A DNA stretch of 32,875 bases, taken from positions 1 to 32,875 of IMG/VR virus record IMGVR_UViG_3300036768_001376. The stretch is one strand, 5' to 3'. The stretch comes from a virus. A program made the position numbers and the translations under genes. Of the stretch, positions 1-32,875 are shown piece by piece. How positions within the stretch are numbered: position 1 is the first letter of the stretch; the number at the start of each line of letters is the position of its first letter. The notes beneath the pieces were generated by a model that was not told where the DNA came from, made no database searches, and saw only the letters and a program-made list of their open reading frames with translations.

Positions 1-99
1 AAACTCATCATGCTGAGTCTGCTGGTTGCATTCTGTTTGGGCGCCATTGTCGGCGTCGTTTTCGTGCTGGGCGTCTTCCAGAATGGATTGATCCGCTGA
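1..99 (+). CDS. C-terminal end of a small membrane protein (partial)
   Basis: The frame is open from base 1 and stops at a TGA at 97-99. The visible 32 residues are almost entirely hydrophobic (LSLLVAFCLGAIVGVVFVLG) and end in a short polar tail, FQNGLIR, so this is one transmembrane helix. An ATG at 10-12 would allow a 29-residue protein, but the open upstream frame makes a longer gene possible. Tiny one-helix membrane proteins also occur in the early operon at the other end of the window. I do not recognise the family. Confidence 0.55.
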   Translation, partial: KLIMLSLLVAFCLGAIVGVVFVLGVFQNGLIR

Positions 100-121
100 T
101 TGACAAAGACCTCGTTTGTTG

Positions 122-265
122 GTGTCCGTAGCAATTGTCAAAGACATACTCACGCTTGGCGGAACGGTGAATGATGGACATTATCGCAACGGCAATAGAA
201 CGTACACAATCAAAAAGTTGAAAGACATCGGCGAAGACATCGAAGAAGCAAAGGACGAGCTTTGA
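122..265 (+). CDS. Possible 47-residue protein upstream of the terminase
   Basis: A frame opens after a TGA at 101-103 and stops at 263-265. GTG at 122 gives 47 residues; TTG codons at 116 and 119 are alternatives. The C-terminal half is a charged amphipathic helix (KKLKDIGEDIEEAKDEL) and the N-terminal half looks like short beta hairpins. No clear ribosome-binding site precedes any start. The position directly before the large terminase is where a small terminase subunit usually lies, but the protein is far too short and shows no helix-turn-helix. It could be a remnant or a non-coding opening. Confidence 0.35.
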   Translation: MSVAIVKDILTLGGTVNDGHYRNGNRTYTIKKLKDIGEDIEEAKDEL

Positions 266-313
266 GCACCACGCCTTGCGAATAAAAAATGAGTGCGTTT
301 CGCATAACAACGA

Positions 314-2329
314 ATGACCGAACCCCTCGCCATCGAATACGCGGACCCCATAGAACTCGCTCGCTGGACAATGCGCTTGTTTGAGCCGCCGCCGAACATC
401 CGGCCATCCGAGTTTGTGCAAGGGAATCGAGTGCTGACAAAGGCAAGTGGCGCTGTCGAGCCGGGTCCGATTGACCTTAACCGCACGCCGTATATCCCAT
501 TCATCCTCGACCGGTTCTGGGATCGGGACGTGTATCAGGTCAGCATCATGAAGAACACCCAGAGCGCCGTCACGAGCGGGGTGTTCGAGAATATCTTCTT
601 CTACTCTGCGCAGGTGGATCAACGCAACTTCCTCTTCATCATCGACACGCTGACGAAGGCACGGCGCTATAGTCGGCGCAGCATTGACTCACTCATCCGG
701 GAGAATCCAGGGTTGAAGGCGGTGATGCAGGAAGCCCGCTGGCGCAATGCCGGCAGCACGCTGCTGGAAAAAAACTACGTCACGGGAGGCGGCCTCACGC
801 TCGCTGGCGCAAACTCGCTGAGTGATCTGAGTACATTCACATTTGAAATCTTTGTCGGTGATGAGATCGACAACTGGAAGTTCAATGTCGCCGAAGCAGG
901 CGATCCGATTTTGATGGCAAAAGGCCGCACGGCCCGCAGTCACCGCTCGAAAATCCTGCTGATTTCCAAGCCGCTCATTCGCGGTGCAAGCCGGATCGAA
1001 TTAGAGTTCGCACGCGGCACGCAGCGACATTACCAGATGCCGTGCCCACACTGCGGGCACTATCAGGTCTTCGTCTTCTCACCCGATTCCATCTTCGCCA
1101 AACCCACGAGCGACATCACGGACCCGCCCATCATCGGCGGCCTCGCAAAAGGCTATCTGCGCTATGACCGTGAGAACGGCAAGAACCCACGCTGGGCGCG
1201 GTATGTGTGCGAGAAGTGCGAGAAAGAGATTGACGAGAAGCATCGGCTGGAAATCATCAGAGCCGGGCGCTGGGTAGCAGCGAACCCAAGCCCGCAGATG
1301 GAAGGCAACCGTGTACATGAGAGCTTTCACATCTCGGAACTCTTCACCACAATCAACACAAGCTGGCGGCTGCTCGCGCAGCAGTGGATCGCTGTAAGCA
1401 AACACCCGTCGCAGCTCACCGTCTTCATCAATGAGAAGCTCGGCGAGACAGCGACGCACATCGGCATGAGGGAAATCAACGAAGCGCCGCTGCGTGAGCG
1501 ACGGTACAATTACTTCATGCCGAGCGAGAAGCCCGAGGAAAGCTACATCGTGCCCGAACCCGTGCTGTTCATTCTGCAAGCCTGCGACGTGCAGCAGGAC
1601 CGCATCGAGTACCTCGTCACGGGGCATGGCTTCAATCCTTCGAGCGGACTTATCAACCACTGGCATCTTACGCATGACGCTGTGCATGGCTCGCCCGAAG
1701 ACGAGACTACGTGGGAAAAGTTGGATGAAATTCTGCTGAGAGAATATCGTCACGCATCCGGCATCATGCTGCCCGTTGCGGCTGCCTTTATCGACATGGG
1801 CAACTGGCAGCATAATGTCATTGCATTCACCGCGCCGCGTGAAGCTCGACGCATCTATGCGTGCAAAGGTTTTGACGAACGGCGCATCACGAAGTACGGC
1901 ATCAAAACGCCGCTCGCAGTCACGAGTCACACCAAAGAGGACAAGGTGCGCTTCGTCATCGTGGGGACGGACGCTGGCAAGCAATTGCTCTTCGAGAAGC
2001 TGAGCGCACCGGAGAACGGACCCGGCTACATCCATTTCAACTTCAACATGACAGATGATTACTTCACGCAGTTGACGAATGCCCGGTATGAGACGGATTG
2101 GTCGAGCGGCATGCCCGTGAGTCGCTGGGTGCCGAAGGACAGAAGTCAGCGCGAGGAAATCCTCGACATGTGGGTGTATACTCTCGCCTGTTTGAAGTAT
2201 ATTGATGTACGCTGGGAGCTCGTGAGGCAGAATTTCAAGGCCGCTGTTGAAGAGATGAAGCATCCAAGAGCGAAAGAGCCGGAGAAGAAAATCACAAAAC
2301 CGCCCACACATTCGAGGTTCAAGCTATGA
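314..2329 (+). CDS. terL: Phage terminase large subunit, lambda GpA family
   Basis: This is the DNA-packaging motor: the N-terminal ATPase drives DNA into the prohead and the C-terminal nuclease cuts the concatemer. The 671 residues are close to lambda gpA (641). Family marks include the conserved start of the ATPase domain (SIMKNTQSAVTSG, residues 77-89), a Walker B-like VGDEIDNW at 181-188, a four-cysteine zinc site (C244, C247, C299, C302) of the kind seen in GpA proteins, and the first nuclease aspartate in ACDVQQDRIEYLVTG (D425). The stop overlaps the next start (ATGA), so the following zinc-ribbon gene is translationally coupled. GpA-type terminases usually cut at cos sites, which suggests a cos phage. 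The small subunit is not seen in the window. Confidence 0.95.
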   Translation: MTEPLAIEYADPIELARWTMRLFEPPPNIRPSEFVQGNRVLTKASGAVEPGPIDLNRTPYIPFILDRFWDRDVYQVSIMKNTQSAVTSGVFENIFFYSAQVDQRNFLFIIDTLTKARRYSRRSIDSLIRENPGLKAVMQEARWRNAGSTLLEKNYVTGGGLTLAGANSLSDLSTFTFEIFVGDEIDNWKFNVAEAGDPILMAKGRTARSHRSKILLISKPLIRGASRIELEFARGTQRHYQMPCPHCGHYQVFVFSPDSIFAKPTSDITDPPIIGGLAKGYLRYDRENGKNPRWARYVCEKCEKEIDEKHRLEIIRAGRWVAANPSPQMEGNRVHESFHISELFTTINTSWRLLAQQWIAVSKHPSQLTVFINEKLGETATHIGMREINEAPLRERRYNYFMPSEKPEESYIVPEPVLFILQACDVQQDRIEYLVTGHGFNPSSGLINHWHLTHDAVHGSPEDETTWEKLDEILLREYRHASGIMLPVAAAFIDMGNWQHNVIAFTAPREARRIYACKGFDERRITKYGIKTPLAVTSHTKEDKVRFVIVGTDAGKQLLFEKLSAPENGPGYIHFNFNMTDDYFTQLTNARYETDWSSGMPVSRWVPKDRSQREEILDMWVYTLACLKYIDVRWELVRQNFKAAVEEMKHPRAKEPEKKITKPPTHSRFKL

Positions 2330-2499
2330 CGATCATGTATCTGTGCGTCGAATGCTCACAGAAAGATCAGCGAAAGTGGGAAATTATCTTCCCGGATGGT
2401 GGATCGCATCCTTGTCAATCCTGCGGCAAACCCGCAGTGTACATGGTTAGCGTGCATGACATCACGACGCAACAGCCACCGAAGTTGACAACGCGATAA
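2326..2499 (+). CDS. Small zinc-ribbon protein (57 aa)
   Basis: ATG at 2326 overlaps the terminase stop as ATGA and the frame runs 57 residues. Two CxxC pairs (CVEC near residues 7-10 and CQSC near 30-33) are spaced as in a rubredoxin-like zinc ribbon, so a metal-binding knuckle is likely. The C-terminal tail is polar and proline-containing. Tight coupling suggests a packaging or head-assembly role, but no family is recognised. It could be an accessory to the terminase, whose own sequence has a similar four-cysteine site. Confidence 0.75.
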   Translation: MTIMYLCVECSQKDQRKWEIIFPDGGSHPCQSCGKPAVYMVSVHDITTQQPPKLTTR

Positions 2500-2508
2500 A
2501 CCACACTG

Positions 2509-2763
2509 ATGAAGCCGCCGGGAAAACTCCCCAAGGGCACGTGCGCCCCCGTGCCGCTCGACTCGGATGTCGAGGAAATGGTCATGCGTCTATCGGCGCA
2601 ACTCGGCTGGCCGCTGGGGCGCACAGTCAATGCACTCTTACGCTGCACCATCGGCGGGGAGTTCGTGATGGAGGTGGAGATGGCGAAGCCCGCCCGGCTC
2701 GGTACCGAGGAAGGGCGCAAGTTAGTTCAATCCGCCCCGGCGAGGGCGAGATTCCGGCTATAG
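2509..2763 (+). CDS. Small protein with ribbon-helix-helix-like segment
   Basis: An 84-residue frame starts at ATG 2509, ten bases after the previous stop. The middle (PLDSDVEEMVMRLSAQLGWP, then GRTVNALLRCTI) has the strand, helix, turn, helix pattern of Arc/MetJ-type DNA-binding proteins, which is my best guess. No strong Shine-Dalgarno is visible. The last three codons (CGG CTA TAG) lie inside the first copy of a 178-bp repeat that starts at 2755. The original C-terminus may therefore have been replaced when the repeat-bearing cassette arrived. Confidence 0.55.
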   Translation: MKPPGKLPKGTCAPVPLDSDVEEMVMRLSAQLGWPLGRTVNALLRCTIGGEFVMEVEMAKPARLGTEEGRKLVQSAPARARFRL

Positions 2764-2932
2764 CAACCCTGCGAAAATCACACAATTTTGCAGTTTGTGT
2801 CGATTTCTTGTAATCTATTATATTAGAACGACTTACAGGCCAAAAAATTTTCAAAAATCCTCACTTTGGACTTGACTTTGACGGTCTATTATATTAGATT
2901 ATACACAGAAGTTGAGAGCAAAAGTCAAACAA
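2755..2932 (+). repeat. 178-bp direct repeat, copy 1 (cassette promoter region)
   Basis: The segment recurs at 3722-3899 without gaps and with about six substitutions (around 97% identity). It starts at CGGCTATAGC and ends at GTCAAACAA, just before the Shine-Dalgarno of the first cassette gene. It is much more AT-rich than the flanking virion genes and has two copies of the 14-mer TCTATTATATTAGA, 71 bases apart. Its left edge supplies the stop codon of the upstream gene. Confidence 0.93.
2814..2906 (+). promoter_or_regulatory. Probable promoter/operator module of cassette 1
   Basis: The 14-mer TCTATTATATTAGA lies at 2814-2827 and 2885-2898. Upstream of the second copy, TTGACT (2872-2877) is followed after 17 bp by TAGATT (2895-2900); TTGACG (2878-2883) with TATACA 16 bp on is an alternative. 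The 14-mer is nearly self-complementary (TCTA...TAGA), as expected for a dimeric repressor site. Transcription would enter the gene at 2957, which has an excellent AAAGGAGG. Which hexamers are used cannot be settled by reading. Confidence 0.5.
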
Positions 2933-2956
2933 AAAAACAAAACAAAGGAGGTTACA

Positions 2957-3142
2957 ATGACACGAGTAACGGAAGAGTGGAAGAATGAAGTCAACGAATA
3001 CAGATCAGATGTCCCGACGGTCACAGAAGAGGAACTTGTAGAATTATTCGTTGACTACGTTTGCATTGACGAGAAGAATCACATCTTCCGTCATGATGCT
3101 GAGCAAAAAGAGTACATTCATCAATTGTTTGCACAACACTAA
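2957..3142 (+). CDS. Acidic 61-residue protein, first gene of cassette 1
   Basis: I choose ATG 2957 because AAAGGAGG precedes it by seven bases; an in-frame ATG at 2912 lies within the promoter repeat and has no such site. The protein is small, acidic and helical (TEEWKNEVNEYRSD, TEEELVELFVDYVC) with one cysteine and no recognised motif. It occupies the same slot behind the promoter repeat as the 86-residue protein at 3924, but the two sequences are not obviously related. The first-gene slot therefore seems variable while the surrounding repeat is conserved. Function unknown. Confidence 0.7.
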   Translation: MTRVTEEWKNEVNEYRSDVPTVTEEELVELFVDYVCIDEKNHIFRHDAEQKEYIHQLFAQH

Positions 3143-3166
3143 CTCAAAACACTAAAGGAGGATGCA

Positions 3167-3360
3167 ATGACACGAGAACAACTGAAAAGCCGGAATGAAA
3201 TAAGAACAAAAAGCCTTTGGCGCATCGTATCCTAGAGATATTGCAACTGCGTTCAGGCCGGCTTTTCGATTACTAAGAACGAAGCGAGATGCTTGAATGT
3301 GTTGAGCGTTTCCTGCACGACATGCTATACAGAAGTCCAGAACACAGCGAAAGAATGTAA
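3167..3360 (+). pseudogene. Decayed copy of the gene at 4240-4476
   Basis: Starting ATGACACGAGAACAACTGAA after a perfect AAAGGAGG, this segment matches the intact gene at 4240-4476 almost base for base but lacks 43 internal bases. The missing part is bounded in the intact gene by two AAATA pentamers, of which one remains here, so the loss looks like a slippage or short-repeat deletion. It shifts the frame. Point changes also alter TCGTAG to TCCTAG and turn a TAC codon into TAA. The ribosome-binding site has survived while the product is lost. Confidence 0.9.
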
Positions 3361-3368
3361 ACTAACCC

Positions 3369-3421
3369 AAGCGCCAAGCTGCCCGCGCACGAGTGGCGGC
3401 AAAATGAGAAAGGGTACTACA
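3369..3421 (+). promoter_or_regulatory. Conserved hairpin leader, copy 1 of 3
   Basis: About 53 bases before the start at 3422 match the leaders at 4186-4239 and 4485-4538. The shared core is AAGCGCCAA, then GCCCGCGCA, then GAGTGGCGGC, then AAAGGGTAC directly before the start. GCTGCC and GGCGGC can pair (with one G-U) around an 11-base loop, placing a hairpin just upstream of the AAAGGG ribosome-binding site. A translational control element is possible. The leader is non-coding between two genes. Confidence 0.6.
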
Positions 3422-3679
3422 ATGACATTCTACAAGTTGATGAATCGAGATGGATGGCAAACGAAGATCGGCTACGATGGGAAGCAAACGCATCTGTATG
3501 CTGTACTGGTTGACAAAGACCAGTACGGCGTGGTCGGCGCCGACGGATATATCTTTGAATCTATTTTCCTATCCAACCGCGGCGATGGTAGCTACATCAT
3601 TCCTGCTACGAGAGTGCCAAGTGCTGTGCGAATAGCGTGGGATGCAGCGGCTGCGTATGAAGAGAGGGCCAGGGAATGA
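3422..3679 (+). CDS. Unknown 85-residue protein of cassette 1
   Basis: ATG 3422 follows AAAGGG at a good distance; an in-frame ATG six codons earlier (MRKGTT) is less well placed. The product alternates charged turns and short hydrophobic strands (THLYAVLVDKDQYGVVGADG) and ends in an alanine/glutamate helix (DAAAAYEERARE), consistent with a small beta sheet plus one helix. It holds the same position as the 75-residue gene at 4539, after the same hairpin leader and overlapping an HTH start codon (ATGA). The two proteins share little sequence, so this looks like another exchangeable slot. No family recognised. Confidence 0.7.
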   Translation: MTFYKLMNRDGWQTKIGYDGKQTHLYAVLVDKDQYGVVGADGYIFESIFLSNRGDGSYIIPATRVPSAVRIAWDAAAAYEERARE

Positions 3680-3780
3680 AAGACGTTTTGAAATCCATCG
3701 GTGCGCAGGCGCAAAGCCCTGCGGCTATAGCAACCCTGCGAAAATCACACAAATTTGCAGTTTGTGTCGATTTCTTCTAA
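3676..3780 (+). pseudogene. Truncated copy of the cassette HTH gene
   Basis: Codons 1-16 (MKDVLKSIGAQAQSP) clearly match the start of the intact HTH protein at 4763 (MKDILKHIGAQVRSL). The frame then runs into the second 178-bp repeat at 3722 and ends at TAA 3778-3780 after 34 codons. The whole helix-turn-helix is missing. The break point coincides with the left edge of the repeat, so this is the junction of the tandem duplication. A 34-residue peptide could still be made, because its ATG overlaps the stop of the previous gene. Confidence 0.85.
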
Positions 3781-3899
3781 TCTATTATATTAGAACGACT
3801 TACAGGGCAAAAAATTTTCAAAAATCCTCACTTTGGACTTGACTTTGGCGGTCTATTATATTAGATTATATGCAGAAGTTGAGAGCAAAAGTCAAACAA
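3722..3899 (+). repeat. 178-bp direct repeat, copy 2
   Basis: This is the second copy of 2755-2932, without indels and with about six substitutions. It interrupts the truncated HTH gene and drives the second cassette. In this copy, ACACAAA and TTTGTGT (around 3748-3768) form a perfect 7-bp inverted repeat. TTCTAAT (3775-3781) and ATTAGAA (3789-3795) form another, which is imperfect in copy 1. Confidence 0.93.
3775..3871 (+). promoter_or_regulatory. Probable promoter/operator module of cassette 2
   Basis: The 14-mer TCTATTATATTAGA occurs at 3781-3794 and 3852-3865, 71 bases apart as in copy 1. The first copy lies within a perfect inverted repeat, TTCTAAT with ATTAGAA. A TTGACT 17 bp before TAGATT is conserved from copy 1. 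The next gene starts at 3924 behind AAAGGAGG. The likely regulator is a dimeric DNA-binding protein, perhaps the HTH product at 4763, but that link is inferred. Confidence 0.5.
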
Positions 3900-3923
3900 T
3901 TCAAACAAAAGGAGGTTACAGTA

Positions 3924-4184
3924 ATGAACGAAGTCATAGTTGCAGTTCAGAATTTCGATGTCAATGACGTAGTTGCTGAAGAACTGCGTCGTGGGAAAAT
4001 CGCAGAAACAGTTAAAGGCAAAACAGCATTTTGTAAAGTGCCAGAGAGTTTTGCAAAAGAGCGCGATTTGACGATTGTGCACACGATTTCAAGAGAGAAA
4101 TATGACACACTTGATGAGTTTGATAAAGACCTCGTATTCACAACAAAAGAAGGTTTGTATTTTACGACTTTTGAATCTTTGTAA
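3924..4184 (+). CDS. Unknown 86-residue protein, first gene of cassette 2
   Basis: ATG 3924 is chosen because AAAGGAGG lies nine bases upstream; the in-frame ATG at 3870 is inside the promoter repeat. The product is strand-rich and charged (MNEVIVAVQNFDVNDVVAEE at the start, then DLVFTTKEGLYFTTFESL at the end). It has no signal peptide or membrane segment and one cysteine. It is not similar to the protein in the matching slot of cassette 1 (2957). Such size and placement suit phage accessory proteins such as inhibitors of host functions, but nothing in the sequence identifies a target. Confidence 0.75.
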   Translation: MNEVIVAVQNFDVNDVVAEELRRGKIAETVKGKTAFCKVPESFAKERDLTIVHTISREKYDTLDEFDKDLVFTTKEGLYFTTFESL

Positions 4185-4185
4185 T

Positions 4186-4239
4186 AAGCGCCAAGCCGCC
4201 CGCGCATGAGAGGCAGCAACAATAAAAAAGGGTACAGCA
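4186..4239 (+). promoter_or_regulatory. Conserved hairpin leader, copy 2 of 3
   Basis: This non-coding segment shares AAGCGCCAAGC, GCCCGCGCA and AAAGGGTAC with the leaders at 3369 and 4485. GCCGCC and GGCAGC can pair with one mismatch around an 11-base loop. It precedes the intact gene at 4240, whereas the decayed homologue at 3167 has a plain AAAGGAGG leader instead, so leader and gene have been shuffled relative to one another. Confidence 0.6.
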
Positions 4240-4476
4240 ATGACACGAGAACAACTGAAAAGCCGGAATGAAATAGCTTCAGCCTTTCGCAAGGCCGAAG
4301 TTGAAACCTTAGCAAATAAGAACAAAAAGCCTTTGGCGCATCGTATCGTAGAGATATTGCAACTGCGTTCAGGCCGGCTTTTCGATTACTACGAACGAAG
4401 CGAGATGCTTGAATGTGTTGAGCGTTTCCTGCACGATATGCTATACAGGAGTCCAGAACACAGCGAAAGAATGTGA
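4240..4476 (+). CDS. Unknown 78-residue helical protein (intact paralogue of 3167-3360)
   Basis: Starting at ATG 4240 after AAAGGG, the product is mostly alpha helical and basic in its first half (MTREQLKSRNEIASAFRKAE, KNKKPLAHRIVEILQLRSGR). A second acidic/aromatic half follows (FDYYERSEMLECVERFLHDM). Two amphipathic helices of this sort suggest a small protein-binding or nucleic-acid-binding bundle; no family is recognised. A 43-bp-deleted copy lies one cassette upstream, so the gene was duplicated and only one copy kept. Confidence 0.75.
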   Translation: MTREQLKSRNEIASAFRKAEVETLANKNKKPLAHRIVEILQLRSGRLFDYYERSEMLECVERFLHDMLYRSPEHSERM

Positions 4477-4484
4477 ACTAACCC

Positions 4485-4538
4485 AAGCGCCAACCCGCCC
4501 GCGCACGAGTGGCGGCAACAATGAGAAAGGGTACAACA
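4485..4538 (+). promoter_or_regulatory. Conserved hairpin leader, copy 3 of 3
   Basis: Same arrangement as the leaders at 3369 and 4186: AAGCGCCAA, CCGCC pairing with GGCGG around CGCGCACGAGT, then AGAAAGGGTAC before the ATG. The loop and the ribosome-binding region are the best conserved parts, and the stem keeps at least five pairs. Confidence 0.6.
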
Positions 4539-4766
4539 ATGACATATAAAGAGTTCCGCTCAGAGGGCAAAGTTTTCGACATTACGAAAACGCACATTCT
4601 GCTTGAAGATATGCACGGAGAGGTGCACCATATTCCACTTCGCAACGTTACAGCATGGGAACGTGGAGAGTTTACTTCCGATGATGATTTTCTCAGCGCT
4701 ATCTGGCAAGACGTTATTACATCGAGCGATTGCGCTGCATATTTGCCGGAATCGGGAAAATCATGA
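4539..4766 (+). CDS. Unknown 75-residue acidic protein preceding the HTH gene
   Basis: ATG 4539 lies at a normal distance from AAAGGG; an in-frame ATG at 4521 (MRKGTT) is the alternative. The first half has alternating strand residues (KVFDITKTHILLEDMHGEVH, then HIPLRNVTAW), like a small SH3-like or barrel fold, and the C-terminal half is acidic and helical (SDDDFLSAIWQD). Its stop overlaps the start of an XRE-type HTH gene (ATGA). A short gene coupled to a downstream HTH gene resembles some toxin-antitoxin or anti-repressor pairs, but no toxin motif is visible. Confidence 0.75.
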   Translation: MTYKEFRSEGKVFDITKTHILLEDMHGEVHHIPLRNVTAWERGEFTSDDDFLSAIWQDVITSSDCAAYLPESGKS

Positions 4767-4972
4767 AAGACATCTTGAAACACATCGGCGCGCAGGTGCG
4801 AAGCCTACGCGGTTGGCGCAGTCAGGAAGAGTTTGCCCGCAAGGTTGGACTGCCAAAGTCCCGGATCAGTCCCATCGAGCAGGGGCAGGCAAACATCACA
4901 CTAAAGACCCTCGCGCAAATCGCCGCCCGCGGCGGCGGCAAGCTGCGCATCGAAATCGAAAAGCCCTCATGA
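4763..4972 (+). CDS. XRE-family helix-turn-helix protein (69 aa)
   Basis: The HTH spans about residues 18-55: SQEEFARKVGLPKSRISPIE is the classical helix 2, turn, recognition helix, followed by NITLKTLAQIAARGG. The tail KLRIEIE is typical of small XRE/HigA-type regulators. It starts at ATG 4763, overlapping the previous stop. Its own stop lies in the loop of a rho-independent terminator, so it is the last gene of the cassette. A likely job is control of the two upstream promoter modules with their repeated near-palindromic 14-mers. A truncated second copy lies at 3676. Confidence 0.85.
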   Translation: MKDILKHIGAQVRSLRGWRSQEEFARKVGLPKSRISPIEQGQANITLKTLAQIAARGGGKLRIEIEKPS

Positions 4973-4986
4973 CGAGGGCTTTTTTG
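4962..4986 (+). terminator. Rho-independent terminator closing the cassette island
   Basis: AGCCCTC (4962-4968) pairs with GAGGGCT (4974-4980) around a five-base loop, followed by TTTTTT. The stop codon of the HTH gene is in the loop. Confidence 0.9.
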
Positions 4987-5114
4987 TTGTTACCAACCCA
5001 ATGCCCAACCTCTGAATTTTTCAAGAAAATTTCTACATGACAAGTAACCGAAACCAGCGTATCTTTTAGATGAGCTGGCGAAACCTCAAAAGGGCAAAGG
5101 GGAAGCCACTAACC

Positions 5115-5155
5115 AAGCCTCGATCCGCGCGCGGGCGAATCGGGGCTTTTGTTTT
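5115..5155 (+). terminator. Second terminator before the portal operon
   Basis: AAGCCTCGAT (5115-5124) pairs with ATCGGGGCTT (5139-5148), with one G-U, around a GC-rich loop that is itself self-complementary (CCGCGCGCGG). TTTTGTTTT follows. The rest of 4987-5170 holds no convincing gene. With the terminator at 4962 it isolates the cassette island from the head genes. Confidence 0.8.
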
Positions 5156-5170
5156 CACGGGAGATTCAAC

Positions 5171-5701
5171 TTGGGCAGACCGAGTACATTCTACGCCGGA
5201 GAACATGCACGCTGGACCGAGACGGCGGACACTATCACCGTCACACCCGGTTCAACGCTGCACTTCCGTCTCATCAATGCGAACGGGAAAGAAGACTTCG
5301 ACGGAACGCTGAATGGTTCCGACTGGGACTTCGACGTTGTTCCGACTCTGACCAGCTATGGCAACTATAGCGCGGTGCTGTACGAGAAAAACAGTTCAGG
5401 CGAAAAGACAACGCTTGAACGCTGGTCCGTCATTTTGTATCCGAATCTCTCGACGGCTACGACGGGCGTTGACGGACGATCACCTGCCCGCATCATGCTG
5501 GATAACATCGAAGCTGCACTCCAAAAAAACGCCGCCATGCCCGAAGCCACACGACAAGCACACGCGCGTTCCTGGGGTTACAAATCGCTGCGTGAGATGA
5601 TGGATGTGCGTGACCGCTTGCGGCGTGAAGTCGAAGCGGAAGAAAACGCACTCAACGGCACGGACACCACCACAGCACGGGTCACGTTCGTAGCACCATG
5701 A
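5171..5701 (+). CDS. Beta-domain protein with gpW-like helical C-terminus
   Basis: The start is TTG 5171, preceded by GGGAG; no ATG fits as well. Residues 1-95 form a beta-rich domain (TVTPGSTLHFRLINANGK). Residues 103-165 are helical and follow the pattern DGRSPARIMLDNIEAALQ, GYKSLREMMDVRDRLRREVE. Proteins with this two-part plan, sitting just before a lambda-type portal, are familiar from phages and prophages, and the helical part resembles the head-completion protein gpW. Its stop overlaps the portal start (ATGA). I infer a structural role at the head-tail connection; the exact function is unproven. Confidence 0.7.
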   Translation: MGRPSTFYAGEHARWTETADTITVTPGSTLHFRLINANGKEDFDGTLNGSDWDFDVVPTLTSYGNYSAVLYEKNSSGEKTTLERWSVILYPNLSTATTGVDGRSPARIMLDNIEAALQKNAAMPEATRQAHARSWGYKSLREMMDVRDRLRREVEAEENALNGTDTTTARVTFVAP

Positions 5702-7431
5702 GTATCATCACCGACATATTGCACCGAGTGGGGCTTGCGACGCAGAGTGAGATTCGACAAATCGAAAAGCAGAGTCTTGAGCAACAAGCGAGCGCTCTGC
5801 GTCTTGCTTTTTCCGTCACGACACGGGCCTATGCTGCTGCACAACATGGGCGCCTCAATGCCAACTGGGTGACCGTAACAGGCAACCCGCTGGCCGATAT
5901 TCGTTCCGGCCTCAAAGTCGTGCGAGATCGTGCACGTGATTTGCAAGCGAACGACCCAACCGGTGCACATATCATTCGCATGTGGCAGAACAATGTGCCG
6001 GGCCCGCGTGGATTTTCATTCAAGTCGAAAGCAAAACTTTCCAACGGCGCAAGCGATGAAGTCGGCAACAAGGCCGTCGAGCGTGCTTACTACGATTGGT
6101 CGAAGCCAAAGCATTGCACAGTTGACGGGAAGATGAGCCGCCGACAGGTTGAACATTTCGTGATGGCGCAGCTTGGGCGTGATGGTGAGTTCCTCGTGCG
6201 GAAAGTCTACAACAACTCAAAGTACGGCTTCCAGCTGCAACCCCTCGACACTGAGCTGCTTGATGAGACATACAACGACCGCAACGGCAATAACCTCGTG
6301 GTCATGGGTGTCGAGATTGATACGTGGGGCAAGCCGGTGGCATACTGGATTCGTGTACCGAACGAGTTCTCGCGCATCTACGGCTACACAACGAGCGGCA
6401 ACCGTGAACGCATTCCGGCGGAAGAAATCTATCACGGCTTCGATGTGCAGTATGCCTGCCAGACGCGCGGCGTGAGTTGGCTTGCACCGATCATGCTGCG
6501 CATGAAAGCATTGACAGACTGGGAGCAATACCAGTGGGCTGCTGCGCAAGTCAACTCGGCGTATGCAATGATCTTCAAAAATCAAAACGGACAAACATCG
6601 CGCCCATTCGACGGCAGGACTGCCGATCCCGAAACCGGGTTTGTCGAGATGGAGTTTTCCGAAGCGATGATTAAAGACATTGGCAACAAGGATGTCGTGA
6701 TTGATCGTGCAAAGTTTCCGAACGAAATGTACGGCGAGTATCTACGCTTGATGGAGCAACGCATCGGCACGGGCGTCGAGATGGACTATCCGCACATATC
6801 CGGCGACCTGTCGCAGACGAACTTCAGTAGTGCGCGCTTCGGCGCTGCCAATACGCAGGAAGCATTCCGGGGCATCCAACTACTTCTCATCGAGCAATTT
6901 TTGGAGCCGATGGCTGAGGATTGGATGAAGATGGCATTCCTCAAGGAACAAATCAAACTGGACAGCGGCGCTGTACTGCCCGTAGAACGTCTCGACAAGT
7001 TTTTGGAAGGCATCACGTTCACCGGTCGCACGTGGGGCTTTATCCAACCGCTGCAGGATATTATGGCTGCAACGGTCGCTATTGAGTATGGATTGCAATC
7101 GCCCATCGAGTGGTTCGAGGAGAGAGGCAAAGACATGTACGAGGTCTACAACGATCTCAAGACGGCAAAAGATTTGCGCGACAAGTTGGGGATTGGAACA
7201 AAGCTCGACGCGCTGGATAAGGCGATGCAGGAACTTCAAACGGCAACGCCAGGAACGAAAGCGGAGAAGATCACGCAGGGCCTGCGCACACTCGCCGATG
7301 TGCTGATCGAAATAGACGATGCGGAAAATAGCAATGATCCAACCCGTATTGATGTGGCAGAAGAAAAACTGCTCAGGCAGGCACGAGAAATTTTGAGACG
7401 AAGCAAAAACGGACATCATCAACCAACGTGA
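5698..7431 (+). CDS. Phage portal protein, lambda GpB family
   Basis: The portal forms the dodecameric ring at one head vertex through which DNA enters and leaves. At 577 residues it has lambda-portal size. The N-terminal signature, LKVVRDRARDLQANDPTGAH, followed by WQNNVPGPRGFSF, is characteristic of the lambda family. The middle has further family segments (EFLVRKVYNN, PLDTELLDETYN, TRGVSWLAPIM, DWEQYQWAAAQVNSAY) and the C-terminus is a charged helix. It is coupled to the preceding gene by ATGA and stands in the conserved terminase-portal-protease-capsid order. Lambda B is cleaved by the head protease; the same may hold here. Confidence 0.95.
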   Translation: MSIITDILHRVGLATQSEIRQIEKQSLEQQASALRLAFSVTTRAYAAAQHGRLNANWVTVTGNPLADIRSGLKVVRDRARDLQANDPTGAHIIRMWQNNVPGPRGFSFKSKAKLSNGASDEVGNKAVERAYYDWSKPKHCTVDGKMSRRQVEHFVMAQLGRDGEFLVRKVYNNSKYGFQLQPLDTELLDETYNDRNGNNLVVMGVEIDTWGKPVAYWIRVPNEFSRIYGYTTSGNRERIPAEEIYHGFDVQYACQTRGVSWLAPIMLRMKALTDWEQYQWAAAQVNSAYAMIFKNQNGQTSRPFDGRTADPETGFVEMEFSEAMIKDIGNKDVVIDRAKFPNEMYGEYLRLMEQRIGTGVEMDYPHISGDLSQTNFSSARFGAANTQEAFRGIQLLLIEQFLEPMAEDWMKMAFLKEQIKLDSGAVLPVERLDKFLEGITFTGRTWGFIQPLQDIMAATVAIEYGLQSPIEWFEERGKDMYEVYNDLKTAKDLRDKLGIGTKLDALDKAMQELQTATPGTKAEKITQGLRTLADVLIEIDDAENSNDPTRIDVAEEKLLRQAREILRRSKNGHHQPT

Positions 7432-7442
7432 AAGGACATCCC

Positions 7443-7886
7443 ATGAAGACCCTGATTCTCATTCTCGCATGCCTCGCGCTGCCGCTGACGGCCTTTGCTC
7501 AGGTGAGTTTGAATGAGTACAGCGTCAAATCCGGCGCATCGTACGCCAACAGCCAGAAGGACACGACGGCGGTGTTACGGCTTGCGGGCGCATCGCTGCT
7601 CAGTGCAAAGCTCGTCACGAAAGACACAGCCGCCGTGGACGTGTACATCCAGTACAGCGCCAACTATTACGACGTACCCGCTGCGCAACGGACATGGACA
7701 ACTGTTGTAACTGACTCGCTGGTTTATGCAAACACCGGTTACGGCTTTGCGCAGTATTCAATCCGTGATACGGATAGTGATGCACTCGACGGCGTGACAG
7801 GTGCTATAAGGACCGTGCTGGCTTTCCGCTCATCAGGCAACGGTGTAACAACGCCGACATACACACTGTCGTATGTCTTCCGCTGA
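7443..7886 (+). CDS. Exported protein with Sec signal peptide, between portal and capsid genes
   Basis: I choose ATG 7443, with AAAGGA upstream; an in-frame GTG at 7428 would only add five residues. Residues 1-20 (MKTLILILACLALPLTAFAQ) are a textbook Sec signal peptide with an AFA|Q cleavage site. The mature part of about 127 residues is serine/threonine-rich and beta-like (SAKLVTKDTAAVDVYIQYS), resembling a small beta sandwich. A secretory signal on a gene lodged between portal and protease-capsid is odd, since head proteins assemble in the cytoplasm. It may be an envelope protein altering the host surface, or a decoration protein carrying an unexpected leader. Family not recognised. Confidence 0.8.
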   Translation: MKTLILILACLALPLTAFAQVSLNEYSVKSGASYANSQKDTTAVLRLAGASLLSAKLVTKDTAAVDVYIQYSANYYDVPAAQRTWTTVVTDSLVYANTGYGFAQYSIRDTDSDALDGVTGAIRTVLAFRSSGNGVTTPTYTLSYVFR

Positions 7887-7898
7887 GAGGATGATGCA

Positions 7899-9944
7899 AT
7901 GATGACAAGTAAAGATATTCAAACCCTGATCGAGCGCTTCGGCGGGCAACGTATTGCGCTGCGAACCGTCGAACGAGCCGATCCGGCGACATGGAATGAC
8001 AAGGACATGTCCGTCGAGGCAATCCTCACGACCGAAAAGCCTGCGGATGTATGGGACTGGGAGCGCTGGGACGTTGTGCCGGAGGTGCTGCGCATGGACG
8101 GCATGATTCTCCCCGAGGGCCGCGACCAGGTCCCGCTGCTCGACACGCACTCACGCTATTCCATTAGCGACCAGTTCGGTAGTGTGCGCATGTTCAGCAA
8201 TGCGGTTGTTTCCGGCTACGCTGCGAAGAAGGCACGCTTCTTCTTCGCCTCGACCCAGGATGCGCAAGACGCTGCCACGAAAGTGAAGGAGGGGCACGTC
8301 ACTGACAACAGCGTCGGCTATGAAGTGTTGGCATCGACGTGGATTGCGCCGGGGGCGAGCATGGAGATTGGCGGCAAGGTCTATAACGGCGGCGAGCGAG
8401 GGTTGCGAGTCACGACGCAGTGGAAGCTGAAAGAGGTGAGCCTCTGTCCCATCGGCGCCGATGAGCTTGCGACTATCCGCGCAGAAGCGAAGCACCACAA
8501 GCGCGATATGATGGACTGCCCTGAATGTGGAATGCAAACACCCGCAGATGGCAACTACTGTGCCTCGTGCGGAAAGGAAATCAAGCGTGCGGCATGGGAT
8601 ACCGCATCGCCTGATCCGACTATCACAATCAAACATCAACAACCAGGAGAACCAACGATGGAACCCACCAAGGAGCAACTCACGGATCAGGAGAAAGCTG
8701 CGGTCCGTGAAGCTGAATACAATCGCATTCGCGAGATCGGCGAGTGGAAGACGCGCTTCGTAGGTCAGATCGAAAACGTTGACCAACTGGCGACGGAAGC
8801 GATCAAAAGCGGCATGAGCGTATCCGAGTTCAAAGGGACGCTGGCCGAGAAGATGGCCGAGAAAGGCAAGGCATTGCAAACGCCGCAGAGCGCACTTGGA
8901 CTCACGGAGAAAGAACAGAAGCGTTACTCGATTCTGCGCGCCATCCGGCATCTGCTCTATCAGCGTGACAAGCAGTTCGCTGACATGAAGGTGGATGCGA
9001 GCTTCGAGATTGAATGCTCGAACGAGATTGCCGCACGCCTCGGCATTGCGCCGAAAGGCATCCTCGTACCCTACGAAATGCAACCGGGCATGACGAACGC
9101 GGCTCGTGCACAACGAGATGCGACGGTTGGTAATGCGAGCAACGCGGGTGCGCTGGTCGGTACGACGCTGATGGCAAGCGAGTTCATCGAGGTCCGCCGC
9201 AATGTGTACCTGGCGGACAAGGTCGGTGTGCGCGTCCTGAGCGGCCTTGTCGGCAACGTCGACTTCCCTAAGCAGACCGCAGAAGGGACGGCAACGTGGG
9301 TAGGTGAGCAGGTTGCAGCGGCTGAGACCAATATCACGGTTGGTAAAGTGAGTCTCACACCGAAGACGGTCTCGGCATTCTACGACTATAGCCGCAAGCT
9401 GCTGCTCCAGTCCACGCCGAGCATTGACCAGTTGATCAATCAGGACCTCGATCAGCGATTGAGGCTTGCCATTGACAAGTCCATCTTCCACGGCACTGGC
9501 GGCGATCAACCGACTGGTATCGAAAATACGTCCGGCGTCGGCAACGTCGTTGGGGCGGGCTTGACATGGCAGAAGGTGATCGAGTTCCGCACGGACGTCG
9601 CTGTGGCAAACTCATTGAGCGGGAGTCTCTCATTCGTCACTGACCCGGTGACGTTCGGAACGCTCATGGGGCGACCGAAGGCAACCGGGTACCCGGTGTA
9701 CCTGATCAATGACAATGGACAGATGATCAGCTATCCGGTGTATGATTCCAATCAAATCACCAGCGGCTATCTCTTCTTCGGCGATGGCTCGCAAGTGCTG
9801 CTTGGCGAGTGGGGCGTGCTCGATATCCTGCCCGATCCGTACACCGCCTCGACCAAGGGCGACATTCGTGTCGTTGGCTTCAAGAGCGTGGACGTCGCAC
9901 TGCGCCATGCGGGTGCATGGTCCTTTGCGAATGACGTGTCATGA
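7899..9944 (+). CDS. Fused prohead protease, zinc ribbon and HK97-fold major capsid protein
   Basis: The 681 residues form three parts. Residues 1-200 match S78-type prohead proteases: histidine H84 in LLDTHSRYS, serine S138 in HVTDNSVGYEV, then VSLCPIGAD. Residues 207-224 are a zinc ribbon (C207, C210, C221, C224). After a charged helical scaffold-like stretch (about 254-340) comes an HK97-fold capsid domain, with typical segments such as ATWVGEQVAAAETNITVGKV, LTPKTVSAFYDYSRKLL and ending DIRVVGFKSVDVALRHAGA. Protease-capsid fusions are known in some phages; the protease would cut the capsid part free. An in-frame ATG at 8658 behind AGGAGA could also yield scaffold plus capsid without protease. 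RBS for the full product: GAGAGGATG before 7899. Confidence 0.92.
   Translation: MMTSKDIQTLIERFGGQRIALRTVERADPATWNDKDMSVEAILTTEKPADVWDWERWDVVPEVLRMDGMILPEGRDQVPLLDTHSRYSISDQFGSVRMFSNAVVSGYAAKKARFFFASTQDAQDAATKVKEGHVTDNSVGYEVLASTWIAPGASMEIGGKVYNGGERGLRVTTQWKLKEVSLCPIGADELATIRAEAKHHKRDMMDCPECGMQTPADGNYCASCGKEIKRAAWDTASPDPTITIKHQQPGEPTMEPTKEQLTDQEKAAVREAEYNRIREIGEWKTRFVGQIENVDQLATEAIKSGMSVSEFKGTLAEKMAEKGKALQTPQSALGLTEKEQKRYSILRAIRHLLYQRDKQFADMKVDASFEIECSNEIAARLGIAPKGILVPYEMQPGMTNAARAQRDATVGNASNAGALVGTTLMASEFIEVRRNVYLADKVGVRVLSGLVGNVDFPKQTAEGTATWVGEQVAAAETNITVGKVSLTPKTVSAFYDYSRKLLLQSTPSIDQLINQDLDQRLRLAIDKSIFHGTGGDQPTGIENTSGVGNVVGAGLTWQKVIEFRTDVAVANSLSGSLSFVTDPVTFGTLMGRPKATGYPVYLINDNGQMISYPVYDSNQITSGYLFFGDGSQVLLGEWGVLDILPDPYTASTKGDIRVVGFKSVDVALRHAGAWSFANDVS
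8645..8660 (+). promoter_or_regulatory. Internal ribosome-binding site and in-frame start in the capsid fusion
   Basis: AGGAGA (8645-8650) lies eight bases before ATG 8658, which is codon 254 of the fused gene and in the same frame. Initiation here would give a 428-residue product starting MEPTKEQLTDQEKAA, exactly at the boundary between the zinc ribbon and the scaffold-like helix. The layout is like lambda C/Nu3, where a nested start supplies scaffold in excess. Confidence 0.7.
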
Positions 9945-9965
9945 CAATGACGACGGAAAACTCAG

Positions 9966-9990
9966 GGGCGCTCGTTAGGAATGAGCGCCC
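9966..9990 (+). other. RNA hairpin after the capsid gene
   Basis: GGGCGCTC (9966-9973) pairs perfectly with GAGCGCCC (9983-9990) around a nine-base loop, 22 bases after the capsid stop. There is no T-run, so it is more likely an RNA-stability or processing hairpin, or a weak attenuator, than a full terminator. Confidence 0.6.
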
Positions 9991-10015
9991 ATCATCATAC
10001 CACATTGGAGGACTC

Positions 10016-10210
10016 ATGGACAAGCAAACGAAAACAGTCACCATCACCCGCTCGTGCCAACAGATGATCGACGGCAAAGTGCAGACGTTGCAGGCGGGCA
10101 AATCCGTTGAGCTGCCCATTGTTGATGCGAATCATCTCATCGCACTCAACAAGGCAGTCGAGGGTGCGGTGAAGGTCGAAGCAAAAACCGAAGCGAAGAA
10201 AGAAAAGTGA
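10016..10210 (+). CDS. Small protein after the capsid gene (64 aa)
   Basis: ATG 10016 follows TGGAGGACTC; a longer in-frame reading from 9941 would run through the post-capsid hairpin and lacks this site. The product has a short beta region (TKTVTITRSCQQMIDGKVQT), a small helix and a lysine/glutamate tail (EAKTEAKKEK). Its place directly downstream of the major capsid is typical of lambda FI-like or other head-completion accessory proteins. That role is inferred from position only. Confidence 0.7.
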   Translation: MDKQTKTVTITRSCQQMIDGKVQTLQAGKSVELPIVDANHLIALNKAVEGAVKVEAKTEAKKEK

Positions 10211-10374
10211 TGCGAAAATCCATCATCATGCTGGCGCAGTCTGATCGGCGGCGCCAGCATTGTTCGGGCTTTGTCTTGAATGATACTCAGACTTTTGAAA
10301 CTCAAAGTGATTCACAAATTGCGCTCGTGGTGGCTGCAAAGGCATCCGCCCGGCGACCGATAAAGCATGGCTGA
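10210..10374 (+). CDS. Possible 54-residue protein spanning the intergenic hairpin
   Basis: The frame starts at ATG 10210, overlapping the previous stop (TGATG), and ends at TGA 10372-10374, overlapping the next start at 10367. End-to-end coupling on both sides favours translation. Against it, the sequence is basic and unpatterned (MRKSIIMLAQSDRRRQHCSG) and includes a 10-bp perfect hairpin. It may simply be read-through that couples the genes on either side. Confidence 0.3.
   Translation: MRKSIIMLAQSDRRRQHCSGFVLNDTQTFETQSDSQIALVVAAKASARRPIKHG
10228..10260 (+). other. Strong RNA hairpin between head genes
   Basis: ATGCTGGCGC (10228-10237) and GCGCCAGCAT (10251-10260) are perfect inverted repeats of 10 bp around a 13-base loop. 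TGTTCGGGCTTTG follows, not a clean T-run. It may attenuate or protect the head-gene message. Confidence 0.6.
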
Positions 10375-10822
10375 TCCCACACAACTCGGTAACGTAGTCC
10401 AGTATAGGGAACTTCTGATCGGCAATTCGCCCAATACGACGCGGCTAAGCGAGTGGATGTCCATGATTGAGGGGAATGTCGGCAAACTCACGCTGACGGC
10501 AGGCGAGACACTGAATGGGCAGAAACTTCTCATGATCAGCAACGGACAGGCGTACTTATTCGATCCTTCGGATGAATCAAATGCAGATAGAGTTCTCGGC
10601 TTTTCAACTCATGCCGCCGATCAGGGGGATCAAGTGACGATACAACGCACAGGCCCGCTCAGCAGCATGGTGCTTACACCGAATGCAACCTACTACGCCG
10701 GGCCAAGCGGATCGATTACGCCAATTGTCCCAGCATCAGGCCTTGTGCTACGCGTAGGCATGGCAAAAGATTCAAGCACGTTACTCATCGACATCGGGAT
10801 TCCCATTTTCGCAACCAATTGA
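10367..10822 (+). CDS. Probable capsid decoration / head-associated protein
   Basis: The 151-residue product is beta-rich. It has a helical N-terminal peptide (TRLSEWMSMIEGNVGKLTLT) and then a barrel-like domain (NGQKLLMISNGQAYLFDPSD, VLGFSTHAADQGDQVTIQRT, TYYAGPSGSITPIVPASGLV). The second domain resembles the next gene in rhythm (an ATYYA/ADYYL strand before GS or PG, then a final strand). Its place after the capsid gene suggests a decoration or head-fibre component. No named family is certain. No strong RBS precedes the ATG, so coupling to upstream translation is likely. Confidence 0.65.
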   Translation: MADPTQLGNVVQYRELLIGNSPNTTRLSEWMSMIEGNVGKLTLTAGETLNGQKLLMISNGQAYLFDPSDESNADRVLGFSTHAADQGDQVTIQRTGPLSSMVLTPNATYYAGPSGSITPIVPASGLVLRVGMAKDSSTLLIDIGIPIFATN

Positions 10823-10834
10823 CGAGGGCACAAG

Positions 10835-11347
10835 ATGGCTAACAAATACTTAGCACTGGTAAGCGGCAAGATCAAAGAGATCGCTGCAACGGTTGTCTCA
10901 GCGGGCGCGGCAGATGCTGGCAAGATCGTTGCGTTGGACTCCGCTGGTTTGCTCGACGCGTCGCTGATGCCAGTTGGTGTCGGCGCTACAGTAGTTACCG
11001 CGCCAGCCAGCGAAAATCTCACTGCAGGCAATTTCGTGAATCTGTGGAACGATAGCGGTACGCTCAAGGTCCGTAAGGCCGACGCCACGACAAATGCGAA
11101 GCCGGCACATGGCTTCGTTCTCGCGAACGTCACTGCACCCGCAAATGCAACGGTCTACTTGCTCTCGGAAATTAACACGGCAGTAAGCGGATTGACGATC
11201 GGTGCGGACTATTATCTCTCAACCACACCCGGGGGCGTGACAACGACACCGCCATCGGCATCGGGCAACATTGTACAATTCATCGGCACGGCCACGCAGG
11301 CAACGGCATTGCCTTTCCTCAATGTTACAACAATTGAGGTTGCATAA
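10835..11347 (+). CDS. Probable decoration protein (170 aa)
   Basis: GAGGG precedes ATG 10835. The product has an alanine-rich start (KIKEIAATVVSAGAADAGKI) and the motif IVALDSAGLLDASLMP, a linker commonly found at the base of phage fibre or decoration proteins. A beta barrel follows (SENLTAGNFVNLWNDSGTLK, KPAHGFVLANV, IGADYYLSTTPGGVT). It shares fold-like features with the preceding gene. The stop overlaps the next start at 11347. I infer a surface protein of the head. Confidence 0.68.
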   Translation: MANKYLALVSGKIKEIAATVVSAGAADAGKIVALDSAGLLDASLMPVGVGATVVTAPASENLTAGNFVNLWNDSGTLKVRKADATTNAKPAHGFVLANVTAPANATVYLLSEINTAVSGLTIGADYYLSTTPGGVTTTPPSASGNIVQFIGTATQATALPFLNVTTIEVA

Positions 11348-11961
11348 TGGCAGTCAAGAAACCGCTGTGCAACTACGGAGGCAAGACAAAGGAGTTGCAA
11401 AGCGGCGACACGATTGCGGAAGGAGGCGTAAAGATTACAGCGCTGCCCGCAGCAACATCTGTCGACGCAACGGACCTTTTCGCCGTCGTCAAAGACCCAA
11501 GCGGGACGGCTGTTACAAAATCCGTCACGGGGACGCAGGTCAAAACATTCGTCACGCCGACGCGGGCAACATATCAGGCAACGCCCGCCGATCCGACGGG
11601 AACAACCTCGACGACCGGAGTGATGATGGGACTTGCAGGATCAATAACACCAGCATCGAGCGGCAAGATTCTGATCATGATCAGCGGCGACTTGAAATCG
11701 AGCAGTGCGGCAACATTGAAAATGCAGATACGCTACGGGACTGGATCGGCACCGGGCAATGGCGGGGCGCTAACTGGCACAGCAGTCGGAAATCTTGCTA
11801 CAGCCATTGGTAACGATGCCGACCAGCAATTTCCAACAACCTGCAACGCCATTATATCGAGTCTAAGCGTGGGTACCGCATATTGGATTGATGTATCACT
11901 TTCAACGAGTGCAGGAACGGGTACGGTGAAGAACATCAGCATATCTGTTATGGAGATTTGA
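11347..11961 (+). CDS. Probable fibre-like or decoration protein (204 aa)
   Basis: The start overlaps the previous stop. The N-terminus holds a motif common in trimeric phage fibres (ITALPAATSVDATDLFAVVK, then DPSGTAVTKSVTGTQVKTF). A threonine-rich linker and a glycine/serine-rich beta domain follow (SGKILIMISGDLKSSSAATL). This plan of a short anchoring region plus an exposed sandwich fits a head fibre or decoration protein. No lyase or binding motif is visible. Confidence 0.7.
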   Translation: MAVKKPLCNYGGKTKELQSGDTIAEGGVKITALPAATSVDATDLFAVVKDPSGTAVTKSVTGTQVKTFVTPTRATYQATPADPTGTTSTTGVMMGLAGSITPASSGKILIMISGDLKSSSAATLKMQIRYGTGSAPGNGGALTGTAVGNLATAIGNDADQQFPTTCNAIISSLSVGTAYWIDVSLSTSAGTGTVKNISISVMEI

Positions 11962-11971
11962 AAGCGGCAAA

Positions 11972-12658
11972 ATGCCAACCTATTCCGTCACGGCAACATT
12001 TGAAATAGATGCGTCGCAATCGAGCTACGCATTTCCTTCGCGTACGCCCGATGGCAACAAAGCTCAACTGATTGTCATTGCATGGTTCAGAGCAGGCTCA
12101 ACGCCGGGCATAACTGTGAGTGGCTGCGGATTGACGTGGACGGAAGTAGCAAAAGCAATAGAAACGCAAAATGATACCTATGGAATCGCCGTCTTCAAGG
12201 GAGTCGGTACGCCAAACCAGGGTGTGGTTACAGTAGCGTTTGGCACAAGCCCATATCGCTGTGCAGGGGCAGCGATAGAGATTACTGATACGGACGTAAC
12301 AGACCCAGTGGCCCAGTCTGCGACGTCGGTCACCCCTGGTGGAGGGTCATTGACCGTCAATCTATCTTCGGTACCCACTGCCGATGTGATGGGATTTTTC
12401 AATGCAAAATGGCCCCCAACGGTGGGATCGGGTTTTACTTTGCTTCAAGCACTTTCGGTCGGTACGTCATGGGATCAGATTCGTACTCTTGTCGAACATG
12501 CCACCGCCGATCAAACCGTCGATGCATCCTTCGATTTTTCGGGGTGCGTTGGGATTGGTCTTGAATTGAAACCTACGAGTGCAACGCCCTCGGCTGCATT
12601 ACTTACGGAATCAGGAACGCCAATTGCAACGGAAATCGCCGAACGTTTACTCTCGTGA
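11972..12658 (+). CDS. Beta-sandwich structural protein (228 aa)
   Basis: ATG 11972 follows GAAAGCGG. The product alternates hydrophobic and polar residues throughout (AQLIVIAWFRAGSTPGITVS, RCAGAAIEITDTDVTDPVAQ) and has little helix, suggesting a jelly-roll or lectin-like fold. A short helical tail (GTPIATEIAERLLS) ends it. It sits within the run of small head-surface proteins; a decoration or adhesion role is inferred. No catalytic motif seen. Confidence 0.65.
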   Translation: MPTYSVTATFEIDASQSSYAFPSRTPDGNKAQLIVIAWFRAGSTPGITVSGCGLTWTEVAKAIETQNDTYGIAVFKGVGTPNQGVVTVAFGTSPYRCAGAAIEITDTDVTDPVAQSATSVTPGGGSLTVNLSSVPTADVMGFFNAKWPPTVGSGFTLLQALSVGTSWDQIRTLVEHATADQTVDASFDFSGCVGIGLELKPTSATPSAALLTESGTPIATEIAERLLS

Positions 12659-12661
12659 ACT

Positions 12662-13027
12662 ATGCCCTCAATCCTCGTCATATCACCCATCAACATCACG
12701 GCACCAGAAGAGGATGTCGTGTTTGCCGATCTCGGTCTTGAGGATATGCCGGACGGAAATTACAACGTATCGGGTACGGCATGGAATGAATCGCTCGGCA
12801 TTGCTATCACGTTCGACGTGGAGAACAAGACGGCACAGGGATTCAAGCTGACCAACATCAGCGGCGATGGAAAGTTTGAGGGGCAGGTGTTTGCCTACGG
12901 AGCAATCGGCGATGCGCCGCCCGCTGCTGGCGATACTACAACGCTGCGCAACATTTTCTACAACCCGGACCTCGTTGATGGCGAGTCCGGGAGTCCAGTG
13001 AAAATTGTGAAGACGTTACTCGCATGA
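12662..13027 (+). CDS. Structural protein, paralogue of the next gene (121 aa)
   Basis: The core AWNESLGIAITFDVENKTAQ, then FKLTNISGDGKFEGQVFAYG, aligns with AWNVSLGMQVTYDIGEKTKN, then IELLNISAPGTFSAELFHHG in the next gene, so the two are tandem paralogues. Both are small beta domains. The stop overlaps the next start at 13024 (ATGA). They lie between decoration genes and the tail terminator-like gene, where head-tail adaptor proteins are usual, but a second decoration pair is equally possible. Confidence 0.7.
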   Translation: MPSILVISPINITAPEEDVVFADLGLEDMPDGNYNVSGTAWNESLGIAITFDVENKTAQGFKLTNISGDGKFEGQVFAYGAIGDAPPAAGDTTTLRNIFYNPDLVDGESGSPVKIVKTLLA

Positions 13028-13485
13028 TCATCCGAGTCATACCGCCGACACCAATCACGCAACCGAGGACGGTTGTCACATTCTCGCCGCCGCTGCCGAG
13101 TGCGCTGTACAACGTGCAGGGCCGGGCGTGGAATGTCTCGCTGGGTATGCAAGTGACGTATGACATCGGCGAGAAGACGAAGAACAGCATTGAGTTGCTG
13201 AACATCTCTGCGCCCGGGACATTCTCAGCAGAATTGTTTCATCATGGGGTCGAAGGCGGGCTGCAAACAACCATCATCGGCTATTTTGACGATTCACGTT
13301 ACGAGAGCAAAGCGCCGGGCGTGATGGTGGAGAACAGCGGTCCGAATATCAAGTGCCTTACGGTTGATCTTGCACCACCGAAGGCTGCGACGTACCTCGT
13401 CAACGGCACGGTTTACTATGAGGCAAGCCGTGAGAAGCTGAGTCCCGAAGAAACGCAAATCAATCTATCGCTCGAACCGGTTTGA
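13024..13485 (+). CDS. Structural protein, paralogue of the preceding gene (153 aa)
   Basis: It is coupled to its paralogue by ATGA and shares the AWNxSLG...TxDI/V...KT...LxNIS...GxFxxxxF pattern over residues 35-80. It adds a C-terminal extension of about 60 residues (KCLTVDLAPPKAATYLVNGT, then VYYEASREKLSPEETQI) with the look of another beta domain. A heterodimeric or stacked arrangement with the partner is plausible. Function inferred only from position: head-tail joining or head surface. Confidence 0.7.
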   Translation: MIIRVIPPTPITQPRTVVTFSPPLPSALYNVQGRAWNVSLGMQVTYDIGEKTKNSIELLNISAPGTFSAELFHHGVEGGLQTTIIGYFDDSRYESKAPGVMVENSGPNIKCLTVDLAPPKAATYLVNGTVYYEASREKLSPEETQINLSLEPV

Positions 13486-13931
13486 TGGCACTGCGGACAT
13501 CCATATTGAATCAACTCAAAACATTGATGGAAGGCGTGACGGGTCCGGCGTTCGCCAACGTTGCCATCATGCGTGCAACAGACTGGAACGTGAGCGAGCT
13601 GCCCGCATGTAATATCCGTGAAACCTCCGAGGGCGAAGAAGTGATCGGAACCGTCTCATGCGGCAAAGTGCGAGTGGTGCTGCATGTAGATTTTGTGCTG
13701 AGCTTCGAGGGGGCAACGCCCTACGATGCTGCTTCGGAGCAAATCTACAATATACTCGCCAAGCTGCGCGCTGATGAGACGGGTGCACGAACGCTGAGTG
13801 CATACAACGTTTATGAGATACAGGAAGTCGGCAGCCGCATCGTCACCGACCAAGCCGAGCAAAAGGTAGCGGGTGCACATGTGCTTGTCGACTTCTACTA
13901 CGAACGCAACAGACTATCAGGAACCACATAA
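13485..13931 (+). CDS. Tail terminator-like minor tail protein (148 aa)
   Basis: ATG 13485 overlaps the previous stop (TGATG); the TTG one codon earlier is less likely. The product starts with an amphipathic helix (RTSILNQLKTLMEGVTGP) followed by a beta sheet (KVRVVLHVDFVLSFEG), a second helix (YDAASEQIYNILAKLRAD) and strands ending AGAHVLVDFYYERN. Helix, sheet, helix with this order and length, just before the tail tube gene, matches the lambda U/gp37-type tail terminator that caps the tube at the head end. Family membership is judged by architecture, not residue identity. Confidence 0.7.
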   Translation: MALRTSILNQLKTLMEGVTGPAFANVAIMRATDWNVSELPACNIRETSEGEEVIGTVSCGKVRVVLHVDFVLSFEGATPYDAASEQIYNILAKLRADETGARTLSAYNVYEIQEVGSRIVTDQAEQKVAGAHVLVDFYYERNRLSGTT

Positions 13932-13946
13932 GAGAGGGACACCACA

Positions 13947-14918
13947 ATGGCAGGCAATACGAGAATCACTCTGATCGGCGTGAAGCAGGAAACGACGCAG
14001 AATACACCCGCTACGCTCGTTGCGACCGACTTTCTTCCCGTCGCTGATGTATCATTCACGCCGAATGTCGAGGAAGTGCAGCAGGATTACTATCGGCAAT
14101 CCATCGGCACTCTGCCGCACATTCCGGGCAGGAAATTCATCGAGAAGTCATTCCGGACGCCGAACAAATGGAGCGGCGCAGCGGGAACGGCATACGCACC
14201 GCTCAGTGCACTATTGCAGGCTGCTGGTTATACGGAGACAATCGTGCCAACCACGAGCGTCACATACACGCCCGCAAACGTCAAGGCATCGTCAAGCTAC
14301 TTCGGTCCCGGCAAATCCATTTCAACGGAATTGTGGCTTGAAAGTGCATCGGGCGGGATGTCCATCAAAGGAAAAGGCGGACTCGTCTCGCAAGCCTCGC
14401 TGAAGGCCGTTGCGGGCAAGCTGAGTGAGTGGACGTTCAATATTCGAGCACTCTTCAACGGCAACGCGGCAGACGCCTCGCTGCCGACCGAGGACCTCGG
14501 CACGGTGCTGCCTGCGATCTTCGAGAATGCCACGATCACAGTGGATGGTGTTTCACTCTGCATAGAAAACTTGGACTTCGTGATTGAGAACAACATCGCT
14601 GCCAACGTCTGCGCCACATCGGATGATGGCATGAAGGGATTCCAGATCACCGGACGTCAAGCGAGAATCGAATTTGATCCTGAGCTGCTCGGCGTTGCAA
14701 CACATCCCGCACTTGCCAAGCTGCGTGACGGCTCGCTGATGGCATTCGTAGCAACGTGGACAATCGAATCGAACGGCAGCACGCCACAGAAGATGACAAT
14801 CGAAGGCGACATCCAATATACTGGCATGCGCCCTGCGGATCGTGACGGCATTCGGACCGTGCAGATGACGGCGCAATTTCGCAACGACAGCGAGAGCATC
14901 AAGTTTGAAGCGGCATAA
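13947..14918 (+). CDS. Major tail tube protein (323 aa)
   Basis: AGAGAGGG precedes ATG 13947. The N-terminus (GNTRITLIGVKQETTQNTPA) and internal segments (PHIPGRKFIEKSFRTPN, GMSIKGKGGLV, EWTFNIRALFNG, KGFQITGRQARIEFDPELLG) have the pattern of large siphophage tail tube subunits, which stack as hexameric rings. The position directly before the two chaperone frames and the tape measure is diagnostic. The length exceeds lambda gpV (246), as is usual for this other tube family. Confidence 0.85.
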   Translation: MAGNTRITLIGVKQETTQNTPATLVATDFLPVADVSFTPNVEEVQQDYYRQSIGTLPHIPGRKFIEKSFRTPNKWSGAAGTAYAPLSALLQAAGYTETIVPTTSVTYTPANVKASSSYFGPGKSISTELWLESASGGMSIKGKGGLVSQASLKAVAGKLSEWTFNIRALFNGNAADASLPTEDLGTVLPAIFENATITVDGVSLCIENLDFVIENNIAANVCATSDDGMKGFQITGRQARIEFDPELLGVATHPALAKLRDGSLMAFVATWTIESNGSTPQKMTIEGDIQYTGMRPADRDGIRTVQMTAQFRNDSESIKFEAA

Positions 14919-14945
14919 CCCAACAACAATCAAGAGGGACTCAAC

Positions 14946-15386
14946 ATGGCACGACTCGTAACAGATCCGAACGAGACCTGGGAGTTCATCCTCCCGGAGG
15001 ACCGCACGCCCGATGGCGGCGTGAAACCAGGGCAACCCGTGTTCTACTTCGGGCATCTCTCACGTCTTGTGCGGCAGCATATAGAAAACAGCACCATCGT
15101 TTATCAGCTCAACGACAAAGGGCCTGAGGCGAAGGCTGACGCGCTGGTAAAGACAGGCGACAGATACACACTCGCTGTGAAGTTCGGGCTGCGTGATGTA
15201 AAAATCGATGGCAAGACGCCTGAGTGGTTCAAAACTACGCATCATGCAGGTTACAATCAAACTGCCGTCTCGGACAAAACACTGGACGTGCTGCGCATGG
15301 AGATTCCTCGACTGGGTGCAGAAGCGTGGGAGAAGCAGCGTCTTACGCCGGAAGAGGAAGAAAATTTCGTACAGCCTGCGGAATAG
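14946..15386 (+). CDS. Tail assembly chaperone, G-like frame
   Basis: GAGGGACTCAAC precedes ATG 14946. The 146 residues begin with LVTDPNETWEFILPEDR and end in an acidic EEEENFVQPAE tail. The slot between tail tube and tape measure, with a second overlapping frame lacking a good start, is that of lambda G/GT-type chaperones, which bind the tape measure and tube protein during assembly. A heptamer, A AAT TTC, at 15362-15368 allows -1 slippage into the next frame, giving about 233 residues in total. Confidence 0.85.
   Translation: MARLVTDPNETWEFILPEDRTPDGGVKPGQPVFYFGHLSRLVRQHIENSTIVYQLNDKGPEAKADALVKTGDRYTLAVKFGLRDVKIDGKTPEWFKTTHHAGYNQTAVSDKTLDVLRMEIPRLGAEAWEKQRLTPEEEENFVQPAE
15362..15368 (+). 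promoter_or_regulatory. Probable -1 programmed frameshift site (A AAT TTC)
   Basis: The heptamer fits X XXY YYZ in the zero frame (codons GAA AAT TTC). Slipping back one base gives AAA TTT and continues CGT ACA GCC, exactly the frame of the downstream T-like ORF. Zero-frame termination is at TAG 15384-15386. A 7-bp inverted repeat, CGACCCG (15391-15397) with CGGGTCG (15419-15425), follows 22 bases later and may or may not stimulate slippage. Confidence 0.82.
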
Positions 15387-15646
15387 CGTTCGACCCGAAA
15401 CAACTGCAGGCGGGCAGTCGGGTCGTGGATGAGAACTGGAACCCGGTCGACAAGAACCACTTGATGCGCTGCTACAGTGAATATCAGGACGCCATCGAGT
15501 TCTTCGCCGACCTTGATCGGGGCATAGTCACAATGACACTCACAGAATACAATGCGATGCCGGCCAAAGTACTTGACGCGTTCAGAATCTTTCAGGCAAT
15601 GGCCGAACAGCGGCGGCGCAAACCGCCGGACATCGCCATGAATTGA
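15368..15646 (+). CDS. T-like extension of the tail assembly chaperone (frameshift product part)
   Basis: The frame continues from the slippery site (RTACGIAFDPKQLQAGSRVV) to TGA 15644-15646 and adds 92 residues to the first 141 of the G-like protein. It has helical segments (KNHLMRCYSEYQDAIEFFAD, KVLDAFRIFQAMAEQRRRKP) as expected for the T domain that contacts the tube protein. No ATG or strong RBS opens it; a GTG at 15424 lacks a clear Shine-Dalgarno. It is therefore best read as the C-terminal part of a G-T fusion, not a separate gene. Confidence 0.8.
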   Translation, partial: RTACGIAFDPKQLQAGSRVVDENWNPVDKNHLMRCYSEYQDAIEFFADLDRGIVTMTLTEYNAMPAKVLDAFRIFQAMAEQRRRKPPDIAMN

Positions 15647-15726
15647 ACGGGCGTGCGGCGCGTGCGGGTTGGGTGAACATGAGTCCCTCTGCTTGCATCG
15701 TGACGCACGCTACCTTTGAGGCACAG

Positions 15727-16272
15727 ATGGAACTCAAACTCAATCCCGAGATGCTGACGCCGGAGAAGATGGCGGCGTGGGGGAGGCAATTCCCGAAGGC
15801 GGCATCCGCTGCGCTCAACAAAACCGCGACGCAGTCACGCACGAGAGCAAGTACGCTGGTCCGTGAAACCTACAACATCCGAAAATCCGACCTCGACAAG
15901 AATATCGGCATCAGACGTGCAACGGAGCAGAAATTGGAAGCAGCATTGAAAGTAAGCGGACGGCGCATCAAGCTGATGGAGTTTGGTGCACAAGGGACAA
16001 TACCCAGCAGGCGGGGCACGACGGGCGTGAGCGTCGAAGTTCTCAAGGGGCGGCGATTGATCATTGCGGGTTCGTTCCTCGCACAAATGCCAAGCGGCCA
16101 TCGCGGGGTATTCATCCGCAGAACGGCGAAACGATTGCCCATCGAAGAACTGACAGGCCCGAGCGTACCGCAAATGTTCTTCGGCAAGAAGGTTTATCAG
16201 AAGCTGCTTGAGTTCGTGCATGCTGTGATGCCAAGGAACCTCGAAGACGCAATCAAATTTTTCAAGCGATGA
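15727..16272 (+). CDS. Minor tail protein, GpZ-like
   Basis: I prefer ATG 15727, with GAGG just before it, giving 181 residues; ATG 15679 and TTG 15643 are in-frame alternatives. The segment FPKAASAALNKTATQSRTRA, followed by VRETYNIRKSDLDKNI, is the hallmark of the prophage minor tail protein Z family (an ALNxTA motif, then a helix and a lysine-containing strand). In lambda, Z is needed for correct joining of tail and DNA end. The gene lies between chaperone and tape measure and not before the tube as in lambda. It overlaps the tape measure start (ATGA). Confidence 0.8.
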   Translation: MELKLNPEMLTPEKMAAWGRQFPKAASAALNKTATQSRTRASTLVRETYNIRKSDLDKNIGIRRATEQKLEAALKVSGRRIKLMEFGAQGTIPSRRGTTGVSVEVLKGRRLIIAGSFLAQMPSGHRGVFIRRTAKRLPIEELTGPSVPQMFFGKKVYQKLLEFVHAVMPRNLEDAIKFFKR

Positions 16273-18830
16273 CGAACCGAGAGTTACAGTTTATCATGAG
16301 TCTGAAGGACGAGTTCAGCGCAAGCTGGCAGCGTGCTGTCGGCAATGCGCAGGCATCCCTCGCTCGGTTACGTTCTCAACTCGATGCAATTCGTGGTCTC
16401 TTGGCTGGCGCTTTTTCCGTCGCAGCACTGAAAGGATTCATCGACGCGAGCAACGAACAGGAACTTGCAACGGCCAAACTCACGCAAGCACTGAAAACGC
16501 AAGGCATCACCTCGTCTGCGGTGACGAAAGAGATGGAAGCATTCAGCTCGCAACTGCAAAAAGTGACCATCTATGGAGACGAGAGCATTACGAATTTGCA
16601 GGCGATGCTGGTGGCGATGACCGGGTTGAGCGGTAAGGGCGTGCAACCGCTGACGGTTGCTGCACTGGACCTTGCATCCGGCTTGAATGTGGACATCGAA
16701 ACCGCCGGGAAGCTGATTGCAAAAACGCTCGAAGGTCAGGATGCACTCGGGCGGTACGGGATTGTGATAGGCAAAACCGGGAGTCAGAGTGAGCGGCTTG
16801 CAGCGATAACGAAAGAAGTGGAAAAACGATTCGGCGGGATGGCGGAGGCAGCGGGCAACACGGCTGCTGGGAAGATCAAACAATTTCAAAATGCAATCGA
16901 TGATCTGCAAGAACGTTTCGGCGATATTGTCAAGCGGGTACTCTTCGTATTCCTGCCTCTATTGGAGAGGCTTGTATCGGTCATCGAGTCTGCACCAGTG
17001 CCGATTCAAGCGATGGTTCTCGCGGTCGGCGCACTGACAGCTGCATTTGTTGCATTGAATATCCCGCTCGCTGGAATACCACTCATCATCGGCACAGTCG
17101 TGGTGGGTCTGACGGGATTGGCTGCATGGCTTGGCACAACATCCAACGAGTCGCAAACGCTGCGCACGGAATTGTCGGGGATAAGGGGCGAGTTGGCAAA
17201 CACTGCGGCCCTGGATGGCATGATCGAGCGGTACAAGGTGCTGAGCAATCAAACCAAACTCACCAAATCCGAAAAGGCAGAACTCTCTCGCCTCACGAAA
17301 GAGCTTGCCGCAGTAATCCCGGAAGCGGTGGTCCAGTTCAATGCCGAAGGCGAAGCGATCAAACTGAGTTACGAGAACTTGAAGGCATACAATGCCGAGA
17401 AGCAGCGCAAGCTGGAAAAGGAGGAGAAAAAACGTCAAGAGAAACTCAGCGAAGAGCTTCGTCGGCAATCTTTGGAACTCAATACACTCGTTGAACGTCA
17501 GCGCTGGTTGCAGCAAACGATAGCTGCTTCCCAACCCTTGCTCGAACAAATTCGGGCCTCGTTGGGAGAAGGCTCGAAGGCATACGGCAAGATTTCACTC
17601 GACCTGACGAAATACAGCGCCGAACTCGAAAGCAACAAAGCTCGTCAGGCGGAATTGAAAAAGGCAATCGAAGGAACGAATGAATCGCTGTTCGGGACGG
17701 AAGCCGTCGCACAAGGGGTCCAGAAGGGCATTACGGAGACCTCCGACGCAACGAAAGCCGCTGCGGGTTCTCTCACATACTTCACAGAGCGCTACAATGA
17801 GCTGCTAAAAAAGTTACGAGGAACTCCGCTTGGCACGACAGCATTCTTCACGTTGAAACAGCAGGTCGATGACGCGTGGCTCTCCATGAAGCGAGCAGAA
17901 AGCCTGTTCAACCAGATCATGGGCAAAACTAAGTTCGAGCTGAAGGTGACGACTCTCTTCGAGAAGCCGGCTGCCATACAACTGCCCGAACTCAAGCCGC
18001 TCGATCCGTCCGTTCTTGCAAGAATCAACCGTGCATTCGATGCTGTGCGTGATAGCTCACACCTGACCCGACGCCAATGGGAGGCCATAAACAAATTGGC
18101 GCCGGGCCTGTCTTCACAGCTTGAGCACATGGCGGATCGGCAGGCACTCATTGCGCAATATGGGGAAGAATGGGTGAAGGAGATTGAAGCAGCGGAGTTG
18201 CGCTTCAAAATCGCCGGCGCCGTAGCTGATTCGATGGTAGATGTTTTTCGCAGCAACTTCATCAAAGCATGGAATGACATCTTCGGCGAAGCAAATTCAC
18301 TGCTCGAACAGTTCTTTCAAAAAGTTGCAGAAAAACTGCTTGAAATTGCAGCTATGAAGGTGGCTTTCGCCATCTTCGGGCTATTCCACGAAGGAGGCAC
18401 AGTACCAAAACCACCGAAAGCGCACAGCGGCGCGTTTGTGGATACGAACGGAGCATTGCGCGGATTGAGCTTTGCGAACATTCCGTCCTCAAAAGAATTT
18501 CCTATCCTGGTACGGGGCGGCGAGACGATTCGGACGGAGATGCAGGAACAACATCTGCAACGTCTCATCGCACAAGCGCAGGCGATTATCAATTCCTATC
18601 AACCGCCGTCGGCGTCGAGGTTGAATGTCCCCTCATCTTCCACGATGCCTGCGGCGGTTGCTTCCCACACGACAACGAATAGAACGGAAATTCATCTTCA
18701 TATCACGGGTCCCGTCGTTGGGCGAGCAGAGTGGATATTGGAAGGATTCAAAGAAGGCTTACGCAAGACAGGGTTGACGGTCGATAAGCTGGTGGTCGAT
18801 AATAGGAACAATCTCAAACAGTCGATCTGA
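16269..18830 (+). CDS. Tape measure protein
   Basis: At 853 residues this is among the longest genes, overlapping its predecessor by ATGA. It is largely helical with a hydrophobic block (about residues 245-295: PIQAMVLAVGALTAAFVALN, GIPLIIGTVVVGLTGLAAWL), a lysine/glutamate coiled coil around 375-400 (EKQRKLEKEEKKRQEKLSEE) and a low-complexity C-terminus ahead of a short amphipathic end. Early helices (ATAKLTQALKTQGITSSAVT) are typical of phage tape measures. It sets tail length and is ejected with DNA. By the usual rule of about 0.15 nm per residue the tail would be roughly 125 nm long (inference). Confidence 0.93.
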   Translation: MTNRELQFIMSLKDEFSASWQRAVGNAQASLARLRSQLDAIRGLLAGAFSVAALKGFIDASNEQELATAKLTQALKTQGITSSAVTKEMEAFSSQLQKVTIYGDESITNLQAMLVAMTGLSGKGVQPLTVAALDLASGLNVDIETAGKLIAKTLEGQDALGRYGIVIGKTGSQSERLAAITKEVEKRFGGMAEAAGNTAAGKIKQFQNAIDDLQERFGDIVKRVLFVFLPLLERLVSVIESAPVPIQAMVLAVGALTAAFVALNIPLAGIPLIIGTVVVGLTGLAAWLGTTSNESQTLRTELSGIRGELANTAALDGMIERYKVLSNQTKLTKSEKAELSRLTKELAAVIPEAVVQFNAEGEAIKLSYENLKAYNAEKQRKLEKEEKKRQEKLSEELRRQSLELNTLVERQRWLQQTIAASQPLLEQIRASLGEGSKAYGKISLDLTKYSAELESNKARQAELKKAIEGTNESLFGTEAVAQGVQKGITETSDATKAAAGSLTYFTERYNELLKKLRGTPLGTTAFFTLKQQVDDAWLSMKRAESLFNQIMGKTKFELKVTTLFEKPAAIQLPELKPLDPSVLARINRAFDAVRDSSHLTRRQWEAINKLAPGLSSQLEHMADRQALIAQYGEEWVKEIEAAELRFKIAGAVADSMVDVFRSNFIKAWNDIFGEANSLLEQFFQKVAEKLLEIAAMKVAFAIFGLFHEGGTVPKPPKAHSGAFVDTNGALRGLSFANIPSSKEFPILVRGGETIRTEMQEQHLQRLIAQAQAIINSYQPPSASRLNVPSSSTMPAAVASHTTTNRTEIHLHITGPVVGRAEWILEGFKEGLRKTGLTVDKLVVDNRNNLKQSI

Positions 18831-18833
18831 TGT

Positions 18834-21752
18834 ATGCAATTTACCCCGACAGCGCAGTTCCTGGCCTTCGCGCGTGGAGCGATAAAATCTCTGATCTGGA
18901 AAGTGTTTGTCCGGAAAACGGCAACACTGGGCGCTGCACTCGATACGACCGATTGGCTCGAAGTAACACATTTTGTGCACACGGAGAGCATGCAGGTGCA
19001 GAAGTCATCCATTGAGTATGAATACGGCATGTTTGTCAGCGATTCAGTCTCATTTGTCGTGTCCGACATAGAGTGGTGGAAGTCGCACGTCTTCAACGCA
19101 ACGGAGTCGGAATACATTGAGTGCAAGATTCAATGTCAGTTGGCTGCCTGGGGAATAACCGCGCCGGATATTGCCTACACATTTTCTGGGATCATTGACA
19201 AGCAATATCAGCCGCGAGAGTCATCGGACACCATCACAATTACGGCTTACACAGCACAGGATATAGGGCAGCAGATTTCAGCGGATTATCTTACGACGCA
19301 ATATCTCAACAGCAGCGAAACCATGCTTGTGTTGCAAAACATTCCCGGTCTTTATGTCAAGAACGCTGCTGTCGCAGGCAAGGAACTGAACGTCGGGACC
19401 CACCGGATCAACTATCGGACGAAGTTGGTGACACAAGGTTATCCGGCAAGTAACGAACTCATCGAAAACGGCACCTTTGACAATGATCTTGGTTGGGCAT
19501 TAGGAAACGGTTGGTCAATTTCTGGCAACAAAGCACATTGTGATACTGGAGTAGCATCAGAACTGCGGCAATATGTACGTCTCGATGCGGGCGCAACGTA
19601 CAAAGTTACATTTACGCTCAGCAACGTTACAGCCGGAGCCATCAGGCCTATCCTCCAAGGAACACTCGGCACGTCGCGAACAACGAACGGAACCTTCACG
19701 GAGAACATTGTTGCAGGATCAACGGGCACGATGGGCCTGGCGTTTAGAACAACCGCAAATTCATTCGTGGGGAAAGTTTCTGCAGTATCACTGACGCGCG
19801 TGAATACGCAGGTACAAGTTTTGGTCCGCGAAGCACAACTCGATGATGGGCGTTGGGTTGAATTAGCCGTCGGCGACAATACGCTGGGCAATGGCACGAG
19901 CGAAGATTCGGACACAGAACGGCTGGTCGTTCATATTGATGACCTCAATGAGGTTCCTCCACGCAATCCACCGCGACCGAACGAACCATTTGAACTTGAG
20001 CGCAGCGATGCGATTGTTGTTATCACGAAGGGCGACACACTTCCGAGGCAATGGTATGCAAATGCCGGTGCGCAATTCATCTTAAGCGAAATTCTCAACA
20101 GACTGGGGATAACACAACAAACGTTTGACACACTCGAAATGCCGACCGCAACGGGTGCACGCAAGATTTCATTCGTTGACAATCCCCCGAACGGCTCGGT
20201 AACGGGCACCAAGTACGCGCTGCTGACGGTTGGCAATGATCTGTGGGTAACCGTCGGTCATCGGCTATACAAACGCTCTGCCGGAGTGTACACATTGATG
20301 GCAACTCTCAGCCCCGGCGATGTGATTTCCAAATTGATGTACAACCAGCGCAATGGCCACATCTGGATATTTTATGGAGCAAATGCGAACGGCAACGGCA
20401 AATTGCGTCGCTATGTGATCGCCACATCGACGTTGAGCAGCGAAATCGTGCTGAGCAGCACTGCGGACAAGACGCGGCACATGAGTATCGAGCTTGTCGA
20501 TTATGAGTACGAGGCTGACGCATTCATGTATGCCGTCGTGTACACGGTGACGACCAACGGTCTGAACGGCGGGACAATTTCTCAGGTCAATGGTAATACG
20601 CTCGCTGTGAGTACCATATTCACGGGCCTCAATCTGGGGTATCCAGACAATTTTGGGATCACCTCTCAGTTCATGCACCAACTCAGTGGCGGCAAGGTGC
20701 GGTTCCGAACGAATAACGGCATCAATCCATACTATCACGAAATCCAGGTGGACGTTACTGGCGCATGGCAAGATAATGGTCAACAATTTCAGGTTGCATA
20801 CGATTACGACACGGCGGCGTTTGTTGCATCTGAGAATCGCATCTACGCATGGAACCCCGTTGAGCGACAAATTGAATCGCACACGACTTCATCAGGAACA
20901 CGTACGATCAACCTACTCGACGTATCATCATCGGCGGCCATAGGGGCAATGCGTGCGCTCAACAACAAAGTCTATTTTACGCTGTACGACGTCGATCCGC
21001 TCATAGCGGGCCGGTACTTCTATTTCTATGAGTTCAGCAACAATGAGGTCCACAACTTTCAGGATTATCCTGAAAAATCCAATGCAGCAGCGGCCCTTTT
21101 CACGGCCCTCACGAATGTTGGCAACAGAATCTACGGCATCGATTTCGAGGGCCGTCTGTTTCAATTCGACTCGATGATTGCTCTATATGCGCCACGCATA
21201 GAAACAACTGGGAAAACACTGACCGACATCTGGAACGATGTTTTGAAGTCATTCTTGCTGTGCGGGACAATTTCACCTGCAAAGCGAGCGCACATTTATC
21301 GCCGGGTGAACGCTGACGGACTTCCGCAGACGAGCGGTCAATCGGTATCGCTTACGGTAGACGATGCCACAGACATCATCATTGATGAGCTTCTCTACAG
21401 AAAACGAAATTTCATTGATGTGTCGAATGAAACCGTTCGTTTCACCTTCGATGGCATTGACTACAACATTGAAGCACTTGACGATGTGCCGCGTTTCACG
21501 CTGACGAGCAAACTCATTCCTGATGAGATTGTGCAAGACTTGGCATTCAATGCGTATCAATTCTTCAAAACGAATCGTTCTCTCTATCGCATTCCAATCG
21601 GCATGATGCCCTTATTGCAGTATGAACCTTTCGACGGAGCGCAGGTAACATTCACTACTACGAAGCTCAAGAAGATGGCGTCCGGTCTCATCATGGGCAT
21701 CGAGATTAGCATCGACGGGGCAATGACATTCAGTATTCTTTTACCATCGTGA
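18834..21752 (+). CDS. Tail hub/tip protein with inserted adhesive domains (972 aa)
   Basis: The start at ATG 18834 lies just after the tape measure stop; ATG 18830 opens another, short frame. Residues 1-200 and about 790-972 look like the hub domains of siphophage tail tips (SFVVSDIEWWKSHVFNATES; DEIVQDLAFNAYQFFKTNRS, VTFTTTKLKKMASGLIMGIE). Between them lie two probable insertions. Residues 206-323 resemble a carbohydrate-binding jelly roll (NELIENGTFDNDLGWALGNG, then QYVRLDAGATYKVTFTLSNV). Residues 445-782 resemble a beta propeller with repeated blades (GTKYALLTVGNDLWVTVGHR; NQRNGHIWIFYG; GNRIYGIDFEGRLFQFDS). The protein probably seals the tail tube and contacts the receptor. Confidence 0.8.
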   Translation: MQFTPTAQFLAFARGAIKSLIWKVFVRKTATLGAALDTTDWLEVTHFVHTESMQVQKSSIEYEYGMFVSDSVSFVVSDIEWWKSHVFNATESEYIECKIQCQLAAWGITAPDIAYTFSGIIDKQYQPRESSDTITITAYTAQDIGQQISADYLTTQYLNSSETMLVLQNIPGLYVKNAAVAGKELNVGTHRINYRTKLVTQGYPASNELIENGTFDNDLGWALGNGWSISGNKAHCDTGVASELRQYVRLDAGATYKVTFTLSNVTAGAIRPILQGTLGTSRTTNGTFTENIVAGSTGTMGLAFRTTANSFVGKVSAVSLTRVNTQVQVLVREAQLDDGRWVELAVGDNTLGNGTSEDSDTERLVVHIDDLNEVPPRNPPRPNEPFELERSDAIVVITKGDTLPRQWYANAGAQFILSEILNRLGITQQTFDTLEMPTATGARKISFVDNPPNGSVTGTKYALLTVGNDLWVTVGHRLYKRSAGVYTLMATLSPGDVISKLMYNQRNGHIWIFYGANANGNGKLRRYVIATSTLSSEIVLSSTADKTRHMSIELVDYEYEADAFMYAVVYTVTTNGLNGGTISQVNGNTLAVSTIFTGLNLGYPDNFGITSQFMHQLSGGKVRFRTNNGINPYYHEIQVDVTGAWQDNGQQFQVAYDYDTAAFVASENRIYAWNPVERQIESHTTSSGTRTINLLDVSSSAAIGAMRALNNKVYFTLYDVDPLIAGRYFYFYEFSNNEVHNFQDYPEKSNAAAALFTALTNVGNRIYGIDFEGRLFQFDSMIALYAPRIETTGKTLTDIWNDVLKSFLLCGTISPAKRAHIYRRVNADGLPQTSGQSVSLTVDDATDIIIDELLYRKRNFIDVSNETVRFTFDGIDYNIEALDDVPRFTLTSKLIPDEIVQDLAFNAYQFFKTNRSLYRIPIGMMPLLQYEPFDGAQVTFTTTKLKKMASGLIMGIEISIDGAMTFSILLPS

Positions 21753-21760
21753 GAAGACTA

Positions 21761-22096
21761 ATGGAAACGCTGCTCGAAAAGCAAATTCGCTTCACGCAGA
21801 TGGTCGGGTTGCTCATCGACTATGCAACGCAGAAAGGCTACGGCATCACGCTGGGCGAAGCGTGGCGTCCGCCGCTGCTGGCGAAAATCTACGCGGAGAA
21901 AGGGATTGGGAGCGAGAAGTCGCTGCACTGCGACCGCCTCGCAATCGACTTGAATCTCTTCAAGAACGGCAGATACCTCGACAAGACGGAGGATCACCGC
22001 GAGCTGGGCGAGTTCTGGGAAAGTATAGGCGGCACATGGGGCGGGCGGTTCAAGGATGGAAATCACTACTCACTTGAGTATGAGGGCCGGAAGTGA
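21761..22096 (+). CDS. Endolysin, M15-family (VanY/L-Ala-D-Glu type) peptidase
   Basis: This zinc peptidase cuts peptidoglycan stem peptides at lysis. From ATG 21761 it has 111 residues, typical for single-domain phage M15 endolysins. Zinc ligands fit SLHCDRLAIDLNL (H56, D63) and GNHYSLE (H102); the arginine motif GEAWRP (R36) precedes them. There is no signal peptide, so it needs a holin to reach the wall; candidates lie at 22946 and 26432. It sits between two tail genes, not in a separate lysis block. GTG 21749, overlapping the hub stop, is the alternative start. Confidence 0.9.
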   Translation: METLLEKQIRFTQMVGLLIDYATQKGYGITLGEAWRPPLLAKIYAEKGIGSEKSLHCDRLAIDLNLFKNGRYLDKTEDHRELGEFWESIGGTWGGRFKDGNHYSLEYEGRK

Positions 22097-22917
22097 ATCT
22101 CACGTTCTATATACCGAATCTCAGAAACGCTGCATACATCGCCGGCGGCGGATTTACGGAGGATGCAAACTATCCGCTCGTGAACTTGTTCAATGGCATT
22201 CCGGAGATTCCAGCGAAGAGCACCGTGCTGACGAGCGGGCAGCGCATCGTGTTCGATCAGGGTGCGGCAAAGGCATTCGACTCGTTCGTGCTTTTGAATC
22301 ACAATTTCACAACGAACAATGGCTTGAGGGTTCGCTGCGCCTCGAACAGCGCAATCACGACGGATGTGGAGACCGTCTTTGCAACGGCAACTCCACAAGC
22401 TGACGGCGATCTGATCATTGACGACATTCCGACGTTTACGAAACGCTACGTTGCTTTTGAGTGGATGGGCGCTGGACCATTGGCCGCTGTTCCAACGTTG
22501 GGCGGCGCCTACGTGTGTGCGAAGTACGTTTTCCCAAAGCCGTGGGAATTTTCCTCACGGCCATTTTACGTCGGTTTTGGGACTTCACGCAGTCGTTCGC
22601 TCAGCGGCATCCGGCGCGCTGCGCAGCAATATGGCGGCACGGCACGATTTCAGTTCAGCTTCCTGAATCTCGAGGACGCTGACAGGGATATGCTGCAGCG
22701 CATCTACACGCTCGTGCGTGGACCGCTCATTCCATTCATGTGTCGGGATCATACGGGCGCACAGTACTACGTTTCATTCGTCAACGATGAGTGGCCGTGG
22801 ACAGTCCGTGCATACAATCTGAACGACATGGAGCCGCTGGTACTCGAAACAGTGCGTTCCAGCTACGGCATAACGTCCGGCATGGAGAATACAGAGGAAG
22901 TCATCGCTTACATCTAA
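22093..22917 (+). CDS. Tail tip / minor tail protein (274 aa)
   Basis: GTG 22093 overlaps the endolysin stop (GTGA). The first half has a galactose-binding-like jelly-roll pattern (ANYPLVNLFNGIPEIPAKST, KAFDSFVLLNHNFTTNNGLR, FTKRYVAFEWMG). The second half is aromatic and mixed (FSFLNLEDADRDMLQRIYTL, then IPFMCRDHTGAQYYVSF) and ends in WTVRAYNLNDMEPLVLETV, a pattern seen in tail-tip proteins. The late tail position suggests a distal tail or baseplate component. Exact family uncertain. Confidence 0.65.
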   Translation: MNLTFYIPNLRNAAYIAGGGFTEDANYPLVNLFNGIPEIPAKSTVLTSGQRIVFDQGAAKAFDSFVLLNHNFTTNNGLRVRCASNSAITTDVETVFATATPQADGDLIIDDIPTFTKRYVAFEWMGAGPLAAVPTLGGAYVCAKYVFPKPWEFSSRPFYVGFGTSRSRSLSGIRRAAQQYGGTARFQFSFLNLEDADRDMLQRIYTLVRGPLIPFMCRDHTGAQYYVSFVNDEWPWTVRAYNLNDMEPLVLETVRSSYGITSGMENTEEVIAYI

Positions 22918-22945
22918 CAAACTGCTTCGGGGGGAGCAAAGAACA

Positions 22946-23185
22946 ATGCACACATTCATCGGTATCGCACACATATTCTTGCAGAACAGTTTACCGCCGC
23001 CGCCGATCAATTGGCTGTACACGGGCCTGCTCGGTCTCATTGCGATTCTTCTTGGCATTATCGGCTGGCTGCTGAAATCCGCCTACGCGGACATGAAGGA
23101 ATGGCGTTTGGAAACCGACAAATGGATTCGCACGCTGGATACGCGTCTTGTGCGAATCGAAACGAAGCTGGAGATTCAGGAATGA
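22946..23185 (+). CDS. Holin or holin-accessory candidate, one membrane helix
   Basis: GGGGGGAG precedes ATG 22946. Residues 22-44 form a strong transmembrane helix (NWLYTGLLGLIAILLGIIGW). A basic/acidic amphipathic helix follows (DMKEWRLETDKWIRTLDTRL, VRIETKLEIQE), a layout seen in phage holins and in inner-membrane spanin-like proteins. The next gene, an exported protein, overlaps by ATGA. With the endolysin two genes upstream, a lysis role is likely; holin versus i-spanin cannot be decided. Confidence 0.65.
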   Translation: MHTFIGIAHIFLQNSLPPPPINWLYTGLLGLIAILLGIIGWLLKSAYADMKEWRLETDKWIRTLDTRLVRIETKLEIQE

Positions 23186-23592
23186 AGATGCTGATTGCAC
23201 TGATGGTGATTCTGCTTTCAGTCGAATGCAGAGCGCAGATCGAGGACAAAGACCCCATCGAGCAATGGAAGAAATGTCCCGAAGGTGCGCCACTGCCGAC
23301 GCTCGATCATCACCTCGGCAAGATTGCCGGCAGCATAGCGCTCTATAGCACGCTGCGCGTAGCGGGCGTGCGAGATTGGACGGCCTTGGGCATCACCTCG
23401 GCTGCGGGCATTGCATTCGAGGCGGTGCAATATCTTTTCTTCGGCGAAACGCTGAATCACTCGCTGATGGATGTGGTGCTGTTCAACTATCACTTGCCTA
23501 TGCATGCATTTACGCGCGGGGAAGCGCTAACGGGAATAGGCATCACAGTGAATCTGACAGGCTTGTACTTGTATTTTCTGACACGGGAGTAG
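23182..23592 (+). CDS. Exported or membrane protein with signal peptide (136 aa)
   Basis: ATG 23182 overlaps the previous stop. Residues 1-19 (MKMLIALMVILLSVECRAQ) look like a Sec signal peptide. The mature part has histidine-rich DHHLGKIAGSIALYSTLRVA and three hydrophobic stretches (about 47-60, 68-90, 112-133), with HSLMDVVLFN between the last two. The Asp-His...Gly...Asp spacing recalls YfiM/DUF2279 or VanZ-like small membrane proteins, but identity is low and I would not assign a family. Next to a holin candidate it may assist lysis or alter the envelope. The cysteine at residue 16 lacks a good lipobox. Confidence 0.6.
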   Translation: MKMLIALMVILLSVECRAQIEDKDPIEQWKKCPEGAPLPTLDHHLGKIAGSIALYSTLRVAGVRDWTALGITSAAGIAFEAVQYLFFGETLNHSLMDVVLFNYHLPMHAFTRGEALTGIGITVNLTGLYLYFLTRE

Positions 23593-23595
23593 TCA

Positions 23596-25815
23596 ATGAA
23601 GCGCACATGGATTTTGTTCTTGTTGATGTTTTCATTCGTGCTCGGCAACGCACAGACGACACAATACTTCGAGGTCGTCTTGCTACGGACCAATGGCACA
23701 CCACTAACGGGCGCCACGGCATGGCTGGTTCCCGTGGCAAACGTCTATCCAAACAACCGTCTTGCGCTGACGGCACATCCTCAGAAGCTGGGAGTGTACT
23801 ACCGCAACGCAGTCCCGGTTGGTCTCTACGACATTTGGGTGGACCAAGCGCACTACAATCCGCCCGGAGCGACGGTTGTGAGCGGTTATGTGAAGAATAG
23901 AGATAGCGTGGCAATCGGTGGAGCCGGGACGGTGGTAACGCACAACTACTATGGCTTCGCTGCGGATGAAGTGACAACGACGCTGAATCATGATTCCACT
24001 ATCAGTGTAAAGGACGGTGGCATCACTTGGGAGAAACTCGCCTCGCCCGTTGCGGACACAACTACACTCAAATCGACCAATGCTGATGTGGCGATACTGA
24101 AGACGGTCGTATCAGGCAAAGAAATCGGCGGCGGTATGTTCGTAAAGATTGATTCAACATATCCTGAGGGTGTTGTTGCGTTCAAACATCCGGTTACAGG
24201 TAAACAGTGGGTTCGGGAAGAATATCTTCAAACCGGAGCAGTCAACGTAAGATGGGCTGGGGCTATAGGTGACGGGCTAAATAATGACTACGTGGCAATA
24301 AAACGAGCATATCGTTCTCTTCAAACAACAGGGCTTATGACAGCAAGCGGAGAGCCAGAACGCTATGGAATTCTTTTTTTTCCCCCGGGGACCTTCATTA
24401 TAGATAGCACGCTTCGCATTTCTGGCGGCGTAACTCTTGTTGGTAGCCCTGGATTTAGAAGAACTATAATCAAGTTCAAGGATGCTATCGCAACCACTCA
24501 GGAAATTTTTATTGTTGATACTGACATGCGCCTCATCAATGGCGAACCATTTGCCAATGCTACATTTGGTATTTCAATTCGGGATATGAGTTTCATTGGT
24601 AATAGTCTAACTAATCCAATGATAAGTGGGGTTAGATTGCTGAGCGCACAATTAACCAGCTTAGATAGAGTTAACATAGCGGAAATGGGTTTGCGCGGAC
24701 TGGTTGTAGGTGATAGCTTGCAGTCTTATGCGTCATCAATCACTATTACTTCTCTATGGATAGCTGATTGCATCAAGGGTCCAGGACTCGAAATAATCGA
24801 AGCAAGTTCATTTGTAGCTTTGAACCTTTCCGTCGAGCATGTGAATATGAATGGTTCTTATCTGGGGGCTGATGGAGACAAAAATCCAGCAATGCTCATT
24901 AGAAATTCCTCTAATATCCACATCAGTCATTTCCAAGATGAAAATTCTTATTTACCAATCAAAATCAAAAATTCACAAAATGTTTTCTTTACTGCCATTT
25001 CTCAACATTGGTGGTACTCTACACCTATCCCTGTTGCAATCAAAATAGTAAATTCATCTCAGGTTTCAATTGAAAGAATGCACATGATGAATGCCGATAC
25101 GTTATTGTCACACCCAGATAAATCAATCTTCTTGTTGGGCGGAGTGGGGATTTTTTTTGAAACTTATCCACTAATAGCGCAAGGGAATGTTGGCATAGGA
25201 ATGGTAAGAGCAACAAAAACCTTGCAAGTGGCTGGGACTGCTGGCATAACTGGCAATTTGTACTTGGGCCCTGGACTTAATGCTTACATCGGCCAAGGCG
25301 CCGATCCAACCAATTCTATCGCCATTTACTCTTTCCGACCAGATGGTATTAGTGGCGCTCAAAAATGGGAACTCTCATTGGGTGGTGCTGGGTCTGCCCT
25401 TAATCCATCAACAACCATTTCTTCGTCGAATACAGATAATACAAATTCCTATACTTACATAAAATTGGGTCGTGCTATGGGCGGGCCTTACACCGGGTAC
25501 AATATTCTATTAGACCCTGATGGCACGACTGGAGTCTTCGTCGGCAATAACCTAAAAGTGCAGGGCAATGTCTATTTGAATTCTGATCTAGTTGGCAATG
25601 ATCTTATCGCTGGGACTTCTTTTTTTTCAGGAACCGATACATTGAAGGTGATCACCATTTCTGGCGGGACGCTGAATGATATTTACACTGCTAATTCAAT
25701 TGGCAATGCTGTAGAAGCTTTGAGTTGCACAGCTATCACAAATGGCGTTGAAGTCCGACGCCGATCAGGTGGTGTCAGTGGACTAAGTTTCACATATCAG
25801 AGAATCAAGAGATAA
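23596..25815 (+). CDS. Tailspike/tail fibre with beta-helix, carrying a signal peptide (739 aa)
   Basis: Residues 1-19 (MKRTWILFLLMFSFVLGNA) are a clear Sec signal peptide, unusual for a virion protein. Residues 20-105 form a beta domain. Near residue 215 NVRWAGAIGDGLNNDYVAIK is the entry motif of pectate-lyase-type right-handed beta-helices used as polysaccharide-binding or -cleaving tailspikes. Short repeating rungs follow to about 510 (SNIHISHFQDENSYLPIKIK, NSQNVFFTAIS). From about 531, GNVGIGMVRATKTLQVAG begins a terminal domain of the kind found in FCB-group fibres. From about 24240 on the base composition falls sharply (30% G+C at 24901-24960). It probably determines host range. Confidence 0.8.
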   Translation: MKRTWILFLLMFSFVLGNAQTTQYFEVVLLRTNGTPLTGATAWLVPVANVYPNNRLALTAHPQKLGVYYRNAVPVGLYDIWVDQAHYNPPGATVVSGYVKNRDSVAIGGAGTVVTHNYYGFAADEVTTTLNHDSTISVKDGGITWEKLASPVADTTTLKSTNADVAILKTVVSGKEIGGGMFVKIDSTYPEGVVAFKHPVTGKQWVREEYLQTGAVNVRWAGAIGDGLNNDYVAIKRAYRSLQTTGLMTASGEPERYGILFFPPGTFIIDSTLRISGGVTLVGSPGFRRTIIKFKDAIATTQEIFIVDTDMRLINGEPFANATFGISIRDMSFIGNSLTNPMISGVRLLSAQLTSLDRVNIAEMGLRGLVVGDSLQSYASSITITSLWIADCIKGPGLEIIEASSFVALNLSVEHVNMNGSYLGADGDKNPAMLIRNSSNIHISHFQDENSYLPIKIKNSQNVFFTAISQHWWYSTPIPVAIKIVNSSQVSIERMHMMNADTLLSHPDKSIFLLGGVGIFFETYPLIAQGNVGIGMVRATKTLQVAGTAGITGNLYLGPGLNAYIGQGADPTNSIAIYSFRPDGISGAQKWELSLGGAGSALNPSTTISSSNTDNTNSYTYIKLGRAMGGPYTGYNILLDPDGTTGVFVGNNLKVQGNVYLNSDLVGNDLIAGTSFFSGTDTLKVITISGGTLNDIYTANSIGNAVEALSCTAITNGVEVRRRSGGVSGLSFTYQRIKR

Positions 25816-25851
25816 AAGTTCACAACCCACAAACTATACAAGGAGGGAAAT

Positions 25852-26406
25852 ATGAAACGCACATTGTTGTTGGTCGTAGCGCTCATGATCGTAGCGACAA
25901 TCAGCGAGGCGCAATTCCGGCAGAACATCATCACGAAGCAAGTCTTCGCACCACGTGGCCAACGCGTGACCGCTGCCGAGACAACGTACGTCGGAACATT
26001 CTCGGCGTATCTTGGCTTCTTGGCATTCTACGGAACCAATCTGCCAACATTCTACGACGGCGTGATCAATGTCCGTCGTGGATTCGAGGACGGAAGCTAC
26101 TTGAACATTTTCCTTACGCTGCCCGAGGAGATCAACGCCAATCAAGTATACGGTCTCGCATACGGAAAGATGCTGAGCCAACCGATGGAAGCGACGTGGC
26201 TCTTTCTCAATGCCGGCACATTGTTCAGCAAGTCAAACGATCCGGCGAGAAGAAACTACATCGGTATCCCAGTCGGCCTCGAGGTGAAGTACGATTTCAC
26301 TGACTTTGCTGCAATAGCACTTCGCGCTGATGTGATGCCCGCGTATGACTTCCATGAGTTCGGTCTTGCGGCGATTGGCCAAGCGAGTTTGAGCATTTCA
26401 CCATAA
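25852..26406 (+). CDS. Exported, probably outer-membrane beta-barrel-like protein
   Basis: AAGGAGGG precedes ATG 25852. Residues 1-20 (MKRTLLLVVALMIVATISEA) are a Sec signal peptide with cleavage before QF. The mature 164 residues alternate strand-like segments with turns (YLNIFLTLPEEINANQVYGL, ATWLFLNAGTLFSKSNDPAR, IGIPVGLEVKYDFTDFAAIA) and end in AAIGQASLSISP, resembling a small porin-like barrel. A phage gene for an outer-membrane protein after the tailspike suits lysogenic conversion or superinfection exclusion, by masking or replacing the receptor. That role is inference. Base composition is back to the phage norm. Confidence 0.7.
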   Translation: MKRTLLLVVALMIVATISEAQFRQNIITKQVFAPRGQRVTAAETTYVGTFSAYLGFLAFYGTNLPTFYDGVINVRRGFEDGSYLNIFLTLPEEINANQVYGLAYGKMLSQPMEATWLFLNAGTLFSKSNDPARRNYIGIPVGLEVKYDFTDFAAIALRADVMPAYDFHEFGLAAIGQASLSISP

Positions 26407-26431
26407 CTAAAACAACAGAAAGGATACAATC

Positions 26432-26656
26432 ATGACGTGGTACGAGAAGGTTTGGAACTGGCTCAACGGCAACAAGATCGAGTTCGGTCTTGTCTTGGGC
26501 TGGATTGCATCAAAAATTCCGCCATCGATTCCGCTGTTTGGTCTCGAATGGCTCAGCTGGAAGGAAGTCCTTGAAGCACTCGCAGGCGTGCTCACCGGCG
26601 TAGGCGTTGTGCATCGTGTAATGAAGTCAACGACCGATCCAGGCCCAAACAAATAG
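26432..26656 (+). CDS. Holin-like small membrane protein (74 aa)
   Basis: AGAAAGGATACAATC precedes ATG 26432. The protein has a tryptophan-rich amphipathic start (MTWYEKVWNWLNGNKIEFGL) and two hydrophobic segments (LVLGWIASKIPPSIPLFGL; VLEALAGVLTGVGVVHRVM). It ends in a charged tail. This matches small class II-type holins and it is the last gene before the terminator. The other holin candidate is at 22946; a holin/antiholin pair is possible. Confidence 0.68.
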   Translation: MTWYEKVWNWLNGNKIEFGLVLGWIASKIPPSIPLFGLEWLSWKEVLEALAGVLTGVGVVHRVMKSTTDPGPNK

Positions 26657-26712
26657 CAACCCCACCGGACAGACTCCCCAACGTCCGCACCAACCCACCA
26701 CCATCCACACGA

Positions 26713-26747
26713 AACGGCTGAGTTGAGCGCCTCAGCCGTTTTTTTTT
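26713..26747 (+). terminator. Rho-independent terminator ending the late operon
   Basis: AACGGCTGAG (26713-26722) pairs perfectly with CTCAGCCGTT (26731-26740) around an eight-base loop, followed by seven more T. Strong terminator for plus-strand late transcription, placed immediately before the tRNA gene. Confidence 0.95.
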
Positions 26748-26748
26748 G

Positions 26749-26822
26749 TCGGGGCGGAGGGATTTGAACCCTCGACCTCACGGTCCCGAACCGTGCGCGC
26801 TACCGGACTGCGCTACGCCCCG
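26749..26822 (-). tRNA. tRNA-Pro, anticodon CGG
   Basis: On the minus strand a full cloverleaf forms: acceptor CGGGGCG/CGCCCCG, D stem GCGC/GCGC, anticodon stem CACGG/CCGTG with loop TTCGGGA (anticodon CGG), variable loop AGGTC, T stem GAGGG/CCCTC with TTCAAAT, and discriminator A at 26749. The C1-G72 pair and A73 are the identity marks of bacterial proline tRNAs. CCA is not encoded. The 5' side faces the integrase, 195 bases away, so the gene lies inside the phage, probably as part of attP. Confidence 0.95.
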
Positions 26823-26829
26823 TCACCAA

Positions 26830-26849
26830 GTCCCACATTGGTACACACC
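26830..26849 (+). repeat. 20-bp direct repeat next to integrase, copy 1
   Basis: GTCCC, AC, ATTGGTACACACC. It matches 26997-27016 in 18 of 20 bases, 167 bases apart. Its place between tRNA and integrase suggests integrase arm-type or excisionase binding sites in attP. Confidence 0.7.
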
Positions 26850-26889
26850 CATCAAAAACCGCTGAAAACATTAAGGAAAAGTGGGGCGG

Positions 26890-26917
26890 CGGTTGGTCCC
26901 GAACCATCTACCAACCG
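26890..26917 (+). repeat. Inverted repeat containing a tRNA anticodon-loop sequence
   Basis: CGGTTGGT (26890-26897) and ACCAACCG (26910-26917) are perfect inverted repeats. Inside lies GGTCCCGAACC (26895-26905), identical to 11 bases across the anticodon loop of the tRNA-Pro (26782-26792). GGGGCGG also precedes both, at 26883 and 26751. It may be a degenerate tRNA fragment or an integrase core-like site. Confidence 0.45.
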
Positions 26918-26996
26918 TCCATCCGCCTCATCTTTGCGCATTTTTTGCTGAAATGCGTATTCGATTCGGTTTATTCACCATGTTCAGCCGCAGTGA

Positions 26997-27016
26997 GTCC
27001 CGTATTGGTACACACC
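26997..27016 (+). repeat. 20-bp direct repeat next to integrase, copy 2
   Basis: GTCCC, GT, ATTGGTACACACC, ending on the base before the integrase stop codon (27017-27019). Partner of 26830-26849. Confidence 0.7.
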
Positions 27017-28057
27017 TCATGCGGCGCTTTTGGGCGGCTTGGGCAGACGAAGTTTCTTTGCGGCCTTACGTACCTCAGCTTTGAAAGGATTCACATAGCG
27101 CTTGGTGCTTTCAGCGTCATGATGGCCGAGGAACTCTTTGATCGTCCAGAGATCCGCGCCTTGCTGTGCAAGTGCGGTGGCCGCCGTGTGTCGGGCGCCG
27201 TGCAGCTTGATGGTCGCCGGGAGTTTTAATCGCTCACGCAGACGGGCGAAGCGACGCGTAAGAGCATCAGGCGATCTATTGATCAACATATCATCGCCTC
27301 GTTGTTGCGCTCTGGCGATGAGTCGTTGGATGATTGGCCGAAGTTGCGGAGTTATGTAGACGATTTTATCACCGCCTTCCTTTTCATCATGCACGGTGAT
27401 CTCGCCGCGCTGCACGTCAACATGCTCACTGATGCGAATCGCTGTTCCCTCACCACGGCGTACGCCCGACAAAAAGTAGAAGTTGAGTATGTCCAAAAAT
27501 TCCTGGTCGCCAATACCCTGAATCAGTCGTAGGTATTCCTGGGGCTTGATGTCACGAGGTTTGCGCTTCTCACGCTTGGGTAATTCGTAGTGCTGCAGTG
27601 GGTTTGAGACGGCATAGCGTTTTGCAACTGCCCATGCGAAAAGTGACTTGAGTGCGGAGAGTTCATTTCGGATTGTTTTTGGCGCACGACCTGCCTCGCG
27701 ACGTTCACGCTCGAAGTTTTCAACATGCGCAGTTGTGATGTCTTCAACGAACTCATCACGCCCCAGAGATTTCCCAAAATTGTTGAAGGCATGCACGAGC
27801 GCTATAATGGTATCGCTTTTGCGTCCCTTTGTTTTTTTGAAATCCAAATACTGAGACACCAACAAGCTGTAAGTGATGCGCTGCATGACACGATTCGACA
27901 AACCGAATTGCGCCAGCGTCAGGTCGTTGTTTTCTTTCGCGAGAATCGCTTCTGCAACACGACGGTCCTTTGTGCGGAGAGATCGGCGAGGTAGGCCGAG
28001 GGCCTTGCGGTACTTGATGTACCATGTACCATTCCGATTGATGAGCCAGCAATTCAT
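27017..28057 (-). CDS. int: Tyrosine recombinase (phage integrase)
   Basis: This enzyme joins attP to attB through a 3'-phosphotyrosyl intermediate and with helper proteins reverses the reaction. The 346 residues show an N-terminal arm-binding part, a SAM-like core-binding domain (about 60-150) and the catalytic domain: R200 in LSGVRRGEG, a lysine around 225-231, H286-x-x-R289 in LHGARH, H312 in LGHHDAE and Y321 in KRYVNP. All expected residues are present. It is transcribed leftwards towards the tRNA-Pro and the 20-bp repeats. Upstream, on the same strand, a small membrane zinc-ribbon gene ends 18 bases before its start, so the two may be co-transcribed. Confidence 0.95.
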   Translation of the reverse strand: MNCWLINRNGTWYIKYRKALGLPRRSLRTKDRRVAEAILAKENNDLTLAQFGLSNRVMQRITYSLLVSQYLDFKKTKGRKSDTIIALVHAFNNFGKSLGRDEFVEDITTAHVENFERERREAGRAPKTIRNELSALKSLFAWAVAKRYAVSNPLQHYELPKREKRKPRDIKPQEYLRLIQGIGDQEFLDILNFYFLSGVRRGEGTAIRISEHVDVQRGEITVHDEKEGGDKIVYITPQLRPIIQRLIARAQQRGDDMLINRSPDALTRRFARLRERLKLPATIKLHGARHTAATALAQQGADLWTIKEFLGHHDAESTKRYVNPFKAEVRKAAKKLRLPKPPKSAA

Positions 28058-28075
28058 TTCAGATGACCGTCCAGC

Positions 28076-28246
28076 CTAAGCTGCCTCATCCGGTTTTCCT
28101 GTGGCGAGATTCGTTCTACAATGAGGGCAGACAGTTGCCTGCCTGTACATGGATTCGTAGCAATATGGGCATCGCCGCTGCGATAAGCGCTTCATGAGCA
28201 AAGCAGCAAAGAGCGAAACGACAATGATGAAGATCATCATTTCCAT
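28076..28246 (-). CDS. Membrane-anchored zinc-ribbon protein (56 aa)
   Basis: On the minus strand ATG at 28246 follows GAGAGG. Residues 3-18 are a transmembrane helix (MMIFIIVVSLFAALLM). Two CxxC pairs follow (CPYC near 26-29 and CPHC near 40-43) with the short spacing of a zinc ribbon, then a polar tail. The zinc-ribbon part would face the cytoplasm if positively charged KRLSQRR stays inside. It lies between repressor and integrase, a lysogeny-expressed position, so a prophage function such as membrane surveillance is conceivable but unsupported. Family not recognised. Confidence 0.8.
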   Translation of the reverse strand: MEMMIFIIVVSLFAALLMKRLSQRRCPYCYESMYRQATVCPHCRTNLATGKPDEAA

Positions 28247-28315
28247 GGCGACCTCTCTAAGCTTGTTAGTAGGTGATATGCAGCACGTTGTTGAGACCGA
28301 ATGTACGCAAGGGTA

Positions 28316-28344
28316 TTGACTATCACATGTGTCTGTAGTATCTT
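28316..28344 (+). promoter_or_regulatory. Possible promoter antisense to the repressor gene
   Basis: TTGACT (28316-28321), 17 bp, TATCTT (28339-28344) points rightwards into the 3' end of the minus-strand repressor gene. The spacer contains the palindrome CACATGTG. No plus-strand gene follows, so the transcript would be antisense to the repressor message. The 28247-28406 gap holds nothing else I can support. Confidence 0.45.
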
Positions 28345-28406
28345 CATCCCCGACGGCGTCCGCAAAATCTCACCTTTTGATGGGGGGCAAAATGGTTTGC
28401 GTGCTT

Positions 28407-28796
28407 TCACTTTTTCTTCGGATTGTGAAGTTTCGTCTTCAGCTCTTCTTTTACTCGCTCGTATTCCTCAGACATCTCAATATACTTCAGAATATCATGA
28501 ACAAGTGCCGGATACCTGACTAACTTCGAAGCCAATCGAATGATTTCCGTCGGTATTTTCTGAAGTTCCCCTTCCTGCTTAATCCTTAGCGGTCCATGCC
28601 CCAGGATCAGAGCAAAAGGATTGTACCCTAAATCTGCAACCATACGCTGCAATAATTCGTAGCTGGGCTTCCCGCCATTCAGCAAAGCATTGACTGACGG
28701 TTGCGTAATCCCCAAATAATTAGCGAGTCTGGCTTGCGTCTCTAAGCCTTCCTCTTGCATGATGGCACGGAGCACATCAGGGAAAAAATTCTTCAC
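28407..28796 (-). CDS. CI-like phage repressor (129 aa)
   Basis: It starts at GTG (28796) and the N-terminal 60 residues form an HTH of the XRE type (FPDVLRAIMQEEGLETQARL, then ANYLGITQPSVNALLNGG, PSYELLQRMVADLGYNPFAL). Residues 75-129 are helical and charged (EIIRLASKLVRYPALVHDIL, EEYERVKEELKTKLHNPKKK) and probably give dimers. There is no LexA/CI-type autoprotease domain, so induction should not depend on RecA-stimulated self-cleavage. Two inverted repeats lie directly upstream, suggesting autoregulation. The gene faces away from the early operon, as immunity repressors do. Confidence 0.88.
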   Translation of the reverse strand: MKNFFPDVLRAIMQEEGLETQARLANYLGITQPSVNALLNGGKPSYELLQRMVADLGYNPFALILGHGPLRIKQEGELQKIPTEIIRLASKLVRYPALVHDILKYIEMSEEYERVKEELKTKLHNPKKK

Positions 28797-28800
28797 AGAA

Positions 28801-28836
28801 AATAGCTTTAGCTATTGACAAATAGACTTGCCTATA
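28801..28836. promoter_or_regulatory. Two probable repressor operators
   Basis: AATAGCT-TT-AGCTATT (28801-28816) is a perfect inverted repeat overlapping the -35 of the early promoter. AATAG-acttgc-CTATA (28821-28836) repeats the AATAG/CTAT half-sites between -35 and -10. Binding at the second site would block both promoters, at the first chiefly the early one. Confidence 0.75.
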
Positions 28837-28843
28837 TTATATT
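28815..28843 (+). promoter_or_regulatory. Early rightward promoter (PR-like)
   Basis: TTGACA (28815-28820, perfect consensus), 17 bp, TATATT (28838-28843). It would start transcription near 28850 and read the early operon from 28886. Both operator repeats overlap it. Confidence 0.88.
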
Positions 28844-28864
28844 TGGGGTAGCAAACAACAACAA
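28836..28864 (-). promoter_or_regulatory. Repressor promoter (PRM-like)
   Basis: On the minus strand TTGTTG (28859-28864), 17 bp, TATAAT (28836-28841, perfect -10). Its -10 overlaps the -10 of the rightward promoter, so the two cannot be used at once. The repressor leader would be about 30 bases and include both operators. Confidence 0.6.
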
Positions 28865-28885
28865 TCTAAAGTGAGACGCAACAAA

Positions 28886-29068
28886 ATGCAAGCAAAAAAA
28901 GAAGATGACGATTTCAGAGTAACGAGCATCACCGTGCAAGCGAGGGACCGAAAGTTGGTGGACGCCGCTGCTGAGATCAAGGGCATGCTGAAATACAAAA
29001 TGCTCAGCCGCTGGATTCGGAAAGCAATTGAAGAAGACCCAGAGATTTCACACCTGTTGTCACAATGA
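28886..29068 (+). CDS. Ribbon-helix-helix-like protein, first early gene (60 aa)
   Basis: ATG 28886 is about 36 bases after the expected transcript start; an in-frame GTG at 28871 is an alternative. After a lysine/aspartate-rich start, FRVTSITVQARDRKLVDAAA, then LKYKMLSRWIRKAIEEDPEI, gives the strand, helix, helix pattern of Arc/MetJ-type regulators. As the first gene opposite the repressor, it is in the cro position. A second regulator of the switch is the natural guess. Confidence 0.68.
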   Translation: MQAKKEDDDFRVTSITVQARDRKLVDAAAEIKGMLKYKMLSRWIRKAIEEDPEISHLLSQ

Positions 29069-29081
29069 AAGGGTGCCCTAC

Positions 29082-29285
29082 ATGCTTACTATGCTTGCAG
29101 TCCTGCAAATCCTGTGTGCTATTTTCTGCGCAGTCAACAGTTCAGCATTCATTCGTGAATATCTTACGACGCGACAGTTAGGCGACAGGGTGCGGAATCA
29201 AAACATCATCGCCGCGGCGCTTGGCTTTTCCATCGCCGCCATAACACTTCTCTGGAGCTTCATTTTTTTGATGGGAGTATTATGA
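29082..29285 (+). CDS. Small protein with two membrane helices (67 aa)
   Basis: ATG 29082 follows AAAGGG; ATG 29091 is a near alternative. Two hydrophobic segments (LTMLAVLQILCAIFCAVNSS; IIAAALGFSIAAITLLWSFI) flank a basic loop (REYLTTRQLGDRVRNQN), typical of a hairpin inner-membrane protein. It is translated from the early message and coupled to the next gene by ATGA. Early membrane hairpins often serve exclusion or host takeover, but nothing here identifies the role. Confidence 0.72.
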   Translation: MLTMLAVLQILCAIFCAVNSSAFIREYLTTRQLGDRVRNQNIIAAALGFSIAAITLLWSFIFLMGVL

Positions 29286-29533
29286 TCACCACGGACGCCT
29301 ATAAAGACCTGGCGCGCCAGAACATCAAGCTGCTCGCTATATTGGCGGACACGATATTGCAGCACTCGGACGCGCAAGAGCGAGACCCAGAGAACGAATA
29401 CTTCATCTGGGCAATGTGTGAATGCCAGAGACGTATCGAAAACGCAATCAACGCGCTGAAGTCAACAATGCCCGAAGGGAAGCGGGCAGAGAACCAAAAT
29501 GGGGGGAACGATGGAACTTGCTTGCCGCAATAA
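29282..29533 (+). CDS. Unknown acidic helical early protein (83 aa)
   Basis: ATG 29282 overlaps the previous stop. The product is helical (AYKDLARQNIKLLAILADTI, then IWAMCECQRRIENAINALKS) with a polar disordered-looking tail (EGKRAENQNGGNDG). Cysteines in CEC and near the end are not arranged as a zinc site. It overlaps the next start by 23 bases. No family recognised. Confidence 0.68.
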   Translation: MITTDAYKDLARQNIKLLAILADTILQHSDAQERDPENEYFIWAMCECQRRIENAINALKSTMPEGKRAENQNGGNDGTCLPQ

Positions 29534-29750
29534 CACCGTCTTCACTTCTGTTGCAGAAGCCGAGCGCTACGGTCGAGAGATTGACCGTGAAGGCTACAAC
29601 CAACTCACCGCAAAAGCAGACAAACTTCTTCATCACATTCTGGACACCTCGCTGCACATTAGCGAGGTCCGCTTTGCACAATCGCAACTCTACTTCATCG
29701 AGGTTGCGCGTTCGGCATACCTCAATCGTGAACTGGAGGCATTTGAATGA
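29511..29750 (+). CDS. Unknown early protein (79 aa)
   Basis: I prefer ATG 29511 with GGGGGG four bases before; ATG 29499 in the same frame would bury that site. The product is helical with a histidine-rich stretch (DKLLHHILDTSLHISEVRFA) and aromatic charged helices (VAEAERYGREIDREGYNQLT). No motif recognised. Its stop overlaps the next ATG (ATGA). Confidence 0.68.
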   Translation: MELACRNNTVFTSVAEAERYGREIDREGYNQLTAKADKLLHHILDTSLHISEVRFAQSQLYFIEVARSAYLNRELEAFE

Positions 29751-29980
29751 GCTACGACCTTCGCACACCGGTACCGGAGAGAGTCGAGCGACTCATCCGG
29801 GGCGACGTCGAACCTTCGGCTGACGACATCTTGATGATTCTCGAATTGCGTCGAGACCTGCTGCGTGAAAAAGGATCGACGCCAATGATGCTCACAGCGG
29901 CAAAGATAGCTTGCCTGATTGAGGACCTCGATCAGGTTGCCGAGCGGTTTCAGAAGAAGCACGAAGGATTGTTCACATGA
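29747..29980 (+). CDS. Unknown helical early protein (77 aa)
   Basis: Coupled on both sides by ATGA overlaps. It is strongly charged and helical (PVPERVERLIRGDVEPSADD, ILMILELRRDLLREKGS, KIACLIEDLDQVAERFQKKH), resembling a small three-helix bundle. There is one cysteine and no membrane segment or catalytic motif. Function unknown. Confidence 0.7.
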   Translation: MSYDLRTPVPERVERLIRGDVEPSADDILMILELRRDLLREKGSTPMMLTAAKIACLIEDLDQVAERFQKKHEGLFT

Positions 29981-30252
29981 ACAGTGAGCATCAACCTGCG
30001 CTCGCCATCATTGGCAGCGACTATCCCCCCATCGCTGTCGATGAGGCGATGCGCATCACGTCATTGAGCGAGAGCCAACTGCGAAAGCAGGTGAAACCGT
30101 TCTGGAAACTCGGTGGGAGAAAAGGCTTGCGGTGGCGATACGAGGACTTGGTGGCATTCGTGAATGCGAGTCGGATCAGGGAAGGCGTACCGCTGCCGCA
30201 GCCTGCTGCTTTCGTTCCCCTCGATCATAGAAAATTCAAGAAGGCAATATGA
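29977..30252 (+). CDS. Excisionase/MerR-like winged-helix protein (91 aa)
   Basis: Coupled to neighbours by ATGA. The segment PPIAVDEAMRITSLSESQLR, followed by KPFWKLGGRKGLRWRYEDLV and AFVNASRIRE, follows the pattern of MerR/excisionase-type winged helices: helix, turn, helix, basic wing with GRKGLRWRYEDL, then a helix. This family includes phage excisionases and AlpA-like regulators. It might be the directionality factor for the integrase at 27017, with the 20-bp repeats as sites, or a DNA-binding early regulator. Assignment is by pattern. Confidence 0.65.
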   Translation: MNSEHQPALAIIGSDYPPIAVDEAMRITSLSESQLRKQVKPFWKLGGRKGLRWRYEDLVAFVNASRIREGVPLPQPAAFVPLDHRKFKKAI

Positions 30253-30521
30253 ACCAATCACAGAAGAACATCAATCTCGCTTACGAGAACATCACCAGGC
30301 TCGAAGGTCTAATCCGCAAGGAACTAAACCACGTAGTGCGAGGTCATCTTCGCTGGCTCTTGAAATGGCATTGCACGCGATCCGGCATCTCTTCTCCTAT
30401 GCTCGAAGACGAAAAGCAGTCACGAGTCAATTACAAACGGCAAAGAATGAGACGACATGACAAGTCTCAATTGGTACCTGCTCATAGCGCTGGCAATGCT
30501 ATCCGTGCTCACGGCGCTTGA
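30249..30521 (+). CDS. Early protein, possibly frameshifted at its end (90 aa)
   Basis: ATG 30249 overlaps the preceding stop. Residues 1-41 are convincing helix (MNQSQKNINLAYENITRLEG, then LIRKELNHVVRGHLRWLLKW). The rest is unpatterned and overlaps the next gene by 65 bases. Another frame, with MALHAIRHLFSYARRRKAVT, continues a helical pattern and stops at 30460, exactly overlapping the next ATG as the neighbouring genes do. One indel near 30365 could thus have shifted the frame, or a separate 31-codon gene exists. The end coordinate is doubtful. Confidence 0.5.
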   Translation: MNQSQKNINLAYENITRLEGLIRKELNHVVRGHLRWLLKWHCTRSGISSPMLEDEKQSRVNYKRQRMRRHDKSQLVPAHSAGNAIRAHGA

Positions 30522-30672
30522 ACTGCGCACCTTACAATGGTGGGCGGAAGTTCCGAGGGTAACGAAGGCAGTCAAGGAATATGTCCGGCTGACAATCCGG
30601 CTGCGGCTTGGATTCCTGACGTTCGCATTGATCATAGTGATATACCTCTTCTATAAGGAATTGCCACGATGA
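30457..30672 (+). CDS. Small protein with two membrane helices (71 aa)
   Basis: ATG 30457. Hydrophobic segments are residues 4-22 (LNWYLLIALAMLSVLTALEL) and 49-66 (RLGFLTFALIIVIYLFYKEL), joined by a basic amphipathic loop. It is coupled to the next gene by ATGA. No family recognised. Several early genes are such small membrane proteins (29082, 30914, 31217). Confidence 0.7.
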   Translation: MTSLNWYLLIALAMLSVLTALELRTLQWWAEVPRVTKAVKEYVRLTIRLRLGFLTFALIIVIYLFYKELPR

Positions 30673-30917
30673 AACCGAAGCAAGAAAAAACGCCGGACCC
30701 CATCAGCATCGATCATGAATCCGCACTCAAATGGATTCAGAGCAAGCAAAAACAGATCGAACGAGCGCAAGCTGACTATGAGATGAAGAAGGAAATTGCG
30801 AAGGAAGCAAAAGAGCATCTCGAAGGCATGATTTCCGAACTGCTGAGTTTCATCAGCGATTTGAATAACGGACAAGGGCGCATCAATTTTGACGAGACGC
30901 AGGAGGAAGAATCATGA
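30669..30917 (+). CDS. Coiled-coil early protein (82 aa)
   Basis: ATGA-coupled. From residue 15 the product is one long charged helix with heptad character (SALKWIQSKQKQIERAQADY, EMKKEIAKEAKEHLEGMISE, then LLSFISDLNN) and an acidic tail. This resembles coiled-coil adapter proteins; no domain identified. Its stop overlaps the start of a tiny membrane protein. Confidence 0.7.
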   Translation: MKPKQEKTPDPISIDHESALKWIQSKQKQIERAQADYEMKKEIAKEAKEHLEGMISELLSFISDLNNGQGRINFDETQEEES

Positions 30918-31036
30918 CAATCATTTTGATTTGGGCGGCTCTCTGTTTGTTCGTGCTGAGATTCATGCAAGTAGTCCAGCGCAAGAATGAAGAGCAAGAT
31001 GCCATTTATCAGGCCTGGCTCAAAGCGCACAGGTAG
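30914..31036 (+). CDS. Tiny one-helix membrane protein (40 aa)
   Basis: ATG 30914 overlaps the previous stop as ATGA and GGAGGAAG is just upstream. Residues 2-20 form a membrane helix (TIILIWAALCLFVLRFMQVV), followed by a charged helix (QRKNEEQDAIYQAWLKAHR). Its layout matches single-span phage proteins that bind host membrane factors, but no target is known. Confidence 0.65.
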   Translation: MTIILIWAALCLFVLRFMQVVQRKNEEQDAIYQAWLKAHR

Positions 31037-31216
31037 CGGAGGCCGGCGGAAGGCATACGATGAGGGCTTCGTGTCGCGCATGTATCGGGCCGGCTTTCCC
31101 AGAAGAGAACACCGTGCATGCGGTAACCCGAGGTATCCCTGGCGGCGTGGAGTCTCGAGTCGAGCAACGAAGCTAACGCTGCGCCCCGCAAGGGGTATTG
31201 ATTGACCGAGAACAAC
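31037..31216 (+). other. GC-rich gap in the early operon with RNA-like structure
   Basis: It breaks an otherwise gap-free chain of overlapping genes. GGCCGGC occurs twice (about 31041 and 31088), CTCGAGTCGAG near 31155 can fold back, and CCCC-GCAA-GGGG (31184-31195) is a hairpin with a GNRA tetraloop. A structured RNA or a processing region is possible. A 38-codon ORF overlaps it. Confidence 0.4.
31060..31176 (+). CDS. Doubtful 38-residue ORF in the GC-rich gap
   Basis: ATG 31060 follows GGAAGGCATACG and runs to TAA 31174-31176 (MRASCRACIGPAFPEENTVH, then AVTRGIPGGVESRVEQRS). One CxxC is present but no partner, so a zinc site is incomplete. It is not coupled to its neighbours, unlike nearly all other early genes. 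It may be chance coding inside a structured RNA. Confidence 0.25.
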   Translation: MRASCRACIGPAFPEENTVHAVTRGIPGGVESRVEQRS

Positions 31217-31315
31217 ATGACACCCATTGAAACCATAGAAGGATTTCTGGCTCTCGCAATCATCGCTGGCATGATTGCACTGTTTCTCATCGCATTGGTT
31301 GAGGATGAAGAATGA
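31217..31315 (+). CDS. Tiny one-helix membrane protein (32 aa)
   Basis: ATG 31217 begins a 32-residue frame whose middle is a membrane helix (FLALAIIAGMIALFLIALVE), with acidic residues at both ends. Its stop overlaps the next start (ATGA), which supports translation. No strong RBS is seen. Function unknown. Confidence 0.6.
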   Translation: MTPIETIEGFLALAIIAGMIALFLIALVEDEE

Positions 31316-31536
31316 AGAAGAAGGTAACGCTTGAGGACATCGTCAATGAGTACGGGAAACATTTTGACGATGAAGCGCGACGCCGCATAGAAGAACGACA
31401 CAAAGCATTCATGAAGCAAGCGCGTGAGTTGCGCAGGGAATTGAAGAGAGCCGGAAAGATCAGATCGAATTTCAGGAACAAGAAACAATACCGTCAAGTC
31501 GTGAAGCTGGCGGCGATGCAAGGCAAAACACAATGA
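31312..31536 (+). CDS. Basic helical early protein (74 aa)
   Basis: ATGA-coupled on both sides. It is very basic and helical (KKKVTLEDIVNEYGKHFDDE, RRRIEERHKAFMKQARELRR, ELKRAGKIRSNFRNKKQYRQ), consistent with nucleic-acid binding or with a helical adapter. No recognised domain. Confidence 0.7.
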   Translation: MKKKVTLEDIVNEYGKHFDDEARRRIEERHKAFMKQARELRRELKRAGKIRSNFRNKKQYRQVVKLAAMQGKTQ

Positions 31537-32036
31537 AGAGCGCCCATGATATGTTACTCCCGTCTTCAAAAGTCCGTGCCGAGTTACAGAGAATGCGCGA
31601 TACGAAAGTCATCAAGGTGGGCAGGCAAACTTTGCCTTGCAAGCTGATCGTGCCGCCGTTCCAACTCGATGACGACATGAACTTCAAAGAAATTTGGCTG
31701 CAGAAATGGGAGGAGATGTTGGAACGCAACGGCGTAGATGAGGCGGAGTTGGTATCGCTCGTGGATTACACGCTGCGCAGACGTGCACAAGGGATCGGTA
31801 AACCCTTCTTCCCAACCGATGACGAGTGGCGGCGCATCCTGGAGGAAATGAGAGCGGGACAAGCGCAGGCGAAAGCTGCAAAGGCAAAGCCACCACGACC
31901 GTTTGTCCCGGTAGCGGAACGTCCGGAGAATAAGCGCAACGTACTCTGCGCTGACTGTCTTGCCAGAGGGAAGCGCACCATCATCAATGTGCATCAGATG
32001 TGTCCGGTATGCTGGCCGCAGGAGGAAGCGGCATGA
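31533..32036 (+). CDS. Early protein with C-terminal zinc ribbon (167 aa)
   Basis: ATGA-coupled. Residues 1-110 are mixed, with helices around FKEIWLQKWEEMLERNGVDE and DDEWRRILEEMRAGQAQAKA. A lysine/proline linker follows (AKAKPPRPFVPVAERP). The C-terminus holds two CxxC pairs, CADC and CPVC, about 20 residues apart, a zinc ribbon like those in DNA-metabolism accessory proteins. The helical part plus ribbon resembles small primase- or loader-associated proteins, but no catalytic motif is visible. Function unknown. Confidence 0.7.
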   Translation: MKSAHDMLLPSSKVRAELQRMRDTKVIKVGRQTLPCKLIVPPFQLDDDMNFKEIWLQKWEEMLERNGVDEAELVSLVDYTLRRRAQGIGKPFFPTDDEWRRILEEMRAGQAQAKAAKAKPPRPFVPVAERPENKRNVLCADCLARGKRTIINVHQMCPVCWPQEEAA

Positions 32037-32632
32037 AACAACTTGATCTATTCAAGCCTGCATTGCCAAAGTGGGTTGAGAAAATGCTGGGTACGATGGT
32101 TCGATGGGCAAACGCGGGTGATGATTGGTGCTACTATCATGACAACAAACATCAATGGTATCGCATCAAGAACAAATTGTTGGAGCGCTACGGAATTTTT
32201 CAGGGCGAGGAGATACAACGGATATCGCATCTCTGTCGTGCATGTGAGGGGACTGGAAAGCATTGGTACGATAACGGATCTGAATTGTGCTGGAGATGTT
32301 CTGGCAGCGGCGTTTGGCAATACGAATTCAACTTCCTTCAACGATATGAACTATTTGGAATATCACTACATCGGCCCTACAAACCGAGAGTCTACACATT
32401 CAATCGCCATCTTTACACCCCGACACTCAAAGGCAAAATCAAACACGATGAACACCATCCTCGGAAGTCATGGTGGTCTTTCATAATCTTGGCTGCATTC
32501 TTTAGTCCAAGTGAACTTATCATCCTTTTCAGGTATTGGTCTTATGAAAAACGGTTCATATTGGGACAACAAATCGGCTGGTGGCTCCAAACAATTATTT
32601 TCAGCGAAATGCGCCGAAGAAGTAGAGCATGA
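32033..32632 (+). CDS. Protein with DnaJ-type zinc finger and C-terminal hydrophobic helix (199 aa)
   Basis: ATG 32033 overlaps the previous stop; the in-frame ATG at 32000 lies inside that gene. Residues 68-95 hold two CxxCxGxG repeats (CRACEGTG and CWRCSGSG), the hallmark of the DnaJ cysteine-rich domain, though with two repeats where DnaJ has four. A hydrophobic stretch (WWSFIILAAFFSPSELIILF) near 150-170 suggests membrane association. There is no J domain, so it is not a true DnaJ. Its base composition is more AT-rich than the preceding gene, hinting at separate acquisition. Confidence 0.72.
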   Translation: MKQLDLFKPALPKWVEKMLGTMVRWANAGDDWCYYHDNKHQWYRIKNKLLERYGIFQGEEIQRISHLCRACEGTGKHWYDNGSELCWRCSGSGVWQYEFNFLQRYELFGISLHRPYKPRVYTFNRHLYTPTLKGKIKHDEHHPRKSWWSFIILAAFFSPSELIILFRYWSYEKRFILGQQIGWWLQTIIFSEMRRRSRA

Positions 32633-32772
32633 AACTCCATTACTTCTGCAAACGCTGCGGGCGCAAACTCAAATCTCTCAGAGCGCAGCAGCACGGCGCT
32701 GGCCGGACCTGCAGAAAGAAAATCGAAGAACAGAAAAAAGTACCACAATTTGCATTTCGGCGAGATGGCTAA
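32629..32772 (+). CDS. Small basic zinc-knuckle protein (47 aa)
   Basis: ATGA-coupled to the previous gene. YFCKRCGRKLKS is a CxxCG zinc-ribbon start with one further cysteine (TCRKK) and an unpaired ligand, perhaps histidine in QQHGAG. It is strongly basic, suggesting nucleic-acid contact. It overlaps the next start by eight bases. Function unknown. Confidence 0.6.
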   Translation: MKLHYFCKRCGRKLKSLRAQQHGAGRTCRKKIEEQKKVPQFAFRRDG

Positions 32773-32875
32773 AGGTTATCACAACGACACGCATGCACTG
32801 GCAAGTCTGAAACAGACTGCAAACTTCGTGCGGCAGCACATGAATGTACTCAGCAAAGTTGCGCCAAGGCTGGTA
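32765..32875 (+). CDS. N-terminal part of an unknown early gene (partial)
   Basis: ATG 32765 starts a frame still open at the window's end (37 codons: MAKGYHNDTHALASLKQTAN, then FVRQHMNVLSKVAPRLV). It overlaps the preceding stop, like its neighbours. The visible part is a basic amphipathic helix without a recognised motif. Confidence 0.5.
   Translation, partial: MAKGYHNDTHALASLKQTANFVRQHMNVLSKVAPRLV

Follow-up and report, generated by a model that had tools for sequence, protein, structure and literature searches.

The defining marks of phage morons are an own promoter and terminator, a low GC content and insertion in the late region, and the mechanism by which such accessory genes are acquired has been called mysterious (PMC4378225). 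Moron genes are diverse in function (PMC7067206). In acr-aca operons, one or two inverted repeats are found in the core promoter, and the operon is repressed by a small HTH protein (PMC9410906; PMC9410881); in Pseudomonas phage JBD30, acrF1-aca1 is situated inside the head genes. Cluster K mycobacteriophages contain a short repeated block with inverted repeats, SAS/ESAS, before the starts of several small genes (PMC3203893; PMC11373665), and in archaeal viruses (SIRV2, Aca8) one conserved regulatory sequence precedes diverse anti-defence genes (PMC11065993). Little is understood about the ways in which morons and anti-defence cassettes are gained and exchanged.

Here, we describe an island of small genes in a temperate tailed phage, the IMG/VR record IMGVR_UViG_3300036768_001376, whose entire 32,875 bp are referred to as the window. 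The architecture of the island is real and ordinary in kind, and it is unusual in that two alleles have been kept next to each other and their joint can still be read. We consider it on balance somewhat probable that the island is a moron with an acr-aca-like layout, in which two alleles of one cassette stand in tandem under autoregulation by an HTH protein, in the gap that separates the terminase from the head-tail joining gene. The relevant features are the following.

314-2329, GpA terminase
2509-2763, plus strand, upstream ORF 'u' (84 aa, no family)
2755-2932, plus strand, promoter block of cassette 1, 97% identical to 3722-3899
2795-2824, plus strand, promoter-like site P1 (TTGTGT-N18-TATATT), dyad TCTATTATATTAGA at 2814-2827 over the -10
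2866-2895, plus strand, promoter-like site P2 (TTGGAC-N18-TATATT, or TTGACT-N17-TAGATT), dyad at 2885-2898 over the -10
2957-3142, plus strand, slot gene A1 (61 aa orphan), strong Shine-Dalgarno AAAGGAGG
3167-3364, plus strand, helical gene H1, a pseudogene (43-bp deletion and TAC to TAA)
3369-3421, plus strand, hairpin leader before B1
3422-3679, plus strand, slot gene B1 (85 aa orphan)
3676-3721, plus strand, HTH stub (about 14 codons resembling the intact HTH gene), then illegitimate joint
3722-3899, plus strand, promoter block of cassette 2 (P1' 3762-3791, P2' 3833-3862; dyads 3781-3794 and 3852-3865)
3924-4184, plus strand, slot gene A2 (86 aa orphan)
4186-4239, plus strand, hairpin leader before H2
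4240-4476, plus strand, helical gene H2, intact (78 aa orphan)
4485-4538, plus strand, hairpin leader before B2
4539-4766, plus strand, slot gene B2 (75 aa orphan), stop overlapping the HTH start (ATGA)
4763-4972, plus strand, HTH gene (69 aa, XRE/Cro-CI family, Pfam HTH_3 E 1e-8), proposed autoregulator
4958-4984, plus strand, strong intrinsic terminator after the HTH gene (11-bp stem, then T run)
5115-5148, plus strand, second terminator-like hairpin, 3' of a weak promoter-like site at 5037-5065
5171-5701, head-tail joining gene (PHROG 5774)
5698-7431, lambda-type portal
7899-9944, protease-capsid fusion
27017-28057, minus strand, integrase

The first-pass annotation had described two cassettes with a common 178-bp block, in which a conserved framework surrounds two slots with completely different genes, and a direct comparison of the copies bears this out. 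The block is a direct repeat (2755-2932 and 3722-3899) with 6 mismatches in 178 positions (97% identity), and the H-gene/leader block at 3198-3402 and 4314-4518 is equally well kept (7/205 mismatches, 97% identity). The two HTH starts (3676-3718 and 4763-4805) share 36 of 43 nucleotides (7 mismatches, 84%), and the leader sequence is present in three copies, at 3369, 4186 and 4485. Within the slots, no similarity is detectable between A1 and A2 (shuffle P = 0.31) or between B1 and B2 (shuffle P = 0.69). Because the two alleles adjoin and their joint is still legible, constant and swapped units can be read directly. For A1, B1, A2, B2, H2 and the HTH gene, the own frame scores best on the codon usage of the phage structural genes (z from 2.6 to 4.7 relative to shuffles). 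A Shine-Dalgarno-like sequence precedes A1, B1, A2, B2 and H2, while the HTH gene, which starts within the B2 stop, has none.

The two cassettes had also been taken as equivalent, and this applies to their shared layout but not to their state. Cassette 2 (3722-4984) alone is complete, with promoters, A2, H2, B2, HTH gene and terminator, whereas in cassette 1 H1 is dead and the HTH gene truncated. In comparison to H2, H1 has lost 43 bp between AAATA direct repeats, leading to a frameshift at about codon 12, and it carries an additional nonsense change (TAC to TAA) further along. With its H and HTH genes disrupted, copy 1 cannot be regarded as a working parallel to copy 2. The A1 and B1 frames are intact although H1 and HTH1 are broken; they look retained despite the lost partners, as expected if cassette 2 supplies H and HTH in trans. 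The two lesions in H1 and the truncation of HTH1 could also reflect a tandem duplication without present function, whose slots have diverged or been overwritten and which is being lost. This appears very improbable, because cassette 2 is intact, because all four slot genes still have an open frame, a phage-like codon usage and a Shine-Dalgarno site, and because the slot genes are unrelated, not diverged, between 97%-identical neighbouring blocks. As an origin of the tandem, duplication with slow divergence is rejected, since it cannot yield unrelated genes in such surroundings.

The joint between the cassettes is preserved in detail. The last 9 bp of gene u, CGGCTATAG, are at the same time the first 9 bp of the 178-bp repeat, and HTH1 is cut after about 14 codons and continues with exactly these 9 bp into the second promoter block. 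Because the second block starts within the end of u, the donor of cassette 2 probably had a cassette at the same place, just 3' of u. Both cassettes appear to have been mosaic alleles already before joining, since their HTH starts are 84% identical, in contrast to 97% for the promoter and H blocks, and their slots are wholly different. About 3 bp (CGG) are common to the HTH-like sequence and the tail of u, and the tandem joint has the look of two alleles of a single locus brought together by unequal crossover. Thus, two genomes with different alleles at one site may have recombined unequally, by an illegitimate crossover at these roughly 3 bp that joined HTH1 of one genome, at about codon 14, to the end of u of another.

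A chimera assembled from two strains with different alleles would likewise present two alleles of one locus, and the contig is an IMG/VR virus record without reads. The joint itself argues against such a metagenome assembly artefact, which we regard as highly improbable: the 3 bp shared there are too little for an overlap assembler, and a repeat-mediated misjoin would lie within the 178- or 205-bp repeats.

Homologues of the terminase and the portal were found at about 30% identity, and GenBank phages contain no DNA similar to the 32,875-bp window or to the island; searches based on the integrase and tRNAs identified no host. In VP882, M29 and Bas97, which are distant relatives (about 30% identity), the terminase, the head-tail protein and the portal are contiguous and without insert, so that the island is an insertion in comparison to these phages; this agrees with the earlier proposal of an accessory-gene island within the late region. 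The terminase-portal gap appears to be a recurring place for accessory genes, because other phages hold different small genes there: three small leftward genes in Vibrio phi 2, and small genes together with an Nmad5 gene in ZRG1.

At the sequence level, the island shows the marks of a moron, i.e., insertion between adjacent genes, own promoter-like sites and a terminator, and a deviant base composition, with a GC content of about 44-50% against 52-59% around it (0.44-0.45 over 3001-4500 against 0.51-0.59 in the flanks). Different from the morons of lambdoid and Mu-like phages, which are usually single genes, the island consists of two multigene cassettes with a shared framework. It is conceivable that this is an ordinary lysogenic-conversion or superinfection-exclusion moron, in which the slot genes change the host or exclude phages and the HTH protein limits expression, without any anti-defence role. 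This view is favoured by the defining marks of morons (PMC4378225), namely promoters and a terminator of their own, a low GC content and a late-region insertion, and by the functional diversity of moron genes (PMC7067206). Nothing specific speaks against this explanation, except that variable genes followed by a terminal HTH gene are a layout better known from acr-aca operons; overall, we consider it rather unlikely.

Each 178-bp block contains two sigma70-like promoter sites, P1 and P2, which are 71 bp apart and have their -10 within TCTATTATATTAGA. An inverted repeat is thereby located within the core promoter, over the -10, at all four of these promoter-like sites of the island. The number of promoter-like sites, 10, exceeds that in shuffles (3.0 +/- 1.6). 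The 14-mer dyad occurs at four sites of the window, all in the island, while 0.04 are expected within 2 mismatches; an exact 14-bp repeat was seen in 0 of 2000 shuffles of the block, and two such dyads arise in 3.9% of block shuffles. As the dyad is symmetric at 12 of 14 positions and overlaps the AT-rich -10, its symmetry could partly stem from the promoter sequence. Counting both strands, the 33 kb contain five matches to the pattern TTGN3-N16-18-TATATT, of which four are the island sites and the fifth is at 28815. This fifth match adjoins the leftward ORF 28407-28796 beside the predicted early region and looks like an early promoter; it lacks the dyad, which suggests a regulator specific to the island. 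The first-pass annotation had placed own promoters and two terminators inside the island. The enriched promoter-like sites and the terminator at 4958-4984 are in accordance with this, but the second hairpin (5115-5148) lies just outside the range assigned to the island.

The candidate regulator is encoded at the 3' end of the small-gene operon. Its nearest named relatives, by distant likeness, are the antitoxins HipB and HigA and restriction-modification control proteins (C.BclI); it scores far under the curated cut-offs of the NCBIfam models, and its sole matches among phages and plasmids are distant XRE regulators. Judged from the sequence, self-regulation of the island by the HTH protein is plausible. 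In the mechanism that we propose, an ancestral cassette would have consisted of a pair of sigma70-like promoters controlled by a repeated dyad operator, A, H, B, a small XRE-type HTH gene and a terminator. Its promoters would fire independently of the phage late programme, leading to production of the small proteins, and the HTH protein would bind to the dyads (TCTAWTATAWTAGA) that cover the two -10 boxes and switch the operon off, like the Aca repressors of acr-aca operons. Once two alleles had been joined, cassette 2, in which HTH and H are intact, could serve both promoters in trans, which would allow H1 and HTH1 to decay while A1 and B1 stay open.

With HipB, HigA and C.BclI, the island protein shares the broad XRE fold and the size class; unlike in their systems, no toxin, kinase or restriction enzyme family is encoded alongside. 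A HigBA/HipBA-like toxin-antitoxin module would nevertheless assign a role to each partner, B being the toxin and the overlapping HTH gene the XRE antitoxin and autoregulator. The overlap between the B2 stop and the HTH start would fit such a module, as would the kinship to antitoxins and control proteins and the promoter dyads, which are bound by antitoxins. Yet B1 and B2 are mutually unrelated, the searches revealed neither a toxin family for B1 or B2 nor a recognisable toxin gene beside the HTH gene, and a two-gene module would not accommodate H between the slots. B1 and HTH were rejected as a live toxin-antitoxin pair: the B1 frame is open, but with the HTH gene of its cassette lost, a toxin would go unneutralised. 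A toxin-antitoxin module seems quite improbable.

The proposed moron with two autoregulated alleles finds its closest parallel in the acr-aca operons, with which it shares variable small genes followed by a small HTH gene that overlaps the preceding gene, inverted repeats in the core promoter and the location in the head/tail region. In contrast to these operons, the island includes H as a conserved third gene, its promoters are twinned, hairpin leaders are found within the operon, and two alleles stand in tandem; it contains no known acr gene, and its HTH protein shows no detectable similarity to Aca1. In a direct comparison with Aca1, the only Aca family compared in this way, no similarity was detected and no alignment obtained, and the PDB matches of the HTH protein up to E 10 include no Aca. 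We therefore do not claim that the island belongs to the acr-aca operons: the layout is alike, but a known acr is missing and an alignment of the HTH protein with Aca1 was not obtained.

The leaders resemble SAS/ESAS in being a repeated hairpin block directly before the starts of small genes. Different from these, they are unrelated in sequence, intercistronic and without promoter, whereas ESAS carry SigA-like promoters; the 13-bp SAS GGGATAGGAGCCC at start codons is not matched by the repeated island leader (PMC3203893). An integron-like attC reading of the leaders was discarded, because no integron integrase was seen, the hairpins are short and imperfect, and the leaders sit as ribosome-binding leaders. 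Antisense pairing of a possible short RNA (5072-5152) with the leaders was likewise dismissed as too weak (z -1.7 to -3.0 against mononucleotide shuffles), and Rfam gave chance-level matches only. As in SIRV2/Aca8, a conserved promoter/operator precedes different small genes and an HTH regulator is part of the set; in those viruses the promoters are archaeal with one gene per motif, in contrast to one bacterial promoter block per operon in the island.

The slot proteins have no match in Pfam, PHROGs, NCBIfam, PADLOC, phages or plasmids, and no known anti-CRISPR protein was detected among them in these collections. The AlphaFold models of B2 (pLDDT 62) and A2 (pLDDT 55) are unfit for fold searches because of their low confidence. 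The anti-defence or host-takeover role that had been suggested for the slot genes is a putative one, as no slot protein matches any family. An anti-defence role of A and B is still our leading guess, possible although held with some doubt.

In IMG/VR, neither relatives of H2 and the HTH protein nor the DNA patterns of the paired dyad boxes and the hairpin leader were found, and the scans of IMG/VR and of bacterial and archaeal genomes found no terminase relatives. The portal scans revealed one close relative, L009 (79% identity), whose contig is without the island because it starts 2 bp 5' of the head-tail gene, at the island boundary. The notion of an exchange platform, put forward in the first-pass annotation, agrees with several features: the framework is kept, both slots differ, the island is an insertion with promoter-like sites and a terminator of its own, and it ends in a small HTH gene whose operon promoter has repeated dyads. 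Together, this is in line with an accessory locus that is exchangeable and self-regulated. The two alleles are, however, located in one contig and the collections scanned contain no third; with no other allele found, a wider exchange pool is deduced from these two copies only.

In its strongest form, the locus would be a modular anti-defence platform whose framework is fixed, consisting of the twin dyad promoter, the start-associated hairpin leaders, H and HTH, and in which A and B are swapped between phages by recombination at the conserved blocks. Stacking of alleles in tandem would provide a single phage with two payloads under one regulator acting in trans, the redundant regulator being lost afterwards. 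We consider this unlikely as a whole. The four orphan small proteins of the slots are concrete candidates for anti-defence tests, and the dyad motif can be used as bait for sister cassettes.

Downstream of the island of tandem small-gene cassettes, and in the gene-coding regions on either side of it, the following features were recorded.

2326-2499: 57-amino-acid ORF with CxxC pairs, 3' of the terminase gene
5037-5152: weak promoter-like site, then a strong terminator-like hairpin (5115-5148)
7899-9944 (2866-4923 in the relative L009): protease-capsid fusion protein with a zinc-ribbon-like motif

The two elements in 5037-5152 are separated by about 50 bp. A short RNA is possibly encoded within this interval, and its 3' part is partially complementary to all three hairpin leaders of the island, with z values of -1.7 to -3.0 against mononucleotide shuffles, too weak for antisense pairing to be claimed. 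The contig of L009, the only close relative, starts (L009 1-3) 2 bp ahead of the head-tail joining gene, exactly at the downstream border of the island; an assembly break at a variable or repeated island might produce such an end. The 57-amino-acid ORF weakly resembles a TFIIS zinc ribbon (E 0.002, below the Pfam cut-off), and the motif of the fusion protein, CPECGMQTPADG-YC--CGKEI, is kept in L009.

Further features lie towards the distal part of the window.

24501-25000: stretch within the gene for the pectate-lyase-like tail protein where GC falls locally to 38%
26748-26822 (-): complete tRNA-Pro(CGG) gene, adjoining the integrase gene
28407-28880: leftward repressor-like ORF and rightward consensus promoter

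The local fall in GC suggests that part of the receptor-binding region was acquired recently. The tRNA gene is internal to the phage sequence, with phage genes flanking both sides. The interval 28407-28880 is probably the immunity and early control region; the promoter reads TTGACA-N17-TATATT.

Follow-up and report, generated by a model that had tools for sequence, protein, structure and literature searches.

Phage tails are normally assembled in the cytoplasm, and tail spikes are taught as products of that assembly. A spike with an export signal, encoded at a normal tail-gene position, calls into question the rule that tail parts are assembled exclusively within the cell. The receptor-binding proteins of phages are known to be modular, with a native N-terminus joined to an exchanged specificity part (PMC8262889). 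A tailspike-like fold has been described in an exported protein of Pantoea stewartii, WceF, a β-helix trimer that carries a Tat signal and cleaves the exopolysaccharide of its own producer (PMC7949094). In Bacteroidetes, Gln follows the signal cleavage site, a pattern termed the Q-rule (PMC5837995), and P. gingivalis prophages, which use tRNA-Pro as their insertion site, contain five genes with Q-rule signals, the function of which is unknown (PMC10367356).

The window, which is the whole stretch of DNA analyzed here, is an entire virus record of 32,875 bases from a virus of bacteria. It encodes a GpA-type terminase, a lambda-type portal, a protease-capsid fusion, a neck protein, a tape measure, a 972-aa hub, an M15 endolysin, and an integrase (27017-28057), and the phage is temperate. 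Searches of viral contigs revealed no close relatives of the spike, its N-terminal module, the capsid, or the terminase, and no close protein relatives were found in phages or plasmids; the best identity in a terminase alignment scan was 33%. The protease-capsid fusion (7899-9944) has a zinc-ribbon-like CPEC...CASC motif between its protease and capsid parts. In the small-ORF region after the terminase (2755-4545), stretches of 205 and 178 nt are duplicated about 1 kb apart with 97% identity. The tail hub (18834-21752) contains a carbohydrate-binding-like domain at residues 203-323, also present in Rhodobacter phage central fibres, L190, and L192.

The spike gene (23596-25815, plus strand) is a complete ORF encoding 739 aa, and its coordinates and translation were confirmed. 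The ATG at 23596 is preceded by a GGGAG Shine-Dalgarno sequence and stands shortly after the stop codon of the upstream ORF (TAG, 23590-23592). The next in-frame ATG is found only at about residue 181, and the sole near alternative start seen, TTG at residue 29, has a weak GAGG. The initial annotation had described a β-helix tailspike-type protein with a Sec signal, and we confirmed this description, as a textbook signal peptide is followed by a PF12708 domain. The gene comprises the following parts.

23596-23652, plus strand: Sec/SPI signal peptide, residues 1-19 (MKRTWILFLLMFSFVLGNA), called by our own n/h/c rule, with predicted cleavage before Gln20.
23653-24147, plus strand: N-terminal domain, residues 20-184, with a phage-native GC3 of 0.62 and of no known family, defined by base composition and family searches.
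24148-25155, plus strand: tailspike-type neck and right-handed parallel β-helix, residues ~185-520, with a foreign GC3 of ~0.35, defined by PF12708, a change point, and a structural model.
25156-25812, plus strand: C-terminal region of foreign base composition, containing a single fibre motif of the NVGIG type (GNVGIGMVRATKTLQVAG) and ending in a small domain.

Signal calls throughout were rule-based and used a home-made n/h/c scorer with a bonus for Gln at +1. Residues 1-19 of the spike consist of a basic n-region (Lys/Arg), a 13-residue hydrophobic core (WILFLLMFSFVLG), and the site G-N-A^Q, consistent with a Q-rule Sec/SPI signal in its n-, h-, and c-regions, its A-X-A-type site, and Gln at +1. 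Cysteine enrichment was rejected as a sign of export; the level did not differ from that of signal-less spikes, and just 2 Cys occur in the spike of the window.

PF12708 matched residues 216-365 of the spike (E 6.2e-14; 52.7 bits versus a cut-off of 27). This region has the AxGDG...D..AI entry motif of the tailspike parallel β-helix, and the invariant columns of the helix, to which many phage spikes align, are common to 33 phage spikes. From approximately residue 167 onward, the protein is similar to tailspikes of Acinetobacter phages (E 3e-5 and 6e-4). AF2 modelling of residues 161-520, for which these 33 spikes were supplied (34 sequences in total), yielded a parallel β-helix with a pLDDT of 71.5 and a pTM of 0.72; its structural matches (VIA Z 23.8-28.4) were phi29 gp12, the CBA120, Sf6, and HK620 tailspikes, alginate epimerases, and lyases. 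The full-length spike run as a single sequence gave a pLDDT of 35 and was discarded. Because the matches to the model include tailspikes, epimerases, and lyases, the predicted fold represents a carbohydrate-active architecture that does not point to a specific substrate.

The GC3 of the spike gene was 0.62 in codons 1-184 and 0.36 afterwards. Placing a change point at codon 184 gave a log-likelihood gain of 20.2, compared to at most 8.0 in 500 shuffles, and no 184-codon stretch with GC3 below 0.47 was present in seven other structural or tail genes of the window. The exchange point coincides with the tailspike neck. The step in GC3 therefore places the signal on a native module, with the N-terminal domain being the phage's own and the specificity module an import, the arrangement known from ordinary receptor-binding proteins. 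The N-terminal domain had no match to a known virion-anchor family in Pfam or phages, no homologues in the viral contigs, phages, or plasmids searched, and one weak match to a tail protein in the PDB (E 0.31). Its assignment as a PLAGGK-type anchor was not supported (hhalign probability of 0.4%).

The protein has the canonical modularity of a tailspike, and one reading is that it is an ordinary virion part put together in the cytoplasm, as is normal for tails; its N-terminal hydrophobic stretch could then be inert, poorly recognized, or bypassed (e.g., by initiation at the TTG of residue 29). We regard this explanation as improbable, since the ATG has a good Shine-Dalgarno sequence and no further ATG until residue ~181, and the N-terminus has the charge, core, and A-X-A^Q type site of a signal, with the same Gln pattern in each of the four exported proteins of the window. 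Furthermore, the 118 ORFs with an NVGIGT motif among the matches listed (~101 with a visible start) contained no convincing signal and one spurious call, which argues against fibre composition as the source of the spike's signal. The conflict between export and cytoplasmic virion assembly, raised in the initial annotation, is judged to be real.

The signal rule flagged 4 of 27 window genes, namely the spike gene and the three listed below.

7443-7886, plus strand: exported 147-aa protein (TAFA^QVSLN) between the portal and protease-capsid genes, called by the signal rule and with its neighbours identified.
23182-23592, plus strand: exported 136-aa protein (ECRA^QIEDK), the start of which overlaps the previous stop, called by the signal rule.
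25852-26406, plus strand: exported 184-aa protein (ISEA^QFRQN), called by the signal rule and outer-membrane barrel-like by eye only.

These three genes had been named earlier as encoding exported proteins of the late region, and the suggested theme of envelope targeting holds, given that all four proteins pass the rule. Each of the four places Gln at the predicted +1 position. The 136-aa protein possesses a HHLGKIAGSIALYS...NHSLMD pattern that by eye is similar to small periplasmic VanZ/YfiM-like proteins, without a family match. The 184-aa protein had neither a family match nor a convincing match in the PDB. For comparison, 1.5% of random sequences of the same composition passed the signal rule. 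A signal together with Gln at +1 was found in 0.44% of 3190 ORFs from other viral loci, a survey that is a sample and whose signal frequencies apply to the matches listed; the same count in the window was 3 of 41 ORFs (binomial P ~8e-4), or 4 when ORF 23182 is read from an internal start. The Gln pattern calls for caution, because scoring without the Gln bonus recovered the Gln site for two of the four window proteins (23182 and 23596) and gave Gln at +1 in 8 of 62 signal-like background ORFs. The Gln assignments of 7443 and 25852 rest on the reading of their AFA^Q and SEA^Q sites. The signal call on the spike is independent of this pattern.

The region surrounding the spike gene includes the following additional features.

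21749-22096, plus strand: M15-type peptidase, likely the endolysin (PF13539, E 7e-8; PHROG endolysin).
22946-23185, plus strand: small protein with one TM segment, holin-like by position and topology only, with no family match naming it.
26711-26742: strong terminator closing the late operon, with a 12-pair stem and a T run on the plus strand.

A consensus scan, which provides weak evidence, detected no promoter-like site on the strand of the spike gene within 21500-26656 and no convincing terminator between this gene and its neighbours. Together with the terminator at 26711-26742, the lack of an own-strand promoter-like site in this interval suggests that the exported proteins of the window are probably late lytic products. 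The inverted repeat of the terminator also follows a tRNA on the minus strand. This gene, a complete tRNA-Pro (CGG) at 26748-26822, lies beside the integrase gene, and 21-nt near-repeats occur at 26829 and 26996 between the two. The last 46 nt of the tRNA-Pro matched exactly only in two Chloroflexota MAGs; the full gene had no match in the host search, the window terminase had none in 301 Chloroflexota genomes, and the assignment of a Chloroflexota host from the 46-nt match was judged to be not conclusive.

Another possibility is that the spike is a lysogenic-conversion surface protein (moron) shown on the host, akin to the surface protein of lysogens suggested in the initial annotation. The temperate nature of the phage with its integrase, the exported neighbours of the spike, and the precedent of the P. 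gingivalis prophages are all compatible with such a role, yet we consider it very improbable. The spike gene is embedded in a late operon that ends at the terminator, which argues against expression in lysogens, and the consensus scan showed no promoter and terminator of its own separate from that operon. In addition, NCBIfam and Pfam scans identified neither a T9SS C-terminal domain (CTD), the sorting domain of type IX secretion cargo, nor an autotransporter barrel on the spike, and a lipobox was not found. The suggestion of a lysogen surface protein is, therefore, poorly supported.

Signals on spikes were also encountered in other phages. Among the matches listed, 126 ORFs possessed the GDGxxDDxxAIQ pectate-lyase motif, with five flagged for a signal and four of these convincing; the resulting frequency for pectate-lyase spikes (4/~122) versus NVGIGT fibres (0/~101) is not significant alone (Fisher P 0.13). 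In contig L402, the signal is followed by a canonical 'YGKPLAGSKLCTYAAGTTTP' tailspike N-terminal domain, and the gene is located between a gp4-like gene (by eye) and the Hc3 head-closure gene (phrog_578, E 4e-71). The signal-bearing spikes of L401 and L307 are each encoded by the last gene of a P2-like tail operon and have the signal plus a ~95-aa module in common, with differing bodies, and that of L322 is encoded between a baseplate-assembly gene and a baseplate wedge gene. All four have Gln at +1, a residue that the scorer favours, and each is the only PF12708 protein on its contig; as these contigs are fragments, a further receptor-binding protein may lie elsewhere. The combination of signal and spike recurs in P22-like and P2-like phages that are unrelated, and in each case the gene occupies a canonical tail position.

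Exported proteins were also observed near portal genes. A signal-bearing, 433-aa β-helix-like protein is encoded in L196 (2588-3889) between the terminase and portal genes, and the L402 phage has a second exported protein in the corresponding interval that shares no sequence homology with the near-portal protein of the window. Three unrelated phages encode an exported protein next to their portal gene (window 7443-7886, L421 7576-8391, and L196 2588-3889). The signal-bearing head-operon proteins of the window and of L421 showed no homology to each other, and the L421 protein has a tail-fibre-tip-like end domain by eye. Small exported proteins with a Q-rule signal followed immediately by a VGIGT- or VGIAT-type fibre motif occur in Flavobacterium phage FCL-2 (L005, 45363-45806), L132, L161, L179, and L185. 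Starting from a fibre-like gene with a signal in L354, the search reached two cultured phages, Burkholderia phage BcepC6B, where gp19 is annotated as 'tail fiber protein', and Xanthomonas phage PBR31, where orf35 is annotated as 'putative structural protein'. Both proteins combine a signal with a conserved ~50-residue stretch and a C-terminus of the tail-fibre type, and each gene is positioned between tailspike and holin genes; no mention of orf35 was found in the consulted passages of the PBR31 paper.

The pairing of a signal-type N-terminus with a tailspike β-helix is a solid observation, and we propose the following mechanism to account for it. The protein would be a modular tailspike that binds or cleaves a receptor glycan, with a native N-terminal module that opens with a functional Sec signal. 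Translated late from the structural and lysis operon, it would be exported through Sec and cut by signal peptidase I after Ala19, and the resulting Gln20 would be cyclized to pyroglutamate in a Q-rule host. The spike would fold in the periplasm and presumably be retained, as the scans yielded no domain for export across the outer membrane. When the cell lyses, it would meet virions released from the cytoplasm and dock via residues 20-184, or alternatively act as a free glycan depolymerase on receptors and debris. Joining the particle after lysis and working as a secreted depolymerase had both been raised in the initial annotation, and both are kept here as candidate roles. On balance, we think it likely that the spike is exported and acts outside the cytoplasm, whether docked or free.

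Docking at lysis is a tentative proposal. It is plausible because, in vitro, spike-less particles of phages such as P22 accept added spikes. Against it, the N-terminal domain appears to match no known virion anchor, and the 972-aa hub with its carbohydrate-binding-like domain is another candidate receptor-binding protein. A free exported glycan enzyme or decoy that never joins the particle is a similarly tentative branch of this explanation; in the periplasm and during lysis, it would trim or mask the polysaccharide that serves as receptor, thereby limiting superinfection or the trapping of progeny on debris. The location of the spike gene among three other genes for exported proteins and next to the lysis genes is consistent with this activity, as are the signal-bearing fibre-like proteins BcepC6B gp19 and PBR31 orf35. 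It is about equally reasonable because WceF, of similar length, is an exported tailspike fold that acts on exopolysaccharide (PMC7949094). However, the native 165-residue module after the signal is not obviously needed by a free enzyme, and the signals of L402, L401, L307, and L322 reside on the only PF12708 spike of each contig at canonical tail positions. We view the choice as roughly even with a slight lean toward docking, because 165 residues of native module follow the signal and because L402 retains the canonical tailspike N-terminal domain. The docking model could possibly extend to a recurrent Sec-export route in which spikes mature in the periplasm and load onto virions at lysis, a route that would have separate origins in siphovirus-like, P22-like, and P2-like phages and would perhaps include the exported portal-side proteins; we offer this generalization with reserve.

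If some spikes are first exported, then lysis, receptor destruction, and virion completion would be coupled, and such spikes would not fit the customary view of virion components. The literature searched yielded no test of this coupling, and the open-access papers searched yielded no description of a general pattern of signal-bearing spikes, which has relatives in the cultured phages BcepC6B and PBR31. The Gln after the signal cleavage site also helps to assign orphan phages to Q-rule hosts.

Compared with described systems, the window spike is most like the PF12708 tailspikes (the Acinetobacter K-specific, Sf6, HK620, and CBA120 TSPs and phi29 gp12) in its β-helix, its modular swap, and the placement of its gene where the structural region ends; it differs in having a Sec signal and an N-terminal domain without detected kinship to known anchors. 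The proteins of L402, L401, L307, L322, and L196 are similar to it in combining a signal with a PF12708-type β-helix within phage structural operons, whereas their tail types are unrelated (P22-like and P2-like) and their N-terminal modules differ. WceF (PDB 6tgf) is likewise an exported, tailspike-like β-helix of ~740 aa, but it is encoded by a bacterial rather than a phage gene, located in an exopolysaccharide operon, and uses Tat instead of Sec. The P. gingivalis prophages (proposed Nixviridae) and the window phage both have genes fitted to the Q-rule Sec/SPI pathway, and tRNA-Pro, the insertion site of the former, is found beside the integrase of the latter; in contrast, the prophage Q-rule proteins were reported with unknown function and not as tailspikes. 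BcepC6B gp19 and PBR31 orf35 have in common with the window spike a signal peptide together with a C-terminus of tail-fibre type, and their genes adjoin those for a tailspike and a holin, yet they are 269-357 aa long, lack a β-helix match, and have Leu or Phe at the predicted +1 position. In these two phages, unlike the window phage, a separate, signal-less tailspike adjoins the signal-bearing protein; the exported fibre-like protein may thus be an extra, and a non-virion role is favoured for it.
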